From a virus: a stretch of 64,000 nt of DNA. Location of the stretch: the IMG/VR virus record IMGVR_UViG_3300028388_004484, positions 1-64,000 of that record. The stretch is one strand, 5' to 3'. Numbering within the stretch: the first letter of the stretch is position 1; every line of letters starts with the position of its first letter. The translations under genes and the position numbers were made by a program. Under the pieces are notes generated by a model, which searched no databases, was not told the DNA's origin, and saw only the letters and a program-made list of their open reading frames with translations. This document shows, piece after piece, positions 1-64,000 of this stretch.

Positions 1-92
1 TTTCCGTAAAGATTCTTAGTCTTAAGAAATTAAAATATTCTTTAAAAACAAGAATAACGATTTTAAGAGCCTGTAAGGCGACTTCTTTAAAT

Positions 93-124
93 GGGCTTCC
101 CGATATACCGGGCGGCCCTTTTTT
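93..124 (+). terminator. Terminator of an upstream gene
   Basis: GGGC and CCCG pair with CGGG and GCCC around a short ATATAC loop, followed by six T. It ends a transcript that enters from left of the window. Nothing coding is seen before position 221. Confidence 0.7.
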
Positions 125-175
125 CGTGCGACAATCTTTGTCAGTGGGCCTCATTAGAAATTTCGATCCCTTCCT

Positions 176-218
176 AATATCCGCTTTATTTGTTTTTGTC
201 AATTTTTCAATAAAACGG
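176..218 (+). promoter_or_regulatory. Class A-like promoter before head genes
   Basis: AATATCCGCTTTATTTG matches the left half of the ATCCGC...GCGGAT dyad seen before replication genes. The TTTG at 189-192 could be a -33 box. The -7 box is weak (TAAAACGG at 211) and the right dyad arm is missing, so this is a tentative promoter for the head operon. Confidence 0.4.
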
Positions 219-220
219 GT

Positions 221-1336
221 ATGTCCAAAATTATTCAAATTTCGCCAATAACGGATATAGGTGGATGGGGCTTCGGCCTTCGCGATCTTATGGACCAGCT
301 TCGCGGGTTCGACGGATCGATCATTGAAGTGCCTATTAATTCCTACGGCGGCGAAATTTTTGAAGGTCTTGCCATTTACAACACCCTCAAAGGGCGCCGG
401 GAAAAAGTCCGGGTTAAAATCATCGGGTACGCCATGTCGATGGGGACGGTCATAGCGATGGCCGGCGACGAAGTGATTATGCCGGAAAACTCGTTCTTCA
501 TGATTCATAACCCGTGGACCATTGCGATGGGCGACTACCAGGACCTTGCACAAGAATCCGAATTCCTGGAAGTCCTGGCGAATGAACTCGCTTTAATCTA
601 CGCGAACCGGACTGGCCTTTCGCTTGCCCGGATCCGCGAAATGATGGACGCGGAAACGTGGTTGACGGCGCCGGAAGCGCTGGAACTTGGTTTTGTCGAC
701 CGCCTTACTTCCGGGGTACGCTTCGAAGCAAGCCTTTCGAAGCGGGAAATGGAAGCCCTTTACAACATTCCCGACACGCTAAAAAACAATGTCGAAATGA
801 GTAAGAAAAAGAATCTATTAAACGCCTTGACGGAAGCCGTCGAAAACTTCTTCGGATCCGCAAAGGAAGAAACGCCCGCGGAAGCGCATGAAGAAACCGC
901 ATCGACCACGACCACCGAAGAAGATATTCCCGGCGAAGATCCGGAAAATCATGCGGCGGATCCGGCGGAAAATAAAGCGGATGAACCCGCGGAAGCGATA
1001 ACCGAAGAAACGGAAGAAGTCGAAGCGGAAGAACCGGCCCCGGATCCAGAACTTATTGCGGCCCGCAAAAAAGTTAATAGCCTGGAAATGCGTGTGGCAG
1101 AATTGGAAGATTCCATGCTACAGGTCGCCGGCTTTATTGATCGCCTTCCGGAAATGCTGGCGCAGAAAGATAAGTCAGAAGCCCTTGCCGCACGCCTTGT
1201 TTCCGTCGAAAAGGCCATTTCTGAAAATTCGAAGGTCAAAGAAGGCCGAAGTAACAGCGTTCCCGGCGAAGCCCTTTCCGAAGCGGAAAAAACTTTCAAA
1301 GCAAAAATTAAGCGGCCGCGGATCCCTACGGAATAA
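221..1336 (+). CDS. ClpP-like prohead protease with fused scaffold-like tail
   Basis: Residues 1-165 have the ClpP/S14 fold used as a phage head-maturation protease. The likely triad is Ser73 (AMSMGT), His96 (MIHNPW) and Asp143 (MMDAE). From about residue 200 the chain becomes very rich in Glu, Ala and Pro, with a coiled coil near 285-310, as expected for a scaffolding domain that the protease would remove. The major capsid gene follows 52 bp later, the usual order. Fusion of protease and scaffold is inferred from composition. An A-rich leader precedes the ATG. Confidence 0.85.
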   Translation: MSKIIQISPITDIGGWGFGLRDLMDQLRGFDGSIIEVPINSYGGEIFEGLAIYNTLKGRREKVRVKIIGYAMSMGTVIAMAGDEVIMPENSFFMIHNPWTIAMGDYQDLAQESEFLEVLANELALIYANRTGLSLARIREMMDAETWLTAPEALELGFVDRLTSGVRFEASLSKREMEALYNIPDTLKNNVEMSKKKNLLNALTEAVENFFGSAKEETPAEAHEETASTTTTEEDIPGEDPENHAADPAENKADEPAEAITEETEEVEAEEPAPDPELIAARKKVNSLEMRVAELEDSMLQVAGFIDRLPEMLAQKDKSEALAARLVSVEKAISENSKVKEGRSNSVPGEALSEAEKTFKAKIKRPRIPTE

Positions 1337-1388
1337 CCCCGGTTGCCGACTGGTGAAATAATAATTTTTTTCAAAAAAAAATCTGAAA

Positions 1389-2597
1389 ATGTTACATCAA
1401 ATAGTGCCGAACTATATTCCGTCGAATAATTCCTTTTTCTTTTCGGCGGATGAACTGAACAGCTTCCAGCGGGCGCAGTACGCAGATACCTTCGGCTTCT
1501 GGCAAAACCGCTTCCGGCTTTACTCCTATATGCAAATGAACAGCTTGCGAAAGTTCGTCGTGCATAGCCCGAAAGGCCATCCCCTTATGTGGCAGCCGTA
1601 TAAGGCTTGCGCCGCCGATCCTACCGGGTCGCTGACGATCGGGCAGCGGGAAATTGAACCGACGCCGATCATGATTTTCGAACAGTTTTGCCACGATACG
1701 ATTATCAATTCCGCTTTCCAGCACCTTATTCGCTGGGACGCTTCCGGGACCGAAGACATGGACCCCGAAATGATGCAAATTTTCGGGCAATTGGTTGATG
1801 AACTTCTTTCGAACGCGGCCTACGGATTCCGCCTTGCCCTTACTTCCGGGCAGCTTTACGACGTCGACGCCGTGACGTATTCCGCCGATAACCCGGCGAA
1901 TATTACGGACCTGTTTAAGCGCACGCACGGTTCTGTCCGGGGGTGGGTGAAATTGGTAACGGACCTTGCGCAGGCGGAATACCCCCACTTGGATTTAGCC
2001 CTAACTAACGACGGTGATTTTAACGCCCTGGGCGACTTTACCGGCGACATTGTCGACCTGCTGGATGCCCTTAAGTCGAACGCTACGAAGAAATTCCGGA
2101 CCCTGATAAACCGCGGCGGCATCGTTCGCGGATCCGGGCAGGTATTCCAGCCGCTGGTAGTCCTTTCGGATTCCTTTTATAACGCCGTAGTCGACTACCA
2201 CAATGCGCAGGCTGTTACCCCGGCCACGAATTCGATGCGGATCGTTCAGCGCGAAGAACGGGTGCCCGGAAGCGATACCCCGACGATCGTTTACTACCTT
2301 GACAACCGCCTTCCGATCATTCCCCTTTCTGATATTTCCGGCTTCGACCAGTACCTGGCCGGCGACACGCATTTCGCGGGAATCGTTGCAAGCGGAAACA
2401 TTCAACTCGGCACCAGCTTCACGCAGATTCCGGAAGATATTGAAAACAACGGTATGGGCTTCCTTATCGCCCGGAATAACAACGCGACCGATGCGAACTT
2501 CGGGCAGTATGCTATTCGAAGCACGGCCCTGGGCGTGTCGGCTATTGCGGATCCGGAATACATGGTTTCAACCGTGAATTATACCGAGCCGGCATAA
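1389..2597 (+). CDS. Major capsid protein
   Basis: This 402-residue protein follows the protease-scaffold gene and precedes the portal, the standard place for the major capsid subunit. It has no signal peptide or membrane segment and its mixed alpha/beta composition fits an HK97-fold shell protein. No catalytic motif is visible. A strong hairpin directly downstream at 2638 suits a highly expressed, separately ended transcript. The call rests mainly on size and gene order; homology to a named capsid family cannot be verified by eye. Confidence 0.75.
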   Translation: MLHQIVPNYIPSNNSFFFSADELNSFQRAQYADTFGFWQNRFRLYSYMQMNSLRKFVVHSPKGHPLMWQPYKACAADPTGSLTIGQREIEPTPIMIFEQFCHDTIINSAFQHLIRWDASGTEDMDPEMMQIFGQLVDELLSNAAYGFRLALTSGQLYDVDAVTYSADNPANITDLFKRTHGSVRGWVKLVTDLAQAEYPHLDLALTNDGDFNALGDFTGDIVDLLDALKSNATKKFRTLINRGGIVRGSGQVFQPLVVLSDSFYNAVVDYHNAQAVTPATNSMRIVQREERVPGSDTPTIVYYLDNRLPIIPLSDISGFDQYLAGDTHFAGIVASGNIQLGTSFTQIPEDIENNGMGFLIARNNNATDANFGQYAIRSTALGVSAIADPEYMVSTVNYTEPA

Positions 2598-2637
2598 GGG
2601 CGCCACGATAGTAATGTCTTGCTTCTTAATATAAATT

Positions 2638-2663
2638 GGTAAGGGCGATAAAACGCCCTTACC
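2638..2663 (+). terminator. Hairpin after capsid gene
   Basis: GGTAAGGGCG pairs perfectly with CGCCCTTACC over an ATAAAA loop. There is no long T run, so it may be a leaky terminator or a 3'-end stabiliser of the capsid transcript. Confidence 0.6.
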
Positions 2664-2685
2664 TACCTTCTAAAATCAAAAAGTT

Positions 2686-3252
2686 ATGCCCGATTTTTCT
2701 GGTTCTCTTAACGACATATCGACGAATACCGTTTGCGCGGATAAGGGCGGTCTTTTAACCGTCTATTGGATCCCCGAAAGCGACATCGACTGGTCGACCG
2801 TTACCTGGGATGATGCCGGCTACGCGGTTACGGCCTGGGCCATGCTAGCCATGGCGACCTGGAACAAGATCGAATTCGAACGGACCGCCGGCCGGCTGGA
2901 CGCCCTGTATACGGAAGAAAACGGATACTACGAAGTATCCCTTCTGAACCTTCTTTTTTCTGGTCACTCCGCTGCCAGGTCTGTGGCGATCGGTCAGGCG
3001 ATTCCCGTCTGTAATATCGTCGCACAGGTATTTGACAACAACGGCAACGCCCGCATTTTAGGCAAGGAATACGATTCCGGCGCGTGGGTTAATCCCCTGA
3101 AAAATTGCCGCATTACGCGACACCTGGATACGACCGGCGGCTTCGGCGCCGCTGACGATAAGGCCCGGGACGAATTCGACCTTACGGCGCAGCACCTGCT
3201 GCCGCTTCCGTATTCAACCGTTTCCCTGTCGACTATGGAAACCCTGCTTTAA
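2686..3252 (+). CDS. Structural protein next to capsid (unknown)
   Basis: A 188-residue protein between capsid and portal. It is rich in Trp, Tyr and Asp early (WIPESDIDW, TWDDAGYAV) and mostly beta-like, with no signal peptide or membrane helix. Position suggests a virion protein, for example a tail tube or head-decoration subunit, but I do not recognise the family. A preceding hairpin at 2638 and a short A-rich leader (tcaaaaagtt) set the start. Confidence 0.55.
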   Translation: MPDFSGSLNDISTNTVCADKGGLLTVYWIPESDIDWSTVTWDDAGYAVTAWAMLAMATWNKIEFERTAGRLDALYTEENGYYEVSLLNLLFSGHSAARSVAIGQAIPVCNIVAQVFDNNGNARILGKEYDSGAWVNPLKNCRITRHLDTTGGFGAADDKARDEFDLTAQHLLPLPYSTVSLSTMETLL

Positions 3253-3262
3253 TCTTTAAAGT

Positions 3263-3508
3263 ATGGGTAGAAGAAGAAAAAAGCGATATGAATACCGGCC
3301 GACGGCCGAAGCTGTGGAAACCCCGCGGACAATAGCCTGGAATGGTGTTCATATCGCCATTGGTAAAACGGTAACGATAAAGCGGACGCCGCCGGCCCTT
3401 CCGAAGGTGGTCCGGGAAGCTACGCCGGAAGAATACGAAACCCTTTTTGAAGAAAAGGGGCTGACGAATCTTATCGAAAAAGTTGAAATTTCCGAAGAAG
3501 AAGAATAA
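3263..3508 (+). CDS. Small head-module protein (unknown)
   Basis: An 81-residue protein with a basic N-terminus (GRRRKKR) and an acidic C-terminus (EISEEEE). Its stop abuts the portal start with no gap, so the two are translationally coupled. It may be a head-tail joining or minor head component; no family is recognised. Confidence 0.6.
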   Translation: MGRRRKKRYEYRPTAEAVETPRTIAWNGVHIAIGKTVTIKRTPPALPKVVREATPEEYETLFEEKGLTNLIEKVEISEEEE

Positions 3509-4825
3509 ATGTTCACCTTAAAGAATCCTTTGCCGCAAGCGATCCGGGACAATGCGCTTCTGCGAAATTTTTACCGGGAATATAACCTTGTGCCGTATGC
3601 CGGTTCTTCAAGTTATAGCGGCCATTCTTTTTTGCGGATTCTTTGCGACCTTTACGAACTTTCGCCTTCGCACGGAACCTGCATCGAAGATAAGCGATTC
3701 TGGGCTTTTGAGGGCGATCTTTCCGTCGTACCTAAAGGAAGAAGCGGGTTAAAGTCGGAAGATAGCCAGGAAGCACTTCCTGTGGCCGAACAGGAAGCTT
3801 TTGTCGATGAATACGAAGCGGCCGGGCTTGACTTTTCAAAGCTGGCCGAAATCGTTTCTGTATGTTCTTTGAATGAGCAAAAAACCGGGAACGCCTTCCT
3901 TCGCTACCGAGAAATTCAAGTCGGAGCGGCCCGGGTTGTCCAGGTCATGCCATTGGATCCGGTCGAAGTCATGTACTTGAATACGGCGCCCGGGGAACCG
4001 CGTAGCGTCGTTATTAGTAAGGATTTTTTCGCCGGCAAATTTCACAATGAAAGGCCGCCGGAAGTTGTACGGGTTTATCCGGGATTTTCCGAAGGGCAGA
4101 ACTACCGGGAAACGGTTTTCCATTGGAAGAACAAGCGCGACGGATCCGATTGGTATGGGCGCCCTTCTACTTTGCAGACCCTTTACTGGCAGTACGTCGA
4201 ATGGAAGAAAGCGGAAACTGAAGGGAAAATATCCGGAACGGAAACGACGGCTAAATATATCTTCGGAGCGATGAAACCGAACCCCCTGGCACAGGCCGTC
4301 GACGGCGAAGATCCTGAACAGGAATTCGCACGCTGGGCCGCGAACCTTCGGAAGATAGTAACGGCGAAAGGGGAAATAGAAGATGTCGAAGGTGTCGGCT
4401 TTATCGGATACCCCTTCGAAGGCCAAGCGCCTACACTTTACAAAATGGACGTTTTCCGAGATTCGAATTACCTGGAAACAACTATAAATTTTGCTTCCGA
4501 CTATATCTACGCATCGCACAGGTGGGGAAAAGCAATAAGCGGATTTAGTCAAGCGGCGGCGAATATCGGCGGCAATGTTTTGATCGACGAATTTTTATTC
4601 CGCAACGCAAGCGCTATTAAGCCCTTGCAAAGGAAATGGTCGAATAGAATGAAGCGGGTTTTTACCCTTATCGCCGATTTTACCGGCGGAAACCGCCTTC
4701 GGGATTACGGGATAAAATTCGAAGATAAGGTCGAAAATTTAGTCGAAAGCTTAAAAGATGACACTATTAACGAAGAAGGAAGTACAGACTTTATCGAAGA
4801 TAGGCCAGGACCTACCGATCTGTAG
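3509..4825 (+). CDS. Portal protein
   Basis: 438 residues, of the size and style of dodecameric portals: an N-terminal alpha-rich region, a beta-rich wing with VMPLDPVEVMY near 150, an aromatic stretch near 215-240 (DWYGRPSTL, YWQYVEW), then a helical stem and an acidic C-terminus. It would form the ring through which terminase pumps DNA. Capsid lies upstream and a head-completion gene overlaps downstream. It starts directly after the stop of the preceding gene. Confidence 0.8.
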   Translation: MFTLKNPLPQAIRDNALLRNFYREYNLVPYAGSSSYSGHSFLRILCDLYELSPSHGTCIEDKRFWAFEGDLSVVPKGRSGLKSEDSQEALPVAEQEAFVDEYEAAGLDFSKLAEIVSVCSLNEQKTGNAFLRYREIQVGAARVVQVMPLDPVEVMYLNTAPGEPRSVVISKDFFAGKFHNERPPEVVRVYPGFSEGQNYRETVFHWKNKRDGSDWYGRPSTLQTLYWQYVEWKKAETEGKISGTETTAKYIFGAMKPNPLAQAVDGEDPEQEFARWAANLRKIVTAKGEIEDVEGVGFIGYPFEGQAPTLYKMDVFRDSNYLETTINFASDYIYASHRWGKAISGFSQAAANIGGNVLIDEFLFRNASAIKPLQRKWSNRMKRVFTLIADFTGGNRLRDYGIKFEDKVENLVESLKDDTINEEGSTDFIEDRPGPTDL

Positions 4826-5411
4826 CATGGCCGATATTCAACAGGCCGAAATTTCGCAGCGCCGGCAGGTTCTGGGAAAAGACTTTTACGACCTTCTTTT
4901 ATCTTCGGCCACCGATTATTCCGGAACGCCGGAATACGAAAAGGGAACGACTTATGTTGACGGCGATGTTGTTTTTTTTGGCGGAACGGTTTATCAGGCA
5001 AACAAAACGACGGCGGCCCTTCCAAGCTATAAAGAGGACTGGTTGCTTGCTCAAAAATTCGCAGATTCCGACCTGGAAAAACTATGGACCACCTTCTTAG
5101 GCCGTTACCTTTCATTGATAGTGGTTAAAAATTCAATGGCGCCGGCGGCTACGAAGATAAAGTCCGGAAACATCGTCCGGGTCGACGGCGAACAGGTCCG
5201 CGGCGCCGACGAAACAGAACGGGCGGAACTCGCAACGTGGCTTTCCGCGCAGATTAAAATAACGTTCGATAATATGCACGACTTTATCCTGGAAAATAGG
5301 AACGTCGTGGTGTACCAACTTTATAAAGGCCTGGAAGGCCTGCAAGATGATGAAATAACGCTAAATAACGACGCTCAAAGGAGCGATAAAGGTAATTATT
5401 GGGCGGTATGA
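4758..5411 (+). CDS. Head-completion / connector protein
   Basis: 217 residues beginning MTLLTKKEVQTLSKIG, the typical opening of a connector family of Bacteroidota phages (resembles DUF6712, from memory). It overlaps the portal 3' end by 68 bp in another frame. The long overlap is accepted because the N-terminal sequence looks conserved and continues smoothly into QQAEISQRRQVLGKDFYDLL. It likely caps the portal after packaging. Confidence 0.65.
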   Translation: MTLLTKKEVQTLSKIGQDLPICSMADIQQAEISQRRQVLGKDFYDLLLSSATDYSGTPEYEKGTTYVDGDVVFFGGTVYQANKTTAALPSYKEDWLLAQKFADSDLEKLWTTFLGRYLSLIVVKNSMAPAATKIKSGNIVRVDGEQVRGADETERAELATWLSAQIKITFDNMHDFILENRNVVVYQLYKGLEGLQDDEITLNNDAQRSDKGNYWAV

Positions 5412-5698
5412 TCGAAGCGGAAAAAAGCTTTAAAGCGCGGGTTTTTTCTTCGGTTATTAAGCAGGGCGGCCGGCTGGCGCCTAAAGGTATGGCCGAAGCC
5501 CGACTTAAGGAATGCGAAAAATGTGAATACGCCGGAAAGGTCCGGCCGCTTCCGAAGTTAGAATTAAGGGGATGCACCCTTTGCGGATGCCCCTTTATTA
5601 CGAAGCCCTTTATGCTTGAATTTTTAGGAAATCCGACGGCTTGCCCGCACCCGGAAGGGAACAAATGGGAAGAAGTCGACACATATTTTTTGGAATAA
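5408..5698 (+). CDS. Small zinc-ribbon-like protein
   Basis: 96 residues from the ATG that overlaps the previous stop (ATGA). It contains CEKCEY near 36 and CTLCGCP near 57 followed by a Cys-Pro-His, so it can make at least one zinc knuckle. Such short Cys-rich proteins are common beside head genes, but the role is unknown. Confidence 0.65.
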   Translation: MIEAEKSFKARVFSSVIKQGGRLAPKGMAEARLKECEKCEYAGKVRPLPKLELRGCTLCGCPFITKPFMLEFLGNPTACPHPEGNKWEEVDTYFLE

Positions 5699-5711
5699 AA
5701 AATTTTGAACC

Positions 5712-6425
5712 ATGAGTTTTGATGTGCGTGAATATGGCCGAATTAAGGCGAACCCCGAAGAGCTGGGCAGCTTCGTTTCGGTAGACAAAAAAGAATATTA
5801 TGGAACGGAACCCGGTTACGATAGTGTAACGACTTCCGGTTTTTCGGGCGCCGTTTCGAATATTGTTTTCGAAGGGAACACCCTTACCCTGGAAAATCCC
5901 ATTACGGTAGATTCCGACGCTGACGCCGTTCTTCTGCAAGCCGAAATCGTTAAGGCCCTGACCACTAACGGAATTGTAGAAGAATTTCAACCCTGGGTAA
6001 AGGTCACGAACGCTTCCGGCGACGACTTTACCGTCGAACATATCGGTGTCGGCACGCTTTCTGCCGTCGGCGGCGAAGCTACGACCCGAAAAACGACCAT
6101 TATCAATGCGACGAATTACACCGGATCCTTTGTTGCTACGCTTGGCGTCGTTTCGGTGAACGGCGCGGCCGGCACCGCTCTGGCGAACGACCCATACGCA
6201 TGGTCAGGGACCCCGGCGACGGATAACGCGACCGCGGCGCAGTTGGCGACGGATCTTGGCCTGGCCCTTACGGCCCAGGGCTTCGACTACAAGTCGATTG
6301 CCGTTTCCGCGAACACCACTGACAGCGACTACGATGTTACTGTCTACGGCCGCAAAAGTCAAAAAATCACTATCGGCGGTACGGCCCTTTCCGAAGCTAC
6401 CGGAAGCGCGCAGGAATTTGTATAA
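5712..6425 (+). CDS. Virion structural protein (unknown)
   Basis: 237 residues, very rich in Ala, Thr, Gly and Val with repeated short beta-strand patterns (VEGNTLTLE-like segments, VSVNGAAGTAL, YDVTVYGRKS). No signal peptide. Gene order suggests a major tail or head-decoration subunit. Family not recognised. It ends the cytoplasmic head block; the next four genes all carry export signals. Confidence 0.55.
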   Translation: MSFDVREYGRIKANPEELGSFVSVDKKEYYGTEPGYDSVTTSGFSGAVSNIVFEGNTLTLENPITVDSDADAVLLQAEIVKALTTNGIVEEFQPWVKVTNASGDDFTVEHIGVGTLSAVGGEATTRKTTIINATNYTGSFVATLGVVSVNGAAGTALANDPYAWSGTPATDNATAAQLATDLGLALTAQGFDYKSIAVSANTTDSDYDVTVYGRKSQKITIGGTALSEATGSAQEFV

Positions 6426-6488
6426 CATATTTCGGAAGGTAGAAGCGGCGGCCCTTCCTTCGCTTTTACCTTCCTTAAACTTCCCATT

Positions 6489-7292
6489 ATGAAAAGGAAT
6501 GCTTTAGTTATTCCACTTCTATTTCTGTGCTTTATTTCGTTTGGGCAAAATATACCTTCGTGGATGTTTACAAGCGGGATCGAAAGTGATGACCGCTTTC
6601 TTCTTTTTACGGAAGGATGGCGCCGGACGGGGCGGTATATAACGGGGGAAACGCTTTTTAACCTTTTTGACCAAAGATACGATGAAAGGTACAAGCCTTT
6701 TGAACCCCCGCAGCGGCAAACAATTTTCATCCCCGGGGGAAGTAATAGGACTGTAACTAAGGAAGAAATTGGAAGGTATGGGGTGGATATTATCGTCGGA
6801 TCCGGGGTCACCTTTCTTACCCTGGAATGCGTGGATAGCACCTACGTAGGCGAAGCCGAAGCGGTAATAAACCTTTACACGAACTCTATATTAACCGGAA
6901 TTGGAACGGTTACGGTTGCGGTTACTGACGGATGTTCAAGCGATCTTGTTATTTACTCCCTTAATGAGATTGCATATAATTCCCCTTATATCACCTTTTT
7001 TAACGGCGGCGGCTCCTCTTCTTATTTGGCCAGCTATAGGTACAACCACAAACAAAGCATTTCCGAAACCTATACCGGGGGAACTACGGACGAAAACGGC
7101 GACATGACAAAAGTTAACCCCTTCGCTGGAACTTCGGCCCGAATTTCCGTCAATGTCTTAGGAACAACCCCCTACCATGCGCAGGTTCATACCTTTGCCG
7201 GCGGGAATTATACCGTTCGATTTTTCAATATGGACGGGACCCCGGCCGCATCGACACAAATTGATTTCTACGTCATCGCTACATACAACTAA
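6489..7292 (+). CDS. Exported fibre-like protein 1
   Basis: 267 residues. The N-terminus is a clear Sec signal peptide: MKRN, a hydrophobic core to about 18, then FGQ. The mature start (IPSWMFTSGIESDDRF, then GRYITG and LFNLFDQRY) is paralogous to the start of the next gene. The rest is beta-like. Position in the virion cluster suggests a receptor-binding or surface protein, but export is unexpected for a virion part assembled in the cytoplasm. The next gene's ATG follows its stop directly. Confidence 0.65.
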   Translation: MKRNALVIPLLFLCFISFGQNIPSWMFTSGIESDDRFLLFTEGWRRTGRYITGETLFNLFDQRYDERYKPFEPPQRQTIFIPGGSNRTVTKEEIGRYGVDIIVGSGVTFLTLECVDSTYVGEAEAVINLYTNSILTGIGTVTVAVTDGCSSDLVIYSLNEIAYNSPYITFFNGGGSSSYLASYRYNHKQSISETYTGGTTDENGDMTKVNPFAGTSARISVNVLGTTPYHAQVHTFAGGNYTVRFFNMDGTPAASTQIDFYVIATYN

Positions 7293-9032
7293 ATGACCAT
7301 GCAAAAGATATTGTTTTTTTTCTTATTAATCGTCGTAGTTAATTCCGCGGGCGCGCAAAGCCTTCCTGATTGGATGTATACGAAGGATTTTGAAAGTGAT
7401 GACCGAATTTTGATCTTTAAAGACGACTGGAAAAAAAAGGGGCGGTATATGACCGGCGCAGATTTTTTCAATCTGCTTGACGGGAAATATGCGAATGCTG
7501 GTAGCGACGACCAGACCCTTTCTTTGGTTGGCAATACGCTTTCGATTGAAAGCGGAAATTCGGTTGACCTTTCTTCCCTGGCGGCGACAACTTATTGGGA
7601 CCTTAATACGGATACCCTAACGAATAACACGGGGAACCTTGTTCTTATTCAACCAGAACAGAAATTACATACCAGGGTTGATGCATTATCAGGTGCATTT
7701 TCAGAATTGACAATGGATACCGTCAATGTTGTTTCACAAGTACAAAGCTCGCTAGGAGATCAAAGTTATCTCAATCTTAGGCGAACAGAAACCTTTGGTT
7801 GGGTGACTGCTTCTGCCTATAAAATTGACCCTTACCAGTACTCTTCCTTTCAAGCAAGGGATGGCTATTTTGACGTTTATGTCGAGGATGATTTCGCTGC
7901 CGCACAAATGCGGATCAAAACGGCAGATTCCTACATTGACGTTTCAGAATTAGGCATAGGTGATATAAGCCCCGACGCAAAGCTTGACGTAGCCGGAAGC
8001 GTTCGAATAGACTCTTTTCTGGTCAACCCGACCGACGGTTACGGCGCGGTGGGCGAAGTTATTACCAGGACGGCAAACGGCTGGGAATGGTCACCGGTTG
8101 CCGGATATTGGGACCTAAATACCGATACCCTTACGAATAACGCCGGAGCTACAGTTTACACTACAGCAGGTGATGTTTATACGGAAGCAACCGGGGTGAC
8201 TGGCGTTTATGTTTCCTCATTAGAACAGGATAGCATGATAACTACCCTGAAAAATTCCAACGGCCTGGATTATGCACAATTATATCTTAGGCAAACGGCG
8301 TCAACTGGAAACGTACAACTTTCGGTTTATGACGATTCCCCTTATGGCTATTCAGAAATAGATTTAGCCGACAATTATTTCAATGTAGAAATCAATGACG
8401 GCGGGGGGGCTTCTTACTTTAATTTACGAACGACAAACGGCGGTTACATTTCAACGCCTGGAAACTTCGGAATAGGTGATTTTTCCCCTGATGCAAAATT
8501 GGACGTACAGGGTTCTATCCGTTTAGATTCCTTTTTAATTAACCCCACGGACGGATACGGCGCGGTGGGTGAAGTTATTACCAGAACCACCAACGGCTGG
8601 GAATGGCAAGCCCCTGCCTACCATAATAACTACATTGACGCCACACCTTCCACGGTGACGATAACGAATACTACAAATTACTTCACCGTCGGCGGTTTTG
8701 CTCAGTTAATTTCTTCCGGGGCCTTCACCGAAACGGACAGCACAATTACTTACACCGGCGCGGCGACAATTCCGGTTCGAATTGACTGGCACGTCTCATT
8801 TTCTGGCGATCCTTCTGATGAATTGGAAGGTGAGGTTTTTATTAACGATGTTGCGACAGGTATTTCGTGGGATCGCAAGCTAGGGACCGGCGGCGACGTT
8901 GGTGCAGCTTCTACGGCCGGCATTTTCAGCCTTTCGCAGAATGACGTTATCAAGGTAAAGGTTCAGAACCTGACGGCCGCAAACAACATTTCAGTTACAA
9001 AGTCGTCGGTCGTGGTCGTAGAAATAAAGTAA
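7293..9032 (+). CDS. Exported fibre-like protein 2 with repeats
   Basis: 579 residues with a Sec signal peptide ending near NSAGAQ. After it come the shared module (LPDWMYTKDFESDDRI, GRYMTG) and a DDQTLSLVGNTLSIESGN beta unit. Two large repeats follow, each opening with YWDLNTDTLTNN and closing with a SPDAKLDV...INPTDGYGAVGEVI block. Such repeats occur in phage tail fibres and in secreted Bacteroidota adhesins. A role as fibre or displayed adhesin is inferred. Confidence 0.65.
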   Translation: MTMQKILFFFLLIVVVNSAGAQSLPDWMYTKDFESDDRILIFKDDWKKKGRYMTGADFFNLLDGKYANAGSDDQTLSLVGNTLSIESGNSVDLSSLAATTYWDLNTDTLTNNTGNLVLIQPEQKLHTRVDALSGAFSELTMDTVNVVSQVQSSLGDQSYLNLRRTETFGWVTASAYKIDPYQYSSFQARDGYFDVYVEDDFAAAQMRIKTADSYIDVSELGIGDISPDAKLDVAGSVRIDSFLVNPTDGYGAVGEVITRTANGWEWSPVAGYWDLNTDTLTNNAGATVYTTAGDVYTEATGVTGVYVSSLEQDSMITTLKNSNGLDYAQLYLRQTASTGNVQLSVYDDSPYGYSEIDLADNYFNVEINDGGGASYFNLRTTNGGYISTPGNFGIGDFSPDAKLDVQGSIRLDSFLINPTDGYGAVGEVITRTTNGWEWQAPAYHNNYIDATPSTVTITNTTNYFTVGGFAQLISSGAFTETDSTITYTGAATIPVRIDWHVSFSGDPSDELEGEVFINDVATGISWDRKLGTGGDVGAASTAGIFSLSQNDVIKVKVQNLTAANNISVTKSSVVVVEIK

Positions 9033-9039
9033 GATACTA

Positions 9040-10257
9040 ATGAGGAATAAGGCGTTTATACTTCTTTTCTTTACCCTATCTATTTTTTCGGCTTGTAGAT
9101 CACAGTCGGGGTTAATTGAAGTTGAATGCCTTCGCGGCGTTGAAATAGCGGGCAACTATTGTTACTTCTGCCCGCCGAACGGGTCGACGGTTTTTGACGG
9201 ATTAAAAATAGACTACGGAAACGGTCGCCTTCTTTATATCCGCAAGCCCTATGTGGCCCGTTTCCGGGACGCTGACAGTTTGACGGTTATCACCTTCGAC
9301 CGCGAACAAAGGGCTTCGTTCAGGCTATCACAAACGGTCTACCCGACTATGGATACCTTACGTAGCATTATCGAAGCTTGCGCGGCGGATCCGGTAACGC
9401 CGGTCGATACGGTCGACTGCTGTCCGACGGTCGATACATTTATGGTAGTTGACGGGATCCTTTATTTTAGCCTTTCTTCCGAAGATGTCGTTTATTCCGC
9501 AAATATTTGCTGCGACACTGCCGGCGGCGTCGTTTCCGTTTATCGGCAATACTTCGCAGATGTCACCGGGGATACGCTAACGGTATCCGTTCATGGGGAT
9601 ACTTTACCCGGGATAAGTCGGCATATCGCCGTATACGTCGAAGGGATCCGGCAGAAGGAAGGGCCGCCGGGGGCGGGGGACTATCAGTATTCGGATTCTA
9701 CTATCGTTTTTAATTATTCGCTTGCCGGCGAAGATGCATGGATATGGTTTATAGACCGCGCCGAAGGGATAACGACCTACCAGGAGTTTTTTACAGACGT
9801 TTCGGCCGATACGGTTTTAATATCGGGATCCTTCCCGGCGGACACGGCGCAAGTTAATGTTTTCGTCGAAGGGATCCGGCAGATACAAGGGGCGCCCGGA
9901 TCCGGCGACTACCGGATTAACGGGAACAGGATCGATTTTAATTATACCCTTTCTTCGGAAGATGTCGAAGTATGGTTTATTGACCAAACGGGACCCCTTT
10001 CCATTTTTTCAGAAACTTTCCTTGATGCTACCGGAACAACGGTAACGGTTACGGCGAACGGCGGAACGATTCCGGCCTTAAATCAGGCGACTTTGGTTTT
10101 TGTCGAAGGATTAAACCAGCAGGAAGGAAGCGCCGGAGACTACGAAACATCCGGAAGTAATTTCAATTTCAAATATACGCTTTCTTCGGAAGATGTATCG
10201 ACGCATTTCCTTATCGGCACTACCGATATGGGGGTGCTTGGCCTTTTTCAAAATTAA
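9040..10257 (+). CDS. Lipoprotein with three repeated beta domains
   Basis: 405 residues. The N-terminus has a hydrophobic stretch and the lipobox IFSAC, so it is probably lipid-anchored. Three tandem units of about 85 residues follow; each has a VFVEGI/LxQ motif and ends with YxLSSEDV or a close variant. It lies in a run of exported proteins inside the structural cluster. It could be a conversion protein that changes the lysogen's surface, or a fibre accessory. Confidence 0.65.
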   Translation: MRNKAFILLFFTLSIFSACRSQSGLIEVECLRGVEIAGNYCYFCPPNGSTVFDGLKIDYGNGRLLYIRKPYVARFRDADSLTVITFDREQRASFRLSQTVYPTMDTLRSIIEACAADPVTPVDTVDCCPTVDTFMVVDGILYFSLSSEDVVYSANICCDTAGGVVSVYRQYFADVTGDTLTVSVHGDTLPGISRHIAVYVEGIRQKEGPPGAGDYQYSDSTIVFNYSLAGEDAWIWFIDRAEGITTYQEFFTDVSADTVLISGSFPADTAQVNVFVEGIRQIQGAPGSGDYRINGNRIDFNYTLSSEDVEVWFIDQTGPLSIFSETFLDATGTTVTVTANGGTIPALNQATLVFVEGLNQQEGSAGDYETSGSNFNFKYTLSSEDVSTHFLIGTTDMGVLGLFQN

Positions 10258-10263
10258 TAACCC

Positions 10264-13200
10264 ATGGAGCAAAGAAGAAACGATAAAGTAAAGCGGATCC
10301 TTTTTTTACTTATCATGCTGGAACTTTTCGCGGTCGTTATTTTCGCGCAGGACCCGAGAACGCGACCCCTTCCGAAGCGACTTTCCCCGGCTTCGGCTTC
10401 CGGGCAGTTTATTATCGCCGATGGTAGCCTGGATGGGCAATGGAATTCGGCCGTTATTTGGGATGGAACTTATCTTCTTCTTAACGGCGATACGGTCGCC
10501 GTTCTTCCCCTGGGCGCTATCGTCGAAATAGACGGCGACACAACAAACGAATTACAAATACTTTCGATTTCCGGGGATACGCTTACAATATCGGACGGGA
10601 ATTCCGTTATACTGCCGGCCGGCGGCGGGGGAACCGATGACCAGACGCTTTCTTTGGTTGGAACAGACCTTTCAATCGAAAGCGGGAATACGGTAAGTTT
10701 AGCGGCTTTACAGGACGGAACCGGGACGGATGACCAGACGCTTTCCATTTCAAATGATACTCTGACTATCGAAAGCGGTAATTTTGTCGTTCTTCCGGGC
10801 GGCGGGACGGATGACCAGACCCTTTCTTTAGTTACGAACACCCTTTCAATCGAAAGCGGAAATTCGGTCGACCTTTCGCCATATTTGGACAACACGGACG
10901 CGCAGACGCTTTCTTTGGGCGGGACGGTCCTTTCTATTACCGGCGGTAATTCCGTCGATCTGGCGCCCTTGCAGGACGGGACAGGAACCGACGATCAGGT
11001 TCTGTCGATCTCAAATGATACCCTTTACATTGAGGACGGGAACAACGTCGTTTTAACGCCCTATTTGGACAATACAGACGCGCAGGCCCTTTCTTTGGTG
11101 GGAACGGATCTTTCTATTACCGGCGGCAATACCGTCGACCTGGTAAGCTTGCAGGACGGATACTTGGGCGCTGATATTGCGGCGAATACGGCGACGTATG
11201 ACGCAGGCGGAACGGCTGATTTCAAAATAATTGATCCTGACAGCATTTACTTTGATATTGATGGCGCTGGTGGTGTTATGGACTATTTTTTAATGAGTGA
11301 AAGCGGCCTATATTGGGGCGTTGGCAATACAGCTTCTTTCCGTTCTTACTTTTCAGCAAGTTCTACGGGAACGACGGTTTGGACGATTATCGGGTCAGAT
11401 ATGCAGATTAATATGCTATCATCCGCAAGCGACTTTTCACTTACCGTGGGTGGGGATATTAACTTTGGGAATTCAAGCACTGACGCCATTAATATATATG
11501 GCCGTTATGCCCTTGCGAACGATTCGCCAAGTATTATTTCTGGGGATACGTCAGTAATGATTTGGCGCGGAACCGGGGCAACTACTATTTCAGAAATGAT
11601 ACTTTTGGATGACCTAATATCGAGCGCAGGCACGGACGATCAGGTTCTGTCGATCTCAAATGATACGTTGAGCATTGAAAGCGGAAACTTCGTCGTTCTT
11701 CCTTCCGGCGCGGCCGATAATTGGGGAACGCAGTCCGTTATTTCATCTTCTTGGTTTTCCGGAACCGGCATAGTGGGCGACACCCTTGATTTAGCTCAAA
11801 ACGGCGCTACTGCCGGCCAAACGATTAAATGGTTTGATGGCTTCGGATGGCTTCCGGGAATAGATAACAATACGAACCTAACAAACGAACAAGTCCAGGA
11901 TTATTTCGCCCAGCTTTTAGTAGGAAATACGGAAACCGGCATTACGGTAACTTATGACGACGCCGGCGACCTTTTGAATTTTGAGGTAACCGGCGGCGGC
12001 GCGACCGGCGGCGGGATCTACGGAGGTGATGGCAATTTAGGGGCGGTTGGCTTCCAGGATTATTTGAGTGTAGGAATTGATTCTTCGCAAGTCCTTAGCT
12101 TCGAAATTGACGCAAGCCCTACCTTTTGGGGCGGTGGGCTAAGGATTTACACCGACTACAATAATGACGATGCGATTTCTACGGCCTTTAAGATCGCCAC
12201 CCCTTCCGATAGTCTTTGGTTTGAACACTTCAACCAGGGAACGAAAATGGTTTACCAAACTCCTACTTCGCAGTACACCGATTTTAGTATAGAAGTTAAG
12301 CCGTCGACCCTGGCCGCTTCCGGCGGTCTTGACCTTAACGGCGGTTTAAACGTGGATTCCGTCGGGCTTGTGAATTTTTGGAACAGGACGACGACGCAAA
12401 GGGACCTTTTGCCGGCGTCCATTATCGACGAAGGAGATCTATTTTATAATACCACTTTAAGCGCCTTTCAGTATTGGGACGGTTCAGCTTGGGTAACATT
12501 CCCGGGCGGCGGGACCGGCGGCATTTATAGCGGGGACGGTTCCTTAATTGAGGTTACCAGTGTAACCGTTCCGGCCAATGATTACCTTGAATTTTTAGTA
12601 ACCCCGGGTCCTACCAATCATGGAAAGGCGATCCATATTGACTTAGGTTCCCAAACTGACGATATGACTTCCATTCCCTTTTCGATAACGTCTAATAGCA
12701 ATGATTCCCTTTATTTTGAATTCAAGGATGTGCAGACGCCGACGATCGCCTACCAAGCCGGCGGCGGCAATGCTTTCGGCCTTGCTATTGACGCCCTGGG
12801 CGGTCCTTCTGCCGTAGCTACCCGGGGCAGCGGCTGGCTTGAATTGAACGGGTCAAGGGTTGACACGCTGGGCCTTTTCAAACCCCTTTCGGCCACGACA
12901 GCAACACGCAATACATGGGGCGTGTCAAACGTCTGGCAGCCGACTTCTGGGTATATGTTCTATAATACGGACAGTCTAAAATATCAATACTACGACGGTT
13001 CTTCATGGCAAACCTTCCCCGGATCAGGGGGCGGCACTTCCGGCGTTCAATCCGTTTCGGGTTCTGGCGCTATTTCCGTGGGCGGAACGGCCGCGGATCC
13101 GGTCGTATCATGGAATGCGGGCAATATTGTAATTAACGAGGCAATAGATTTTGACGATTACATTTTATGGTATGGCGCCCTTTCACGCCGGGCGACGGTC

Positions 13201-13614
13201 GACACCCTTTTAGGCTTTGATGTTTTTCAGTTAAACGGGGTTGACCTTGAAGTATCTCAACGCCTTGACGGCGACGCGACTTATTCCCTTAGTCTTATGC
13301 CTCTGGGCGTTGTTCCGCCGGCAAGTGATGTGAGCAACACGACGACTTTTACGGCTACGGCCGGAGAAATAAATTTGGTCGACGTAACAAGCGGCACCGT
13401 TTCCGTGACGCCACCTGCCGGGCCGGCGGCCGGCGATCGTTTCGCCGTCGTAGATAGCCGGAATAATGCCGGAACAAACAACATCACAGTCAACTTTTCC
13501 GGGTCGACGCAAAAGCTTTGGGGGACCGTTCAAAACTATGTCCTAAGCACAAACGGGGAATACGCCGAATTTGTGTACATGGGCGCGAATACGGGTTGGA
13601 TCCTTACTAAATAG
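10264..13614 (+). CDS. Large exported repeat fibre-like protein
   Basis: 1,116 residues, the largest of the exported group. An N-terminal hydrophobic segment (about residues 11-27, ending VIFAQ) is a probable signal peptide. Residues about 95-300 hold seven units of the DDQTLSLVG..LSIESGNSVDL type, with one more near 460. Later segments resemble fibre knobs (FYNTxxxxYQYWDGSAW occurs twice). The C-terminus is small and hydrophobic. Best guess: host-recognition fibre or secreted adhesin. Confidence 0.65.
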   Translation: MEQRRNDKVKRILFLLIMLELFAVVIFAQDPRTRPLPKRLSPASASGQFIIADGSLDGQWNSAVIWDGTYLLLNGDTVAVLPLGAIVEIDGDTTNELQILSISGDTLTISDGNSVILPAGGGGTDDQTLSLVGTDLSIESGNTVSLAALQDGTGTDDQTLSISNDTLTIESGNFVVLPGGGTDDQTLSLVTNTLSIESGNSVDLSPYLDNTDAQTLSLGGTVLSITGGNSVDLAPLQDGTGTDDQVLSISNDTLYIEDGNNVVLTPYLDNTDAQALSLVGTDLSITGGNTVDLVSLQDGYLGADIAANTATYDAGGTADFKIIDPDSIYFDIDGAGGVMDYFLMSESGLYWGVGNTASFRSYFSASSTGTTVWTIIGSDMQINMLSSASDFSLTVGGDINFGNSSTDAINIYGRYALANDSPSIISGDTSVMIWRGTGATTISEMILLDDLISSAGTDDQVLSISNDTLSIESGNFVVLPSGAADNWGTQSVISSSWFSGTGIVGDTLDLAQNGATAGQTIKWFDGFGWLPGIDNNTNLTNEQVQDYFAQLLVGNTETGITVTYDDAGDLLNFEVTGGGATGGGIYGGDGNLGAVGFQDYLSVGIDSSQVLSFEIDASPTFWGGGLRIYTDYNNDDAISTAFKIATPSDSLWFEHFNQGTKMVYQTPTSQYTDFSIEVKPSTLAASGGLDLNGGLNVDSVGLVNFWNRTTTQRDLLPASIIDEGDLFYNTTLSAFQYWDGSAWVTFPGGGTGGIYSGDGSLIEVTSVTVPANDYLEFLVTPGPTNHGKAIHIDLGSQTDDMTSIPFSITSNSNDSLYFEFKDVQTPTIAYQAGGGNAFGLAIDALGGPSAVATRGSGWLELNGSRVDTLGLFKPLSATTATRNTWGVSNVWQPTSGYMFYNTDSLKYQYYDGSSWQTFPGSGGGTSGVQSVSGSGAISVGGTAADPVVSWNAGNIVINEAIDFDDYILWYGALSRRATVDTLLGFDVFQLNGVDLEVSQRLDGDATYSLSLMPLGVVPPASDVSNTTTFTATAGEINLVDVTSGTVSVTPPAGPAAGDRFAVVDSRNNAGTNNITVNFSGSTQKLWGTVQNYVLSTNGEYAEFVYMGANTGWILTK
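10546..11165 (+). repeat. In-gene repeat coding beta units
   Basis: About 620 bp coding seven units of 21 conserved residues, spaced by 4-13 residues. At DNA level the words gaccagacgctttc and attgaaagcgg recur. An extra unit lies at 11635-11703, and a single unit occurs in the neighbouring gene at 7506-7572. Slippage or recombination here would change fibre length. Confidence 0.75.
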
Positions 13615-13641
13615 ATTTTTCAAATATTAAATTTTCATACT

Positions 13642-13995
13642 ATGAGTAGTAAAGTAGGAATTGAGCAAACGAAGGAAATGCGGGACTTCCTTATCGACCT
13701 TGCGAACCTTTTGGATAAGGAACTGGCCGACGGTTTCCAATGGCAGCAGGACCTCATTTCGACCGCATCGCTTTGGCGGTCCGGATATGCTGCCTTTGAA
13801 GGGGCGAAGGAAATTCCCGCCGAATTTCTGGACATGGACGACCAGGAGCGCGCCGAATACATTTCCGGTTTTTCGCGCCTGGACATTCGCGACGATAAGG
13901 CTGAACAACTTGCCGAAGTCATTATGGAAGAATCCGCAAACATCTTCTTTTCGATCAAAAGAGTGGCGGACGCTATAAAGCAGGCAAAAGGATAA
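13642..13995 (+). CDS. Small acidic protein (unknown)
   Basis: 117 residues, predicted all-helical (KEMRDFLIDLANLLDKEL, KAEQLAEVIMEESANIFF). No motif recognised. It sits after the last fibre-like gene and before a TTCG terminator hairpin, closing the first structural operon. Confidence 0.6.
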   Translation: MSSKVGIEQTKEMRDFLIDLANLLDKELADGFQWQQDLISTASLWRSGYAAFEGAKEIPAEFLDMDDQERAEYISGFSRLDIRDDKAEQLAEVIMEESANIFFSIKRVADAIKQAKG

Positions 13996-14000
13996 CGGCA

Positions 14001-14020
14001 GGGCGCTTCGGCGCCCTTCC
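14001..14020 (+). terminator. TTCG-loop terminator
   Basis: GGGCGC-TTCG-GCGCCC followed by a T-rich tail. It ends the transcript of the 13,642 gene. Confidence 0.75.
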
Positions 14021-14046
14021 TATTTGGCAGCAAAAAGCAAGTTCCC

Positions 14047-14970
14047 ATGAACACCCGAATGACGCTGCCCGGAAGCTTTAAAAAGCACGGAGACTTTTTA
14101 AGGACCCTTTCTGAAAAAGATATTATCCGGATCCGGGAAGCAAAGGAACAAAGGAAAGGGATTTTTCGTCTTTTAATATTTTCAGACGCCCACGGCCTTT
14201 TAGTCGACCCAAAGGCCAGAGATTGTTTATTTGCCGTTATTCAAGAAAACGACTTCGACGAAATTGTCGACAACGGGGATACCCTTGACTTCCCTTATCT
14301 TTCCAACCATTCGAAAAAAATTAACCGGGTAAATGACGAAACGGATTTACTTCGTAATTACGACGAAATAAAGGAAATCGAATTTACCCGGCGGACCTTT
14401 TTCGAACCCCTTCGGGAAATATCATCGGCGAAGATCGTAAAACGGGACGGCAACCACGACGAAAGGATAACAAAGCCGAAGAAGTATTCTAAAGAACAAC
14501 TGGAAAGGCTAAATTCGATTTTCATCGCTTACGATTCTTCGAACTTAGGGCGGATCCTTCGACTTCCCGAATTAGGGGTCGAATACGACCCGGCGCCAAT
14601 ACGCAAATACTTCGATATGTTTTTTCTTGTTCACGGCCTTTCGGTTTCAAAGTATTCGGCCTATAAGAACCTGGAACAATATCACCGAAGCGGAAGCAGC
14701 GGCCATACTCACCGCCTAAATTCAACTTACGTTGAAAAGTGGGGGAAAACTATGTGCTGGATCGAAAGCGGATGCCTTCGATTAACGGAATCCGTGGAAT
14801 ATTTCCCTACGGCGGTAGTTGCAAATTGGCAGCAGGGTTTTGTTACGGTAACTTTCGACCTTCGGGAAGATCCGGAAAAGCCTACCTTTTACGCAAAAAC
14901 GCACCCGATAATTAACGGAAGCACGGAGTATAATGGGAAGGTTTATTCTTATAGGGACTTCCGGAAATAA
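14047..14970 (+). CDS. Calcineurin-like metallophosphoesterase
   Basis: 307 residues with the full set of metallophosphoesterase motifs: D-x-H (Asp47, His49 in FSDAHG), GDTLD (77-81), GNHDE (135-139), VHG (195-197) and GHTH (219-222). The fold binds two metals and cleaves phosphoesters. In phages, relatives act on DNA ends (Mre11/SbcD type), cyclic nucleotides or RNA. The short C-terminus lacks an obvious DNA-capping domain, so the substrate is open. The AAAAGCAAGTT leader sets the start. Confidence 0.85.
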   Translation: MNTRMTLPGSFKKHGDFLRTLSEKDIIRIREAKEQRKGIFRLLIFSDAHGLLVDPKARDCLFAVIQENDFDEIVDNGDTLDFPYLSNHSKKINRVNDETDLLRNYDEIKEIEFTRRTFFEPLREISSAKIVKRDGNHDERITKPKKYSKEQLERLNSIFIAYDSSNLGRILRLPELGVEYDPAPIRKYFDMFFLVHGLSVSKYSAYKNLEQYHRSGSSGHTHRLNSTYVEKWGKTMCWIESGCLRLTESVEYFPTAVVANWQQGFVTVTFDLREDPEKPTFYAKTHPIINGSTEYNGKVYSYRDFRK

Positions 14971-14974
14971 AAAC

Positions 14975-14995
14975 GGCCCGGGAATCCCCCGGGCC
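14975..14995 (-). terminator. Terminator of the minus-strand regulator
   Basis: GGCCCGGG and CCCGGGCC form a strong stem over AATC. On the minus strand it is followed by GTTTTTATTT, so it fits termination of the 15,360-15,025 gene and may also serve the plus-strand phosphoesterase. Confidence 0.65.
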
Positions 14996-15024
14996 ACTAA
15001 AAGCAAGTTAAAATGAACATTATA

Positions 15025-15360
15025 TTAATGGTCATTTTCTTTTAATTGTTTTTTTAGACGGCGGATTTCTTCCCGAAGTCTTTTATTTTCCGCTTCCGGG
15101 TCATTAACATCTTTTAACAGCATCGGAACGTATGGCGTATCAAAGAATTCCGGATTAATTCCCAGCGCTTCCAACTTCGCTAAACGGGTTCTTATTAACC
15201 TGGAAAAGGCTGGGGCGGTTTCCGTGGCCCATGTGGAAACTCTGCTTTGGGTACGGTCTAAAAATTTTGCTATATCTGCCTGTGTTAACCCTTTTTTGTC
15301 TTTAAGGTGCATTAGGACAAGGTTTAATCGAAAGCCGGCTTCTTTGGTTTGATCTTTCAT
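15025..15360 (-). CDS. HTH transcription regulator with coiled-coil tail
   Basis: 111 residues and the only convincing minus-strand gene. A helix-turn-helix spans about residues 24-44 (LTQADIAKFLDRTQSRVSTW). The C-terminal 25 residues (EAENKRLREEIRRLKKQL) form a coiled coil for dimerisation. Divergent position beside the replication operon is typical of a lysogeny repressor, and the dyad at 15,409-15,436 is a possible target. It is shorter than CI-type repressors and has no protease-like domain. Confidence 0.75.
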   Translation of the reverse strand: MKDQTKEAGFRLNLVLMHLKDKKGLTQADIAKFLDRTQSRVSTWATETAPAFSRLIRTRLAKLEALGINPEFFDTPYVPMLLKDVNDPEAENKRLREEIRRLKKQLKENDH

Positions 15361-15408
15361 AGATTGCTACTTTCTATTCGTTTTATATGGAAACCATTGT
15401 AAAATGAG

Positions 15409-15436
15409 TATCTTTGTGGAATTAATAGCAAAGATA
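15409..15436. promoter_or_regulatory. Divergent -7 boxes forming a dyad
   Basis: TATCTTTG on the plus strand faces CAAAGATA 12 bp later, giving convergent-facing Bacteroidota -7 boxes in the regulator/early-gene gap. No good TTTG lies 19-20 bp upstream of either box. It may be an operator, activator-dependent promoters, or both. Confidence 0.45.
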
Positions 15437-15469
15437 AGTTTTTTATAATAAAACATATAACTTAAGAAG

Positions 15470-15733
15470 ATGAAGCGGATTTATATCCTTTTTTTCGATA
15501 GCGGTTTTTCAATGCACACCAGTAAGAAAAAAGCCCTTCGGGCCGTCGAAGAACGGCTGGAAAACCCACGGGTAAATGGTTTCAAGTTTAACTACCAGCG
15601 TCTTTGCGAAGCCCTTCCAAAAGCAAATCCCATCGGGAAGGTAACTATTAAAGGCGAAGATGATCGAAGCGCTTCGATCGTAATGGCGCCCTTGAATTAC
15701 GATGTTTTAGTAACTATTCCCGGCGAAGAATAA
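15470..15733 (+). CDS. First gene of the early right operon (unknown)
   Basis: 87 residues with mixed charge and no recognised motif. Being the first gene opposite the regulator, it sits where a Cro-like or early accessory protein would be, but it shows no clear helix-turn-helix. An AT-rich leader (aaaacatataacttaagaag) precedes the ATG. Confidence 0.6.
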   Translation: MKRIYILFFDSGFSMHTSKKKALRAVEERLENPRVNGFKFNYQRLCEALPKANPIGKVTIKGEDDRSASIVMAPLNYDVLVTIPGEE

Positions 15734-15753
15734 CGCATCTAAAAAGATATTAT

Positions 15754-15795
15754 ATCCGATTTATTTGATTTTTCGGATTTTTGGCACTAACTTAG
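15754..15795 (+). promoter_or_regulatory. Class A promoter for the replication operon
   Basis: ATCCGATTTATTTG with a right arm TCGGAT forms a dyad over the -33 box (TTTG at 15,764). TAACTTAG at 15,788-15,795 is the -7 box, 20 bp away. The initiator gene starts at 15,818. Confidence 0.75.
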
Positions 15796-15817
15796 CGGTC
15801 CATTAAAAGCAAGAAAT

Positions 15818-16951
15818 ATGAAATGGACCGCTTCACTGCCGCTCGCGGCGATTTCCGTAAACTTTCCTTCCCTTACCGTAAAGGATGCCGTCGTTCTGGA
15901 TTGGTTTACTTCATTTGTCCATACCGGACGAATGGAATACAAAGATTCCGGCGGCCGTCTTTTTTATTGGGTGTCCTACGAAGAAATCATTACAGAAATT
16001 CCGATGCTTCGCTGGACAACTACGGATCCGGTTTACCGGGCTTTTCGCCGCATGGTTAAGGCCGGAATTTTTGATGCCCATCCGGACAATGCTAAGGAGA
16101 ACAAAGCCTTTTATGCTTTCGGGCCTGGATACGAAAAAATCAGGGCTTTCGATCCTATCGAATTTTTTAACGCTTTCGGCCGGAAAGGGACCCCCGGTCA
16201 AAATCAGGAAGAACGCGAAGGGACCCCCGGTCAAAATAACGGCCGACCCCCGGTTAAAAAACCGGGTAATAATAATATAAGTAATATTAGTACAAATATA
16301 GTCCAAAACGATTTTGGACATCAATCTTTTGACCTTCCCGGAATCGAAGAAGAAAAAGAAGAAGGCGGCCCGGATCTTTTCGAAGGGGTCGATATATCCT
16401 TCGAAAGCTTTTGGAACGCCTACGGACGAAAGGAATCGAAGAAAAGGGCGAAAAGATCATGGAAGAACCTTCCTAAATATAAAAAAAAGTTGGCGATCGA
16501 AAAAGTCGCGCCTTACGACGAATTCCTTAAAGCGAATCCGTGGCGGGACAAGATGCTTCCTACGACCTGGATTTCCGGGGAACGTTGGAACGATGACTTT
16601 TCGACAAAAGCTTCCGGTTCTATTTCCGTTGAAGATTTAATCGACGTAGAAGCCGATGCGGCCCTTGTAAGGAGCTTTAAGGCCTTCCGGGGTATAGTCG
16701 CCGATAAGGCACCGGAAGTACTTTCCTGCGCCGGGCAATTAACGCTCAGTCAATATATCGAAGTCGCTACCGGTCGCGCCTTCCCGGGATATAAAAAGAA
16801 AATGACTACGGCGGGCTTAAAGTCGAAGATCCTTTCCGCGGTCGAAGCCATGGGAACTATCGACGCATATAAGGTCCGGCGCCCGGACTTTAAGATGATC
16901 GACTACCTAAAAGACTACATTCTTTTTTCTGGAAAAAAGATTTACAAGTAA
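15818..16951 (+). CDS. Replication initiator / replisome organiser
   Basis: 377 residues in three parts. Residues about 10-110 look like a winged-helix domain (LTVKDAVVLDWF, YEEIITEIPML). Residues about 125-165 are a low-complexity linker whose DNA is a set of iterons and an AT-rich stretch. The C-terminal part (FESFWNAYGRKESKKRAKRS, then LPTTWISGERWND) resembles the tail found in many phage replisome organisers. An origin inside the initiator gene is the lambda O arrangement. The primase-helicase and SSB genes follow. Confidence 0.75.
   Translation: MKWTASLPLAAISVNFPSLTVKDAVVLDWFTSFVHTGRMEYKDSGGRLFYWVSYEEIITEIPMLRWTTTDPVYRAFRRMVKAGIFDAHPDNAKENKAFYAFGPGYEKIRAFDPIEFFNAFGRKGTPGQNQEEREGTPGQNNGRPPVKKPGNNNISNISTNIVQNDFGHQSFDLPGIEEEKEEGGPDLFEGVDISFESFWNAYGRKESKKRAKRSWKNLPKYKKKLAIEKVAPYDEFLKANPWRDKMLPTTWISGERWNDDFSTKASGSISVEDLIDVEADAALVRSFKAFRGIVADKAPEVLSCAGQLTLSQYIEVATGRAFPGYKKKMTTAGLKSKILSAVEAMGTIDAYKVRRPDFKMIDYLKDYILFSGKKIYK
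16187..16319 (+). other. Putative replication origin (copy 1) inside the initiator gene
   Basis: Iterons GGGACCCCCGGTCAAAAT lie at 16,187 and 16,220, and a variant GACCCCCGGTTAAAA at 16,245 (spacings 33 and 23 bp). The third also forms a hairpin with AACCGGG. A run of A and T (16,267-16,300) follows, then the palindrome GTCCAAAA-CGA-TTTTGGAC. Iterons next to an AT-rich element inside an initiator gene is a classic origin layout. A second copy lies at 54,820. Confidence 0.7.
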
Positions 16952-16968
16952 TTCAAAAGCAAGTTGAA

Positions 16969-19047
16969 ATGACAGACTTTAAAAAATTCGCATTACGCTA
17001 TTTTGATTCCGGCCACCGGGTTATTCCTATGAAATTTTCCCCTTCGGGTGATAAGGTGCCTATGGCGGCCTGGGGCAAATACCGGGAACGGCAAAGCCGG
17101 GAAGATGTCATCCGCGAATTCTCAAAAAACGGGATCGACGGCATAATGATAATTACCGGGGTTAATGGCCTTGAAGTAATAGACGTAGACCAAAAGTATG
17201 CTTTGCATCCGGGTCTTATGCTTAAGATGTTAGCGCACAATTCCGCTTTCGGTGGGATCGACGTTCAGCGTCTGGTCACGCAGACGACGAAAAACGGCGG
17301 ATGGCATATTATCTACCGGACCGCGGCGCCGGGTCCTAATCAGGAACTTGCGCGCCGGCCGGCGACGTATAATGAACTCGCTAAGGAGAACGAAAAAGTT
17401 CGCGCCTTTAATGAAAGACTAAAGGCGGAACAATTTATGGGCAGGCGGACGCAGGAAAGCCTACAAAACGAGTTCAAAAGCCCGGCGGACCTTCCGAAGG
17501 TATTAATTGAAACTCGCGGCCGTGGTGGATTGCTGGTCGTTCATCCTACACCTGGTTACGAAATAGATTCCGGCGACCTTTGCGATATTCCGAATATCGG
17601 CGAAGCGGACCGAACCGCGCTTTTCCAGGCGGCCCGTGCCTTAAATCAGCAGGTTTCTAAAAGGGAACTTTCCATAATTGATACGGAAATAAACCGGAAC
17701 TTCAAGCCGATGCCGGGTACGGAAGAAGGAACGCCGTGGAACGATTACAACATTAACGGCGATTGGAAGGATCTTTTAGAACGAAACGGATGGACCTTCA
17801 ACCACAAGCGGAAGGATTCATCTACCGGCAATGATTATTACTACTTTACGCGACCCGGGAAGAAAACAGGGGTAAGTCTAGGATGGAACGACACCCGGAA
17901 GTTTTTTTGGGTGCATACTTCTTCGACCTTCCTTGAAAAGGACCGCGGGTATACCCTTACGGCGATGCGTGCGGCCCTTGAATTTCACGGCAATTACCGG
18001 GAAGCGTGCCGGGCGCTTAGAAAGGAAGGCTTCGGTAGCGATGACTACGTAAAGGTAACGGCCCAAACGAAAACAGATGTATTAGAATTGGGCCGCTGGC
18101 GGATAACGGACCCCCGGCCGGAAAACGTTTGGTTGTTGAAGATAATGGACCGCGGCGAATGGAAGCCGATAGGCGGCGAAGGGCAAATTATGGTTATCGA
18201 CGGATACGAAAAGTCCGGCAAAAGTACTTTCGTCGGCGCCGTTTCCGGTTCTTCTTCAAACCCTGGGAAAGAAGTTTTGGGACTTAAAGCGACGGAAGCA
18301 ATGCGCGGCCGGGCTGTTATAGACATAGATACGGAAATGGATGACCCTTCTTACGATTCTTCGCGGCGGATCCGGATGCACACGGCCGGTTTCACTAAGG
18401 AGATGCCCGAAAATTACTATTCTTACAATCTTAGGGAAATGTTGACCGCGGCGGAACGGTGGGAACGTATTATGCAAATTGTCGAAGCCGTGCCGAACCC
18501 CGGCGTTCTTATTTTAGATGGCGGGATGGACCTTGTAAACAACCAAAACGACTTGGAAGAAAATCAACTTGTTTCGCGGCGGATCATGAAGATAGCTTCT
18601 AAATATAAGATGCTAGTGGTAGTTATTATCCATTTTTCGAAGTCGGGAACCGGCTTCGGCCACCTTGCCGGCTTCCTTAACCGGAAGCTGAATGTTCAGT
18701 TTACGATTTCAAAAGATGACGACAGGGAAGTAATGACGGTAACGAATCCGCGGATACGTGGTCAGCGTTATTTAGAAGCCTTTGATATTAAATGGTGCGA
18801 CGGAAGGCCGCAGCGGGTCGATCATTTAATCAAAGAAGAAGAAGATTTTTGGACCGCTTCCGGCGTCGTCGATCCGGATAAGAACGGAAACGGCGCCCAG
18901 GAAGCCACACAGGGCGAATGGAAGCAGTTTTCCGTGGTCCCTTCCCTTCCCATTAACGGGAACGGAAAAGCGCATCACAACGGAAATAGCGTTCAGATTT
19001 CCAGGGACCGGGCGCCCGGATCCGACGAAATGATCGAATTCGATTAA
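16969..19047 (+). CDS. Primase-polymerase / helicase fusion
   Basis: 692 residues. The N-terminus (HRVIPMKFSPSGDKVPMAAW, then GLEVIDVDQ) matches the archaeo-eukaryotic PrimPol domain of bifunctional primase/polymerase proteins. The C-terminal half has a RecA-like ATPase: Walker A GYEKSGKST at about 412 and Walker B VLILDGG at about 514, as in RepA/DnaB-type helicases. It would unwind and prime phage DNA at the fork. It follows the initiator by 17 bp and precedes SSB. Confidence 0.85.
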   Translation: MTDFKKFALRYFDSGHRVIPMKFSPSGDKVPMAAWGKYRERQSREDVIREFSKNGIDGIMIITGVNGLEVIDVDQKYALHPGLMLKMLAHNSAFGGIDVQRLVTQTTKNGGWHIIYRTAAPGPNQELARRPATYNELAKENEKVRAFNERLKAEQFMGRRTQESLQNEFKSPADLPKVLIETRGRGGLLVVHPTPGYEIDSGDLCDIPNIGEADRTALFQAARALNQQVSKRELSIIDTEINRNFKPMPGTEEGTPWNDYNINGDWKDLLERNGWTFNHKRKDSSTGNDYYYFTRPGKKTGVSLGWNDTRKFFWVHTSSTFLEKDRGYTLTAMRAALEFHGNYREACRALRKEGFGSDDYVKVTAQTKTDVLELGRWRITDPRPENVWLLKIMDRGEWKPIGGEGQIMVIDGYEKSGKSTFVGAVSGSSSNPGKEVLGLKATEAMRGRAVIDIDTEMDDPSYDSSRRIRMHTAGFTKEMPENYYSYNLREMLTAAERWERIMQIVEAVPNPGVLILDGGMDLVNNQNDLEENQLVSRRIMKIASKYKMLVVVIIHFSKSGTGFGHLAGFLNRKLNVQFTISKDDDREVMTVTNPRIRGQRYLEAFDIKWCDGRPQRVDHLIKEEEDFWTASGVVDPDKNGNGAQEATQGEWKQFSVVPSLPINGNGKAHHNGNSVQISRDRAPGSDEMIEFD

Positions 19048-19053
19048 AATATT

Positions 19054-19097
19054 TTATCCGCTTTATTTGATAATGCGGATAATATTCTTTATCATTG
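19054..19097 (+). promoter_or_regulatory. Class A promoter for SSB operon
   Basis: TTATCCGC and GCGGATAA (19,054-19,082) form a perfect 8-bp dyad around TTTG (19,066). TATCATTG at 19,090-19,097 is the -7 box with a 20-bp spacer. This is the cleanest class A site. Confidence 0.85.
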
Positions 19098-19119
19098 TGT
19101 CACATTAAAACCAATAACG

Positions 19120-19533
19120 ATGAGCCTAGTAAACAGCATTAGAATTATCGGTAACCTGGGCAAAGATCCGGAAGTCCGAAACCTTCAAAACGGGGCGAAA
19201 GTCGCGAAATTTTCCGTCGCCACAACGGAACGCTTTACGAACGCGGCCGGCGAAAAGATCACAAACACCGACTGGCATACCGTCGTAGTTTGGCGGAAGC
19301 TGGCCGAAATCGCAGAAGCGCACCTTCGTAAGGGAATGAAAGTCGTAATAGAAGGTAAGATGAATTACCCCACATGGCAAGACAAAGACGGGAACACCCG
19401 CTACGGCGCCGAAATTGTCGGCGACCGTTTCGAAATTATTAACTGGAACGATGCCGGCGGAAATGCTTCGGCCCCGGATCCGGAGCCGGCGGAAAAGGAA
19501 AACGTGGCCGCTGACGACGATCTGCCCTTTTAA
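19120..19533 (+). CDS. ssb: Single-stranded DNA-binding protein
   Basis: 137 residues with a standard OB fold: MSLVNSIRIIGNLGKDPEVR, then TDWHTVVVWRKLAEIAEAHL and KGMKVVIEGKM. It ends in the acidic tip DDDLPF, the peptide that recruits replication partners. It coats ssDNA during phage replication and recombination. Its own class A promoter lies upstream. Confidence 0.97.
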   Translation: MSLVNSIRIIGNLGKDPEVRNLQNGAKVAKFSVATTERFTNAAGEKITNTDWHTVVVWRKLAEIAEAHLRKGMKVVIEGKMNYPTWQDKDGNTRYGAEIVGDRFEIINWNDAGGNASAPDPEPAEKENVAADDDLPF

Positions 19534-19544
19534 AGTAAAGAGTG

Positions 19545-19808
19545 ATGCGGTTAATCGATGAAAATACGGCAAATGATCTTTTGGCGAAGGTCGAAAGTAT
19601 AGAGTGTAAACTGACTTTTGTTAAAGAGGGCGGCGCCCTGGAAATTCCAATGACGGAAGAAGAGGCAATAAGGGCTTTTGGGTTTAAAGAAAGGACCTTT
19701 AAGCAGTGGCGAAGGCAGGGCGCCTTCCCTTCTTACAAAATAGGTAAAAGCCACATTTTTGTTTTTGTTTCTGAAATCAATGAATGGATAAGAAGGCACA
19801 AAATATAA
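19545..19808 (+). CDS. Excisionase-like small HTH protein
   Basis: 87 residues from ATG 19,545; a GTG three bases earlier is an alternative. The C-terminal half reads EEAIRAFGFKERTFKQWRRQ, then GKSHIFVFVSEINEWIRR, the winged-helix pattern of MerR/Xis-type (HTH_17) proteins. It may be the excision directionality factor for the integrase at 24.8 kb or a transcription regulator. Confidence 0.7.
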   Translation: MRLIDENTANDLLAKVESIECKLTFVKEGGALEIPMTEEEAIRAFGFKERTFKQWRRQGAFPSYKIGKSHIFVFVSEINEWIRRHKI

Positions 19809-20284
19809 GCTATCCGGGGGAAGGGCGAAACCCGAACGGCCCTTCCTTTCCGGAGCGGCTTGAAAAGTCGCATGAAGCCGTTAATGCGACGCTGTTCCTA
19901 CTTAGCGACCGGGGACATAGAATTACCCTTCCGCCGACACACCTTCGCCCCAGCCGTTCACAATGGAAGGAATACACGGATAATGGGGACCTTGAAATAA
20001 GCTTCCGGATCGAAGTAAAGCACCGAACGGACCTTTCCTTTTCTTCCGCGGAAACATTTCCGTATGAAACGGTAATTGTCAACGAAGTGCGAAAAGTTGA
20101 AAAATATAAGGTGGCGCCGATATGGTATTTTATCTGGAACTCCGACCTTTCTTTTTATGCCTTTATCGACGCAAAAAAGACGCGCAAGCACTGGACGAAA
20201 ACGACCCGGTATGACCACAAAAGCGAAAAGGAATGCGTATTTTATGAATGTCCCAAAAAATATGTACGGTTTATAAAACGCTAA
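19784..20284 (+). CDS. PD-(D/E)XK-like nuclease (putative)
   Basis: 166 residues overlapping the previous gene by 25 bp. The centre has Asp69 and Glu77-Val-Lys79 in GDLEISFRIEVKHR, which fits the D...ExK core of the PD-(D/E)XK fold, as in Holliday junction and restriction-like nucleases. It lies at the end of the replication block. A dedicated resolvase of another type is present at 30.4 kb, so its role is uncertain. Confidence 0.55.
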   Translation: MDKKAQNISYPGEGRNPNGPSFPERLEKSHEAVNATLFLLSDRGHRITLPPTHLRPSRSQWKEYTDNGDLEISFRIEVKHRTDLSFSSAETFPYETVIVNEVRKVEKYKVAPIWYFIWNSDLSFYAFIDAKKTRKHWTKTTRYDHKSEKECVFYECPKKYVRFIKR

Positions 20285-20339
20285 GAAATCCTGCTGTTTG
20301 AATTAAGTTTCTTAAAGCCCCTGGAAAGCCGTGGGAACC

Positions 20340-20430
20340 GTCGGAAAGGGAAATGGCCCTGGTGGAAGTTTATAAGTCCTGTTGCGATAGCCCCCACCTT
20401 CCGCTGCCGGTTCGAATCCGGCTTCCGTCA
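20340..20430 (+). other. tRNA-like element (class II size, degenerate)
   Basis: GCCGG-TTCGAAT-CCGGC (20,406-20,422) is a perfect T-arm and is followed by TTCCGTC-A, a 3' acceptor strand. GTCGGAA at 20,340 pairs with it at 6 of 7 positions, and 91 nt fits a long-variable-arm tRNA. However, no good anticodon arm is found between, and the 3' end is ACA rather than CCA. It may be a decayed tRNA or an attachment remnant marking the left edge of the cassette island. Confidence 0.4.
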
Positions 20431-20499
20431 CAAATTAAAATGAAAAATATTAATCAATCAAACCCCAGCGATAACATCAAAGGGGCAAAAATTTTCCGC

Positions 20500-20703
20500 A
20501 TGGCTACCTATAAAATAAAAATGACCCTGCCAACACAGTGGGTTATCACAACAGAAGCTTCATCTGAAGAAGAAGCAATTCAAAAAGCATTGAAAGCGGA
20601 TCCGCCATCACAACTTGCTTATCAAGATGACGATGAATGGCAGCCTGACATCATGGAATGGCCGTTTGTTGCTGGAATGACTATTGATGCATATGAAGAT
20701 TGA
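20500..20703 (+). CDS. Island protein (unknown)
   Basis: 67 residues from the ATG of MATYKIKMTL; a longer reading back into the tRNA-like element is unlikely. Rich in Glu, Asp and Gln, with EASSEEEAIQKALKAD. Codons are AT-rich compared with the flanking phage genes, which marks it as part of the acquired island. Function unknown. Confidence 0.6.
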   Translation: MATYKIKMTLPTQWVITTEASSEEEAIQKALKADPPSQLAYQDDDEWQPDIMEWPFVAGMTIDAYED

Positions 20704-20724
20704 TTTAAGCAATTTAAAAGAAAA

Positions 20725-20978
20725 ATGATTATGATAACAAAAAAAAAGCAGCAAAATTCTGGGCTGATTATTTTGATGCAGATAAGCAAGAAGGATTGCA
20801 CTGTCACCACATGACAATTGATTGCATGGTGCTTTTTGCACAAGAGCAAGTAAAAAACTGCTCTATACCCGTTGTTGTAGGGCGAAGCGAATTAAAGGCT
20901 TTTGCTGAATACCTTGATGAAATACATGGTGGAGAATTTGCAGTAAATGAAATTGATAACTTTATGAAAAGCCTTTGA
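20725..20978 (+). pseudogene. Island gene split by a frameshift in an A9 run
   Basis: The ATG at 20,725 opens MIMITKKK, then the frame ends after 29 codons. A second frame beginning at the A9 run (20,739-20,747) stays open to 20,978 and reads KAAKFWADYFDADKQEG onwards. One extra A would join them into about 85 residues. The gene is either broken, mis-sequenced at the homopolymer, or read by slippage. A shorter start at 20,796 is also possible. Function unknown. Confidence 0.55.
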
Positions 20979-20980
20979 TT

Positions 20981-21016
20981 GCCTACAACGGCAAGGCATA
21001 CCCGCAGGCTGGGATT
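20981..21016 (+). repeat. Partial attC-like site
   Basis: GCCTACAACGG begins 3 bases after the stop of the preceding island gene, like the other sites. The expected right half with stem and GTT end is not evident, so the site looks truncated. A near match to its expected partner (GTTGTAGG) lies inside the preceding gene at 20,874 and is treated as chance. Confidence 0.45.
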
Positions 21017-21042
21017 TTAACTTAGATATTTAAAAAGATAGA

Positions 21043-21321
21043 ATGATGCAGCTTAATTTATTCACTGAACTATCCAACGAATCATTAAACCCCAGATTGA
21101 GGGTATGTAATGTTGGCGGTAGTGTTTCTTATCGTCAGCGTTTCGGATTAAATAACCCACCTAAAGGAACAATCCTGAGATTGAAATACATGCCAGGGCT
21201 TAAATGGTATCTTCACTGGGAAGATTGTACCGATGGAGAAGATATAGTTCAAGGGTGGTTCGGCACATCTAAAAAAGCTAAAAACTATGCGCAGGAAAAT
21301 GGTTGGTTGGTTCTGTCTTAA
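21043..21321 (+). CDS. Cassette protein A (unknown)
   Basis: 92 residues with an early QLNLFTEL and a Trp-rich C-terminal half (LKWYLHWEDC, QGWFGTSKKAKNYA). Its attC-like site starts 4 bases after the stop. Oddly, the word complementary to that site (GTTGGCGGTAGTG, 12 of 13 matches) lies inside this ORF at 21,112, not before it, so the cassette boundary may have moved or the ORF may be a fusion. Function unknown. Confidence 0.6.
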   Translation: MMQLNLFTELSNESLNPRLRVCNVGGSVSYRQRFGLNNPPKGTILRLKYMPGLKWYLHWEDCTDGEDIVQGWFGTSKKAKNYAQENGWLVLS

Positions 21322-21325
21322 CATT

Positions 21326-21393
21326 ACCGCCAACGGTTTGGCTATGTGCCGTTGTGAGGTACGAGCAATGGACATATAGCCGTTGTTATGTAC
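21326..21393 (+). repeat. attC-like site A/B
   Basis: ACCGCCAAC-GG opens the site. GGCTATGTG (21,340) pairs with CATATAGCC (21,373) and leaves unpaired bases on one arm, as attC sites do. It closes with GTTATGTAC at 21,385, the start word of the methyltransferase cassette. Length 68 bp lies in the normal attC range. Confidence 0.7.
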
Positions 21394-21451
21394 TGGCACG
21401 GTGAATTACTGATAAGGTTGATTAAATGAACGAAACTAATAATTTTTAAAA

Positions 21452-22237
21452 ATGAGCGATGGCAAATATGCTTTTGAAAAAAGCAAGATAATACAAGGTG
21501 ATTGCCTTGAAAAGATGAAAATGATACCCGATAAAAGTATAGACTTTATTTGTTGTGACCTGCCCTATGGTATGACTGCTCCTAAATGGGATGAAATAAT
21601 ACCTGCTGATAAACTTTGGGAACAATATAATAGGATAATATCTGAAAATGGAACGATAGCTTTATTTGCTTCACAGCCTTTTACAACCAAGCTAATAAGT
21701 AGTAATGAGAAGGATTACAGATATGTATGGTATTGGGTAAAAAACCAAGCGACAAACTTCTTCCACGCTAAACGAATGCCTACGAGGAAAGTTGAGGAAG
21801 TTGTAATATTTAAAAAGGGCAAATACTACCCACAAATAACCGAAGGACACATACCAACAAACAGTGCGAAGGGGTGTAGTAATGGCAAAGCCTATCACGG
21901 AACAAACACGAGAGATTATGAAGGGGGTAAAACTACAAGATACCCAACAAACTTGCTTGAATTTAAGTGTGTAGATAATTACAGTAGAATACACTCCGCA
22001 CAAAAACCTGTTGAATTGATTGAGTACCTTGTAAGGACATATACTGATGAGTTTGATTTGGTACTTGATAATACGAGTGGAAGCGGAACACTTGCAGAAG
22101 CCTGTATAAATACGAACCGAAACTTTATAATTATTGAGAAAAACCCAATTGACTTTGAAAAAGGCAAAGAAAGGGTGGGAAAGATTTTTAAAAATTATGG
22201 GCTTGACCTACAACCTTTATTAGATGAACGAATGTAG
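21452..22237 (+). CDS. Beta-class N6-adenine/N4-cytosine DNA methyltransferase
   Basis: 261 residues. Motif IV is DLPYG at about 36-40, a variant of DPPY, and the AdoMet motif I appears near the C-terminus as LDNTSGSGT. This order (IV before I) marks the beta class. No restriction endonuclease is adjacent, so it is an orphan that could protect phage DNA from host restriction or alter expression. It fills its cassette (21,385-22,295). AT-rich codons support recent acquisition. The target sequence cannot be read from the gene. Confidence 0.9.
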   Translation: MSDGKYAFEKSKIIQGDCLEKMKMIPDKSIDFICCDLPYGMTAPKWDEIIPADKLWEQYNRIISENGTIALFASQPFTTKLISSNEKDYRYVWYWVKNQATNFFHAKRMPTRKVEEVVIFKKGKYYPQITEGHIPTNSAKGCSNGKAYHGTNTRDYEGGKTTRYPTNLLEFKCVDNYSRIHSAQKPVELIEYLVRTYTDEFDLVLDNTSGSGTLAEACINTNRNFIIIEKNPIDFEKGKERVGKIFKNYGLDLQPLLDERM

Positions 22238-22242
22238 TGCTT

Positions 22243-22303
22243 GTACATAACGGCTAAGCGCATATGCCGTGCGTAGCATGGTCATATACGTAGTGTTGGG
22301 CGC
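22243..22303 (+). repeat. attC-like site B/C
   Basis: GTACATAAC-GG opens it, the exact complement of the start of the methyltransferase cassette. GCGCATATG pairs imperfectly with CATATACG. It ends with GTTGGGCGC at 22,295, matching the core GTTRRRY. Length 61 bp. Confidence 0.75.
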
Positions 22304-22320
22304 ATTTCAAATATTACAAT

Positions 22321-22560
22321 ATGACAACATTCGAAAGACTTGCAAATAAAATAAGACGCGATGTAGGTATAGAAACTTATGACCTAAAACGAACCTATGC
22401 AAGATCAGCTAAAGCATCAGGCGCACCCGTTTGGATTGGGAAAATAAAGGGGTCTAATCTTGAGGTCGTGAGCGGATATACCGCCACCGAGTTACTAAAG
22501 TCTCCAAAGCTAAAAAAGGTTAGCGGGTGGTCTTTCGGTGAAATAGAGATCGAGCCTTAA
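22321..22560 (+). CDS. Cassette protein C (unknown)
   Basis: 79 residues, basic (KIRRDVGIETYDLKRTYARS), with a C-terminal GWSFGEIEIEP. It starts 17 bases after the cassette start word and its attC-like site begins 2 bases after its stop, so the gene fills the cassette. Family unknown. Confidence 0.7.
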   Translation: MTTFERLANKIRRDVGIETYDLKRTYARSAKASGAPVWIGKIKGSNLEVVSGYTATELLKSPKLKKVSGWSFGEIEIEP

Positions 22561-22562
22561 TT

Positions 22563-22621
22563 GCGCCCAACGGTTTGGCTATACGCCTGTACTTGTATGG
22601 CGTATAGGTGTTGTTGTAGGT
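22563..22621 (+). repeat. attC-like site C/D
   Basis: GCGCCCAAC-GG opens it and is the exact complement of this cassette's start word. CTATACGCC (22,579) and GGCGTATAG (22,599) form a perfect 9-bp stem with an 11-nt loop. It closes with GTTGTAGGT at 22,613. Length 59 bp. This is the clearest of the sites. Confidence 0.8.
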
Positions 22622-22666
22622 ATGTAAGCCTACGGAATTAAAAACGAAAACTTTAAAATAGATACA

Positions 22667-22852
22667 ATGGACGAATTATTGAAACAACTTGGATTTGAAT
22701 ACATGACTGGGTCAATTTGGAAGCATGAGAAAATAGGTATTATCTCAATTTCTGAGAATGATAAACCAATTGATTTAGTGCAAAAGATATATGATAGGGG
22801 CTATGAAGAGTGTCAAATAATAATAAGGTCAAGTCTTGGCATTAAAGGTTAG
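22667..22852 (+). CDS. Cassette protein D (unknown)
   Basis: 61 residues with GFEYMTGSIWKHEKIGIISI and VQKIYDRGYEECQIII. AT-rich codons. The gene lies between GTTGTAGGT (22,613) and its complement ACCTACAAC (22,863). No family recognised. Confidence 0.65.
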   Translation: MDELLKQLGFEYMTGSIWKHEKIGIISISENDKPIDLVQKIYDRGYEECQIIIRSSLGIKG

Positions 22853-22862
22853 TAGGCTTATT

Positions 22863-22885
22863 ACCTACAACGGTTTGGTTATGCA
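22863..22885 (+). repeat. Truncated attC-like site at the right edge
   Basis: ACCTACAAC-GGTTTGGTTATGC matches the opening of the other sites and is the exact complement of the start word of cassette D. The right half is absent; ordinary phage leader sequence follows. This is the right edge of the island. Confidence 0.65.
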
Positions 22886-22918
22886 CAGAAATTTTAACGA
22901 CTTAAAATTCGAAAAAAA

Positions 22919-23119
22919 ATGGAGAATGTATTTTTTTATGTTTCGTGGGCGATCCTTCCATTAGCCTGGATCATTTTCACCTTGAAGGGTATCCGGACTT
23001 ACTTCCGGATGAACATGAGACCCCTAAATAAGATAATCGGCGCGGTAATTTACATTGCCCTTTTGGTTTCTTTCGCCTTTTTGGGTAACGCTATCTTCGG
23101 CGCCCTAAACATACTTTGA
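22919..23119 (+). CDS. Small two-helix membrane protein
   Basis: 66 residues with two hydrophobic helices (about 5-25 and 39-62) separated by a basic loop. Codon use returns to the phage type. No family recognised; a holin-like or superinfection-exclusion role is possible. Confidence 0.6.
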   Translation: MENVFFYVSWAILPLAWIIFTLKGIRTYFRMNMRPLNKIIGAVIYIALLVSFAFLGNAIFGALNIL

Positions 23120-23236
23120 GATTCATCGTAAGTTTGGTTAAGGTCCGGGCCGCCTTCGCGTTTTTTTTTTCACCCGTCAATGGTTTCTAGGTGTTTTTGG
23201 GGTAGTTGGCGGCCCACCTTTTTTAAAAAAAAATCA

Positions 23237-23350
23237 ATGAAGAATTTAAAGAAAGTGCTAGTACTTATCGCCCTTCTAATAGTCGCGTTCCTGGCCGGTG
23301 CTGCGATGCTTAGCGTGTTCCTTGCCGAAGGAATAAGGGACGCTTTTTAA
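23237..23350 (+). CDS. Tiny single-helix membrane protein
   Basis: 37 residues: MKNLKK, then one transmembrane helix (about 7-30), then AEGIRDAF. An A-rich leader precedes the ATG. The basic start and single helix suggest an inner-membrane peptide. Role unknown. Confidence 0.5.
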   Translation: MKNLKKVLVLIALLIVAFLAGAAMLSVFLAEGIRDAF

Positions 23351-23507
23351 GGTTTTTTCATATATTTTGCTTTTGGTTTTTTAACGAATGGTAAAGCGCG
23401 GCCCGGTTTCCAATTTTGCCGGGTCGCTTTCTTATGCGCTTTATCCGTTTTTTCGTATTTTTATAGTGCTTGTTTTGAACCCTTTTTTTTTACTCAAATC
23501 TTCAATT

Positions 23508-23834
23508 ATGAACTTTTTAGAATTCGCATCCGCCGTGAACGGCGAAGCCCTTTCCGGCGCTGCTATTAACAACTGGCTGCAAATCGAAGTAGACAACTCC
23601 GACAAAACAATTCCGCCGGCGGAACGGCCGCTTAAGTTTGTAAAGGTAGTATTCGGCCTTAATTCGGAAGTCGGCGAAGTACTTACCGACATGACCGCGG
23701 CATCTTTCCGGGTTGAGGACATTAATTTCGAAAGCCGGCAGGTCGACTTCGAACCCATTCAGGCCCCGGTCGTTATCGACCCCGGGACCGGGGGAACGAC
23801 CGGCACCGGATCTTCCGCGGGTGAGGGAAACTAA
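23508..23834 (+). CDS. Small protein, possibly structural (unknown)
   Basis: 108 residues from MNFLEFASAVNGEALSG, chosen because the upstream in-frame stretch is hydrophobic noise and the ATG follows an A/T-rich leader. The C-terminus is a Gly/Thr/Ser-rich tail. A terminator follows. The bases between 23,351 and 23,507 hold nothing else convincing. Confidence 0.6.
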   Translation: MNFLEFASAVNGEALSGAAINNWLQIEVDNSDKTIPPAERPLKFVKVVFGLNSEVGEVLTDMTAASFRVEDINFESRQVDFEPIQAPVVIDPGTGGTTGTGSSAGEGN

Positions 23835-23870
23835 TTCCGTCCGACTGGACGTTTCTGCTTAACCTGATAA

Positions 23871-23920
23871 GCCAGGGGCTTGCGCCTATAAGATAGCCGG
23901 CCCGGCCCCTGGCCCGTTTT
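23871..23920 (+). terminator. Long-loop terminator
   Basis: GCCAGGGGC pairs perfectly with GCCCCTGGC across a 25-nt loop, then TTTT. The loop has its own GCCGGCCC segment. Confidence 0.6.
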
Positions 23921-23931
23921 AAAAAAATCCC

Positions 23932-24078
23932 ATGAAAGATATACCCACCTGGGCGATGATTGTCCTAGCTTTTCTTTTTTCGGCCTTATCGGCGATTGCC
24001 GCCGTTCTTATTTCCGACTTTAAAAAACTCCTTTCTTATGTCGAAGAATTCTTTACACCTTCCGATAGGGAAGAATAA
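23932..24078 (+). CDS. Small membrane protein
   Basis: 48 residues: MKDIPTWAMIVLAFLF opens one hydrophobic helix (about 6-27), followed by a charged tail ending TPSDREE. It resembles small phage holin-like proteins but lies away from the lysis genes. Confidence 0.5.
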   Translation: MKDIPTWAMIVLAFLFSALSAIAAVLISDFKKLLSYVEEFFTPSDREE

Positions 24079-24124
24079 GAAGCGGATCTTTGTAAGCACG
24101 GCCCACCTTCGGCAAAATAGGAAG

Positions 24125-24334
24125 ATGGAAACCCCTTCCCTTCCGCCGATAATCTGCACGACGGAAAGCGGGCGCCATGAAAATGCTTTCGAAATTATCG
24201 CCAGGGATTCCGCCGGGAAGGAAGTTTTCCGGGTCGTGTACCGGCCATTGGATCCGGTAACGACCCATACGGAAGTATGGATCGAAACCACGGTCGACCT
24301 GGAACTAAAAAAGTCTTATCTTTATGACCATTGA
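24125..24334 (+). CDS. Small protein (unknown)
   Basis: 69 residues from METPSLPPIICTT. Beta-like, with KEVFRVVYRPLDP. The longer upstream reading overlaps the membrane protein and is less likely. The last 11 bases overlap the next gene. Confidence 0.5.
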   Translation: METPSLPPIICTTESGRHENAFEIIARDSAGKEVFRVVYRPLDPVTTHTEVWIETTVDLELKKSYLYDH

Positions 24335-24542
24335 AATGCTTTATTCGCTACTGTCATCTAAAGGTATGACCGCCGACATAGAAATCCAGCCGTCGAAAGC
24401 GCATGAATATATCCGGGTGTCAATCCGGAAGGACTTCCGCCGTATATCCGTCCGGATAACGGCCGAAGAATTCCGACAGGCGTTCGAAGGGGCGGGTGTT
24501 ATTCAAAAGAAAATCATTGCCGGCATTGCGGCCCTGGAATAG
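24324..24542 (+). CDS. Small basic protein (unknown)
   Basis: 72 residues, rich in Arg and Ile (YIRVSIRKDFRRISVRITAE). Overlap with the preceding gene suggests coupling. No family recognised. It is the last gene before the putative attachment region. Confidence 0.55.
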   Translation: MTIEMLYSLLSSKGMTADIEIQPSKAHEYIRVSIRKDFRRISVRITAEEFRQAFEGAGVIQKKIIAGIAALE

Positions 24543-24556
24543 CCGTGTGCATTTTG

Positions 24557-24777
24557 TTTTCTTACGATTTTCTTACACGCAAAAGTTTAGTTTTTACTAA
24601 ACTTCTGTCGCTCAATAATTTTACTTTCCGGTCCTGTAGTTCAAGGGATAGAACGACCTTTACCTTCTTTTGCTTCTTCCTGCCTTTAAAATGCCGTTTT
24701 AAATAAGGCCGGATCGCTTTTTTGAAGCGGTAGAAAGCAGCAGGGGCTTGTTCGGTTCTTACCTATTTCTTACATTT
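24557..24777. other. Putative phage attachment region with tRNA 5' half
   Basis: Directly upstream of the integrase. It holds TTTTCTTAC at 24,557 and 24,568, TTCTTAC again at 24,757 and 24,768 (possible arm-type sites), a perfect hairpin AAGTTTAGT-TTTT-ACTAAACTT (24,583-24,604), and GGTCCTG-TA-GTTC-AAGGGATA-GAAC (24,630-24,654), which is the acceptor and D-arm of a tRNA (Arg-like). No matching 3' half is seen, so the tRNA piece is probably att identity rather than a gene. Confidence 0.5.
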
Positions 24778-24792
24778 GAAAAAAAGCAAGAC

Positions 24793-26010
24793 ATGAAAAT
24801 TAACTTCCGATGGAACCGGCGGAAGAAAACCGACGGCCGCGGCCGGGCGCCGGTAGAACTCCGAATTTATATTAATGGCCTGGAAAGGTACGTAAATACC
24901 GGGATACTTTTAAAGGCCGGGCAGTGGAACGGGAAAGTGCAGCGGTCGAAAGATCACCCCGAAGCCGCTGCAATAAACCTTCGTTTGTCTGACCTGGAAA
25001 ATAGGGCCTTCCGGTTTTATCATTCCCGCCTTTCCGAAGGGCTTCCCCTTTCGGCCGGATCCGTCAAAGATTTTTTAGAAGGGAACATCCAGCGGCCAGA
25101 AGAACTTATATCTTTTATCGAAGATATGATCCGGATGAACCCGAAGGGCCTTTCCGAAGGAACGCTTAAGCAGCGGCGAACGATGGTCGCTTACCTTCGG
25201 GACTTCCGGCGCCAGATCCCTTTTTCGGAAGTCGATGGATATTTTGTTACGGCCTTTGAAGGGTATCTTCGTAAATTTGAAGATAACTACGGGGCAGGCT
25301 CGCGAACCCGGGGCGCAAAAAAACTTTCGGGCAACTACATTTCTTCCCTTCTTTCGATCCTGAAAATTTATACCGGGGAAGCGATGCGGCAAGGCATAAT
25401 TCGTGCGGATCCCTTTATCGGAATTAGGATCCAAAAAACTAAAAGCGAACGTACCTACCTGACGATGGAAGAGATTAAAGCCTTTTCCCGGGTAACAATG
25501 CCGGGCCGGCGTGCCCGCTTCGAAGAAAGCATGGATAAATTTTTATTCTGCGCATATACAGGCCTTCGATATTCGGATTTAATTGACCTGAAAGGGAAAC
25601 ATATTAAAACGTCGATTGGCGGTCTTAGGCTCGTTAAAAAGCCGTTAAAGACAAAACGAGTTGGAACGACGATTAATCTTCCCTTATATTCTCTTTTTTG
25701 GGGACGGCCCGAAGCGATCGTTAAAAAATGGATGGAAGGGAAGCGGCCTAAAGATTCCCTGGCGCCCGGGCTTGACCTTTCAACTTACAATAATCATTTA
25801 AATGAGATTGCTCAAGCTGCCGGGATCCGGAAGCGGGTAACAAGCCATGCGGCCCGGCATACCTTTGCGATGATCCTATTAAACGATTTCCGCTTCCCTG
25901 TCGAATACGTCCGGCGGCTGATGGGGCATTCTGATATTTCGACAACGGAAGTATACGCAAAACTTACCGATCAAAGCTTAGATAGGCTTATCGATTCAGC
26001 TTTTGAATAA
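24793..26010 (+). CDS. int: Tyrosine recombinase (integrase)
   Basis: 405 residues from MKINFRWNRR, preceded by the AAAAGCAAG leader. The N-terminus has the arm-binding domain usual in Bacteroidota integrases, then a SAM-like core-binding domain. Catalytic residues are Arg259 (GLRYSD), His352-x-x-Arg355 (HAARH), His379 (MGHSD) and Tyr388 (VYAKL). It would integrate phage DNA, probably at the adjacent tRNA-like site. It is not an integron integrase, as no extra IntI-type insertion is seen. Confidence 0.92.
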   Translation: MKINFRWNRRKKTDGRGRAPVELRIYINGLERYVNTGILLKAGQWNGKVQRSKDHPEAAAINLRLSDLENRAFRFYHSRLSEGLPLSAGSVKDFLEGNIQRPEELISFIEDMIRMNPKGLSEGTLKQRRTMVAYLRDFRRQIPFSEVDGYFVTAFEGYLRKFEDNYGAGSRTRGAKKLSGNYISSLLSILKIYTGEAMRQGIIRADPFIGIRIQKTKSERTYLTMEEIKAFSRVTMPGRRARFEESMDKFLFCAYTGLRYSDLIDLKGKHIKTSIGGLRLVKKPLKTKRVGTTINLPLYSLFWGRPEAIVKKWMEGKRPKDSLAPGLDLSTYNNHLNEIAQAAGIRKRVTSHAARHTFAMILLNDFRFPVEYVRRLMGHSDISTTEVYAKLTDQSLDRLIDSAFE

Positions 26011-26039
26011 TCCGCTTCATTTTTTGAAGCGGATTATTC
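26005..26039 (+). terminator. Integrase terminator
   Basis: GAATAATCCGCTTCA pairs perfectly with TGAAGCGGATTATTC over five T, overlapping the integrase stop. The stem holds the same ATCCGC word as the class A promoters. Confidence 0.7.
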
Positions 26040-26095
26040 AACTTTTAGGATTCATTTCGTCTAATATAGTGGATGGAATAAATTGTATCTTTTTT

Positions 26096-26129
26096 GCCCC
26101 GGTGGTTTTGCACGTCGCCGGGGCTTTTT
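26096..26129 (+). terminator. Second hairpin in the post-integrase gap
   Basis: GCCCCGG and CCGGGGC with TTTTT after the stem. TATCTTTT at 26,086 could be a -7 box but lacks a -33 box. No gene is seen between 26,011 and 26,290. Confidence 0.55.
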
Positions 26130-26217
26130 CTTTGCCCTTCCTTACGCTTTTTTTGTTTTGGCGATCTTGGCGTTAATGGCGTGCGCCAAAAAGGCCAAGA
26201 ACTTTTTTTCATCTTTT

Positions 26218-26260
26218 TTGTCAAAATATTTAGACAACTGAAAAGAAGGCATTAACTTAG
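26218..26260 (+). promoter_or_regulatory. Class B promoter
   Basis: TTGTCAAAATATTTAGACAA is a dyad over the -33 position (TTTA instead of TTTG). TAACTTAG at 26,253-26,260 is the -7 box, spacer 20. It drives the 26,291 gene. Confidence 0.7.
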
Positions 26261-26290
26261 CATCATTGAAAAACAAAAAAGCGACTACGT

Positions 26291-27061
26291 ATGAACCGGA
26301 TCGAAAAAACAATGGGGCGCCTTCGGGCACTCCCCGCTTCCGAAAAAAGGAAGCTTCTTCGCGGCCTTCGGGATTCTTACCTTGAACTTGGCGCCGAAAA
26401 AGGCCTTAAGGGTTTTACCTACGACGGGGAACCGATCGAAGGTTTCCTTCCGCGGCAATATGAGTATATGAAAATTTCGGATGTAACCGGCGCCCGGATC
26501 CGGCACTTTCTCTGTGTCGACGGCCTTACGTTTCATCCGTCGGAGTTGTGGCCGAAGATGTCGAATTCCGAAATAGCTTCCGCGGCCCGGGAAGCCGAAG
26601 AACGGGAACGGAAAGCCGAAGGGTATATTTCAGAATTAAAACGGCGCGGGTGGATCGACGCCGTTCGGGATTGTGTGTATACGGCCCGGGCGCTAGGCTT
26701 TGAAATTACACCGTGGGAATATACCGGCTGGGCAGTCCTTCCGGAATGGCGGTTTATTAACCGGGAAAACGGCGCGAACCGGCTTTTGTCGCAGTACTGC
26801 CATGGGATATACCCGGAAGTTATCCGCTTCGATCATTCCAGGGACTGGCAGATAATTGACCACGCCCCTATTTCCCGCCTTTTCCCCGCCCAGGATCGCT
26901 ACCTTTATCGCCTGGAAAATATCAAAACCGGCACCGTTTCTGGTAAAAAAGATTTCTTCCGGCCGGAAGAAGTAAAAGAGTTAAACAAACGAATGGCGGA
27001 AATCGAAGCCCCTTACCGTTATTACCCATATTCGGAATATTCGGAAAAAAATAAAAAATAA
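26291..27061 (+). CDS. Unknown protein, class B regulon
   Basis: 256 residues, helical and charged in the first half (a coiled coil near 98-118), with a Trp/Tyr-rich second half (FEITPWEYTGWAVLPEWRF). No catalytic motif recognised. It has its own class B promoter. Confidence 0.65.
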   Translation: MNRIEKTMGRLRALPASEKRKLLRGLRDSYLELGAEKGLKGFTYDGEPIEGFLPRQYEYMKISDVTGARIRHFLCVDGLTFHPSELWPKMSNSEIASAAREAEERERKAEGYISELKRRGWIDAVRDCVYTARALGFEITPWEYTGWAVLPEWRFINRENGANRLLSQYCHGIYPEVIRFDHSRDWQIIDHAPISRLFPAQDRYLYRLENIKTGTVSGKKDFFRPEEVKELNKRMAEIEAPYRYYPYSEYSEKNKK

Positions 27062-27063
27062 AT

Positions 27064-27104
27064 GTCAAAAAGCTTTGACGGTCCAAGCTAAAGCATTAAC
27101 TTAG
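27064..27104 (+). promoter_or_regulatory. Class B promoter
   Basis: GTCAAAAAGCTTTGAC dyad with TTTG at 27,074; TAACTTAG at 27,097-27,104; spacer 19. It precedes the 27,132 gene, which has the ACAAGTTAAAATG leader. Confidence 0.8.
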
Positions 27105-27131
27105 CATCATTGAAAACAAAAACAAGTTAAA

Positions 27132-27335
27132 ATGAATTACTTTGAAGATCCCTTAAGAATCATTAGAATCAAAATTGGTGAACTTGAAATGGCCCTTCGC
27201 TACGAATACGGCTTCGACCCGGAACCTGTAAAGGAAGAAATCCGGATCCTAAAGGCGGAACTTCGCGAAAAGGAAGCGGCCCTGGAATACGAAGAAGAAA
27301 TCCGCCGCATGGACACGGACTATCCGCTGGACTAA
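27132..27335 (+). CDS. Small acidic coiled-coil protein
   Basis: 67 residues, nearly all helix with heptads (EPVKEEIRILKAELREKEAA). About one third Glu plus Asp, with Glu as GAA. A TTCG terminator follows, so this is a promoter-gene-terminator module. Confidence 0.65.
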   Translation: MNYFEDPLRIIRIKIGELEMALRYEYGFDPEPVKEEIRILKAELREKEAALEYEEEIRRMDTDYPLD

Positions 27336-27358
27336 GGGTTAAATAACGGTTAATATTT

Positions 27359-27380
27359 GGGGCTTCGGCCCCTTTTTTTT
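27359..27380 (+). terminator. TTCG-loop terminator
   Basis: GGGGC-TTCG-GCCCC then eight T. Confidence 0.85.
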
Positions 27381-27396
27381 ATGCAAAAGCAATGAT

Positions 27397-27585
27397 ATGA
27401 ACTACGGCGAATGGCAAATTAAAGTAGATAGCCTTATTTTCAAAAGGCAAAAAAGGCGTCCTGGTGGCTATAAGAAAAGCCGGTGGCGGTCCGGCGGAAC
27501 CGTCTTTATTTCTATGTACAAAGAAGGGTTAAGCCCGGAAAATGCCGCTTTCTTATGGGGATTAAATCACATTAAACGGAAATGA
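27397..27585 (+). CDS. Small basic protein (unknown)
   Basis: 62 residues, with KRQKRRPGGYKKSRWRSGG, likely nucleic-acid binding by charge, and a C-terminal helix ENAAFLWGLNHIKRK. No family recognised. Confidence 0.55.
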   Translation: MNYGEWQIKVDSLIFKRQKRRPGGYKKSRWRSGGTVFISMYKEGLSPENAAFLWGLNHIKRK

Positions 27586-27596
27586 TGCACGACTTT

Positions 27597-27640
27597 AATA
27601 TCCGCTTTATTTGAAAAGGCGGATATTATTCCTATCTTTG
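27597..27640 (+). promoter_or_regulatory. Class A promoter
   Basis: AATATCCGC and GCGGATATT form a perfect 9-bp dyad around TTTG (27,610); TATCTTTG at 27,633-27,640; spacer 19. The start codon at 27,645 lies only 4 bases after the -7 box, so this mRNA may be almost leaderless. Confidence 0.85.
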
Positions 27641-27644
27641 CCCT

Positions 27645-28034
27645 ATGCTTAGGAAAATAAAAAAGTTGGTTGACTGGCGGGCGATTTATCTAGTGTATAC
27701 GACGGCGAAACGCGGCCGGGTAAAAATCGGAATTACCGGCTGGCTGTGGCTTCGCTCGGAGCAGATTGACGAAAGTATAAAGGGATCGAAGGAACGGCCG
27801 TTTTTCTGGGGCTACACTTTGGCATCTGAATTCCTTGAAAAAAAAGTACTTCATTCCCGCTTTCGGAAAAGGCGGAAGCCGTGGAAGGGATCCGGAAGAA
27901 CCGAATGGTTTGATTTAGGGATTTTGGGAACAATAGAAGCCATCTTTTGGATAACCATTTTTAGCTTTTTAAGCTGGGCGATCCTTATTCTTTTTTCCGC
28001 CTTCGTTTTTATTCAATTATTCGAAATATTATAA
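27645..28034 (+). CDS. GIY-YIG-like (T5orf172/MUG113) protein with membrane tail
   Basis: 129 residues. IYLVYTT (14-20), VKIGITGW (26-33) and LHSRFRKRRKPWKGSGRTEWF match the T5orf172/MUG113 branch of the GIY-YIG nuclease superfamily. The last 35 residues are strongly hydrophobic (WITIFSFLSWAILILFSAF), enough for one or two membrane helices, which is unusual for this fold. It may act on DNA at the membrane during injection or exclusion; that is speculation. Confidence 0.7.
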   Translation: MLRKIKKLVDWRAIYLVYTTAKRGRVKIGITGWLWLRSEQIDESIKGSKERPFFWGYTLASEFLEKKVLHSRFRKRRKPWKGSGRTEWFDLGILGTIEAIFWITIFSFLSWAILILFSAFVFIQLFEIL

Positions 28035-28044
28035 AATTAAAATT

Positions 28045-28722
28045 ATGTTCCTGGATAAAGTAAAAGAATTTCACAATGCGTTTGGCCTTCCCGTTAAGGA
28101 ATCTTTTTTCATCCCTTACATTGACCGGATCCGACTTCGCCGGAAATTGATACAGGAAGAAGTTAAAGAGTTTAACGAAAAGGGCATAAGCCTGGAAGCC
28201 CGGGCGAAGGAACTCATGGATATAATCTACGTTCTGGCCGGCGCGGCCCTGGAATTCGGCATCGTCGAACCCTTTAAGGCGGCCGAACGGGTATCCCTTC
28301 GGGTATACAATGTGCATTCGGCCGACTTCGGCCATTCGGCCCATCCGAATGAATTCCAATTTAGGACATTCAACGATCAGTTTTCCTTTTATACCCCGGC
28401 CCTGGCATCGGCGATGGGTCACGGGAATCAGGAAAGCGCCGTATCATCCATAAACGGACTTCTTTTCGAAGCCGTCGGAATGGCTACGGCCATGAATCTT
28501 TTCGGCCTTGAAGAAAAGTTTTTGGAAGTTCACCGATCGAATATGTCAAAAACGATCAGAAGCTTAAAAGAAGCCGAAGCAGAAGCCGAATACTACACCA
28601 TCGAAAAAGGCGTCCCCACGGCGCCGCATAAAGCCCACAATGGATTTTACTTAATCAAAAGGAAGTCCGACGGGAAGGTATTAAAGCCCCGAACTTATTC
28701 ACCTGCAAAAATAACGATATGA
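28045..28722 (+). CDS. MazG-like nucleotide pyrophosphohydrolase
   Basis: 225 residues. QEEVKEFNEKG and then ELMDIIYVLAGAA give the E-E-x-x-E...E-x-x-D metal site of the MazG/PRA-PH all-alpha pyrophosphohydrolases. A second helical half (NGLLFEAVGMATAMNLFGLE) resembles another copy with fewer acidic residues. It probably cleaves (d)NTPs or an alarmone-type signal, a common phage tactic. The next gene overlaps by 4 bp. Confidence 0.75.
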   Translation: MFLDKVKEFHNAFGLPVKESFFIPYIDRIRLRRKLIQEEVKEFNEKGISLEARAKELMDIIYVLAGAALEFGIVEPFKAAERVSLRVYNVHSADFGHSAHPNEFQFRTFNDQFSFYTPALASAMGHGNQESAVSSINGLLFEAVGMATAMNLFGLEEKFLEVHRSNMSKTIRSLKEAEAEAEYYTIEKGVPTAPHKAHNGFYLIKRKSDGKVLKPRTYSPAKITI

Positions 28723-28943
28723 GTACTGTCGGCAAGCATTTCAATGAACAGGAAGCCCGGGGATTAATCCGGGCAATTTTCGGATCCTACTTAAGCCGAA
28801 ACGTTCGAAACCTTAAGCGGATCCTTTCAAACCTTTTTTTAGAAGAAGAAATCCTTTGGAAGCTTCGGGAAGATGGGTATTTGAAATTTTTAGAATTCGG
28901 CCCTTCGGATAACGAAAAGCATTTCGAACGCAGAATAAATTAA
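28719..28943 (+). CDS. Small helical protein (unknown)
   Basis: 74 residues, ATGA overlap with the MazG-like gene. Basic, helical (SRNVRNLKRILSNLFLEE). No family recognised. Confidence 0.55.
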   Translation: MSTVGKHFNEQEARGLIRAIFGSYLSRNVRNLKRILSNLFLEEEILWKLREDGYLKFLEFGPSDNEKHFERRIN

Positions 28944-28949
28944 GAACCA

Positions 28950-29567
28950 ATGAAGATTTTATTTTTTGATACGGAAACGACGGGCGTTCCCGCGAACTAC
29001 AAGTCGGAACCAAAGTACTGGCCACGCCTTGTTCAGCTTTCTTTTATCGTCACTGACGAAAATGGGAATCGATTCTTGGAAGCGGACCATATCGTTAAGC
29101 CGAAAGGCTTCCAAATCCCGAAGGACGCAAGCGACATCCACGGCATTTCCCACGAAAAAGCTACGAAAATTGGGCAGCCCCTGGAAGCGGTCCTTCGGTC
29201 CTTCGGGCAGCACTTTAAAGCCGCCGATCTTATTGTTGCACACAATTACCATTTTGATCGACACATTGTCGACGGCGAATTTTACCGGGTATGGAATAAG
29301 TATTTTATGCCGCTCCGCCCTTCCTTCTGTACCATGAAGGCAACGACGGAATGGATGGCCCTTCCCGGCCGCTACGGTTTTAAATTCCCGAAGTTGACGG
29401 AACTTTATTTAAAGCTTTTTGACCGGGAATTCGATAACCAGCATAATGCCCTTTTTGATACACAGGCAACGGTCGACATCTATTTCGAACTTGTCCGGCG
29501 GGAAATTATCCCGGCGCCGGAAACCTTTCTTTTAGTTGCAAAAAAGCTGGGCGCGACCCAAGAATAA
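28950..29567 (+). CDS. DnaQ-like 3'-5' exonuclease
   Basis: 205 residues of the DEDD exonuclease fold. Exo I is FFDTETTG (Asp7, Glu9), Exo II lies in VAHNYHFDRHI, and Exo III is HNALFDTQATVD, giving the DEDDh type. It could proofread phage replication or degrade DNA. It stands alone without a polymerase gene in this window. Confidence 0.88.
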   Translation: MKILFFDTETTGVPANYKSEPKYWPRLVQLSFIVTDENGNRFLEADHIVKPKGFQIPKDASDIHGISHEKATKIGQPLEAVLRSFGQHFKAADLIVAHNYHFDRHIVDGEFYRVWNKYFMPLRPSFCTMKATTEWMALPGRYGFKFPKLTELYLKLFDREFDNQHNALFDTQATVDIYFELVRREIIPAPETFLLVAKKLGATQE

Positions 29568-29568
29568 T

Positions 29569-29772
29569 ATGGAATACCTTTTAACCGCACTCCTTTTCGC
29601 TTTATTTATGACCTTTATCTTTTCTCCTTTCCTTAGCGGATCCGGAAAGGAAGAAAAAAAATCGAAGTACGCCTTTCGCAGGGATCCTTCTAAACGGTCA
29701 ACGCGCCGGAAGCCGAAGCGCCGGATGCACGTTTTCATAAAGGAAGGGAAAAACAACCATAAACCGTTATGA
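29569..29772 (+). CDS. Small membrane protein before the amidase
   Basis: 67 residues: an N-terminal helix (MEYLLTALLFALFMTFIF), then a very basic tail (KRSTRRKPKRR). It overlaps the amidase start by 4 bp, so a holin-like or lysis-helper role is plausible. Confidence 0.55.
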   Translation: MEYLLTALLFALFMTFIFSPFLSGSGKEEKKSKYAFRRDPSKRSTRRKPKRRMHVFIKEGKNNHKPL

Positions 29773-30395
29773 TATTTATACTTGACGCCGGCCACGGGGG
29801 AATAGATCCTTTCGGCCGCTATACTACAAAAGGGAAAAGTTTTACACACGCGGAAGGGACCTTCCACCGCGGTAAAACTTTTTACGAAGGCGTTTTTAAT
29901 CGAAGGCTAACGGATATAGTCTTTGATTCCTTGAAAGAATTTAATATACCTGTTGTAAAAGTTTACCATGATTATCTGGATTTAGATCTTTCCTTACGGG
30001 TATACCGGGCGAACGGCTTTTACAATAAGTTTGGCGATGGCGTTTTAATAAGTAATCATGCAAATGCAAGTCATGCACATACGGCCCGGGGATTTGAAGT
30101 TTTTTCAGGTCCTGGATTCTCGCAATCTGATAAGATAGCGGATGAATACTTCCGCAATGTAAAGGATTTTTTAGGCGATTGCATTCAATACCGGCCGGGC
30201 GGATCCACGGCAGGGAAGGAAGCGAATTTTTTCCTTCTCCGAAACTTTGACGGCCCGGCTATCCTGGCCGAACATCTTTTCTTCGATAACTACGACGATG
30301 CCATTCTTTTAATGGATCCTATTATTATCGAAAAGTTCGCACAAGCACAGGTACAAACCATTTTAGATATTTATTATGACCGTAGAAGAATTTAG
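29769..30395 (+). CDS. N-acetylmuramoyl-L-alanine amidase (endolysin)
   Basis: 208 residues of the Amidase_3 family. Zinc ligands and catalytic residues are visible: His9 (DAGHGG), Glu40, His97 (SNHANA) and Glu168 (ILAEHL). It cleaves the peptide side chain from peptidoglycan at lysis. There is no signal peptide, so a holin is needed; one lies at 35.7 kb. The holin and endolysin are unusually far apart. Confidence 0.9.
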   Translation: MIFILDAGHGGIDPFGRYTTKGKSFTHAEGTFHRGKTFYEGVFNRRLTDIVFDSLKEFNIPVVKVYHDYLDLDLSLRVYRANGFYNKFGDGVLISNHANASHAHTARGFEVFSGPGFSQSDKIADEYFRNVKDFLGDCIQYRPGGSTAGKEANFFLLRNFDGPAILAEHLFFDNYDDAILLMDPIIIEKFAQAQVQTILDIYYDRRRI

Positions 30396-31056
30396 AAATT
30401 TGCAACGGAAGGCGGACCCCTTCGCCCCCTTATTTCCTGACCTTTCGGAAACCGCCGGTAAGGTCATTATTGGATTCGACCCCCACGCTTCCACGCCGGG
30501 CGTTGCCGCCTACGATGCCAGGGAGGGAAAGGTACACGCCTTCGAAACGATAAAAAAGGCGGACATGAAAGAATGGTTAGAAAAGACGTTATCCGTGCCG
30601 GGTTTTTACGAAAGGGCCTTCGCCCGGGTAGAAATGCCGACCCGACAAACGACCTACGGCCACATTCAGCGTATGACGAAAGCCGCCGGCCGGAATCGCT
30701 TTTCTTCGAAGTTCGAAAAGCAAGTGTTTGGGATAATATGGAATTCGTCGAAGGGCGAAACGATCGCCGAAGATTTTATTGAGATCCTAAAGTCTTGCGC
30801 GGTCCCTTTCGAAGTTGTCCGAAGTGACGACCGTATTAATTGCGAAACGCTAAGATACGCTAAGGGGAAAAGCGGTCCGGCCCTTGAAACTTATTTTTCA
30901 ACTCGCGCGCTGAAAACCGGCTTCCGGATCTTTCCTTCGAAGATGAAAGCAGAAACGGCCCGTCATTTTTACGGAACCCGGAAGCCTGGAAATAAAGAAA
31001 GTCGTGACGCCCTACTTTTATCCTTCCCGGAAGTGATTTATAAAAAATTCGGGTAA
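30376..31056 (+). CDS. RuvC-like Holliday junction resolvase
   Basis: 226 residues of the RNase H-like fold. Acidic residues Asp35 (IIGFDPHAS), Glu86 (ARVEMP) and Asp211 (SRDALLLSF) match RuvC-type resolvases. It would resolve branched DNA before packaging. It overlaps the amidase by 20 bp. Confidence 0.75.
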   Translation: MTVEEFRNLQRKADPFAPLFPDLSETAGKVIIGFDPHASTPGVAAYDAREGKVHAFETIKKADMKEWLEKTLSVPGFYERAFARVEMPTRQTTYGHIQRMTKAAGRNRFSSKFEKQVFGIIWNSSKGETIAEDFIEILKSCAVPFEVVRSDDRINCETLRYAKGKSGPALETYFSTRALKTGFRIFPSKMKAETARHFYGTRKPGNKESRDALLLSFPEVIYKKFG

Positions 31057-31068
31057 TTATGCGGATTA

Positions 31069-31100
31069 TTTGATATTTCAATTAATAAAACGTACATTTG
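31069..31100 (+). promoter_or_regulatory. Class A-like promoter for a short transcript
   Basis: GCGGATTATTTGATATTTC has TTTG at 31,069; TACATTTG at 31,093-31,100; spacer 20. A terminator follows about 25 bases after the -7 box. Confidence 0.65.
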
Positions 31101-31104
31101 CCAT

Positions 31105-31157
31105 GTTCCATTTCACTTGCTTCCCGGGTAGGATTTAATCCTTCCCGGTTTTTTTTT
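31105..31157 (+). ncRNA. Candidate very short RNA (promoter to terminator)
   Basis: About 50 nt from the predicted start to the end of the hairpin CCGGGTAGGAT-TTA-ATCCTTCCCGG plus nine T. It holds only an 8-codon frame (ATGTTCCATTTC...TAG). It could be a small RNA, a leader peptide, or just insulation between two operons. Confidence 0.4.
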
Positions 31158-31186
31158 GCCCTTCGCATTATTTTATATTCAGTTTA

Positions 31187-31217
31187 TTTGATATTTCGGA
31201 TTTTTCACTTATCTTTA
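31187..31217 (+). promoter_or_regulatory. Class A promoter for the ERF operon
   Basis: AGTTTATTTGATATTTCGGAT with TTTG at 31,187; TATCTTTA at 31,210-31,217; spacer 19. The left dyad arm is degenerate. Confidence 0.75.
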
Positions 31218-31239
31218 CGACGAACTTAAAAAATAGGCC

Positions 31240-31440
31240 ATGTCGAAGGAATCCGAAAAAGTACTTGATATAATTTTTTTACACCAGGACTTGTGCGCCG
31301 AACTTTCTCCGCCGGAAGGTCAAGAAAGCTTTACCCGTGCCGAACTGATGGCCTGGAATAGAATAATGATCCGGCTTATGGCCGCTAAAGGATACTTGGA
31401 TTTTAAAAAAATACCGGAAAATTACTTCTTCCCATTCTAA
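31240..31440 (+). CDS. Small protein before ERF (unknown)
   Basis: 66 residues, helical, with an early ESEKVLDIIFLHQDLCAEL. First gene after the class A promoter, 17 bp before ERF. Confidence 0.6.
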   Translation: MSKESEKVLDIIFLHQDLCAELSPPEGQESFTRAELMAWNRIMIRLMAAKGYLDFKKIPENYFFPF

Positions 31441-31457
31441 AACTAAAAAGCAAGAAA

Positions 31458-32309
31458 ATGCGAACTTCTGAATCTATTAAGAACCTTTCAAAGGCCCTGG
31501 TAGCCTTTCATTCTTCCGTCGGGCCTATACCCCGGACCGCTGTAAATCCTTACCACAATAGCCGATACGCGCCGCTGGGCGTCATCCTGGCCGCCATCCG
31601 GGAACCGCTTTCAAAAAGCGGCCTTTCGGTAACCCAATGGCCGGAAGGCAAGAACGCCCTTACTACTCGCTTGCTGCATGAATCAGGCGAATGGATGGAA
31701 GCGACCTACGAAATGACGCCGAAAAAACAAGACCCGCAGGGCGAAGGATCCGCCATTACCTATATGCGGCGCTACGCTTTGGGTGGCATCCTTTCGCTTG
31801 AAATTGAAGATGATGACGACGGCAACACGGCCACCGCCTTAAGTCAAAAAAAACCGGCAGCGCGGGCACGGCAAAACAATGGAAAAACCGGAAATTCCGA
31901 TAAGTCCAAAAATTCCGGTAAGTCGAAAAAGCCGGACCGCTTTACAAAAGTCATGGCGGAACGGAACCGGGAAAAGCTTTCCGCGCAGGTCAAAAAGGAT
32001 GGCGCCGATAAGGTCATCGAAGCGATAAAAGAAACGTACCCGAAAGGGATCGAACCGACGGCGGCAGCTTTTATCCGGGCATTAACCGAAATCAAAAAGC
32101 CGAAAGAAAATACGCCGAAGCGAAAGGGTGCCTTTACGCTTCCTTTGTTACAGGAGAACCGGGAAAGTATTATCAAAATGTTATCTGAAAGTCGCCTGGA
32201 CGAAGTTCTTCTTAAGCTTGGTGGCGGTTACGAAGATGGCGTTACCCCGGAAGCTTCCGCGGCCCTTATCGACATTTCTAAAAAGATAGCCGAAAAGGCG
32301 AATGCCTAA
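31458..32309 (+). CDS. ERF-family ssDNA-annealing recombinase
   Basis: 283 residues. The N-terminal 130 residues (NPYHNSRYAPLGVILAAIRE, LLHESGEWMEATYEM, SAITYMRRYALGGILSLE) are a typical ERF core. The rest is a Lys-rich linker and a small helical C-terminal domain. ERF proteins pair homologous single strands, often with a partner exonuclease and SSB. SSB is at 19.1 kb. Confidence 0.88.
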   Translation: MRTSESIKNLSKALVAFHSSVGPIPRTAVNPYHNSRYAPLGVILAAIREPLSKSGLSVTQWPEGKNALTTRLLHESGEWMEATYEMTPKKQDPQGEGSAITYMRRYALGGILSLEIEDDDDGNTATALSQKKPAARARQNNGKTGNSDKSKNSGKSKKPDRFTKVMAERNREKLSAQVKKDGADKVIEAIKETYPKGIEPTAAAFIRALTEIKKPKENTPKRKGAFTLPLLQENRESIIKMLSESRLDEVLLKLGGGYEDGVTPEASAALIDISKKIAEKANA

Positions 32310-32325
32310 AGATATTCTGGTTTCC

Positions 32326-32381
32326 GCAGGCGGCCCCCTTTCCTTTCCTTCGATAGCCACCGGCCGCCTGCCTTTTTTTTT
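32326..32381 (+). terminator. Terminator after ERF
   Basis: GCAGGCGGCC pairs perfectly with GGCCGCCTGC over a 26-nt loop, then a T run. Confidence 0.75.
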
Positions 32382-32410
32382 CTTAAATCAAAAAAGCAAG
32401 TTGTTATCTC

Positions 32411-32497
32411 ATGAAAAAGAAAATTATTTTAAAAAGCGGCCGCAGGATTGTCGAAGATGACTTTCTAGGCTATAAAGAAAAATCATGCATCAATTAA
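32411..32497 (+). CDS. Tiny basic protein
   Basis: 28 residues beginning MKKKIILKSGRRIVEDDF, preceded by AAAAAGCAAGTTG, the leader common to this phage. It overlaps the next gene by 13 bp. Function unknown. Confidence 0.45.
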   Translation: MKKKIILKSGRRIVEDDFLGYKEKSCIN

Positions 32498-32667
32498 GGG
32501 ACAAAATCGAAAAGCGGATTTTAAGAATAATCGAAGCCGAAGGCGAAGCCGATTTTGATGGCAAGGAATTTATTCTTTCGGATTCCTTCGGAGTTATCGC
32601 CGACAAAATAACCCGGGCCATATTCGACGGATCCCTTTTTGAAGAAGATGATAGGTGTGAACCTTGA
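32485..32667 (+). CDS. Small acidic protein (unknown)
   Basis: 60 residues, helical start (QLRDKIEKRILRIIEAEG), acidic end. No family recognised. Confidence 0.5.
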   Translation: MHQLRDKIEKRILRIIEAEGEADFDGKEFILSDSFGVIADKITRAIFDGSLFEEDDRCEP

Positions 32668-32709
32668 AAATTGACAAAGTGGCCGTCCTGGCCGTATAAA
32701 CCAAAAGCA

Positions 32710-33615
32710 ATGAAACTACCATTCAAAAGTATCTCCCCTTCCGTTTTGTGGTTATGGAATAACGACAAAGCCGGCTTCGAAAGCCGGTATTTTCAGAAAT
32801 CCGAAATGGAAAAGACGACCACGCCCGTAGGCTATTTTAAGCGCCGGGTAATGGAAGGAATCTATACGGCGATGACCGACGGCGAAATGCCAGAATCCAC
32901 CGACGTCTTACTTATCATTTCCGCAATGGAAGAAGCGTTCGGCATCGGGCAAATTAATGTCCCCTTCGAAGCGGTTATTCGCGACGCCTTCGGGATACGA
33001 ATTTCGGTCGACAACTTTCTTTCAGCGGATCCTTCCGGCACGCCCAGGCTGGAATACTTCGATATGTCGGCGGCCGGGCGGGAACCCCGGTCGGAAACGT
33101 CGAAGTGGGGCGCCCTTACCTACTGGCGGAAGTTTGGGATAGTGCCGAATACGACATTACATCGCTTCCCGACTTCGGTTAATAAATCGGAAGTAAAAAT
33201 CCAATGGCCGAAGGCCGAATCCTTTACCCTTACATGGGAACCGGGCGACCTTCGACTTCTTGAAGAAGAAATAATCGATACGACCGAAGATATAAGCCGG
33301 CACTACCGGGCCAGCTTAGGCGAATACGGTCCAACGGGGCCTGTGCTTGACGAATACGAAAAGGCGGACGCCGAATATAAGGCCGCGAAAAAAGCCCGGG
33401 AAAACGCAAGGAAAAGGCTATCAGAGGAAATGGCAGCGCACAACCTGGACCGCTTCCGCGCAAACGAAAGGTTATTCTACTTTACTGAAAGGACGACTTT
33501 CGATTTCCCGGAATATGTACGGGAAGCAGAAGCCCGCCTTGAAGAACTTAAGCAGAAGGCGATCGACGCCGGCGACGCCGAACCGAAGCGAACCAAGATC
33601 TTTTACGCACGCTAA
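32710..33615 (+). CDS. Unknown protein, perhaps nuclease-related
   Basis: 301 residues from ATG 32,710, chosen because AAAAGCA precedes it; a TTG start at 32,671 is weaker. The opening SPSVLWLWNNDKAGFESRYF resembles the N-terminus of RecB/Cas4-type PD-(D/E)XK nucleases, and it lies by ERF. The D...ExK core is not clear, so the enzyme call is only a suggestion. A coiled coil lies near 220-250. Confidence 0.5.
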   Translation: MKLPFKSISPSVLWLWNNDKAGFESRYFQKSEMEKTTTPVGYFKRRVMEGIYTAMTDGEMPESTDVLLIISAMEEAFGIGQINVPFEAVIRDAFGIRISVDNFLSADPSGTPRLEYFDMSAAGREPRSETSKWGALTYWRKFGIVPNTTLHRFPTSVNKSEVKIQWPKAESFTLTWEPGDLRLLEEEIIDTTEDISRHYRASLGEYGPTGPVLDEYEKADAEYKAAKKARENARKRLSEEMAAHNLDRFRANERLFYFTERTTFDFPEYVREAEARLEELKQKAIDAGDAEPKRTKIFYAR

Positions 33616-33620
33616 TTTTG

Positions 33621-33692
33621 GACCCCGTGGGCAAGTGGTCAAGCCGTCGGCCTTTCAAGCCGAAGTCGCCGGTTCGAATCCGGTCGGGGTTA
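33621..33692 (+). tRNA. tRNA-Glu (UUC)
   Basis: A full cloverleaf: acceptor GACCCCG/CGGGGTT, D-arm GGC-AAGTGGTCAA-GCC, anticodon arm TCGGC-CTTTCAA-GCCGA, T-arm GCCGG-TTCGAAT-CCGGT, discriminator A, CCA not encoded. The anticodon TTC reads GAA, the dominant Glu codon of this phage. Confidence 0.93.
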
Positions 33693-33712
33693 CTAACTAA
33701 AAGCAAGGTAAC

Positions 33713-34231
33713 ATGAGATTACAGGGAACAGACATTTTCAATTTATCTGGAATGGCCATTATTACAGCACGGCAGCCGAAGAAGGGCGCCGCCGCACAGC
33801 GGATCCTTTTTCAAATGGGATACCGTTATTTGACACGGAAGGGCAATTCGGTTAAGGCTTCCGAAGTCGAAGCGATTTCTATTTTAAAAGATCCGAAAAA
33901 GGCAATGACCTGGACATCTTCGAAACAAATATCCGGGCATTATGCGAACAAAATTCCGGTTGAAGGTCTTGTTTTGATTGGGAAATTATACGAAGCCGCG
34001 AAAAGCCCAATCATTACAAAAAACCGGGCGCCGCTTTATGACTTTATTCGCGAATATCAGCGCGTTCTTCCTTCGGCAAGGGTTCGGCCATTTTCCAGCG
34101 CTTCAGGTAATAGCATCATGGTTATTGACCTTCCTTCTGTCAAAGGATACGAACCTGTTTTCATTTTGGAAAACGAAGGAATGTGCCGCCGCTTTTCTTC
34201 GCACCTTTTAGAAGAAGCCATCGGATCATGA
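33713..34231 (+). CDS. Unknown protein
   Basis: 172 residues, basic and mixed. Opens MRLQGTDIFNLSGMAIITAR. No motif recognised. The AAAAGCAAGGTAAC leader follows the tRNA directly, so both may be on one transcript. Confidence 0.55.
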   Translation: MRLQGTDIFNLSGMAIITARQPKKGAAAQRILFQMGYRYLTRKGNSVKASEVEAISILKDPKKAMTWTSSKQISGHYANKIPVEGLVLIGKLYEAAKSPIITKNRAPLYDFIREYQRVLPSARVRPFSSASGNSIMVIDLPSVKGYEPVFILENEGMCRRFSSHLLEEAIGS

Positions 34232-34686
34232 AGAAAGAAAGCGAAGAATGGAACCGGCTAAATTTAACCGGCCAAGAAATGTACGCCGAAATAAAATCGC
34301 ATTTAATGACGGTTGACGACCTGCTTTGTAATCAACCCTCTGCCCGGGACCTGGAAGCTACGGATGAATGGATCCGGGATGTTCATTCGATGGCCGCACG
34401 CCATGACCATGTGGCAGGCTTAGCGAAAAGCTTCGAAGCGATCCTTATCGCCTATACCATCGACAATATGACGGAAGAAGAATACAAGCGGGTAAAAACT
34501 TCTTCAACTATCTTTACGGCCTACGTCGCAGGGAAATGGCCGAAGGCGGCCGCGGTTATCGAAGAAGCGAAGCATAAAGGAAAAACAATTTTGGCCGCAA
34601 TGGATGACACCCGATCTTTGCTTTCTTCTTTCCGTTCTCTTGCTCAAATGGAAGAAAGCAGTAAAATTAATCAAAGAAGAAATTGA
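34228..34686 (+). CDS. Helical protein (unknown)
   Basis: 152 residues from the ATGA overlap with the previous stop. All helical (MYAEIKSHLMTVDDLL, EEYKRVKTSSTIFTAYVAG). No family recognised. Confidence 0.55.
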   Translation: MKKESEEWNRLNLTGQEMYAEIKSHLMTVDDLLCNQPSARDLEATDEWIRDVHSMAARHDHVAGLAKSFEAILIAYTIDNMTEEEYKRVKTSSTIFTAYVAGKWPKAAAVIEEAKHKGKTILAAMDDTRSLLSSFRSLAQMEESSKINQRRN

Positions 34687-34721
34687 CGTGCTTTTTTTGT
34701 AACTTGAAAACCTGATAAATT

Positions 34722-34841
34722 ATGCCAAATCCCACTACTAACTTTGCAAGTCTTTACAAAAAAATTTTTGACCTAAAATCGAAAACGGAAGAAGAAGAAG
34801 AACCAGAGCAAAATACGGCCGCCGAAGAAGAAAACGAATGA
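34722..34841 (+). CDS. Tiny Glu-rich protein with duplicated 3' end
   Basis: 39 residues ending TEEEEEPEQNTAAEEENE. The last 40 bp of the gene, with its stop codon, are repeated exactly once downstream. Role unknown. Confidence 0.45.
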   Translation: MPNPTTNFASLYKKIFDLKSKTEEEEEPEQNTAAEEENE

Positions 34842-34880
34842 ACCAGAGCAAAATACGGCCGCCGAAGAAGAAAACGAATG
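34801..34880 (+). repeat. Perfect 40-bp tandem duplication
   Basis: Two exact copies of a 40-bp unit beginning aaccagagcaaaatacgg, followed by a partial third start (aaccag). The unit includes the in-frame TGA, so the second copy is untranslated. Exact identity suggests a recent event. Confidence 0.9.
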
Positions 34881-34886
34881 AACCAG

Positions 34887-34909
34887 GGCGCCTTCGGGCG
34901 CCTTTTTTT
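34887..34909 (+). terminator. TTCG-loop terminator
   Basis: GGCGCC-TTCG-GGCGCC then seven T. Confidence 0.85.
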
Positions 34910-34972
34910 GTGCTTATATTATTCCTTTTATTTGTATTCCCGTATATTTATCCTTTGAATATACTATAAACC

Positions 34973-35662
34973 ATGAACAAGCAAGTTATTACAACGGGCA
35001 TTATTATTCTTTTGCTGGGCTTCCTATTTTCTTCTCTTATTGTCATAATCGAAATGAAGGGCCGCATAAGTCGTCTTGAAAACATTCCGGAAGTTATCAT
35101 TAGGGATACGGTATTTTTAAAGGGAAAGCCGGTCCTGGCGGATCCAAAAATAAAGGAAGTCTTAACGGCGATTCATGTTCCGGTAACAGATAAAGCTGCC
35201 CTGGACTCAGTCCGGCTTGAATATGAAAACGCCGTAGACTTTTATCAAAACATCGTCGATCTTTTGGACCGGGAAGTTCGGCATAAAGATTCTATAATTG
35301 ACAATTATACCCTTCTACTTTCTTCCCGGGCTTATTACGATAGTTTATCCGCGGAACTTTACAGCTTTCGGTATAACATAGTTACCGGTGGCCCGCTTCA
35401 CTCCTTTGATTATCAGATCGACGTAAAGAAGGTGACGGAAACCGTAGAAAAGAAAGTGCCGGTTAAGGTATTCCCGGAATGGACCTTTTCGCCGGTCCTG
35501 GGCCTTACCTTCGACGGTTCCCCGCGGGCTTCCTTCGGGGCGATGGTTGGAAAGGATAATTTGAAAGGCGGATTCTTTTACACACCTGCAGCTGGTGGTC
35601 GTAGGGATATTTTAAGCATTTATACCGGGTTCTATATGCCCTTAAATTACAAAATGAAATGA
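34973..35662 (+). CDS. Membrane-anchored, spanin-like protein
   Basis: 229 residues. One N-terminal helix (about 7-27) acts as an anchor; a helical stretch at about 70-120 follows, and the C-terminal 60 residues are beta-rich with Gly/aromatic alternation. It overlaps the holin by 4 bp. Position and topology fit a spanin or other envelope-disrupting protein, but no sequence family is recognised. Confidence 0.5.
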   Translation: MNKQVITTGIIILLLGFLFSSLIVIIEMKGRISRLENIPEVIIRDTVFLKGKPVLADPKIKEVLTAIHVPVTDKAALDSVRLEYENAVDFYQNIVDLLDREVRHKDSIIDNYTLLLSSRAYYDSLSAELYSFRYNIVTGGPLHSFDYQIDVKKVTETVEKKVPVKVFPEWTFSPVLGLTFDGSPRASFGAMVGKDNLKGGFFYTPAAGGRRDILSIYTGFYMPLNYKMK

Positions 35663-36123
35663 GGGTAAGAGACATAGCCCTTTCGTTTTACCCGGACTTG
35701 CTTAAAGGAGTAATGGCCGGCTTCGTAAGTTTTGCCGGATCGTGGTTCCTTCCGGTTTCTAAGTTTATAGCCGCTATTACTATTTTGATAATAGCGGACT
35801 ATATCACCGGAACGAAGGCCGCAAAAAAAAAGGGCGAACGAATTTCTTCCCGGGGAATGCGGCGAACCGTAGAAAAGATTTTTTACTACTTCGCCGCTAT
35901 CATGTTAACACACATGACGCAGCAGATTTTCTTCCCGTGGTTCCCGCTCGTTTATCCGCTCGTTATTTTTATCGCATGGACGGAACTTCGCAGCACGCTT
36001 GAAAATATATCAGAAGTAACGGGAAATAACGTCGCCGCGGTCGTTATTAACCGGATCTTTAAGAAAATACCATGGATTAAAGAACTGGAAACGGAACTGA
36101 AGAAGAAAGATGAAAAAGATTAA
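35659..36123 (+). CDS. Holin (phage holin family 4-like)
   Basis: 154 residues with hydrophobic helices near 15-50 and 75-105 and the motif ADYITGTKAAKKKGE, SSRGMRRTVEKI, typical of the PF05105 holin family. It would open the inner membrane for the amidase encoded 5.3 kb upstream. The ParB-like gene overlaps it by 14 bp. Confidence 0.8.
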   Translation: MRVRDIALSFYPDLLKGVMAGFVSFAGSWFLPVSKFIAAITILIIADYITGTKAAKKKGERISSRGMRRTVEKIFYYFAAIMLTHMTQQIFFPWFPLVYPLVIFIAWTELRSTLENISEVTGNNVAAVVINRIFKKIPWIKELETELKKKDEKD

Positions 36124-36715
36124 ACTAAGCACTCTTAAGCCGAACCCGAATAACCCCCGGGAAATAACTGAAAAGGGCCTTTCCGATCTTCGGAATTCTA
36201 TTAAGGAATTCGAAGAAATGATGTTTTTGCGTCCTATTATCGTTGATGAAAATAACATGATCCTGGGCGGGAATATGCGTTACCAGGGCCTTATCCTTTT
36301 GGGATATAAGGAAATTCCCGCTTCGTGGGTAACACAGGCAAAGGGCCTTACCGAAGAACAAAAGCAGGAATTTATTATCAAAGATAACGTTTCGTATGGC
36401 CGTTGGAATTGGGATGATATCGCTAATGGATGGGAAACGGCGAAGTTAAAGTCCTGGGGCCTTGAAATTCCCGGCTGGCTGGGCGAATTTCTACCGGACG
36501 ACGATGACGACGACGACGGGGAAAACGCCGGCGACACGGCCCAGGATAAGCCCAAAGGCGTAATGGGCAACGATTTTTCCGCGCTTGAAATTGTTATGAA
36601 CCACGACAGTAAGCTTTTTGTCCTGGGGATCCTTAATGAGGTGCGGAAAGAAAAGGACCTGGAAAGCTTGGAAGATGCTTTGGTTTTTATTTTTCGTGAA
36701 TATCAAAAATCGTAA
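36110..36715 (+). CDS. ParB/Srx-fold protein 1
   Basis: 201 residues. The N-terminal 90 residues carry the ParB-like fold: LKPNPNNPREIT, RPIIVDENNMILGGNMRYQG. A poly-Asp stretch (DDDDDDD near 131) precedes a small C-terminal part. It is the first gene of a five-gene run ending at terminase. ParB-fold proteins in phages can bind or cut DNA, hydrolyse nucleotides, or act with PAPS-reductase-like partners. Confidence 0.75.
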   Translation: MKKIKLSTLKPNPNNPREITEKGLSDLRNSIKEFEEMMFLRPIIVDENNMILGGNMRYQGLILLGYKEIPASWVTQAKGLTEEQKQEFIIKDNVSYGRWNWDDIANGWETAKLKSWGLEIPGWLGEFLPDDDDDDDGENAGDTAQDKPKGVMGNDFSALEIVMNHDSKLFVLGILNEVRKEKDLESLEDALVFIFREYQKS

Positions 36716-36718
36716 TTT

Positions 36719-37426
36719 ATGAATGTTAAGAAGAAGGCATTAGTTATCGGCGGAACTTCCGGATACGGCGCCGGCATCGCTTCGGTCCTGGAAGCCGCCG
36801 GTTATGAAACGATGGCCGTCGGAAGAAGTAGCACCCCTTGGGTAGATGTTACCAAACCGAAGGAAATTTCCGGCGTTCTAAAAACAATGAGATCCGTCGA
36901 CGTGGTCGTTTATTCCGCGGGAATTGCGATCGGGAAAGATTTTCTTTCGGATAAGGAACCCTTTTACCTTCAAAAGGTAATGAATGTAAATACAGTCGGC
37001 CTTATGTGGGCGCTTCATTACTCCTTTCCTTATCTTAAAGAAAGCCGCGGGCATTTCTTCCACGTCGGCAGTATCGCCGCTTACTTTACTTACCCCGGCG
37101 GCGTGGATTACTGCGCTTCAAAAGCGGCCAGTAATTCGATAATGAAGGGGATCCGCCGCGAATGGTTGGGAACCGGGATCCGGACGACTTCTTTGGAAGT
37201 CGGTTTGGGGAATACGAACTTTCAGGCCCGCCGATACGACGGCAACAAAGAAAAGGCAAAGAAGCATTTCGATGGCGTTCGAATGATCGAACCCGAAGAA
37301 TTAGGGGAAGTCGTTCTTTCCGTTATTCGCCTTCCGGAACATTTGAACATGGACGAAATCATTCTTAAGCCGTTGGATCAGGCTTCTCACGGTTTTACGG
37401 TTAAAAACATTCAAAAACAATTTTAA
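36719..37426 (+). CDS. Short-chain dehydrogenase/reductase
   Basis: 235 residues of the classical SDR fold. The nucleotide loop is GGTSGYGAG (11-19), the central motif is YSAG (65-68), and the active site is Ser118, Tyr131 and Lys135 (YCASK). All catalytic residues are present, so it is probably active with NAD(P)H. The substrate is unknown. It is 3 bp from the ParB gene and 2 bp from the cupin gene. SDR enzymes are uncommon in phage late operons. Confidence 0.88.
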   Translation: MNVKKKALVIGGTSGYGAGIASVLEAAGYETMAVGRSSTPWVDVTKPKEISGVLKTMRSVDVVVYSAGIAIGKDFLSDKEPFYLQKVMNVNTVGLMWALHYSFPYLKESRGHFFHVGSIAAYFTYPGGVDYCASKAASNSIMKGIRREWLGTGIRTTSLEVGLGNTNFQARRYDGNKEKAKKHFDGVRMIEPEELGEVVLSVIRLPEHLNMDEIILKPLDQASHGFTVKNIQKQF

Positions 37427-37428
37427 CT

Positions 37429-38181
37429 ATGCAAGGCTTTAAACTTTTTAACAGCTATTTCGGCCGTCTTATCGACGACGGCGAAGGGACCGTTATTTAC
37501 GGATTCGAAAACTTTACGCCGGACCGGCCAACGCCCCGGGAATTTCACGTTCCAAGCGATGGCGGCTGTTGGGGCTACGTTCATTCCGGGTCGATCGAAT
37601 TAAATCCGGCCGGTGCAAAATATTCGATTACCGTACCCGAAGGCTTTTGGTTTTCGACGCCCGCCGGCTTTGTTGCGAAGGCAGAAACATGGGCGGGAAA
37701 TTTCCGGGTGGCCGTATGGCAGCGGACCGGATATAAAGGGACCCTTTCCATGGGGCAATGGGAACCGGAAGGGCGCCTGAAATATATCGACGGCTGCAAA
37801 GATAGTATCCTTTACGCTCCGATTAAAAAGGGCGATCCGTGCCTAAATGCGCTCTATATGCCGGAAGGTATAAACCAAACGATGCACACGCACCCTTCCA
37901 CCCGGTCCGGCTTTATTATCGTCGGCGGCGCTGTTTGTGAAACGCCGGCCGGGAAAAATGAGATCGAACAACACCACTTGCGCACCGGGCAGATTTTCTA
38001 TTTGAAAACGGATCAGCTTCATAAATTCCGAAGCGACCACGGCCAGGATGTAACCATGAAGCTTATCGCCTATCATCCGGATAGTGACTTCGGGCCGGAG
38101 GATGAAAATCACCCGATGTTAAATAGAACCATCGTCGAAGGGGTATCAGCAAGCTTAATGCCAGAAATCCGAACAAAGTAA
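37429..38181 (+). CDS. Cupin-domain protein
   Basis: 250 residues, apparently two beta-barrel halves. The second half keeps cupin metal ligands: His153-x-His155 (MHTHPSTRSGFIIVGG) and His198 (DQLHKF). The first half has the shape but fewer ligands. Cupins act as isomerases, oxygenases or binding proteins. Pairing with an SDR suggests a small-molecule or sugar-type conversion, which is inference. Confidence 0.75.
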   Translation: MQGFKLFNSYFGRLIDDGEGTVIYGFENFTPDRPTPREFHVPSDGGCWGYVHSGSIELNPAGAKYSITVPEGFWFSTPAGFVAKAETWAGNFRVAVWQRTGYKGTLSMGQWEPEGRLKYIDGCKDSILYAPIKKGDPCLNALYMPEGINQTMHTHPSTRSGFIIVGGAVCETPAGKNEIEQHHLRTGQIFYLKTDQLHKFRSDHGQDVTMKLIAYHPDSDFGPEDENHPMLNRTIVEGVSASLMPEIRTK

Positions 38182-38190
38182 AAAACGATC

Positions 38191-38216
38191 GGCCCGGGTC
38201 AATTTCGGCCCGGGCC
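38191..38216 (+). terminator. Hairpin in the cupin/PAPS gap
   Basis: GGCCCGGG and CCCGGGCC form an 8-bp stem over a 10-nt loop with no T run. It may pause or process the operon mRNA rather than end it. Confidence 0.5.
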
Positions 38217-38232
38217 AAATGAAAGTAAAAGC

Positions 38233-39405
38233 ATGAGGCGAAGAAAAGAAATAGAAAAAAATGTCTTTGAAGCAACAAAGGACCGGATCCGTTACCTTTA
38301 TTCTCGCTTTGATAACGTGGTCGTTTCTTTTTCGGGCGGGAAAGATTCGACGGCCGCGCTGCATATTACCCGGGAAGTGGCGAAGGAGTTGGGCCGCGGC
38401 CCGGTTCATGTCGTTTTCTTTGATGAAGAGGCTATTCACCCGCCGACTATCGAATATGTCGAAAGGGTCCGCAGGGAACCAGACGTAAAACTTGAATGGT
38501 ATTGCCTGCCCCTTCAAAAAGTAAACGCCTGTTCTACAAAAAACCCCTATTGGTATCCGTGGAATCCTGAAAAAAAGGACCTATGGGTGCGCCCGCTTCC
38601 GGAAGATGTTATTACGGATCATCCGCGCTTTAAGAAAGAACTTTCCTTCCAGGAGTTTTCGGAAGTCCTATTTTACGATATTCCGGAAAGCTTTGTTTTT
38701 GTTACCGGGGTCCGGGCGCAGGAATCCTACCGGCGGCAGCAGATCGTTTTAGCTAAAAAGAACGATAATTATATTTCTAGGCTTCGAAAAAATGTCGCAC
38801 ACGCTCACCCGCTTTACGACTGGAAAAGCGAAGATGTTTGGCGCCTCGTTACCGAAACCGGGATCGACTACAATAAGACCTACGATATTTTAAATAAAAC
38901 GAAGCTATACAATAGTTTGCTTTTCCAGCGTGTCGCGCCGCCTTACGGCCAGGAATCGATTCAGAATCTTTGGTTTTACGCCGAATGCTGGCCGGAAATG
39001 TGGCATAAGATGTTAAACCGCGTCCCCGGGGTAGCGACGGCGTGGAGATACGCGAAAACGGAACTTTATGGCGTCGGGGATTTTACGAAGCCCGAAGAAT
39101 TGACATGGAAGCAGTACTTAAATGTTATCGTAAAAAGGTACGGGAATAAGGAACGGAAGATTATTCGGAGAAATATTAATGATATAATAAAGAAGCATTA
39201 CGATAAAACAGATTTAGCGATTCCGGAAGAAAGCAACCATCCGCTTACCGGCGTATGCTGGAAAGACCTTTGCAAAATTGCAACTAGGGGCGATCTAAAA
39301 GGCCGGGCCGCGAACAACTTTGATCTTAAGGCGATCCGGGTCCGGGAAAAGTTGGGAATTGAATCATACGAAGAAGCGTTGAAAATTTATGGAAAAAAGA
39401 AGTAA
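38233..39405 (+). CDS. PAPS reductase-like (IbrA/DndC-type) protein
   Basis: 390 residues. A PP-loop SFSGGKDST (32-40) marks the adenine-nucleotide alpha-hydrolase fold of PAPS reductases. The length and the adjoining ParB-like gene match IbrA, the partner of IbrB, known as co-activators of prophage genes in E. coli. DndC, which adds sulfur to DNA, shares the fold. No sulfur-metabolism genes accompany it. It overlaps the next gene by 17 bp. Confidence 0.8.
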   Translation: MRRRKEIEKNVFEATKDRIRYLYSRFDNVVVSFSGGKDSTAALHITREVAKELGRGPVHVVFFDEEAIHPPTIEYVERVRREPDVKLEWYCLPLQKVNACSTKNPYWYPWNPEKKDLWVRPLPEDVITDHPRFKKELSFQEFSEVLFYDIPESFVFVTGVRAQESYRRQQIVLAKKNDNYISRLRKNVAHAHPLYDWKSEDVWRLVTETGIDYNKTYDILNKTKLYNSLLFQRVAPPYGQESIQNLWFYAECWPEMWHKMLNRVPGVATAWRYAKTELYGVGDFTKPEELTWKQYLNVIVKRYGNKERKIIRRNINDIIKKHYDKTDLAIPEESNHPLTGVCWKDLCKIATRGDLKGRAANNFDLKAIRVREKLGIESYEEALKIYGKKK

Positions 39406-39904
39406 AGAAAATCAGCCGGTTAATAATGTGATCTGGCGGCACCGATCGGAATTAAAGCCAAACGGCTATAACCCTAACGTGGTCGCACCGCCGGAGCTTG
39501 AATTACTGAAAATTTCGATCCTTGAAGATGGGTGGACTCAGCCGATCGTTATTAACTCTGATAACGAAATCGTAGACGGTTTTCACCGTTGGACTGTGTC
39601 CGGCCACCAAGAAGTTTTCGCCATGACTTCCGGAATGGTCCCTACGGTAACGATTATTCCAAAGGATAACGAAAGCCAGCAGATGGCTACCATACGGCAT
39701 AACCGCGCCCGGGGAACGCACGCCGTTTTGAAGATGGCCGATATTGTAGGCGACATGGTCCGGGAAGGAATTTCGGTCGAAGAAATCATGGCCCGGCTAA
39801 AAATGGAAGAAGAAGAAGTTATCCGACTGGCGAATCGAAAAGGGATCCCAGAAAGCGACCTTATCCGGAATTCTGGTTGGTCGAACGCATGGATACCTGA
39901 ATAA
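39389..39904 (+). CDS. ParB-like protein 2 (IbrB-type)
   Basis: 171 residues with the ParB-like core: LKPNGYNPNVVAPPELELLK, then DNEIVDGFHRWTV. Overlap with the PAPS-reductase-like gene supports an IbrAB-type pair. It precedes the terminase small subunit by 11 bp, so it is made with the packaging genes. Confidence 0.78.
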   Translation: MEKRSKENQPVNNVIWRHRSELKPNGYNPNVVAPPELELLKISILEDGWTQPIVINSDNEIVDGFHRWTVSGHQEVFAMTSGMVPTVTIIPKDNESQQMATIRHNRARGTHAVLKMADIVGDMVREGISVEEIMARLKMEEEEVIRLANRKGIPESDLIRNSGWSNAWIPE

Positions 39905-39915
39905 AAAAATGGATT

Positions 39916-40455
39916 ATGAAAAAGGGAACACGATTAACGAAGAAGAAAAAAATAGCAATCGCCGAAGCTATCTGCGCGAAGTATTCGACGGGTAAATATA
40001 CGCTTCAAAGTTGCTGTAAATCGGAAGGTTTGGTCGATACTACCTTTTATTCGTGGTCGAAACAGATACCGGAAGTTGGGGCCGCTTTTAAAAAGGCACA
40101 GGAAGCCGCCAGGGCGAACGAATTTGAAGAACTAAGGGAAATATCCAGAACTACCCTAAAGAAGCGCCTACAGGGATACACGGTAACGGAAAAGAAAACT
40201 TTGTACGTTCCAAGCAAGGACGGGGAACCGGAAATCCGAAGCAGCGAAGTAAGAGAAAAGTATATTCCGCCTTCCGATACGGCCCTTATCTTTTTCCTTA
40301 CGAATAAAGATCCGGAAAATTTCAAGCATCGCCGTGCGGTCGAAGTATCCGGCGAACTTAGCACCGGTTCGACTGTTGACTTTTCGAAGCTTTCTGATGA
40401 ACAAGTCAACCAGCTTTTAGAAATCTTTGAAAGTCAAAACGGCGATAATGAATGA
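39916..40455 (+). CDS. Terminase small subunit (putative)
   Basis: 179 residues: a basic start, then a helix-turn-helix-like segment (YTLQSCCKSEGLVDTTFYSW), then a helical middle that would form the ring. It overlaps the large subunit by 4 bp. It would choose the DNA to be packaged. Confidence 0.75.
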   Translation: MKKGTRLTKKKKIAIAEAICAKYSTGKYTLQSCCKSEGLVDTTFYSWSKQIPEVGAAFKKAQEAARANEFEELREISRTTLKKRLQGYTVTEKKTLYVPSKDGEPEIRSSEVREKYIPPSDTALIFFLTNKDPENFKHRRAVEVSGELSTGSTVDFSKLSDEQVNQLLEIFESQNGDNE

Positions 40456-41930
40456 CGGGGGAAAAGGCGATAAGTATGGTTATTGGCGGCGCCGCGGAGG
40501 GTTACCGGCGGTCCTACTATCGTTTTTTTAAAGGCTTTTGGTCGACGGTTTCCGAAGAAAAATTTGTAGAAGGCCCACATATACGGGTTATCTGCGATGA
40601 ACTGCAAAAGATAGGCGAAAAGGTAATTAACCGGCAGCCTAAAGATTACGACCTAATAATCAATGTTCCACCGGGTTCTTCGAAGTCGACAATGGCGACG
40701 GTTCTTTTCCCGGTTTGGTTATGGGTAAATGACCCTTCCCTTCGTACAATTTCCGGATCCTTCGACGGCGGCCTTTCAATGTTCCATGCGCAGCTTTCGA
40801 AAGACTGCATAGGAAGCGACTTATTTCAACGCCTTTTTCCAGGCGTCATTGAAATCCGAAAAGACGTAGATGCCAAAAGCTTCTACATGAACACTTCCGG
40901 CGGATTCCGGAAAACGACTTCGACGGGCGCTAACATCACCGGGCAGCACGCCCATCTTATCATTGTCGACGACCCATTAAACCCGAAAGCCGCAAAATCG
41001 GAAAAGATCCTTCCTTCTGCTTCCGAATGGATCGACAAAACACTGTCGACCCGGAAAATAGATAAAGCGAATACCCCTATTATTTTAATCATGCAGCGCC
41101 TGCATGAACTTGACCCGGCCGGAAATTGGATTAAGAAGGCCGAAGAAAGCGGAAAGCGGATCCGCCACATTTGCCTTCCGGCAACATCTGATTATCCGGT
41201 CCTGCCGGAAGAATTAAGCAAAATTTATACCGACGGCTTCCTTGACCCGGTTCGCTTGGGTCCGAAAGTCCTGTCGGAAGCAAAAACCGATTTAGGAAGT
41301 AGGGAATATGCCGGGCAGTACGGGCAACAGCCGGCGGCCCTGGAAGGGAATATTATCCTTCGGGAATGGTTGCCGGTTCTACCCTACCATAAAGCGCCGG
41401 CCGGCGCCCGGAAGGCCCTAAAGGAATTCGTGGCCGATACGGCCTATAAAGAAAAGACCGAAAATGATCCTTCCGGGATCCTTTGCTATTCGGAGTTTAA
41501 AGGATACGTTTTCTTATGGGATTATGTCGAAGTACGGGCTTCCTTCGGGAAGCTTATTAATACGATGACGGCCTTTATCGAAGAACACGGAACGCGCCGC
41601 TTCGATGCCGGCCCTGTAACGTCGCCGGTTTATATCGAACCGAAGGCAAGCGGAACTTCAATCTTTCAGTACCTGCGCGACTATACCGCGCTTAACGTCG
41701 CAGAATGGAAGATGCCCGAAGGCGACAAAATCGCCCGGGTAAATTCTATATCGCATATCCTGGAAACAAAGCGTGTCGTCCTGGTCGAAGGTCCATGGAA
41801 CGAATCCTTTATCGACCAATGCGCCCGCTTTCCGGACGGCGCCCACGACGAATGCGTCGATACCCTGGTCATGGCGACGGTGAACGCGAAGCTACGGCCG
41901 CGAACTACCGGATATTCCTATACTAAGTAA
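40452..41930 (+). CDS. terL: Terminase large subunit
   Basis: 492 residues. Walker A is PPGSSKST (73-80) and Walker B is LIIVDDP near 170. A C-terminal nuclease half follows, with a likely metal-binding Asp in VADTAYKEKTENDPSG. It is the packaging motor that cuts and pumps DNA into the prohead through the portal. In the window the portal lies far away, at 3.5 kb, because the genome is permuted or this is a cut section. Confidence 0.92.
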   Translation: MTGEKAISMVIGGAAEGYRRSYYRFFKGFWSTVSEEKFVEGPHIRVICDELQKIGEKVINRQPKDYDLIINVPPGSSKSTMATVLFPVWLWVNDPSLRTISGSFDGGLSMFHAQLSKDCIGSDLFQRLFPGVIEIRKDVDAKSFYMNTSGGFRKTTSTGANITGQHAHLIIVDDPLNPKAAKSEKILPSASEWIDKTLSTRKIDKANTPIILIMQRLHELDPAGNWIKKAEESGKRIRHICLPATSDYPVLPEELSKIYTDGFLDPVRLGPKVLSEAKTDLGSREYAGQYGQQPAALEGNIILREWLPVLPYHKAPAGARKALKEFVADTAYKEKTENDPSGILCYSEFKGYVFLWDYVEVRASFGKLINTMTAFIEEHGTRRFDAGPVTSPVYIEPKASGTSIFQYLRDYTALNVAEWKMPEGDKIARVNSISHILETKRVVLVEGPWNESFIDQCARFPDGAHDECVDTLVMATVNAKLRPRTTGYSYTK

Positions 41931-41958
41931 AAAAAAGTCAAAATATTTTGAAAATAAT

Positions 41959-42000
41959 GTCAAAAAAAATTGACTATTAGAAAAACAAGCAGTACTTTTG
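41959..42000 (+). promoter_or_regulatory. Class B promoter
   Basis: GTCAAAAAAAATTGAC dyad over the -33 position; TACTTTTG at 41,993-42,000; spacer 20. First site of the accessory region. Confidence 0.7.
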
Positions 42001-42038
42001 AATCATCGAAAGAAATTAAAAAAAACAAAAAGCGAGTT

Positions 42039-42467
42039 ATGAAAAATTTCAACGACAAAATCCGGAAGTTCGACGAAACAACCAAAATAGAAATCCGAAA
42101 GCTGGAAAACTTCATTTACGAAGCGGAACGCGCCGCGAATACGGCTTGTCAAAACTTCGACCACTTTTTCGGTCTTGGGCGCTTCCTTCCCGGCGCGAAC
42201 CTTAAGGATATGAAAAAGAAAGCCGCGGCCGAAGCTTACCGTCTTTCCGAAAAGGCAAAATTAGGCTTCGAATTTTTCGAACTCCTAGAAGCGGATAAAG
42301 AATTTTTGCGCGCCGTTATTTTCGAAGCGATTGAAACGATAAATTATCCGCTTATCAAAGAAGCGAAGTCGAAAATTGAAACCTACAAAAAAGAACGGAA
42401 GGCGGCCCGGGAAGAACTTCTTTCTTCGGCGCCCTTAGCCCTTAAGATGGCATACGGACTTATCTAA
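42039..42467 (+). CDS. Helical accessory protein (unknown)
   Basis: 142 residues from the ATG preceded by AAAAAGCGAGTT. Almost all helix, with charged heptads at both ends (ETTKIEIRKLENFIYEAERA). No family recognised. Confidence 0.6.
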   Translation: MKNFNDKIRKFDETTKIEIRKLENFIYEAERAANTACQNFDHFFGLGRFLPGANLKDMKKKAAAEAYRLSEKAKLGFEFFELLEADKEFLRAVIFEAIETINYPLIKEAKSKIETYKKERKAAREELLSSAPLALKMAYGLI

Positions 42468-42496
42468 TTATTATTAATATCTAAAAGCGAGTTAAG

Positions 42497-42808
42497 ATGA
42501 AAAAGCAAGTAATTAATAAAGCAAATTGGTCGGGCGAATCCGCCGAAATTCAATTTTCAGAACCTACCGTTGAAAACCCCGGCCGACTGGTAATTCCAGA
42601 CCTTGACCTTGACCTTATTCTTAAGGTAGAAAGCCTTTTGGAAAATAACGACTGGATTAAGGCCTACGACGGCGACGAATTAATCGCGCACGCATTCGAA
42701 GTCGACCCCGGGGAATGGATTGCAAGTACTTCTTCCTTAAAAGACTTTCACCGTGTGGGTAAAAACCCCTACGTTGTCATTTCGGAAATCCTTTTCAACA
42801 TCATCTAA
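42497..42808 (+). CDS. Accessory protein (unknown)
   Basis: 103 residues, acidic, with LVIPDLDLDLILKVESLLEN. The AAAAGCGAGTTAAG leader precedes it; stop and next start share one base. Confidence 0.55.
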   Translation: MKKQVINKANWSGESAEIQFSEPTVENPGRLVIPDLDLDLILKVESLLENNDWIKAYDGDELIAHAFEVDPGEWIASTSSLKDFHRVGKNPYVVISEILFNII

Positions 42809-43137
42809 TGAGAACCGAAAAAATAGAAATCAAAATGGCGCCCGTTGGTTATGTTTCCGTAACTGCCCGCCGGGCGCCCGGAAGCGAAGCCGGGACCCTG
42901 GAAATTTCGGGCCTGGGCAGCTTCGACGTCCGGTATAAGGAATTCTTAACCGGCGCTAAGATAATCGAAGCACATCACCAGGAAACCCAAACCCTTATAG
43001 CCGAAGCGTACAAATGGACTTTCTTCGCCGAATGGTGCGCTACGGATCCGGAAGCCGATACCGACTTCTGGCACCCTCACCCCTACGGCGCCCTGGCGAT
43101 AGCGATTGTTCATGTTCATATTGGTAAAAATCAATAA
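42808..43137 (+). CDS. Accessory protein (unknown)
   Basis: 109 residues, beta then alpha (APVGYVSVTARRAPG; DFWHPHPYGALAIAIVHVHIG). The His-rich C-terminus could bind metal. No family recognised. Confidence 0.55.
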   Translation: MRTEKIEIKMAPVGYVSVTARRAPGSEAGTLEISGLGSFDVRYKEFLTGAKIIEAHHQETQTLIAEAYKWTFFAEWCATDPEADTDFWHPHPYGALAIAIVHVHIGKNQ

Positions 43138-43194
43138 TTATGAAAGACAAAAAAATTGGAATCCGTTAATTTTTTCACCAAATAGTAAGTTATT

Positions 43195-43452
43195 ATGAAC
43201 CGTAAAGAAGTTAAAGATTTATCCCCAAAAGTCACCCGGTGCATCCGGAAGCGTATCCCTGGGATGTCAGCGGCCCTAACGAATGCCGTGTCGGCGCATA
43301 GCCGGGTCCGTGGCGGTCGGATGCCGGGCCGGTATAAACTACCGGAAGAACTGACAGAACGCCTTAGATCGGCCGGAATCGAAGATCTGTACTTGGAACT
43401 TCGGCCGAAGAAACCCCGTGGCCTTCTTATCGCCTTCCCTTCCGAAAGGTAG
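43195..43452 (+). CDS. Small basic protein (unknown)
   Basis: 85 residues, Arg-rich (RCIRKRIPGMS, SRVRGGRMPGRYK). Possibly nucleic-acid binding by charge only. A terminator follows. Confidence 0.55.
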   Translation: MNRKEVKDLSPKVTRCIRKRIPGMSAALTNAVSAHSRVRGGRMPGRYKLPEELTERLRSAGIEDLYLELRPKKPRGLLIAFPSER

Positions 43453-43467
43453 GACCAAAAGAAAAAG

Positions 43468-43498
43468 CCTGTCGGATCCTTCCCGGCAGGTTTTTTTT
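43468..43498 (+). terminator. Terminator
   Basis: CCTGTCGG pairs with CCGGCAGG, then eight T. Confidence 0.8.
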
Positions 43499-43507
43499 AA
43501 TCTTTTT

Positions 43508-43548
43508 GTCAAAAAGCTTTGACGTATCAAAAAATAGCATTACTTTTG
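43508..43548 (+). promoter_or_regulatory. Class B promoter
   Basis: GTCAAAAAGCTTTGAC dyad with TTTG at 43,518; TACTTTTG at 43,541-43,548; spacer 19. Confidence 0.85.
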
Positions 43549-43600
43549 AATCATCGAAGGAAACAAAAAAAATCATTATTAACCTTTAAAGCAAGTTGAA

Positions 43601-44068
43601 ATGAAAGGAGTAAACACCGCAGGAACTAAGAAGCTTTACAAACTTTACGCCGCAGCTGTTAAAAACGGTGGTTTCCTGGAAATTGATAATAACGGCCCGG
43701 ATTCCGGTTTTATGCCGGTAACGGTCCGGATCCTTCCGAAGGAAGGCCGGTTTTACCGTTTTTCGGTCGCGCATAATTACGTCCAAAACGGGGACGTAAT
43801 GAACGACCCCGAAATGACTTTCGTTTTTCCCGACTTTACGGAAAAATACGCCGAATCCGAAGATTGGGGATTTGTTTGGATCGGTCCGGCTACCTTCCGC
43901 CAGGATAATATGGGGCTTTACGGATCCTTCCTTTTCTTAGATGAAAAAGGCGAAGGGGTCAAAAGTTATCGGCCCCGTATGTACGAAGATAACCGGGTTT
44001 TTGCTGGTCAGTGGATGTCGAATATCTGGAATCAGCAAAGTTTAAGCCGGGCGAAGAACCGAATTTAA
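43601..44068 (+). CDS. Accessory protein, DUF6908-like
   Basis: 155 residues. VAHNYVQNGDVMNDPEMTFV recalls the DUF6908 family of phage and plasmid proteins (from memory). Role unknown. It forms a single module with a class B promoter, an AAAGCAAGTTGAAATG leader and a TTCG terminator. Confidence 0.6.
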   Translation: MKGVNTAGTKKLYKLYAAAVKNGGFLEIDNNGPDSGFMPVTVRILPKEGRFYRFSVAHNYVQNGDVMNDPEMTFVFPDFTEKYAESEDWGFVWIGPATFRQDNMGLYGSFLFLDEKGEGVKSYRPRMYEDNRVFAGQWMSNIWNQQSLSRAKNRI

Positions 44069-44090
44069 GCCCGCCGGCCGGATCCGGAAA

Positions 44091-44118
44091 GGGTGCCTTC
44101 GGGCGCCCTTTTTTTTTC
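44091..44118 (+). terminator. TTCG-loop terminator
   Basis: GGGTGCC-TTCG-GGCGCCC then nine T. Confidence 0.85.
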
Positions 44119-44189
44119 TTCCTTTTCTTCCTTTTGGAAGGAACGGCAGAAACGGCACGAAAAAAAAATACTACATTTGCGAAAAATAT

Positions 44190-44232
44190 TTGTCAAAATA
44201 TTTGGACAAATAAAAGGAAAGCACTAATTTAG
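44190..44232 (+). promoter_or_regulatory. Class B promoter
   Basis: TTGTCAAAATATTTGGACAA dyad with TTTG at 44,201; TAATTTAG at 44,225-44,232; spacer 20. Confidence 0.85.
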
Positions 44233-44250
44233 TATCATCAAAGGAAATAA

Positions 44251-44297
44251 GGCTACGAAGGTAGCCAGGGGGATTTCTCCCAGCGGCGGCCCGCCGG
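44251..44297 (+). promoter_or_regulatory. Structured 5' leader of three hairpins
   Basis: GGCTAC-GAAG-GTAGCC, then GGGGG-ATTT-CTCCC, then GGC-GGCCC-GCC in 47 bases between a class B promoter and the 44,318 start. Other class B leaders are unstructured and A-rich. It may be a cis-acting RNA control element. Confidence 0.5.
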
Positions 44298-44317
44298 TCA
44301 GGGCAAATTTTCCGATC

Positions 44318-44614
44318 ATGTCGAATTTCACTTCCGATGGACGCCTAACTTCAGAAGCCGCGCAAAAATTTTCGCGGAAGGTAATCAACGCCACGAAGCC
44401 TTTCGTGCGCGAAAACCCTCGCAGAGTTGTAATAGCTGCCGTGTCGGCCTACATGCAGCAGGAATTTTCGTTCGGTCGTAGCCTTTGCGACGTAATCGCC
44501 GTTAAAGCCTACGAAGAAGCCCTGGCGGAAATCGAAGCCTACGAAGCGGGACAGGCCGTCATCGACGAAGCCCTGGAAGATTCTTTCGAAAACCTTCCGG
44601 AAGATGCCTTTTAG
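44318..44614 (+). CDS. Accessory protein (unknown)
   Basis: 98 residues, helical with an acidic C-terminus (AVIDEALEDSFENLPEDAF). Its leader is structured instead of carrying the common AAAAGCGAGTT, which implies separate translation control. Confidence 0.6.
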   Translation: MSNFTSDGRLTSEAAQKFSRKVINATKPFVRENPRRVVIAAVSAYMQQEFSFGRSLCDVIAVKAYEEALAEIEAYEAGQAVIDEALEDSFENLPEDAF

Positions 44615-44633
44615 GCGGATCCGGCTTCGGGAA

Positions 44634-44659
44634 GGGCGCCTTCGGGCGCTTTTTTTTTC
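44634..44659 (+). terminator. TTCG-loop terminator
   Basis: GGGCGCC-TTCG-GGCGC then nine T. Confidence 0.8.
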
Positions 44660-44660
44660 C

Positions 44661-44730
44661 TGTCCTTCCCTGTCCTTCCTTGCGCTTCCCTGCGCTTCCC
44701 TGCGCTTCTATGCGCTTCCTTGCGAATTAA
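44661..44730 (+). repeat. 10-bp tandem repeats
   Basis: Six consecutive 10-bp units of the form TGyssCTTCCy (TGTCCTTCCC, TGTCCTTCCT, TGCGCTTCCC twice, TGCGCTTCTA, TGCGCTTCCT) and a partial seventh. Purine/pyrimidine skewed. Probably slippage-derived. Confidence 0.85.
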
Positions 44731-44775
44731 TGGGATCTAATATCCGCACGAAAAAAATCATTTTTTTGAAAATAT

Positions 44776-44818
44776 TTGTCAAAATATTTGGACAAACAAA
44801 AGGAAAGCATTAACTTAG
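44776..44818 (+). promoter_or_regulatory. Class B promoter
   Basis: TTGTCAAAATATTTGGACAA dyad with TTTG at 44,787; TAACTTAG at 44,811-44,818; spacer 20. Confidence 0.85.
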
Positions 44819-44866
44819 TATCATCAAAGAAACAAAAGAGATTTTTTAAACAAAAAGCGAGTTAAG

Positions 44867-45169
44867 ATGAAAATTTCAGCACATTTCCAACAGGTTTACC
44901 GGTCCGAAATCGAAAAGCCAGAATTCGAAAAGGCGGTTTTTTACGCCATGGGTTGGATCGAATCTAAAATGGAAGCCCGCGAATTCCAGGACCATTTTTC
45001 AGGCCTTGAAGGACCGGCTTATAAAGAAGCGGCGTATACCTTCTTCGCGGAAGGGATCCAAACCCTTACTTCCCTTATTATGGCTATCGAAATGAACTTT
45101 CCGCATCAGACGGAAGCATTCGAAGAAGCGGCCGCCCTGGTCGCTATCGAAACGCTTTTCGGAGTATAA
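44867..45169 (+). CDS. Accessory protein (unknown)
   Basis: 100 residues, helical, with YRSEIEKPEFEKAVFYAMGW. A single-gene module: class B promoter, AAAAAGCGAGTTAAGATG leader, TTCG terminator 8 bp after the stop. Confidence 0.6.
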   Translation: MKISAHFQQVYRSEIEKPEFEKAVFYAMGWIESKMEAREFQDHFSGLEGPAYKEAAYTFFAEGIQTLTSLIMAIEMNFPHQTEAFEEAAALVAIETLFGV

Positions 45170-45176
45170 AAAACGG

Positions 45177-45200
45177 GGCGCCTTCGGGCGCCTTTTTTTT
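45177..45200 (+). terminator. TTCG-loop terminator
   Basis: GGCGCC-TTCG-GGCGCC then eight T. Confidence 0.85.
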
Positions 45201-45219
45201 CGACCTTTTTTAAAAATAG

Positions 45220-45262
45220 TTGTCAAAAAATTTGGACAATTAAGAGAAAAGCACTAATTTAG
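45220..45262 (+). promoter_or_regulatory. Class B promoter
   Basis: TTGTCAAAAAATTTGGACAA dyad with TTTG at 45,231; TAATTTAG at 45,255-45,262; spacer 20. Confidence 0.85.
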
Positions 45263-45308
45263 TATCATCAAAGAAACAAAGGATATTTTCAACTAAAAGC
45301 GAGTTAAA

Positions 45309-45881
45309 ATGAAAGTTACAAAGTCAGTCTTATTAAGTCGCAAACAAGTTACCGAAATCCCCGGCCGGCCGGAATTAAAAATCGGCGCTGAATTCATTTC
45401 TACGCATAGCGACGGGAAAGTTATCCGCGAAAAAGTCTATTCGCTGATTAAGAAGGTTTGGATTGATTCTAACCTTTATTACGATTGGGAAAATACCGAA
45501 TACATGGTCGTTTGTGAATCCGCCTGCGTTTACTACCCTTCCGAAATCGAACCCGAAGAAGTTTTCCCCGAACTTAGCATTAGCCCCGGCGAAGTAAAAG
45601 CCCTGGGCCGGATCCTTTCCGAAGAACTTTTGGAAGTCGACGAATACTTTTCCCGCGAATTATCCCTTGACGGATCCGGGGACTGCTTCGCGGAAGTAGA
45701 AGCTGCGCAGGCCCGGACGGAAGCGAGGGTTATTAAAATCATGCTTGACCGCTTCGGCGTCGCCGGCGAACGGAAAGCCCTTTTCCATACCTTCGGCCTT
45801 TACTATGATCTTCATTATAGCTTAGGAAAGGTTTCTTATAAGCCCTGGGAAGTAGCTTTTACCTTCCTTTGGGAAGAATAA
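45309..45881 (+). CDS. Accessory protein (unknown)
   Basis: 190 residues: a beta-rich first half (KIGAEFISTHSDGKVIREKV) and a helical, acidic second half. No motif recognised. The AAAAGCGAGTTAAAATG leader precedes it. Confidence 0.6.
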   Translation: MKVTKSVLLSRKQVTEIPGRPELKIGAEFISTHSDGKVIREKVYSLIKKVWIDSNLYYDWENTEYMVVCESACVYYPSEIEPEEVFPELSISPGEVKALGRILSEELLEVDEYFSRELSLDGSGDCFAEVEAAQARTEARVIKIMLDRFGVAGERKALFHTFGLYYDLHYSLGKVSYKPWEVAFTFLWEE

Positions 45882-45939
45882 TTTTTCAACCCGGACCCTA
45901 TAAACGACCTTTACTTTTTCACCTTAAAAATTACCTATC

Positions 45940-46413
45940 ATGAAATTTTCGAATATAATTGCCGATAAAAAGGAAGCTTCAATTTTACGGGGCGCCCTTT
46001 TGGAAGCCTTCCCGACAATCAACAATATGACTATAACGCCTGGATCTTTCGGCCGCGTGTTTATCTTCGGCTTTAACGATGCGCAGCGCCTTGCGACTTC
46101 GATTCGATCTTTAGGCCTGGAAGCCGACGTTTCGACCAGGAACGGCGAATTAACCAACGGTATGTACCAGGTATCTTTTGATCTTTTCGTCCCCTGGGCG
46201 CGTCGTGACCGCGCTCTGTTCTATTTTTTGGCTTCCCGCGGTTACTGCATGAACTTGCACGGCGATATTTTAAACCGCGACCGGGAAAAGCTTTTAGACG
46301 ACTACCGGCGCGGCCGGACGACGGCGCGGATGATCCGGGAAGCCCTGGCAGAAGCTGACCGCCTGGAACTTGGCGACAAATTTTTTCGGGAATACGTTTT
46401 GAAAAATCTTTAG
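45940..46413 (+). CDS. Accessory protein (unknown)
   Basis: 157 residues with MKFSNIIADKKEASILRGAL and a basic helical C-terminal half (YRRGRTTARMIREALAEADR). Cotranscribed with its neighbours on both sides by spacing. Confidence 0.55.
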   Translation: MKFSNIIADKKEASILRGALLEAFPTINNMTITPGSFGRVFIFGFNDAQRLATSIRSLGLEADVSTRNGELTNGMYQVSFDLFVPWARRDRALFYFLASRGYCMNLHGDILNRDREKLLDDYRRGRTTARMIREALAEADRLELGDKFFREYVLKNL

Positions 46414-46454
46414 GTCCGGCGCCGGCGCCGTATCTTTATCAAAATTTACTGACC

Positions 46455-46682
46455 ATGTTTTACTGTCTATATCATGCCGAAGAACTGCCCGAAGAAGGGA
46501 TCGAACGCGACCGATGGATGATAAAGGCCCGGCCACGCGGCCCTTTTGTGAAAAAAGAAAATGCGGAAGATGCCGGGCGGCGGCGGGCGGCGCGGCGCGG
46601 TGGTTCATACGTCGTATATGAATGTTCCGACCTGATAAGAGCCTGGCGCATTGCTAGGAAAAAAATCTATCCTTCTAATTAA
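46455..46682 (+). CDS. Small Arg-rich protein (unknown)
   Basis: 75 residues, central GRRRAARRGGSYVVYECSD. Nucleic-acid binding is possible by charge. A terminator follows. Confidence 0.55.
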   Translation: MFYCLYHAEELPEEGIERDRWMIKARPRGPFVKKENAEDAGRRRAARRGGSYVVYECSDLIRAWRIARKKIYPSN

Positions 46683-46693
46683 CTCGCTTTTCG

Positions 46694-46723
46694 GCCCGCA
46701 TGAAAAATGCGGGCTTTTTTTTT
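46694..46723 (+). terminator. Terminator
   Basis: GCCCGCAT-GAAAA-ATGCGGGC then nine T. Confidence 0.9.
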
Positions 46724-46742
46724 GATCTTTCCAAAAAATAAC

Positions 46743-46784
46743 TGTCCAAATATTTTGACAATTAAGGGAAAAGCACTAATTTAG
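46743..46784 (+). promoter_or_regulatory. Class B promoter, arms swapped
   Basis: TGTCCAAATATTTTGACA: here the GTCC arm is on the left and TTTGACA on the right, the reverse of other sites, as expected if a symmetric dimer binds. TTTG at 46,754; TAATTTAG at 46,777-46,784; spacer 19. Confidence 0.8.
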
Positions 46785-46833
46785 TATCATCAAAGGAACA
46801 AAAGAGATTTTAAAACCTTAAAAGCAAGTTGAG

Positions 46834-47193
46834 ATGATAATTATTTCTCATTCCTTATTCCGAAGCGAAACGGCCGATAATCGGCCTTACGCTACCCTTT
46901 CCACTACTGTTACCCTTCCGAATAATACCGGATACGAAATTACGGAAACGATTATCGGATCCGGATCCGGATCCCTTCGGGTTCGTTTCCTTCGCGGTGG
47001 GCAACTGAATTCCGCTTCCCGGGCCTACCGGGGTGTAGGTTATATCGGGACCCCTTTTGCTTCCTGGAAAGCGATCCGGGAAAAGTATTCCGGCCTTCGG
47101 AAAGGTGGGATCATGGAAGAAGTCCGGGAAGCGCACGGCGATCAAAAAAGCCGGATCCTTTCCGAAATCGTCCAGCCGGGACCGTCGAAATAA
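46834..47193 (+). CDS. Accessory protein (unknown)
   Basis: 119 residues, beta-rich start (LSTTVTLPNNTGYEITETII), a GSGSGS run written as three tandem GGATCC words, then a helical end. No family recognised. Confidence 0.55.
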   Translation: MIIISHSLFRSETADNRPYATLSTTVTLPNNTGYEITETIIGSGSGSLRVRFLRGGQLNSASRAYRGVGYIGTPFASWKAIREKYSGLRKGGIMEEVREAHGDQKSRILSEIVQPGPSK

Positions 47194-47199
47194 ATTAAA

Positions 47200-47213
47200 G
47201 GGGCTTCGGCCCC
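47200..47213 (+). terminator. Small TTCG hairpin
   Basis: GGGGC-TTCG-GCCCC without a clear T run; a weak terminator or processing site between two genes. Confidence 0.5.
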
Positions 47214-47234
47214 GAACTTTAAAAGCCTGGAATC

Positions 47235-47441
47235 ATGCCTAAAAGAGTTAAGTATCAAAATTTTGAAGTTACCGGGGAAGAACCTTATTACCCCGGGGAA
47301 TTTTTTTCCGTAGTTGTTGCTGCCCGTAACGCTGCGCACGCGCGCCGGTATATTCGCTGGTTGCACGACCTGGAAAGAAGCATAAAGCTTTCGGCTGTTC
47401 CTACGGATGCCGAAGCGACCGAAGAAGCAGACAGATTTTAA
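47235..47441 (+). CDS. Small protein (unknown)
   Basis: 68 residues with FFSVVVAARNAAHARRYIRW. No family recognised. Confidence 0.55.
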   Translation: MPKRVKYQNFEVTGEEPYYPGEFFSVVVAARNAAHARRYIRWLHDLERSIKLSAVPTDAEATEEADRF

Positions 47442-47461
47442 AACCTTAAAAGCGAGTTAAG

Positions 47462-47971
47462 ATGAACAATTATGAAGTAAAAGACGGACTTACCCCGTCG
47501 GAACGGTGGTCCTATTTAAAGCAGCGTTATCACGCCTTACAGGATGAATATCCAGAATTAGGGGCCTTCCCTATCGAAAAAGGAAAAACGCGGCGGGCCA
47601 TTGGACAATGTAAGTTTAAAAGCCGGCATTCCGGCGCTATTTTCATTTCCTGGCCGTTTATCCAGGTTAACGACCTGGAAAAAATGTGGAAAATCATCGC
47701 GCATGAAGCTGCGCACGCCCTGGCGTCAATACATGATAACGCCCGCGACCATGATCGGAAATTCAAGCGATGGGCGCGCCGGCTTAACGCGCCGGAAGGT
47801 CACGCGGTGGACTTCGTTAATGCGCCGGAATTAAAGTACACTGTATCATGCGTCGCCTGCGGATACGAAGTTGGATATTCCCGCAAACCGAAATATGAAA
47901 TGTCATGTGCGAAATGTTCCCCGGGGCGCTTCGACCCTTCAAAAGTCATGAAAATAAAAGTTAATTGGTGA
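47462..47971 (+). CDS. SprT-like zinc metalloprotease
   Basis: 169 residues. HEAAH (81-85) plus His97 gives a zinc site, and two CxxC pairs (130-133, 149-152) form a zinc ribbon, as in SprT/Spartan-type proteins. Cellular members cut proteins crosslinked to DNA. A phage copy could clear such blocks or act on a host protein. The AAAAGCGAGTTAAG leader precedes it. Confidence 0.82.
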   Translation: MNNYEVKDGLTPSERWSYLKQRYHALQDEYPELGAFPIEKGKTRRAIGQCKFKSRHSGAIFISWPFIQVNDLEKMWKIIAHEAAHALASIHDNARDHDRKFKRWARRLNAPEGHAVDFVNAPELKYTVSCVACGYEVGYSRKPKYEMSCAKCSPGRFDPSKVMKIKVNW

Positions 47972-48096
47972 TGAAAAAAACGAAGAAGAAAAAACTGATT
48001 CCCCGGAACATCCGGAACCGGAACGCGAAGGCGAAACGACGGCTTTTGAAAAATCGCCGGATCCGGGTTTGTGCGAAAACTATTTGTTTATCCTGA
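47971..48096 (+). CDS. Tiny highly basic protein
   Basis: 41 residues, more than 40% Lys and Arg (MKKTKKKKLIPRNIRNRNAK), start overlapping the SprT stop (TGATG). Probably binds nucleic acid. Could also be a chance ORF, but the coupling and codon use support it. Confidence 0.5.
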   Translation: MKKTKKKKLIPRNIRNRNAKAKRRLLKNRRIRVCAKTICLS

Positions 48097-48165
48097 AAAA
48101 TAAAATCATGCTGGAAAATCCGATGTATTTAGCAGACCTTCCCGAAAGCATCACACGATAAACGT

Positions 48166-48383
48166 CGTTTGCACGGCTTGCAAACGATTCGCAAACGAAG
48201 CCCCGGCGGTCAGTCTTTTCTGACTTCCGGGGCTTTTATTTTTCGGTCGTTTGCGCCCTTCCCCATCGTCGTTTGCGCCAGTTTGCTAAAGGCTTCCGGC
48301 CGATCCGGTCGAACCGTTTGGACCGTTTGCAAGTCAAACGATTTTGACGCAAACGAAAAAATTCTTACATTGCAAACGTTTGC
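48166..48383. repeat. GCAAACG heptamer cluster 1 (intergenic)
   Basis: Nine exact GCAAACG or CGTTTGC copies in 218 bp (48,166, 48,180, 48,191, 48,248, 48,270, 48,324, 48,349, 48,372, 48,377), in both orientations, plus three one-base variants. The last two form the palindrome GCAAACGTTTGC. This is an iteron- or operator-like array upstream of the 48,426 gene. Confidence 0.85.
48200..48242 (+). terminator. Terminator within heptamer cluster
   Basis: GCCCCGG...CCGGGGC with an inner GTCAG/CTGAC stem, then TTTTATTTTT. It ends transcription from the SprT side. Confidence 0.75.
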
Positions 48384-48425
48384 ACCTTCCGCGGTGCTAT
48401 TTAAGAAGCAAAAAAGACGAATAAG

Positions 48426-50219
48426 ATGGCTTTTAACACCGACAATTCAAGGACTTTTGCCCGCTTTTACGGGCGCTACATGAAGCAGTTTGTTTGGGCG
48501 AAGCGCGGCGCGCACGTCCTGAACTTCCTTTTTTCCCTTCTTTCCGTAAAAACTTTCATGGAAAGCAGCACTATAAGCCACGCTTTTGGGGTATGGCTTT
48601 CGGTCGCTTCCCTATCTATAGGCGCCTTCGTAGCGATATGGATTGAAAAGTTAATAGATAGTAATGTCAGCATCTGGGAAGTTCAAAAAGTAAAGGGATA
48701 TTCCGGGGAATACTGGTCCAAAATGAAGCGGCCTATTACCGTTTTAGCCCTTTTTGGCCTTTTCTTAAGTCCTGTCCTTTCCTTTATGGGCGCTACCCTA
48801 TTGGGCGAAAAAACGGCGCCTGAATTCGAATATACGGACATCACAGAATTGAAGCGCGAATACGACGGCAAAAAATACCGTGAGCGGCAAACGTTCGGTG
48901 CTGACCGGGCGGAAATAAAGGAAAGGTATAAAGGCCTTGCCGATGCTGAAAAAGGGCGCTACGCGGGCCTTATTTCCGAATGGCGGAATTACCGGAAGAA
49001 GTACAATCGGCTAAAAGACGCCGGTAATGGCTGGGCCCAGGGTTACATTGACAAAGCCGATGCCAGCATTAAGGACCTGGAAAGCGATCTTTCAATCGCA
49101 TTGGCGGAACTTGAAAAGCAGAAAGCTTCGGAGTTATCCGGAATTGACAAAAGAGAATCCGAAGCCGTAACGATGATTTCCGCGGAATATCAGCGGGAAA
49201 AAGCAAAGATCGAAGAAGGCGATGAAAGGAATAAGGGCATTACGGAAACGGTAAAAGGCCTATACTTCTACTTCCTGGTATTCCTGGGCCTTGCTTCTTC
49301 CGGTTTTTTGTGGTTTTACTACCATCTTGCGGCCATCTATTTTCATGGCGCCGGGAAGGAACTACCGGAAGAAGAAGCGGACCCGGATCGCACTGTTATT
49401 GAGCGCGCTTTTTCAATCGCCGGAAAAGCTGTAAACGCCCGCGCAAATAGGTTTTTAGATGGTTTGGAAAAGAAAATCGACGCAGAACCCCGGGCTTCTT
49501 CGGCTTCGGTTCCTTCTTCGGGAAGTTATGCCCGGGATCCGGAAGGCGGGTTTTTCTTCCGGGCTAATGCCGTAACAGAAAGCGACCTGCAAACGAGCGC
49601 AAACGATCCGGCCGGGGTTATGCAAACGAGCGCAAACGATCCGGCCGGATCGGTAGAAGCCCCCGCAAACGGACCCACAAACGATTATGCGCAAACGTCG
49701 CAAACGCAGGTGGAAACTGGGATTCACGCTATAAACGAAAACCCGAATGAGAAAGTAAACGAAGAAGCAAGGGCCGCTTTCGAAGCAGCACGGCAGGCGC
49801 TGGAAGATGAACGCAGGAAGATCCGGGAAGAAGCCGAAGCACGGAAGGCGGAAGCCGAAAAAGACCGTTTGCGGGCGGAAGCGAAAAAGGAAAACCCGGC
49901 GCCTTCCGGGCCGGCCGTCGAAGTCATCGACGGAAAGGTTAAGTTCTACCATAAGAACCGGCAAACCGGAAAGTGGGAATGGAAGGACCGCCGTTCGGTA
50001 ACGGGAAGTAAAAGCCGGTACGCGCATTCCGTATTAAACATTGAAACCGAACTTAATCACGCCCGGCGCCGCACTTCCGTTTTCCGGGATACAAACAAAT
50101 GGTCCGATGACGTCCTGGCCAAACATATCCGAAGCCTGGAAAAAAAGCTTTCCGGTCATACGGAAAATCTTAACTACTGGACACGGGCGCTACAAATGAT
50201 TGACGAAATGGAAAAATAA
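48426..50219 (+). CDS. Large membrane protein with coiled coil
   Basis: 597 residues. Hydrophobic helices lie near 31-45, 54-74 and 103-126, then about 150 residues of charged coiled coil, a further helix near 277-308, and a long cytoplasmic-type tail. Near 388 the peptide QTSANDPAG is repeated, coded by a second GCAAACG cluster. A second charged helix (ARQALEDERRKIREEAEARK) precedes a basic C-terminus. No family recognised. The topology recalls membrane-anchored DNA-handling proteins of plasmids; this is only a likeness. Confidence 0.65.
   Translation: MAFNTDNSRTFARFYGRYMKQFVWAKRGAHVLNFLFSLLSVKTFMESSTISHAFGVWLSVASLSIGAFVAIWIEKLIDSNVSIWEVQKVKGYSGEYWSKMKRPITVLALFGLFLSPVLSFMGATLLGEKTAPEFEYTDITELKREYDGKKYRERQTFGADRAEIKERYKGLADAEKGRYAGLISEWRNYRKKYNRLKDAGNGWAQGYIDKADASIKDLESDLSIALAELEKQKASELSGIDKRESEAVTMISAEYQREKAKIEEGDERNKGITETVKGLYFYFLVFLGLASSGFLWFYYHLAAIYFHGAGKELPEEEADPDRTVIERAFSIAGKAVNARANRFLDGLEKKIDAEPRASSASVPSSGSYARDPEGGFFFRANAVTESDLQTSANDPAGVMQTSANDPAGSVEAPANGPTNDYAQTSQTQVETGIHAINENPNEKVNEEARAAFEAARQALEDERRKIREEAEARKAEAEKDRLRAEAKKENPAPSGPAVEVIDGKVKFYHKNRQTGKWEWKDRRSVTGSKSRYAHSVLNIETELNHARRRTSVFRDTNKWSDDVLAKHIRSLEKKLSGHTENLNYWTRALQMIDEMEK
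49589..49706 (+). repeat. GCAAACG heptamer cluster 2 (inside the CDS)
   Basis: Seven exact copies in 118 bp (49,589, 49,599, 49,622, 49,632, 49,665, 49,691, 49,700), all in one orientation, plus one variant at 49,677. They fall in two different codon phases (xxG-CAA-ACG and GCA-AAC-Gxx), so the DNA word rather than the peptide seems conserved. Confidence 0.85.
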
Positions 50220-50245
50220 ATTTTGGGATTGTGATTTGTTTTATG

Positions 50246-50279
50246 CCTCTGCCTTAAAAGGGCAGGGGCTTTTTTTTTA
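50246..50279 (+). terminator. Terminator
   Basis: CCTCTGCC pairs with GGCAGGGG over seven bases, then nine T. Confidence 0.85.
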
Positions 50280-50286
50280 CCTTTTA

Positions 50287-50328
50287 GTCAGAAATGTTTG
50301 ACAATTAAATTAAAAAGCCATACCTTGC
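50287..50328 (+). promoter_or_regulatory. Class B promoter (diverged)
   Basis: GTCAGAAATGTTTGAC dyad with TTTG at 50,297; TACCTTGC at 50,321-50,328; spacer 20. Confidence 0.7.
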
Positions 50329-50372
50329 CTTCGTTTTAAGTCATAAAATTTTGATAAATTAAAGCCGAACTA

Positions 50373-50630
50373 ATGGAAGCTACATTAATGAAGAAAATGA
50401 GTAGGATTAAAACGGGGCAAGATGCCTTTCTTTGGCTGAAGGACCGTTACCTAAAAAACCGGGCCTTACTTAATTTAAGCCAGATCGAAATGTTCTGCGG
50501 CCTGGGCGCGACTTCCCTTTTCCGGGCGATCGAAAGGGATCAAACCGATATGCGCGAAAGTGATAAACTTGTGCGGTTTATCGAATTCCTACAGGACGGA
50601 ATCCTGCCGGCGGCGGAAAAAGAAGAATAA
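50373..50630 (+). CDS. Small HTH-like protein
   Basis: 85 residues; an internal start at 50,388 is possible. LLNLSQIEMFCGLGATSLFRAIERDQ has the shape of a helix-turn-helix. It could regulate the neighbouring class B genes. Family not certain. Confidence 0.55.
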   Translation: MEATLMKKMSRIKTGQDAFLWLKDRYLKNRALLNLSQIEMFCGLGATSLFRAIERDQTDMRESDKLVRFIEFLQDGILPAAEKEE

Positions 50631-50653
50631 AACGGACATTTCCCGGGCGGCCT

Positions 50654-50740
50654 TTTGTCTTTTCGGTAATATTTGCTATATTTGATAAGCAGAATTTTTC
50701 AAATTGGTTAGTTTTCGCAGGGGCTTCGGCCCTTGCTTTT
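50654..50740 (+). promoter_or_regulatory. Promoter with attenuator-like hairpin
   Basis: TTTG at 50,654 and TATATTTG at 50,677-50,684, spacer 19: a consensus promoter without class A or B dyad. Between it and the gene is GCAGGGGC-TTCG-GCCCTTGC-TTTT (50,717-50,740), a terminator-like stem inside the leader, so transcription may be attenuated. Confidence 0.7.
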
Positions 50741-50753
50741 AAAGCAAGTTGAA

Positions 50754-50978
50754 ATGAACAAAAACACACCAACTCCTTACCTTTTATTCCGGGCTAAGGA
50801 AATCGCCGAAGCGCTTCCGGCGCCGGAAGATCCCAAAAAATGCAAAGTTAAGTCTATTCATCCCCGCCTTCCTGGTCAGGTTCTTAAGCACGCTTCTGGC
50901 GCCTACGTTATAGGGTTCGGTGGCGGAATTGACTTAAAAGTTAACGGCCAGGACTTCCAGGCTATAAAAATAAGGTGA
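50754..50978 (+). CDS. Small protein (unknown)
   Basis: 74 residues from the ATG after AAAGCAAGTTGAA. Beta-like, with KSIHPRLPGQVLKHASGAYV. No family recognised. Confidence 0.55.
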   Translation: MNKNTPTPYLLFRAKEIAEALPAPEDPKKCKVKSIHPRLPGQVLKHASGAYVIGFGGGIDLKVNGQDFQAIKIR

Positions 50979-50979
50979 A

Positions 50980-51654
50980 ATGATTTACGTAGGAGTAATG
51001 CCGACTTCTTCACTTCCGTCAGCGTCACGGATTGCGCATATCGAATTTAAGGAAGAAAAGATGACCGCCGGAAAGATGGTGAAGTACTGGTATGTTTGGG
51101 TAATAGACCCGGATCGCATTCCGCCGGCCTTCCCGGAAGATACCCTTCAAAAGGAGAAGGTACGCAAGCTGGATAAGATATTTAACCGGCTTAAGAACAA
51201 ATTTTTAACTCTGGCCGTGGCTCTTGCCGTAACTCTGGCCGCTACGCCTTCCGGGGCGCAAATTATCTTTACGCCCGGGGATCTGCCATGGATCGACGAA
51301 AGCGGAATGTACGTTTATCCAGCCGAAGTGATAAGCGTATACGATGGCGACACTTTTACGGCGAAAGTCGATTTGGGTTTTTCGGTTTCCGTCGTTCATA
51401 CCTTCCGCCTTGCGAACGTCGATACCCCGGAAGTGAGGGGTGCGGAACGTCCGGAAGGGGTCCGGGTCCGGGACTATGTCCGGGGCTTAATCGAAGGGAA
51501 GGAAGTATTTCTTATGACCTACGACGATAGGACCGGGAAGTACGGGCGCTACCTTTCCGACGTTTGGACGCTTATCGAACTTGAAAAATCCGTTTTTTGG
51601 ATAAACCTTGGCCCGCACCTTTTGGAAAACGGGATGGCGGACAAATACGAATAA
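50980..51654 (+). CDS. Thermonuclease-like (SNase) protein with membrane or signal segment
   Basis: 224 residues. The C-terminal 130 residues are an SNase fold: VISVYDGDTFTAKVDLG, FRLANVDTPEVRG, then TGKYGRYLSDV with catalytic-type Arg. A hydrophobic stretch ending SGAQ (about 75-93) precedes it, so the enzyme is either exported from an internal start near residue 48 or membrane-anchored. It would cut DNA or RNA in the periplasm or outside. Unusual for a phage accessory gene. Confidence 0.8.
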   Translation: MIYVGVMPTSSLPSASRIAHIEFKEEKMTAGKMVKYWYVWVIDPDRIPPAFPEDTLQKEKVRKLDKIFNRLKNKFLTLAVALAVTLAATPSGAQIIFTPGDLPWIDESGMYVYPAEVISVYDGDTFTAKVDLGFSVSVVHTFRLANVDTPEVRGAERPEGVRVRDYVRGLIEGKEVFLMTYDDRTGKYGRYLSDVWTLIELEKSVFWINLGPHLLENGMADKYE

Positions 51655-51677
51655 GACCTTAACTTAACCGGATCCAT

Positions 51678-51830
51678 GTGCTAATTTTTGCTATTCTTTT
51701 ACTCTGCGCGGCCTTTTTCCTTCGGAAGAAATGGAATCCGCCGGCGGACCTGGAAACCGGCTATTTAGGACCATTAGCCGTAGGAAAGGAAGTAAAAAGC
51801 CGGATCCGGGAAAGATCGGAGCAAAAATAA
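51678..51830 (+). CDS. Tiny membrane protein (GTG start)
   Basis: 50 residues, one helix at the start (LIFAILLLCAAFFLRKKW), then a polar tail. The nearby ATG at 51,675 is out of frame and stops at once, so GTG 51,678 is taken. Low-moderate support. Confidence 0.4.
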   Translation: MLIFAILLLCAAFFLRKKWNPPADLETGYLGPLAVGKEVKSRIRERSEQK

Positions 51831-51833
51831 ATT

Positions 51834-51875
51834 GTCAAAAAAGCTTGACTTTTTGAGATGCTTTATTTAGCTTTA
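51834..51875 (+). promoter_or_regulatory. Class B promoter
   Basis: GTCAAAAAAGCTTGAC dyad; -33 is CTTG at 51,844; TAGCTTTA at 51,868-51,875; spacer 20. Confidence 0.7.
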
Positions 51876-51901
51876 CATCATCAACTAAATAACGAGTTAA
51901 A

Positions 51902-52393
51902 ATGAAGGACTACAAAGTATTTATTCCTTTTCCGATTGTTGCGGTATCTTACGGATATTCGGAAAGTCGAATCGAAAGTATAATACCTTCGGGTGTTTAC
52001 TCCGTAATTGAAGATACGGGATCTTATGAAAAAAACCCGTCGCAAGTATTAATACAATTTGCCGGCGCTGAATTTTGGCTTTACCTTTCCAGGCATACGC
52101 CGTGGGATCATTTCCCCGTCGAAGGCGTATTTCCCGTTTATCAGGATTTTGACTTTTCTTTTCTTTATATGGATGTTTCGAATGAAGAAATGACCGAAAA
52201 TTTACAAGCCTTGCGGCCGGCTTCCGCTTCCGTCGAAGAATATGTTTTTGGTGACGCCGACATTTGGGAAGAATGGGAAGGCTTCGGATCGATCCGGGCC
52301 GCATGGCTTTCCGCGGTCATGTACGATAGGTCTTATTATTTTGTTACCCGAAAAAGAATGGACCATATTTTTACAATGGCCCTGGGCGATTGA
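51902..52393 (+). CDS. Accessory protein (unknown)
   Basis: 163 residues, aromatic-rich and beta-like (FIPFPIVAVSYGYSES; EFWLYLSRHTPWDHF). No motif. Leader AACGAGTTAAAATG. Confidence 0.55.
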   Translation: MKDYKVFIPFPIVAVSYGYSESRIESIIPSGVYSVIEDTGSYEKNPSQVLIQFAGAEFWLYLSRHTPWDHFPVEGVFPVYQDFDFSFLYMDVSNEEMTENLQALRPASASVEEYVFGDADIWEEWEGFGSIRAAWLSAVMYDRSYYFVTRKRMDHIFTMALGD

Positions 52394-52431
52394 AATAATA
52401 GAAGAAAAGCGGTAAATTGCCTACAAGACCC

Positions 52432-52498
52432 ACGGGTTTCATGCCCTGCCCGGTTAACTAGACTTCATGTCTAGGATGAAACCGGCCGGGGCTTTTTT
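52432..52498 (+). terminator. Complex nested terminator
   Basis: GGTTTCAT/ATGAAACC encloses CTAGAC-TTCAT-GTCTAG, and an outer GC-rich segment (CGGCCGGGGC) leads to TTTTTTA. It is more elaborate than the TTCG terminators and closes the accessory region before the tail operon. Confidence 0.65.
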
Positions 52499-52546
52499 AT
52501 TTTCTGCTTTATCCGATTTGCCGTATATTTCGGGAAAATTATTGCC

Positions 52547-53128
52547 ATGAGTAAAATCGCTGAATTAATCAAAATCTTGAAAGAAGATACCTTGCCCAGG
52601 AGCGAAAACCGAAAAATGGGCCTATCTTTTAATAACCTAATATTTTCCCTGGTCGCTATTTACCCGGAAAGCCGGCAGGAACTTTTCGCCGTTTTCAAAA
52701 ACCGGCTTTCGGTAAGGAAGAAGGGGGAACCGGCGGTTTCTAAAAAGTCGGAAGCGATCTTTGGAAAATCGGATATGACGCCGTACATCGACCCGGATTG
52801 CCCGGGTTGCCCGCCGAAGGAGACATCCGGCCCGGGCCTTAAGCCGGTAAAGGTCCAAGCGGAAGAAGCGGAAGAAGCCGACTTCGAACTGCCCGGAGAA
52901 CTTTACGACGATGACGACGACGACGTTATTACAGTTCAGGATGTTCGCGACGTATCGACCCGGGAAGAACTGGATACCTTCTTCGGGGTAGGGGATGTTG
53001 CCGACGACATAATTATCGAAAACGCCCGGGCCTTTATGGGTTCTTTGGGAAAGGAATATAATTCCCGACTGCGAAGCGTGAATGCTGTTTTAAATGAATT
53101 CTTCCGAAAGGTAATCGAAGAAGCATGA
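52547..53128 (+). CDS. Tail-module protein (unknown)
   Basis: 193 residues: helical start, a CPGCPPKE Cys pair near 86, an acidic linker (DDDDDD near 125), helical end. First gene of the tail operon, where scaffold or assembly proteins occur. ATCCGATTTG at 52,511 upstream recalls a class A site, with a poor -7 box. Confidence 0.5.
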   Translation: MSKIAELIKILKEDTLPRSENRKMGLSFNNLIFSLVAIYPESRQELFAVFKNRLSVRKKGEPAVSKKSEAIFGKSDMTPYIDPDCPGCPPKETSGPGLKPVKVQAEEAEEADFELPGELYDDDDDDVITVQDVRDVSTREELDTFFGVGDVADDIIIENARAFMGSLGKEYNSRLRSVNAVLNEFFRKVIEEA

Positions 53129-53970
53129 CAAAAGATGTAAAAGAACTTCCGGCCGGTTACGTCGAACTGAACACGGAAATAGGGGTCTTTAAGATTCCTA
53201 TTTCTGTGTCAGAAATTACCTTTTCGGAATTTCTTGACTTCCGGGCCGCGGAAGATAAGTTCTTTGAAGTTGTATCGCCGGAAAGCTACGAAAAAACGCC
53301 GCAGGAAGCCGATGCGTCGCCGCTGCTTGACGATCTTTCTGGAATAGACGACTACGACCCGAAGAAGGCAGAAGACGCCCTGGCGGCCATTATTTCCGTC
53401 TTTGTCCGTGGGCCGGTCGAAAAGTTGCCCCTAAATTTCCCCGGTGAAGATCCTTCGGAAGCCTTGCGCCGGCCTTTCGCTTTCGACTTCCTTTCGAAAT
53501 TCAGGCTTTACGGCCACCTTTTTTCCCTTATTCGTGACAAAATGGAAGAAGTCGAAAAGGAAGGAATCGATCATACCTTTTCCGCGGAATATAAGGGCGA
53601 AGCTTTTTTCATTGAGCCCGACGACGCAAAAAGGGTTTTAATGCTTAAGACTTACGAAGCCGGCGAAGTCGTTACCATTTCACGTAATGACCAACTTCTT
53701 ACCGAAGCGATTGAAAAGAACGGGGATCCTTCCCGGGCGATTGAATTCGAACGAGAACTTAGGGCGATGGCCGTTTTGCTTCGAAAGAAAGGTGAACGCC
53801 TTCCTTCCAATATCCGTGACTTGACGCAATTTATTGACGACCGGGCGCGGCATTTCTCCGCACTTCCGATGGACATCGTTCTTCGCGTCCGTTTTTTTTT
53901 GGCCAGTACCTTTCAAGACTTGAAAAGAATGGCCATTATGCGCTTTTTATACATGGAGCGCCACGGATAA
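53125..53970 (+). CDS. Tail-module protein (unknown)
   Basis: 281 residues, 4-bp overlap with the previous gene. Mostly helical, acidic middle (SGIDDYDPKKAEDALAAI). Position two-to-six genes before the tape measure suggests a tail tube or assembly role. No family recognised. Confidence 0.5.
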   Translation: MTKDVKELPAGYVELNTEIGVFKIPISVSEITFSEFLDFRAAEDKFFEVVSPESYEKTPQEADASPLLDDLSGIDDYDPKKAEDALAAIISVFVRGPVEKLPLNFPGEDPSEALRRPFAFDFLSKFRLYGHLFSLIRDKMEEVEKEGIDHTFSAEYKGEAFFIEPDDAKRVLMLKTYEAGEVVTISRNDQLLTEAIEKNGDPSRAIEFERELRAMAVLLRKKGERLPSNIRDLTQFIDDRARHFSALPMDIVLRVRFFLASTFQDLKRMAIMRFLYMERHG

Positions 53971-53978
53971 ACCTGCCG

Positions 53979-54209
53979 GTGCGGAATACCGAAGAAGCGA
54001 AGGCACGAAGCAGGGCGGAACGGGTAATAAGGGCCGCTTCCGAACAAACGCAAAAACTTATAGGCCTGCAATGGGTCTACGTAGAAGCGATGGAAAACGG
54101 GCTTTTCCAGGACGGTAAAACGGATCCTTTTGAAGGGGTTTTTCGGGCGGACTTCGAACAGCTAATTTATTTAATCGGCCTTCGGGCCGGAAGAATTAAG
54201 GTACAATGA
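53979..54209 (+). CDS. Small tail-module protein (GTG start)
   Basis: 76 residues, helical (RSRAERVIRAASEQTQKLIG). Just before a membrane protein with 4-bp overlap. Small helical proteins before tape measures are often tail-assembly chaperones; unproven here. Confidence 0.5.
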   Translation: MRNTEEAKARSRAERVIRAASEQTQKLIGLQWVYVEAMENGLFQDGKTDPFEGVFRADFEQLIYLIGLRAGRIKVQ

Positions 54210-54646
54210 TTTTTCAGATTTTCGACTTTTGGCTTATTTTAGGGATTGCTTCCATTTCTATCGCCGGCGCGGCTAATGCGGTAATGGATACCCTGGTACA
54301 CCATTACGACCAAAGTATTTTCCCGAAGATGGGGAAGGCCGTATGGTTCTGGAATCCGAAGGTAAGCTGGCAAAGAAAATGGAAGGACGGGAAGAAGGAA
54401 AACGGCGAAGCCTTCCCGCTTTCTTCGACGGCGCTTGTTTTTCTTACCGATGGATGGCATCTTTTCCAGTTCATACAAAACCGCTTTTATAACATTGCAT
54501 TTGGCGCCTTTGCGATTTCCGGCGTTCTTAATCCTTACGAAGGGCCAGTCTGGGTTTTGTTCGTTTTCATCTTTGTTATGGCGGCCGTGGTCCATTCAGT
54601 TTCATTTGAAGTTTTTTACGGGAAAATACTTATTAAAAATGACTGA
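54206..54646 (+). CDS. Membrane protein in the tail operon
   Basis: 146 residues with about three hydrophobic helices (8-28, 88-105, 112-135) and a basic loop (WQRKWKDGKKENG). Unusual among tail genes; could be an exclusion or accessory protein. Family not recognised. Confidence 0.55.
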   Translation: MIFQIFDFWLILGIASISIAGAANAVMDTLVHHYDQSIFPKMGKAVWFWNPKVSWQRKWKDGKKENGEAFPLSSTALVFLTDGWHLFQFIQNRFYNIAFGAFAISGVLNPYEGPVWVLFVFIFVMAAVVHSVSFEVFYGKILIKND

Positions 54647-54845
54647 AAAAAAATACCTGCTTGTTCAAGTAGGGGACGGCCCGCCGGAAATCGTAGCGGA
54701 TACGAAATTTAACCGGGCCGTGTATGGCGGCATCGTAGCGAAGGCGGCAAACAAGTTTCAAAGAAGTTTTATTGTTTTCGATGGAACGCTTCCGCAATGC
54801 CTGGAAGAATTACTTGATTACCCCCGGTCAAAAAACCAGGGGTAA
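54639..54845 (+). CDS. Small protein ending in iterons
   Basis: 68 residues, 8-bp overlap with the previous gene. The last codons (DYPRSKNQG) are coded by the first iteron of the second origin-like block. Function unknown. Confidence 0.55.
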   Translation: MTEKKYLLVQVGDGPPEIVADTKFNRAVYGGIVAKAANKFQRSFIVFDGTLPQCLEELLDYPRSKNQG

Positions 54846-54949
54846 GGGGGGACCCCCGGTCAAAAAACCAGGGGACCCCCGGTCAAAAAACCGGGGTATA
54901 CTATAATAAGTAATATTAGTATAAATATAGTCCAAAATGAATTTTGAAC
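54820..54949 (+). other. Second origin-like block (copy 2)
   Basis: ACCCCCGGTCAAAA occurs at 54,820, 54,852 and 54,875, spacing 32 and 23 bp against 33 and 23 in copy 1. The AT-rich stretch 54,897-54,929 and GTCCAAAA-TGAA-TTTTGAAC match copy 1 closely (ATAAGTAATATTAGTA shared exactly). Each iteron here also forms a hairpin with ACCAGGGG or ACCGGGG. It lies between genes in the tail operon. Confidence 0.7.
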
Positions 54950-55608
54950 TTTTCAAATTAATCCTTCGGCAAATAGTCGTATCATGGCCGTTACAGGATT
55001 CCGGCTTTCGGGTTAATTGTTTTTCCTTCCTTGACGAAAGCGGCGATATAGCGAAGGACGACTTCGGGCGGAATTATGCAGACTACCTTTCCGGCGCCTT
55101 TTGGGCCAGGAATTGGTTTCTTTCCGGCGCCGAAGAAAATACGATGCGGCGCGAATTCCCGGCGCTTTTGGTTGAATGGAAGCGGACGTTTGCGCACTCT
55201 TCTGCTTCTTCAATGGTAGCGGAAGTTTATCTTACGATCGTTCAGGATGAAGATTGTCAGGGGCGCGTTTTAGGAATTACCGAAGTCGACATCGAAAATA
55301 CGACCGCTTTACATAACCTTATTCGGGAACTTCGTTCTTTTTCGGAATATGAGATTGCGGACGGATTTGGTGGAACGGTCAGCGCCTGGATGCCGGAAGC
55401 CCGGGCGACAATCGAAGGATACACAGCTAAAACGGGGTACAATCTTTTATCGCACCTTCTTTACCTTCCGGAAAGCTACGACAATTCCTTTTTTGGGGTC
55501 GAAGGCTTTCGTTCTGCGACCTGCTTCCTTCGGGTCGAAATATGCGAAGAAGGAATTTCATTCGACCATGAAACAAAGGAAGTCGAATTAACACCAATTG
55601 CACAATGA
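54937..55608 (+). CDS. Tail-module protein (unknown)
   Basis: 223 residues, alpha/beta, with FWARNWFLSGAEENTM. Its ATG lies inside the palindrome at the end of the origin-like block, so regulation may be linked. Overlap of 4 bp with the gp10-like gene supports a head-tail joining or tail-terminator role. Confidence 0.55.
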   Translation: MNFELFKLILRQIVVSWPLQDSGFRVNCFSFLDESGDIAKDDFGRNYADYLSGAFWARNWFLSGAEENTMRREFPALLVEWKRTFAHSSASSMVAEVYLTIVQDEDCQGRVLGITEVDIENTTALHNLIRELRSFSEYEIADGFGGTVSAWMPEARATIEGYTAKTGYNLLSHLLYLPESYDNSFFGVEGFRSATCFLRVEICEEGISFDHETKEVELTPIAQ

Positions 55609-56096
55609 GCGCGGAATTAAGGCGGGCGGTCGAAGCTTCCCTTGAAGCGATTATGGCGGCCGCGGCGCAGGAAATAAGAGATCAGGGCCACGTAGCGACA
55701 GGGCGGGGAGTAAAAAGCCTGGAAAAAAGGGTTCGTGAGGCCGGCAGCGTCATTATAGGCGACGTTCTTATCGAATCTTATATGAACTATGTTGATAGCG
55801 GAACAAGGCCGCACAGGCCGCCATACGGCCCTATAAGGCGGTGGGCGCAAGCGGTTAAGCCGGGCGCAAATTCAAAGGAATTAGATAGCTTCGCTTGGGC
55901 CGTCGTTAAAAAGATCGAAAAGGAAGGGACGCCAACGGGTGGATCTTTTCGTTTTTCAAATAATGGCCGGCGCAAAAACTGGTCGAAATTCGCTATTTCC
56001 GCTTCCGAAAATCGTTTCGAATCGATTATGGAAGACGAAGGGTGGATCCGGAAAGCTTTAGATAATGTAATTGAGGAAAGCCGGAAAAGAAGGTAA
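55605..56096 (+). CDS. HK97 gp10-like tail-completion protein
   Basis: 163 residues. ATGRGVKSLEKRV, then YMNYVDSGTRPHRPPYGPIR and a C-terminal KKIEKEGTP segment match the HK97 gp10-like family of head-tail joining proteins. Placed just before the tape measure, as usual. Confidence 0.8.
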   Translation: MSAELRRAVEASLEAIMAAAAQEIRDQGHVATGRGVKSLEKRVREAGSVIIGDVLIESYMNYVDSGTRPHRPPYGPIRRWAQAVKPGANSKELDSFAWAVVKKIEKEGTPTGGSFRFSNNGRRKNWSKFAISASENRFESIMEDEGWIRKALDNVIEESRKRR

Positions 56097-56131
56097 AAGA
56101 AGCAAGGCATATCTTTTAAAAAAAGTATGCC

Positions 56132-59100
56132 ATGAAAGTTATAGCTTATAGAATACGGGTCGACGGCGCGGATATAGTCGTAAAAACGCAACAGGACTTG
56201 CGAAAGGCAATCCGTGACGTAAATAAAGCCCTTGACGATACCGAAATCGGGTCGAAGCGATACCAAAAGTTACAAAAGGAATTAGGCCGGCTAAAGGAAA
56301 CCCAAAAGCGGGTTCGGCAGGACACCCGGGATGCCGGCCGCGAATTTATCCGGTCAGCGGACCGCGGTAAGCGTTCTTACCGTTCTTTAAATGCCGAACT
56401 TGTAAACCTAAAGCGGCAGTACAAAGAACTAAGCGAAGCGGACCGGAATTCTAATACCGGCCGCGGCCTTTTAAAGCAGATTCGCGGCCTTTCAAAGGAA
56501 TTAAAAGGGATTGACAAAACGCTGGGGGATAACTTCCGGAATGTGGGAAATTACCAATCAGCTTTAAAAGGGGTATTCGGAAAGCTTGCCCTGGGCGCCG
56601 CTGCTTTGGGGATCGCTACCGGGATCCGGGAAATAGGAGCGGCGGCAAAGGAAGCCTTCCGAACTTTTGTCGACTTCCGGGATCAAGTTGCGATCCTGGG
56701 CGCCGTTTCCGGCGCGACGGCCGAAGAACTTAAAGTTTTGGAAGAAGAAGCGAAGCGCTTAGGGGAATCAACGCAATTTACAGCATCGCAAGTCGCCGAA
56801 CTACAAACGAACTTTGCCCGGGCGGGCTTCGATCCTTCGCAAATTATAGCGGCGACGGAAGCAACCCTGTCTTTGGCGACGGCTACCGGCGAAGATCTGG
56901 CACGTTCTTCCGAAGTTGTAACGACTACGCTTGGCGGCTATCAACTTACGGCGCAGGATACGGAACGGGCCACAAACGCCATGACGGCGGCCTTTAATAC
57001 TTCCCGTTTGCAGCTTGAAAGCTTCTTTGAAGCGACAAAAATTGTAGCGCCGAACGCGGCTTCTTTGGGCGTCGAAATTGAACAGGTAAACGCCGTTTTG
57101 GGCGCCTTAGCCGATGCCGGTATTGATGGAAGTAGTGCGGGGACGGCCCTACGGCGAATCTTCCTTGAAATGTCAAAAGAAAGTAGTAAGCTTTCCGGCG
57201 TGCTGGGCGTTACCGTAAAAGACGCGGAAAGTTTTAACCTTGCGCTTGAAAGATTAGGGGAAATTGATGTGACCCCCGAATTAGCAGACGAATTAGTCGG
57301 CAAGCGGGCCTTAACGGCTTTGCAGCTTCTTTCTACGCAGTCGGATAAGATCCGCGGCCTTTCGGCGGCGTATGGGTCCGTAACGGGGGAAATTGATAAG
57401 CTAGGCTTAACCATTGAAGATATTCCCGAAAAATTCCAGGACCTTGCCAATGCGGCGGAAACGGCCGGTAAAGTTCAGGATTCTTTAGCCGGCGACACGA
57501 AAGCCCTGGCATCGGCCGCCGAAGGTGTGCAAATTTCTTTCGTCGGCGCCTTCGAAGATATTGGGCGAACGATAACGCAATTTATCACTTCGGCCCTTCG
57601 AAAAGTATCCGGATTTTCCGGCGCCTTCCGAAAGGCATTCGATTTTTTGGTTGATATCTTACGGCCTATCGTCGAAGCCTTCGCAAATTTGGGATCCGCT
57701 ATTTTTGGCGGAACGGAAAAGGTGATAACTTTTGAAGATGTTCTTAGGACCCTTTCATCCGTTCTTACTTTCCTTTCAAATGTTTTGGCGACGGCCGTAA
57801 ATTGGATGGCCGAATTTATCACTGAATTACGGGACGGGATTAATGAGATACCCCTTTTAAAAGGCCTTTTTGACGGGCTTGTTACCGGGGTAAAGGACCT
57901 GGTTTCCTTATTCCTTGACCTTCCGAACATTTTTAACGGCGTTTTAGAATCCGTTAAGGCCTTCCGGGACAATATCAAAAATCTTAATTGGGAAAGAAGC
58001 ATTAGCGATGCCTTTGAAAACGGTTACTATTCTGCGCAGCGCCTTGCTTCGGGTATGATGTCCGCGCAGGAAGCGGCCGAAGGTTTGCTAGGAATTGTAA
58101 AGGAAGTAAATGACCTTCCGATAGGTGTCCGGGCGCCGGGTATACCCGATGCGGCGGCGCCGATAATTACCGATGTTGAACCGGATCCGGAAGGCGATGA
58201 CACCTTCGACGGATTAAAGGAAAGCGCCACCGCGGCGGAAGGTTCTATTAAATTCCTAAAAGATCGGATTTCTTCCCTTAAAAATGAGTTGGAAGATTTA
58301 AACGACGATAACAACATCGCCGATAAATTAGAAGAAATTATAGACGCAGAAGCGGACCTGGAAAAGGCACAGAAAAGAATAGAATCCATAAAGGAAGATT
58401 TGAAATTTGCCGACGGGCAAACGATCGACCTTTTAGTCGATGTTATCGACTTTGATTCTTCGGCCGTAGATAGGGAAATTGATCGCATCACCGACGAATC
58501 ATTTAAGGCGGTCGAAGAAGCTATCCAACGGGAAGGAATTAAGCGGGTCGAAGCGGCCCGAAAAGCGATCGAATCCGATAAGGAATTTCAGGCGGCGCGG
58601 AAGAAGATCGAAGAAGAAACGCAGCGGGAACTCCTGGAAGCCCGCCTTCGGGCCGCGGAAGAAGGAAGCCTTGCGCAGGCGAAGTTAATACAGGAATTAG
58701 CCGACCTGGAAACTGATATTAACCGGGAAAAAAACGAGGCGATTTTAAAGCAGGAAGAAGAAGCGGCGACGCAGCGGAAAGCACTTTTGGAAGAAGTTTT
58801 AAACGAAAGCTTTTCGATTATTTCGGATGTTTCGCAGCTTATCTTTTCGATCGACGCCGAACGGATCGAAAACACAAAGAATGCGCAAATAGCGGCTATT
58901 AACGAACAGGAAGAAGCGCGTTTGCAAGAATACGCGAATAATGAAGAAGCACAAAACGAAATCCGGGCCGAAGCGGAAGAAGAACGGCAGAAGATCGAAG
59001 CCGAAGCGGCGAAAAAGCAACAGGCTTTAGCCGTCAAGCAGGCGATTATTAACGCGGCTTTGGCAGTTACCAAAATATTTGCGACGCTTCCGCCACCGGC

Positions 59101-59596
59101 TAACTTCATCCAGGCCGGAATTGTTGCCGTAAAGATGGCCCTGGAAATAGCAAAGATCAAAAATACGACCTTCGCGACTGGCGGCTTTACGGGCTACGGA
59201 TCCGGGGCGCCCGACGAAACCGGGGAACGGCCGGTAGGCATCGTTCACGAAGGGGAATATGTCATACCGAAGCGGGTATTAAGGACCCGGCAGGGAATGG
59301 AACTTGCCCGGGCCGCGGAAATTCTACGGGCGCAAAAACTTGGTTCCCGTTTTCGTCGTTCGATGAAATTTGCCGAAGGCGGTTTTACCACTTCGCCGAT
59401 ACCGGCGACCGCCGGCGGCGGAATTATTCAGGCGGAAGTAGTTAGCAGAATAAGCGAAGATGATATTCAAGCAATAGCGGATTCAGTCCGGGCCGGTGCG
59501 CAGGCCGGAACCCGGGCCGGAAGCGCGCAGGGCGCAGGGGAATTAGAACGCCGGCGCGTTAGATTAAATAACCTGGAAGAAAAAATTAAAGTCTAA
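56132..59596 (+). CDS. Tape measure protein
   Basis: 1,154 residues. The first 140 are coiled coil. The PhageMin_Tail (TP901) core follows (TAEELKVLEEEAKRLGESTQ, QVAELQTNFARAGFD, EQVNAVLGALADAG). Hydrophobic helices lie near 150-180 and 525-560. A long Ala/Glu coiled coil (about 790-960) and a hydrophobic patch near 970-1000 follow. It fixes tail length and forms the DNA channel at injection. Frame abuts the next gene by one base. Confidence 0.92.
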   Translation: MKVIAYRIRVDGADIVVKTQQDLRKAIRDVNKALDDTEIGSKRYQKLQKELGRLKETQKRVRQDTRDAGREFIRSADRGKRSYRSLNAELVNLKRQYKELSEADRNSNTGRGLLKQIRGLSKELKGIDKTLGDNFRNVGNYQSALKGVFGKLALGAAALGIATGIREIGAAAKEAFRTFVDFRDQVAILGAVSGATAEELKVLEEEAKRLGESTQFTASQVAELQTNFARAGFDPSQIIAATEATLSLATATGEDLARSSEVVTTTLGGYQLTAQDTERATNAMTAAFNTSRLQLESFFEATKIVAPNAASLGVEIEQVNAVLGALADAGIDGSSAGTALRRIFLEMSKESSKLSGVLGVTVKDAESFNLALERLGEIDVTPELADELVGKRALTALQLLSTQSDKIRGLSAAYGSVTGEIDKLGLTIEDIPEKFQDLANAAETAGKVQDSLAGDTKALASAAEGVQISFVGAFEDIGRTITQFITSALRKVSGFSGAFRKAFDFLVDILRPIVEAFANLGSAIFGGTEKVITFEDVLRTLSSVLTFLSNVLATAVNWMAEFITELRDGINEIPLLKGLFDGLVTGVKDLVSLFLDLPNIFNGVLESVKAFRDNIKNLNWERSISDAFENGYYSAQRLASGMMSAQEAAEGLLGIVKEVNDLPIGVRAPGIPDAAAPIITDVEPDPEGDDTFDGLKESATAAEGSIKFLKDRISSLKNELEDLNDDNNIADKLEEIIDAEADLEKAQKRIESIKEDLKFADGQTIDLLVDVIDFDSSAVDREIDRITDESFKAVEEAIQREGIKRVEAARKAIESDKEFQAARKKIEEETQRELLEARLRAAEEGSLAQAKLIQELADLETDINREKNEAILKQEEEAATQRKALLEEVLNESFSIISDVSQLIFSIDAERIENTKNAQIAAINEQEEARLQEYANNEEAQNEIRAEAEEERQKIEAEAAKKQQALAVKQAIINAALAVTKIFATLPPPANFIQAGIVAVKMALEIAKIKNTTFATGGFTGYGSGAPDETGERPVGIVHEGEYVIPKRVLRTRQGMELARAAEILRAQKLGSRFRRSMKFAEGGFTTSPIPATAGGGIIQAEVVSRISEDDIQAIADSVRAGAQAGTRAGSAQGAGELERRRVRLNNLEEKIKV

Positions 59597-60696
59597 TGGC
59601 TATATCTGTAATAACATCTCCTAACGATTATGTCGGCTACGACAATTTAATCTGGCGCCTTCTTTTGGATAGTGCCGGGGTAGATCCTATCGTTAAAAGA
59701 CTGCATTATCAGCTTTACGACGGCGGCGGAACGGCGATAACAAAAGCTTATGGTGTCGCCTACACTCCGAACGGCGCCTACATTAACTTTGGGGACCTAC
59801 TTAAAGGCTTCCTTTCGACGCCATTCCACGACGGTGCGCCTTCAAGTGTCGCTTCGGATTATTCAAAGGAAGTTTATTTGCGATATTGGGAAAGTAGTTA
59901 CAATAAAGATACCGGCGACTATACCGAAACCGGGCATACGAATTCGTCGACTGTGACGGTTTTAAATGGCCGTGGACAGTACTTTAATGCGGACCCCTTC
60001 GCTAACTATCCGCTTGTGCCGGTTCTCCTTACACGGCGCCCTTTTAACTTTTCGGCTGCCCGGGATCAAATTGACCATTTATACGTACTGGCGGGGACTA
60101 CGCCGGTGACGATAACGCAAACGGTATATGCTGCTTCCGGGGCGCCGGCATCGGCGGCGCCGAAGGTAATTCCGGCGAACACTGCGCAAGGCGTCAGCCT
60201 CATTTCCAAACCATGGATAACGCCGGCGATTGACGACTATTATCGTTTGCAGTATTCTATTTCCGCGGGGATCTTTAGCGAAGAAATTAATATCTACGTT
60301 AAGGATAGCTGCGAAGAAGGCCTGGACCTTTATTTTCTGGAAAGCCTTGGCGGGTGGTCATCCTTCCGCTTCAAAAAAGCGCGGCCCGGGGTCCGGCGGA
60401 ACCTTATCCTTTACCGGAATCCGGAAGCTGGCATTTCTTCGACGAAAGCAGACAACTTCGAAACCTTTTCTTTAGAAACGGACCTTCCCATAAGGGATAA
60501 AGATTCGCAAAACTTTATACGCGAAATGCTTGCCGCGCAGGTACATTACCTGAAAGTCGAAACGTCGAACGGGTCATGGTATCAAAAGTTTATCCTGGAT
60601 GATAGCGAATTTACGCTTTCTTCGGAAACGGGGATGGTTTCAATACGGGTAAAAGGTCGACTTTCTACTAACTACGAAACATTGCCACAAGAATGA
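59596..60696 (+). CDS. Distal tail protein
   Basis: 366 residues, beta-rich (VKRLHYQLYDGGGTAITKAY, VTITQTVYAASGAPASAAP). Gene order after the tape measure gives distal tail or baseplate. It overlaps the next gene by 4 bp. No signal peptide, unlike the 6.5-13.6 kb fibre-like proteins. Confidence 0.65.
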   Translation: MAISVITSPNDYVGYDNLIWRLLLDSAGVDPIVKRLHYQLYDGGGTAITKAYGVAYTPNGAYINFGDLLKGFLSTPFHDGAPSSVASDYSKEVYLRYWESSYNKDTGDYTETGHTNSSTVTVLNGRGQYFNADPFANYPLVPVLLTRRPFNFSAARDQIDHLYVLAGTTPVTITQTVYAASGAPASAAPKVIPANTAQGVSLISKPWITPAIDDYYRLQYSISAGIFSEEINIYVKDSCEEGLDLYFLESLGGWSSFRFKKARPGVRRNLILYRNPEAGISSTKADNFETFSLETDLPIRDKDSQNFIREMLAAQVHYLKVETSNGSWYQKFILDDSEFTLSSETGMVSIRVKGRLSTNYETLPQE

Positions 60697-62879
60697 ATGA
60701 CAGGATAGAACTTGCGGAAAGTACATTCGGCTTCCCGGCGCAGTACCTTGAAGCAGACGGTCGAATTATCTTCGACACCTGGGACGGCTTTACGTTCGAA
60801 TTAACGGAACGCCTTTCGGAACTTACCGAAGCGACGCAAATTACCAAAAGCGCGGTCCTGGGCTTCGACCTTCCTTCTACGCCGAAAAATGACTACCTTT
60901 TCCGGGCCTTCCGGACCGCTAATTTGATGTACAACCAATTTTCGGCGTTAAAAGTAACTTGTATAACGGCATCCGGGCGGATCCTACAACAGGATCAAAT
61001 GTGGTTGTTTTCTTTTAACGACGCCGAAAAAAGTTACCAGGTCGAAATTTACGACACCGACGACTTTTGGCCGATACAAGCGGAAGAACTAACCTTCGAC
61101 CAGCTTGACTTAGGAACCTTTACCGTTTCGGAATTAAACATGATCGACAACTGGCAGACCCCCGAATACGCCGACGGCCAGGATCCTTTTTACTTCGGGC
61201 TTGTTCATTACGGCGGCTTTTGGGGGAATATGAATGAGTTTTTCATGGATGACCTTCGGCCTCTTTTAAGCGTGCCGGCGCTGCTAACTAAAGCTTTTCA
61301 AGAAATCGGATGGACGTTCGATTCACCGCTCCTTTCTTCGCCGTGGTTTAATCGGCTTTGGGTCTATATCCTTAAGGAAGAATTAAGTTATTCGACCATG
61401 GGCGACGGCCTTTATAATGCGGAAGCTTCGACGCTTTCTACTTTTACTGTATCAAGAGATACGGGCGTACCAAATGTTGCCCGAAAATACTTCTTATTCG
61501 ATACCGTAATTAGCGACCCGGGCGGAAACCTTTTAACGAATACACACGCCACAATCAATGACCATACGGTATACTCCCTTACGGAAGGCGTGCCGGCGGT
61601 TATGGGCGTAAGTATTGCAGTAACCTTACTCGGTGACGCCCTGGGCGGATCCGCCCGCATAGGCGTGGCCGATGTCGACGACCTGGACAATCCGATCGTT
61701 TTAACGTCGCAAAGCTTTTCCGTCGGGGCAAGTGAAAGTAAGTCGATCGTGTTTGAAGAAGAATTCTATGCGACGACGATTCGAAACATAGCTTTCTTTG
61801 TCGAATTCGAAAGTTCGAACGGGGTCGATCCTACGCCCCTAATTTATGCTATTGCACCGACTATTACCCTTCGCAGCGTTTCCAATAGGGTACACCGCGG
61901 CGATACGGTCACTATTTCGGAACTCGTTTCTTCGGATTACACGCTTATAGACTTCCTTCGTGGCCTTGCACATTTAGGCAACTTTCGTTTTAACACAGAT
62001 TGGGGAACCCGGACCGTTTCGATGTATCCGGAAATGACCGCCGACGTATACGGCCAGGACGTCGAAGGATTTATTTTCCCTTACGATAGCAATGTCGATG
62101 TTTCGGATTCCGTCATCCCGGAAAGCCTTTTCGCTTCCTTCCCGAAGTCGCGCCCGAATAGATATGTTTCTTTACGGTGGAAGGAATCGAAAGATAGCTT
62201 TATTGAGGAATTGAAGTTACCGGAAGAAGGGCCGCTGCATTCCCGAAAAATCGACCTGGGCGAAGCATTGAAGAAGGAAACGACGATTAATGAAAACCCC
62301 TTCTTTGAACCTACCGGTAATATTACGATAAACGAGGTTTCCATGCCGGCAATGTGGGATAATACCAATGATGAAATTTCTTATAAAATCGGCCCGCGGA
62401 TCCTTTACGCCGTCGGATTTACCCGGCAATATGACCCGGTAACGGGCGACGGCTTCGCCTGGAACTTTGAATTTCAGGTACGGCCGAACCTTCCTTATGT
62501 CGCGCAGCTTCCGGAAGGTTACATCGACACCGGCGCCGGGCCGGAACTGCCCACCGGGAACGTAGTTTTTGGTGATAAAGATCCGGATCTTTTTACAACG
62601 TTCTACGCATCGGCGGTCCTGGACGCCCGTTTTTCTCCTACCTACGAATTTAAGATTAAGGCATCGGATGTTCTTTTCGAATCTTTAGACTTCCGAAGCC
62701 GGCTGCATATCGAATATGGCCAGGAAACGATTATCGCCCGGCTATTAGAAAAGCGCGAATTCAAAACGGATCTTTCCGAACCCTTTACGATAGTTGTCCG
62801 GCCGGAATATCAGGATGTTGACGTAAAAACCCCATTAGAAGAACTGCCGGCCGCCGGCGAACAGCCTTCGCCCGGATAG
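60693..62879 (+). CDS. Tail tip / baseplate hub-like protein
   Basis: 728 residues, beta-rich with DTWDGFTFELTERLSELTEA near the start. Size and place fit the tail-tip hub that many siphophages carry after the distal tail protein. No peptidase motif is seen. Last clear virion gene on the right. Confidence 0.65.
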   Translation: MNDRIELAESTFGFPAQYLEADGRIIFDTWDGFTFELTERLSELTEATQITKSAVLGFDLPSTPKNDYLFRAFRTANLMYNQFSALKVTCITASGRILQQDQMWLFSFNDAEKSYQVEIYDTDDFWPIQAEELTFDQLDLGTFTVSELNMIDNWQTPEYADGQDPFYFGLVHYGGFWGNMNEFFMDDLRPLLSVPALLTKAFQEIGWTFDSPLLSSPWFNRLWVYILKEELSYSTMGDGLYNAEASTLSTFTVSRDTGVPNVARKYFLFDTVISDPGGNLLTNTHATINDHTVYSLTEGVPAVMGVSIAVTLLGDALGGSARIGVADVDDLDNPIVLTSQSFSVGASESKSIVFEEEFYATTIRNIAFFVEFESSNGVDPTPLIYAIAPTITLRSVSNRVHRGDTVTISELVSSDYTLIDFLRGLAHLGNFRFNTDWGTRTVSMYPEMTADVYGQDVEGFIFPYDSNVDVSDSVIPESLFASFPKSRPNRYVSLRWKESKDSFIEELKLPEEGPLHSRKIDLGEALKKETTINENPFFEPTGNITINEVSMPAMWDNTNDEISYKIGPRILYAVGFTRQYDPVTGDGFAWNFEFQVRPNLPYVAQLPEGYIDTGAGPELPTGNVVFGDKDPDLFTTFYASAVLDARFSPTYEFKIKASDVLFESLDFRSRLHIEYGQETIIARLLEKREFKTDLSEPFTIVVRPEYQDVDVKTPLEELPAAGEQPSPG

Positions 62880-62914
62880 GATAATGTACGCTATTTAAGA
62901 CAATTCGCTTCAAT

Positions 62915-63115
62915 ATGTGGAAAATAGAAAACATACCGGAAGAAGTACGGCCGGAAATTCTTAAGTTTTATAAATTATCCGAATTTTCTGATATTGCAGA
63001 TATTTTTGTGAAGTATGACGTTATCCCAGGGGGCATGTGCCGTTCGTGCGGTTTCAAGCGAACATTAAAAGCCTGGGTCGAATATGCTATTAATATTTGG
63101 GGCCTGGATGGATAA
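62915..63115 (+). CDS. Small Cys-containing protein
   Basis: 66 residues with MCRSCGFKRTLKAWVEYAIN. A single CxxC; metal binding would need a partner. It overlaps the next gene by 8 bp. Confidence 0.55.
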   Translation: MWKIENIPEEVRPEILKFYKLSEFSDIADIFVKYDVIPGGMCRSCGFKRTLKAWVEYAINIWGLDG

Positions 63116-63401
63116 AACAGAGTTAAAAGAAAAAAGAAAAGAAGTAGTCCTTAAGCTTTCTAAGCTTTTCGGCCTTGCCGTCGCCACCAAATACGAAGAT
63201 TTACCAAAAGACGTAAAAGATTTTTATTCTCATTATAGGTATACCGAATTACTTCGGCCATTAGTTTGCTTCGAATACCGAAAGAAGGAAATAAGCATGG
63301 CCGTTTTAGCCCGAAAGTACAGGATTTCAGAACGGCAAATTAGGTACATGATAAAGATCGGAGATAACATTTTAAACAATAAAAACAAGACAGAAGAATG
63401 A
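63108..63401 (+). CDS. HTH-type protein
   Basis: 97 residues from MDKTELKEKRKEVV. ISMAVLARKYRISERQIRYM is a clear helix-turn-helix of the resolvase/LuxR-like type. It overlaps both neighbours. Possibly the regulator of the next transcription unit. Confidence 0.6.
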   Translation: MDKTELKEKRKEVVLKLSKLFGLAVATKYEDLPKDVKDFYSHYRYTELLRPLVCFEYRKKEISMAVLARKYRISERQIRYMIKIGDNILNNKNKTEE

Positions 63402-63868
63402 AGAAGGCTTTTTATTTTGTAATCGGCTTAATCGCTATCATTTTTTTTGCGCTTAACTTTTCGGCCTGTGGATCCGAACCGGCGCCGGAAAGCTACGGCC
63501 GCGAAATTCCAGTTTCTGAACGAAGCTTCCCGAAGGCGGAACCGGATAACGCTTCCCTTTCCATTGCTTCGAAGCCCGAAAAGATCCGGAAGGAAGAACG
63601 GTTTCAAACACGGGTCGAAAGCTACATGGCCCTTTTTGCGACCGTTTACAATTCGGCTACGGGCGACTTCCTTACCGTGCGGGGAAAATTTCCCGGCCTG
63701 GATGTTCCGGCAGATACTACGCTATTAAGTAAAATGCAGGAAGAAGGAATCATCCCGGAAGGGTATAAAGTTACCAGGTTCGAAAAGATGCCCATTTCCT
63801 ACGTTTATCGTGTGCCTGTTGAACTGGAAGAAGCGACGCCGGCCGGCGAAGGTCCGGCAAAAGAATAA
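63398..63868 (+). CDS. Lipoprotein
   Basis: 156 residues. Signal peptide type II with lipobox NFSAC (Cys at about 24). The mature part is helical then beta (VESYMALFATVYNSATGDF). In a phage it could act in lysis as an outer spanin or in superinfection exclusion. Confidence 0.7.
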   Translation: MKKAFYFVIGLIAIIFFALNFSACGSEPAPESYGREIPVSERSFPKAEPDNASLSIASKPEKIRKEERFQTRVESYMALFATVYNSATGDFLTVRGKFPGLDVPADTTLLSKMQEEGIIPEGYKVTRFEKMPISYVYRVPVELEEATPAGEGPAKE

Positions 63869-63897
63869 CTTGTGTAGGTTTTTCTCATATAGGTTTG

Positions 63898-63930
63898 ACC
63901 CCGGGTGTGTGCCGCCTGGGGTTTTTTTTT
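63898..63930 (+). terminator. Terminator
   Basis: CCCC and GGGG with a GG/CC inner pair, then nine T. Confidence 0.75.
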
Positions 63931-63939
63931 GAAAAAAAT

Positions 63940-63981
63940 GTCAAAAAAGCTTGACTAACAAAAGAAGGTTCACTACCTTTA
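63940..63981 (+). promoter_or_regulatory. Class B promoter at window end
   Basis: GTCAAAAAAGCTTGAC dyad, the same 16 bases as at 51,834; -33 CTTG at 63,950; TACCTTTA at 63,974-63,981; spacer 20. The gene it drives lies beyond the window. Confidence 0.75.
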
Positions 63982-64000
63982 CATCGTCTTAAGGAATTAA

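Follow-up and report, generated by a model that had tools for sequence, protein, structure and literature searches.

An integrase-less integron cassette array with apparently reversed gene polarity in a temperate phage of Bacteroidota

Integrons are genetic platforms in which a promoter drives cassette genes that point away from the attI site. In the chromosomal integrons used here as a yardstick (60 loci carrying genuine integron integrases, IntI), the R' and R'' ends of each cassette are complementary to each other, the cores are of the G|TT type, insertion occurs at one fixed end (attI), and the bottom-strand hairpin is the more stable in most of the sites. All these features are shared with the phage arrays considered below. 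These integrons differ from the phage arrays in that IntI is present, their L'' bulges are clear, and their genes follow the polarity of attC, the locus L113 being an exception to this last point. The choice of the attC strand and the extra-helical bases have been described previously (PMC2727003), as have promoters carried on cassettes (PMC8876359).

The most closely related systems are the phage CALINs of Qi et al. (2023; PMC9892861), especially that of Polaribacter phage P12002L: these are attC clusters lacking an integrase and carrying methyltransferase cargo, as in the 64,000-nucleotide stretch of DNA analyzed here (the window). In the available parts of that paper, the activity of IntI1 on phage attC sites is documented in vivo, one of two Polaribacter phage sites having been recombined, and "divergent directions" are noted in P12002L; reversed gene polarity, an attI-like point, and natural cassette movement are not described in those parts. 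The novelty of phage-borne cassettes implied by the initial annotation of the window is therefore not upheld, since both the cassettes and the IntI1 assays had already been published. One P12002L site (locus L187, 32280–32224, minus strand) has the loop GTTGTGAGGTACGAGCAATG of the second site in the window. The Baltic Sea Flavobacterium phages (Muminvirus, Lillamyvirus, Hattifnattvirus; PMC7077304) resemble the window in carrying reversed cassette arrays with several methyltransferases, but they are lytic, their genome is different, and their array is complete, with an attI-like point; the word integron is absent from the paper describing them. An atypical relative orientation of integron parts, as found here, is also known in Treponema (PMC3607928), where the integrase gene is flipped with respect to the cassettes, whereas in the phages the genes are flipped with respect to attC. 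No description of reversed cassettes as a class was found in the open-licence literature, and the new aspect of the present locus appears to be the polarity of its cassettes.

The phage and its cassette array

The window covers nearly the whole of a 64.4-kb IMG/VR record, which represents a tailed, temperate Bacteroidota phage. It carries genes for a head maturation protease (at 221), a terminase (at 40452), a tape measure protein (at 56132), and a phage tyrosine integrase (24748–26010, plus strand) with the domains Arm-DNA-bind_5, SAM_5, and Phage_integrase. Since the closest relatives of the terminase include those of Croceibacter (47%) and Cellulophaga (44%) phages and the best identified relatives of the integrase (about 27%) belong to Bacteroides phages, a host within the Bacteroidota is the most likely one. 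The tyrosine recombinase, the only one in the record, was considered as a candidate IntI and rejected: it scored 43 bits with the integron-integrase model, as against a cut-off of 265, and is an ordinary phage integrase. No intI gene was detected with this model in the 64.4-kb record and no attI was recognized in the window, which bears out the initial description of the block as phage-borne cassettes of the integron type with no IntI. Scans with the flanking proteins and the integrase yielded no close relative of the phage, and none in which the array site is different or empty. A gene resembling those of phosphoadenosine phosphosulfate reductases, which are frequent accessory genes of phages, lies at 38233–39405.

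The block delimited initially (20433–22885) is indeed AT-rich, with a GC content of 0.38–0.41 vs. about 0.47. At its left edge, a sequence resembling the 3' end of a tRNA (GGTTCGAATCC...TTCCGTCAC, 20409–20432, plus strand) was read directly, 4.3 kb ahead of the phage integrase; no complete tRNA was called at this position, no exact match was found among 296 genomes, and the sequence is possibly attP.

In an unbiased search, sites were sought as AAC/GTT cores linked by a complementary stem, and a unit with such a site was called a cassette when the nine bases opening the unit matched the nine closing it in reverse complement. The first search recovered all the sites claimed initially, together with a longer one at 20981–21120; the second detected exactly three cassettes in the 64-kb window, all within the block, and a fourth one ends at a half-site (22863–22871) with an exact ten-base repeat. 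When the window and the methyltransferase-bearing loci were searched together (about 1.65 Mb of strand-bases), 60 cassette matches were obtained, amounting to about 30 distinct ones as each locus was searched on both strands, vs. one match in first-order shuffles. The three repeat pairs quoted in the initial annotation are exact, and a fourth had been overlooked (21112 GTTGGCGGT / ACCGCCAAC at 21334); the pairs in the window agree at 6 of 6 positions beyond GTT, the chance of which is about 3e-4 each on the basis of composition. The search for at least two sites with RYYYAAC...GTTRRRY-type cores gave four plus the half-site, the cores being loose (GTTRNNN, compared with the strict GTTRRRY).

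Positions 20981–22871 thus contain four sites resembling attC and four ORF-bearing units, each bounded by inverted repeats that match each other, all on the plus strand. The cassettes are delimited here in the reversed reading, in which each would consist of its own attC followed by its gene. Site 1 (20981–21120) is about 140 bp long, and the start codon (21043) of the following 92-aa ORF (21043–21321, no family) lies in its terminal loop; together they form cassette A (20989–21333). Cassette B (21334–22250) consists of site 2 (21326–21393) and a gene (21452–22237) encoding a 261-aa N6/N4 DNA methyltransferase (PF01555, 2.8e-21; phrog_67, 3.5e-66), in keeping with the methyltransferase announced initially. 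Site 3 (22243–22303) and a 79-aa ORF (22321–22560, no family) make up cassette C (22251–22570), and site 4 (22563–22621) and a 61-aa ORF (22667–22852, no family above noise) make up cassette D (22571–22870). The terminal repeats of cassettes A to D match at 14, 13, 13, and 11 of 15 bases, respectively, the first 10 being exact in D. No relatives of the 79-aa and 92-aa ORFs were found. The length of 59–68 bp given initially holds for all the sites except the first.

Both ends of the array are truncated. On the right, a half attC (22863–22885, plus strand; AAC and the left arm GGTTTGGTTATG) forms the edge, which is the attI side in the reversed reading. On the left, the first 0.55 kb of the block (20433–20980) holds a truncated cassette alone (20739–20989, plus strand), so that this part of the initial delimitation does not contain a complete unit. 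Its ORF (20739–20978) has no in-frame start, a run of nine A's (20739–20747) separating it from an out-of-frame ATG at 20728; the right arm of its attC lies at about 20864–20873 and R' (GTTGTAGGG) at 20874. An arm-plus-core stretch of about 40–46 bp (AAAAACTGCTCTATACCCGTTGTTGTAGGGCRAAGCGA, coding KNCSIPVVVG) is common to three ORFs differing at their N and C ends (20845–20890 in the window, about 3026–3070 in L202, and about 3008–3052 in L203), and looks like an attC arm and core used as coding sequence.

The sites form imperfect hairpins with R and L boxes. At sites 1–3, folding clearly favors the plus strand, and at site 4 the two strands are about equal (-10.2 vs. -10.5). If the cassettes are read as reversed, there is one extra-helical base in each of sites 2 and 3, none in site 1, and one in the other arm of site 4; the conserved extra-helical base of L'' occurs inconsistently, and most of the phage sites show G.T/A.C mismatches instead. 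A covariance model built from the phage sites of other arrays (R1) weakly matches two of the four window sites at E 0.02–0.06 (site 2, 20.8 bits, E 0.017; site 3, 18.6 bits, E 0.063), and no attC-like family was hit in Rfam 15. The block is an integrase-less, CALIN-like integron cassette array.

Polarity of the cassettes

Polarity was read from the asymmetry of the spacers, calibrated on the IntI-adjacent arrays, and was counted only at sites where both ends had been verified by terminal repeats. In the IntI-adjacent arrays, the left and right spacers measure about 2–3 and 5–6, respectively, in the direction of the gene, the short spacer being on the stop-codon side and the long one opposite, and the first arm is bulged. 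In the phage sites this picture is mirrored, with spacers of about 5 and 2. This asymmetry was opposite to that of the IntI-adjacent arrays in all four window sites and in 130 of the 131 phage site-ORF pairs. Beside IntI, the ORF and attC have the same direction in 120 of the 133 pairs and opposite directions in 13. In the IMG/VR arrays and the window, two loci of which (L025 and L076) are putatively viral, the direction is the same in one of 31 pairs and opposite in 30; in the isolated Flavobacterium phages, it is the same in none of 100 pairs, which come from related genomes with repeated cassettes and are not independent. The lone concordant pair, in the window, involves a minus-strand ORF within a 223-bp unit.

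These patterns indicate that the attC sites of the window face against the genes and that each gene would travel with an attC at its 5' end. The initial annotation had each gene followed by its own attC: the sites do lie 2–5 bases past the stop codons, but each would belong to the cassette of the next gene. If the order is attC and then gene, it is no longer odd that the 92-aa ORF should start inside site 1, or that another ORF should start within a 217-nt site of L202. The canonical bottom strand then corresponds to the plus strand of the window, and it folds more stably in 15 of the 17 distinct sites of the IMG/VR arrays and the window, in 44 of the 69 sites in IntI loci, and in 19 of the 26 in Flavobacterium phages. 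R1 matched 40 times in the phage-side loci, 39 of these matches lying on the strand of the gene; the IntI-adjacent loci that were searched contained no strong site by this model and gave only four weak matches.

Homologous cassettes occur in other phage arrays, which agrees with the initial annotation, and methyltransferases of the same family are present in similar cassettes on other viral contigs. The terminal repeats of the methyltransferase cassettes change together on both sides: GTTATGTAC/GTACATAAC in the window, GTTACCTAC/GTAGGTAAC in L016, and GTTAGCAGT/ACTGCTAAC in L004. A tyrosine recombinase was detectable in only one of the 11 methyltransferase-bearing viral records (L002), the methyltransferase locus of which yields no cassette. 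The locus L013 is contained, with full identity, in L082, a contig of a Bacteroidetes MAG (GWB2_32_14), in which one cassette end has decayed to AAT. In L012, L025, L040, and L004, the terminal loops of many of the 80–95 nt phage-side attC sites share a motif like TTNAAATTWASCACWAAYGTTGATGG.

In the IntI-adjacent array of L113 (2857–7817), several cassettes are reversed, among which are those of a Dam methyltransferase of phage type (PF05869) and of a 92-aa ORF present twice; reversed cassettes can therefore be accommodated in a true integron. With the covariance model, sites of the phage subtype were identified on chromosomes in at least six of 395 genomes (seven sites), which is an undercount because just 13 candidates were scored per genome, and inspection of the flanking ORFs showed a conventional gene orientation in all seven. 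IntI scored above the curated cut-off in 105 of these 395 genomes, which belong to the phylum of a Bacteroidetes MAG (G001; G011–G404), a number exceeding what was expected from earlier surveys of Bacteroidetes; earlier IntegronFinder results had shown only In0 elements in this group (PMC9024848).

As for the preference for reversed genes, a simple idea is that phage transcription may run toward the entry point and that only cassettes of this kind would be kept.

Cassette movement in Flavobacterium phages

In the Flavobacterium phage loci (L186 and L188–L201), the array lies in the first 9–10 kb. When sniff9-2 was compared with sniff9-1 over 12 kb, one 439-bp unit was found to be lost, the flanks being 100% identical. 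The same unit, 100% identical, is internal in lillamy9-1 and occupies the first position in lillamy9-7, where it adjoins the constant TATTTTTTATCATGTAATATTGTA|GTTA. Its junctions are at GTTAT and it carries the attC spacer of the gene's 5' side (GCAAAGC), which constitutes direct evidence for reversed polarity. All 15 phages have the invariant sequence TATTTTTTATCATGTAATATTGTA ahead of a first cassette that varies, at least seven different ones having been found in this position; this sequence behaves as an attI. GTTA is present at the break in 68 of the 97 distinct homology breakpoints in the array, vs. 7% of random windows. Single cassettes are thus lost and re-inserted precisely at the predicted cut points in these phages. 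No tyrosine recombinase was detected at E<=1 in six complete phage records (five Flavobacterium phages and P12002L), so the enzyme must come from elsewhere. With their constant attI-like site and variable methyltransferase cassettes, these phages form a phage integron platform, which was apparently not recognized as such at the time of publication.

Origin of the array and alternative explanations

Taken together, it is probable that the window holds an integrase-less integron array captured by a temperate Bacteroidota phage, with four complete reversed cassettes, truncated ends, and IntI acting in trans. Each cassette would have its attC on the 5' side of the gene, and the direction of reading would be toward attI. 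With an integron integrase provided by the host or a co-resident element, the site would be folded as single-stranded DNA and cut at G|TT, and the cassettes would be excised as circles and then inserted; a trans-acting integron integrase is most likely what moves them. Since the cassette genes do not point the way in which an integron promoter would drive them, their expression would have to depend on transcription of the phage or on promoters located in or behind attC. The methyltransferase cassette would shield the phage DNA against host restriction, which is most likely its role.

The array might instead be an inactive relic that came down with the phage genome, and ordinary homologous recombination or illegitimate deletion would then account for the differences between phages. 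This is doubtful, although the truncation of both ends makes the window array a possible fossil, and one ORF is out of frame at the nine-A run; as regards the class rather than the window, the exact relocation of a unit with 100% identity to the attI-like point, with about five shared bases, is hard to obtain by homologous exchange. The window's own array may be active, though for this array a remnant is conceivable.

That the anatomy is as described but the recombinase is not IntI (an unrecognized host tyrosine recombinase or another hairpin-specific enzyme) seems improbable. The lack of consistent extra-helical bases, the failure of R1 to detect any strong site in the IntI-adjacent loci searched, and the lack of an integrase in the Flavobacterium phages would fit such an enzyme, but the G|TT cut, the complementarity within each cassette, and the insertion beside one fixed site are integron-like, one of the two Polaribacter phage sites was recombined by IntI1 (PMC9892861), and in one genome (G162) a contig with IntI is accompanied by another contig with an R1-type site.

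It is still less probable that the block is an ordinary CALIN with conventional cassettes, as initially proposed: the stop codons just ahead of the sites are in line with this arrangement and the repeats within each cassette are compatible with either polarity, but the spacer asymmetry is opposite, the moving phage cassettes carry along the 5' attC, and one window ORF would span the cut point. REP-like or transposon repeats, suggested by hairpins sitting between genes, can practically be dismissed, since the repeats vary from unit to unit yet match inside each unit, the block contains no transposase and matches no Rfam family, and the homology breakpoints fall at the cores.

Under the preferred reading of a captured array with reversed cassettes, the genes consistently face the opposite way to those of usual integron cassettes, with a 5' attC able to hold the start codon. 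The Bacteroidota phages may more generally carry split integrons, in which an attI-like entry point and reversed, methyltransferase-rich cassettes are in the phage and the integrase comes from the cell, anti-restriction genes being swapped singly and the host range thereby changed; we regard the chances of this broader proposal as even. The Flavobacterium phages are a natural experiment in this respect: near-identical isolates differ by single cassettes, some of which encode methyltransferases. Flavobacterium phages that plate 1,000–10,000-fold worse on LMO6 lack a specific methyltransferase (PMC7077304). One of the phages named for the host-dependent shift, lillamy9-1, lacks a core-bounded methyltransferase stretch present in snork9-1, and this methyltransferase may be the gene responsible for the shift. 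Such a difference between isolates in plating on one host, in step with a methyltransferase, would tie cassette swapping to the host range of these phages.
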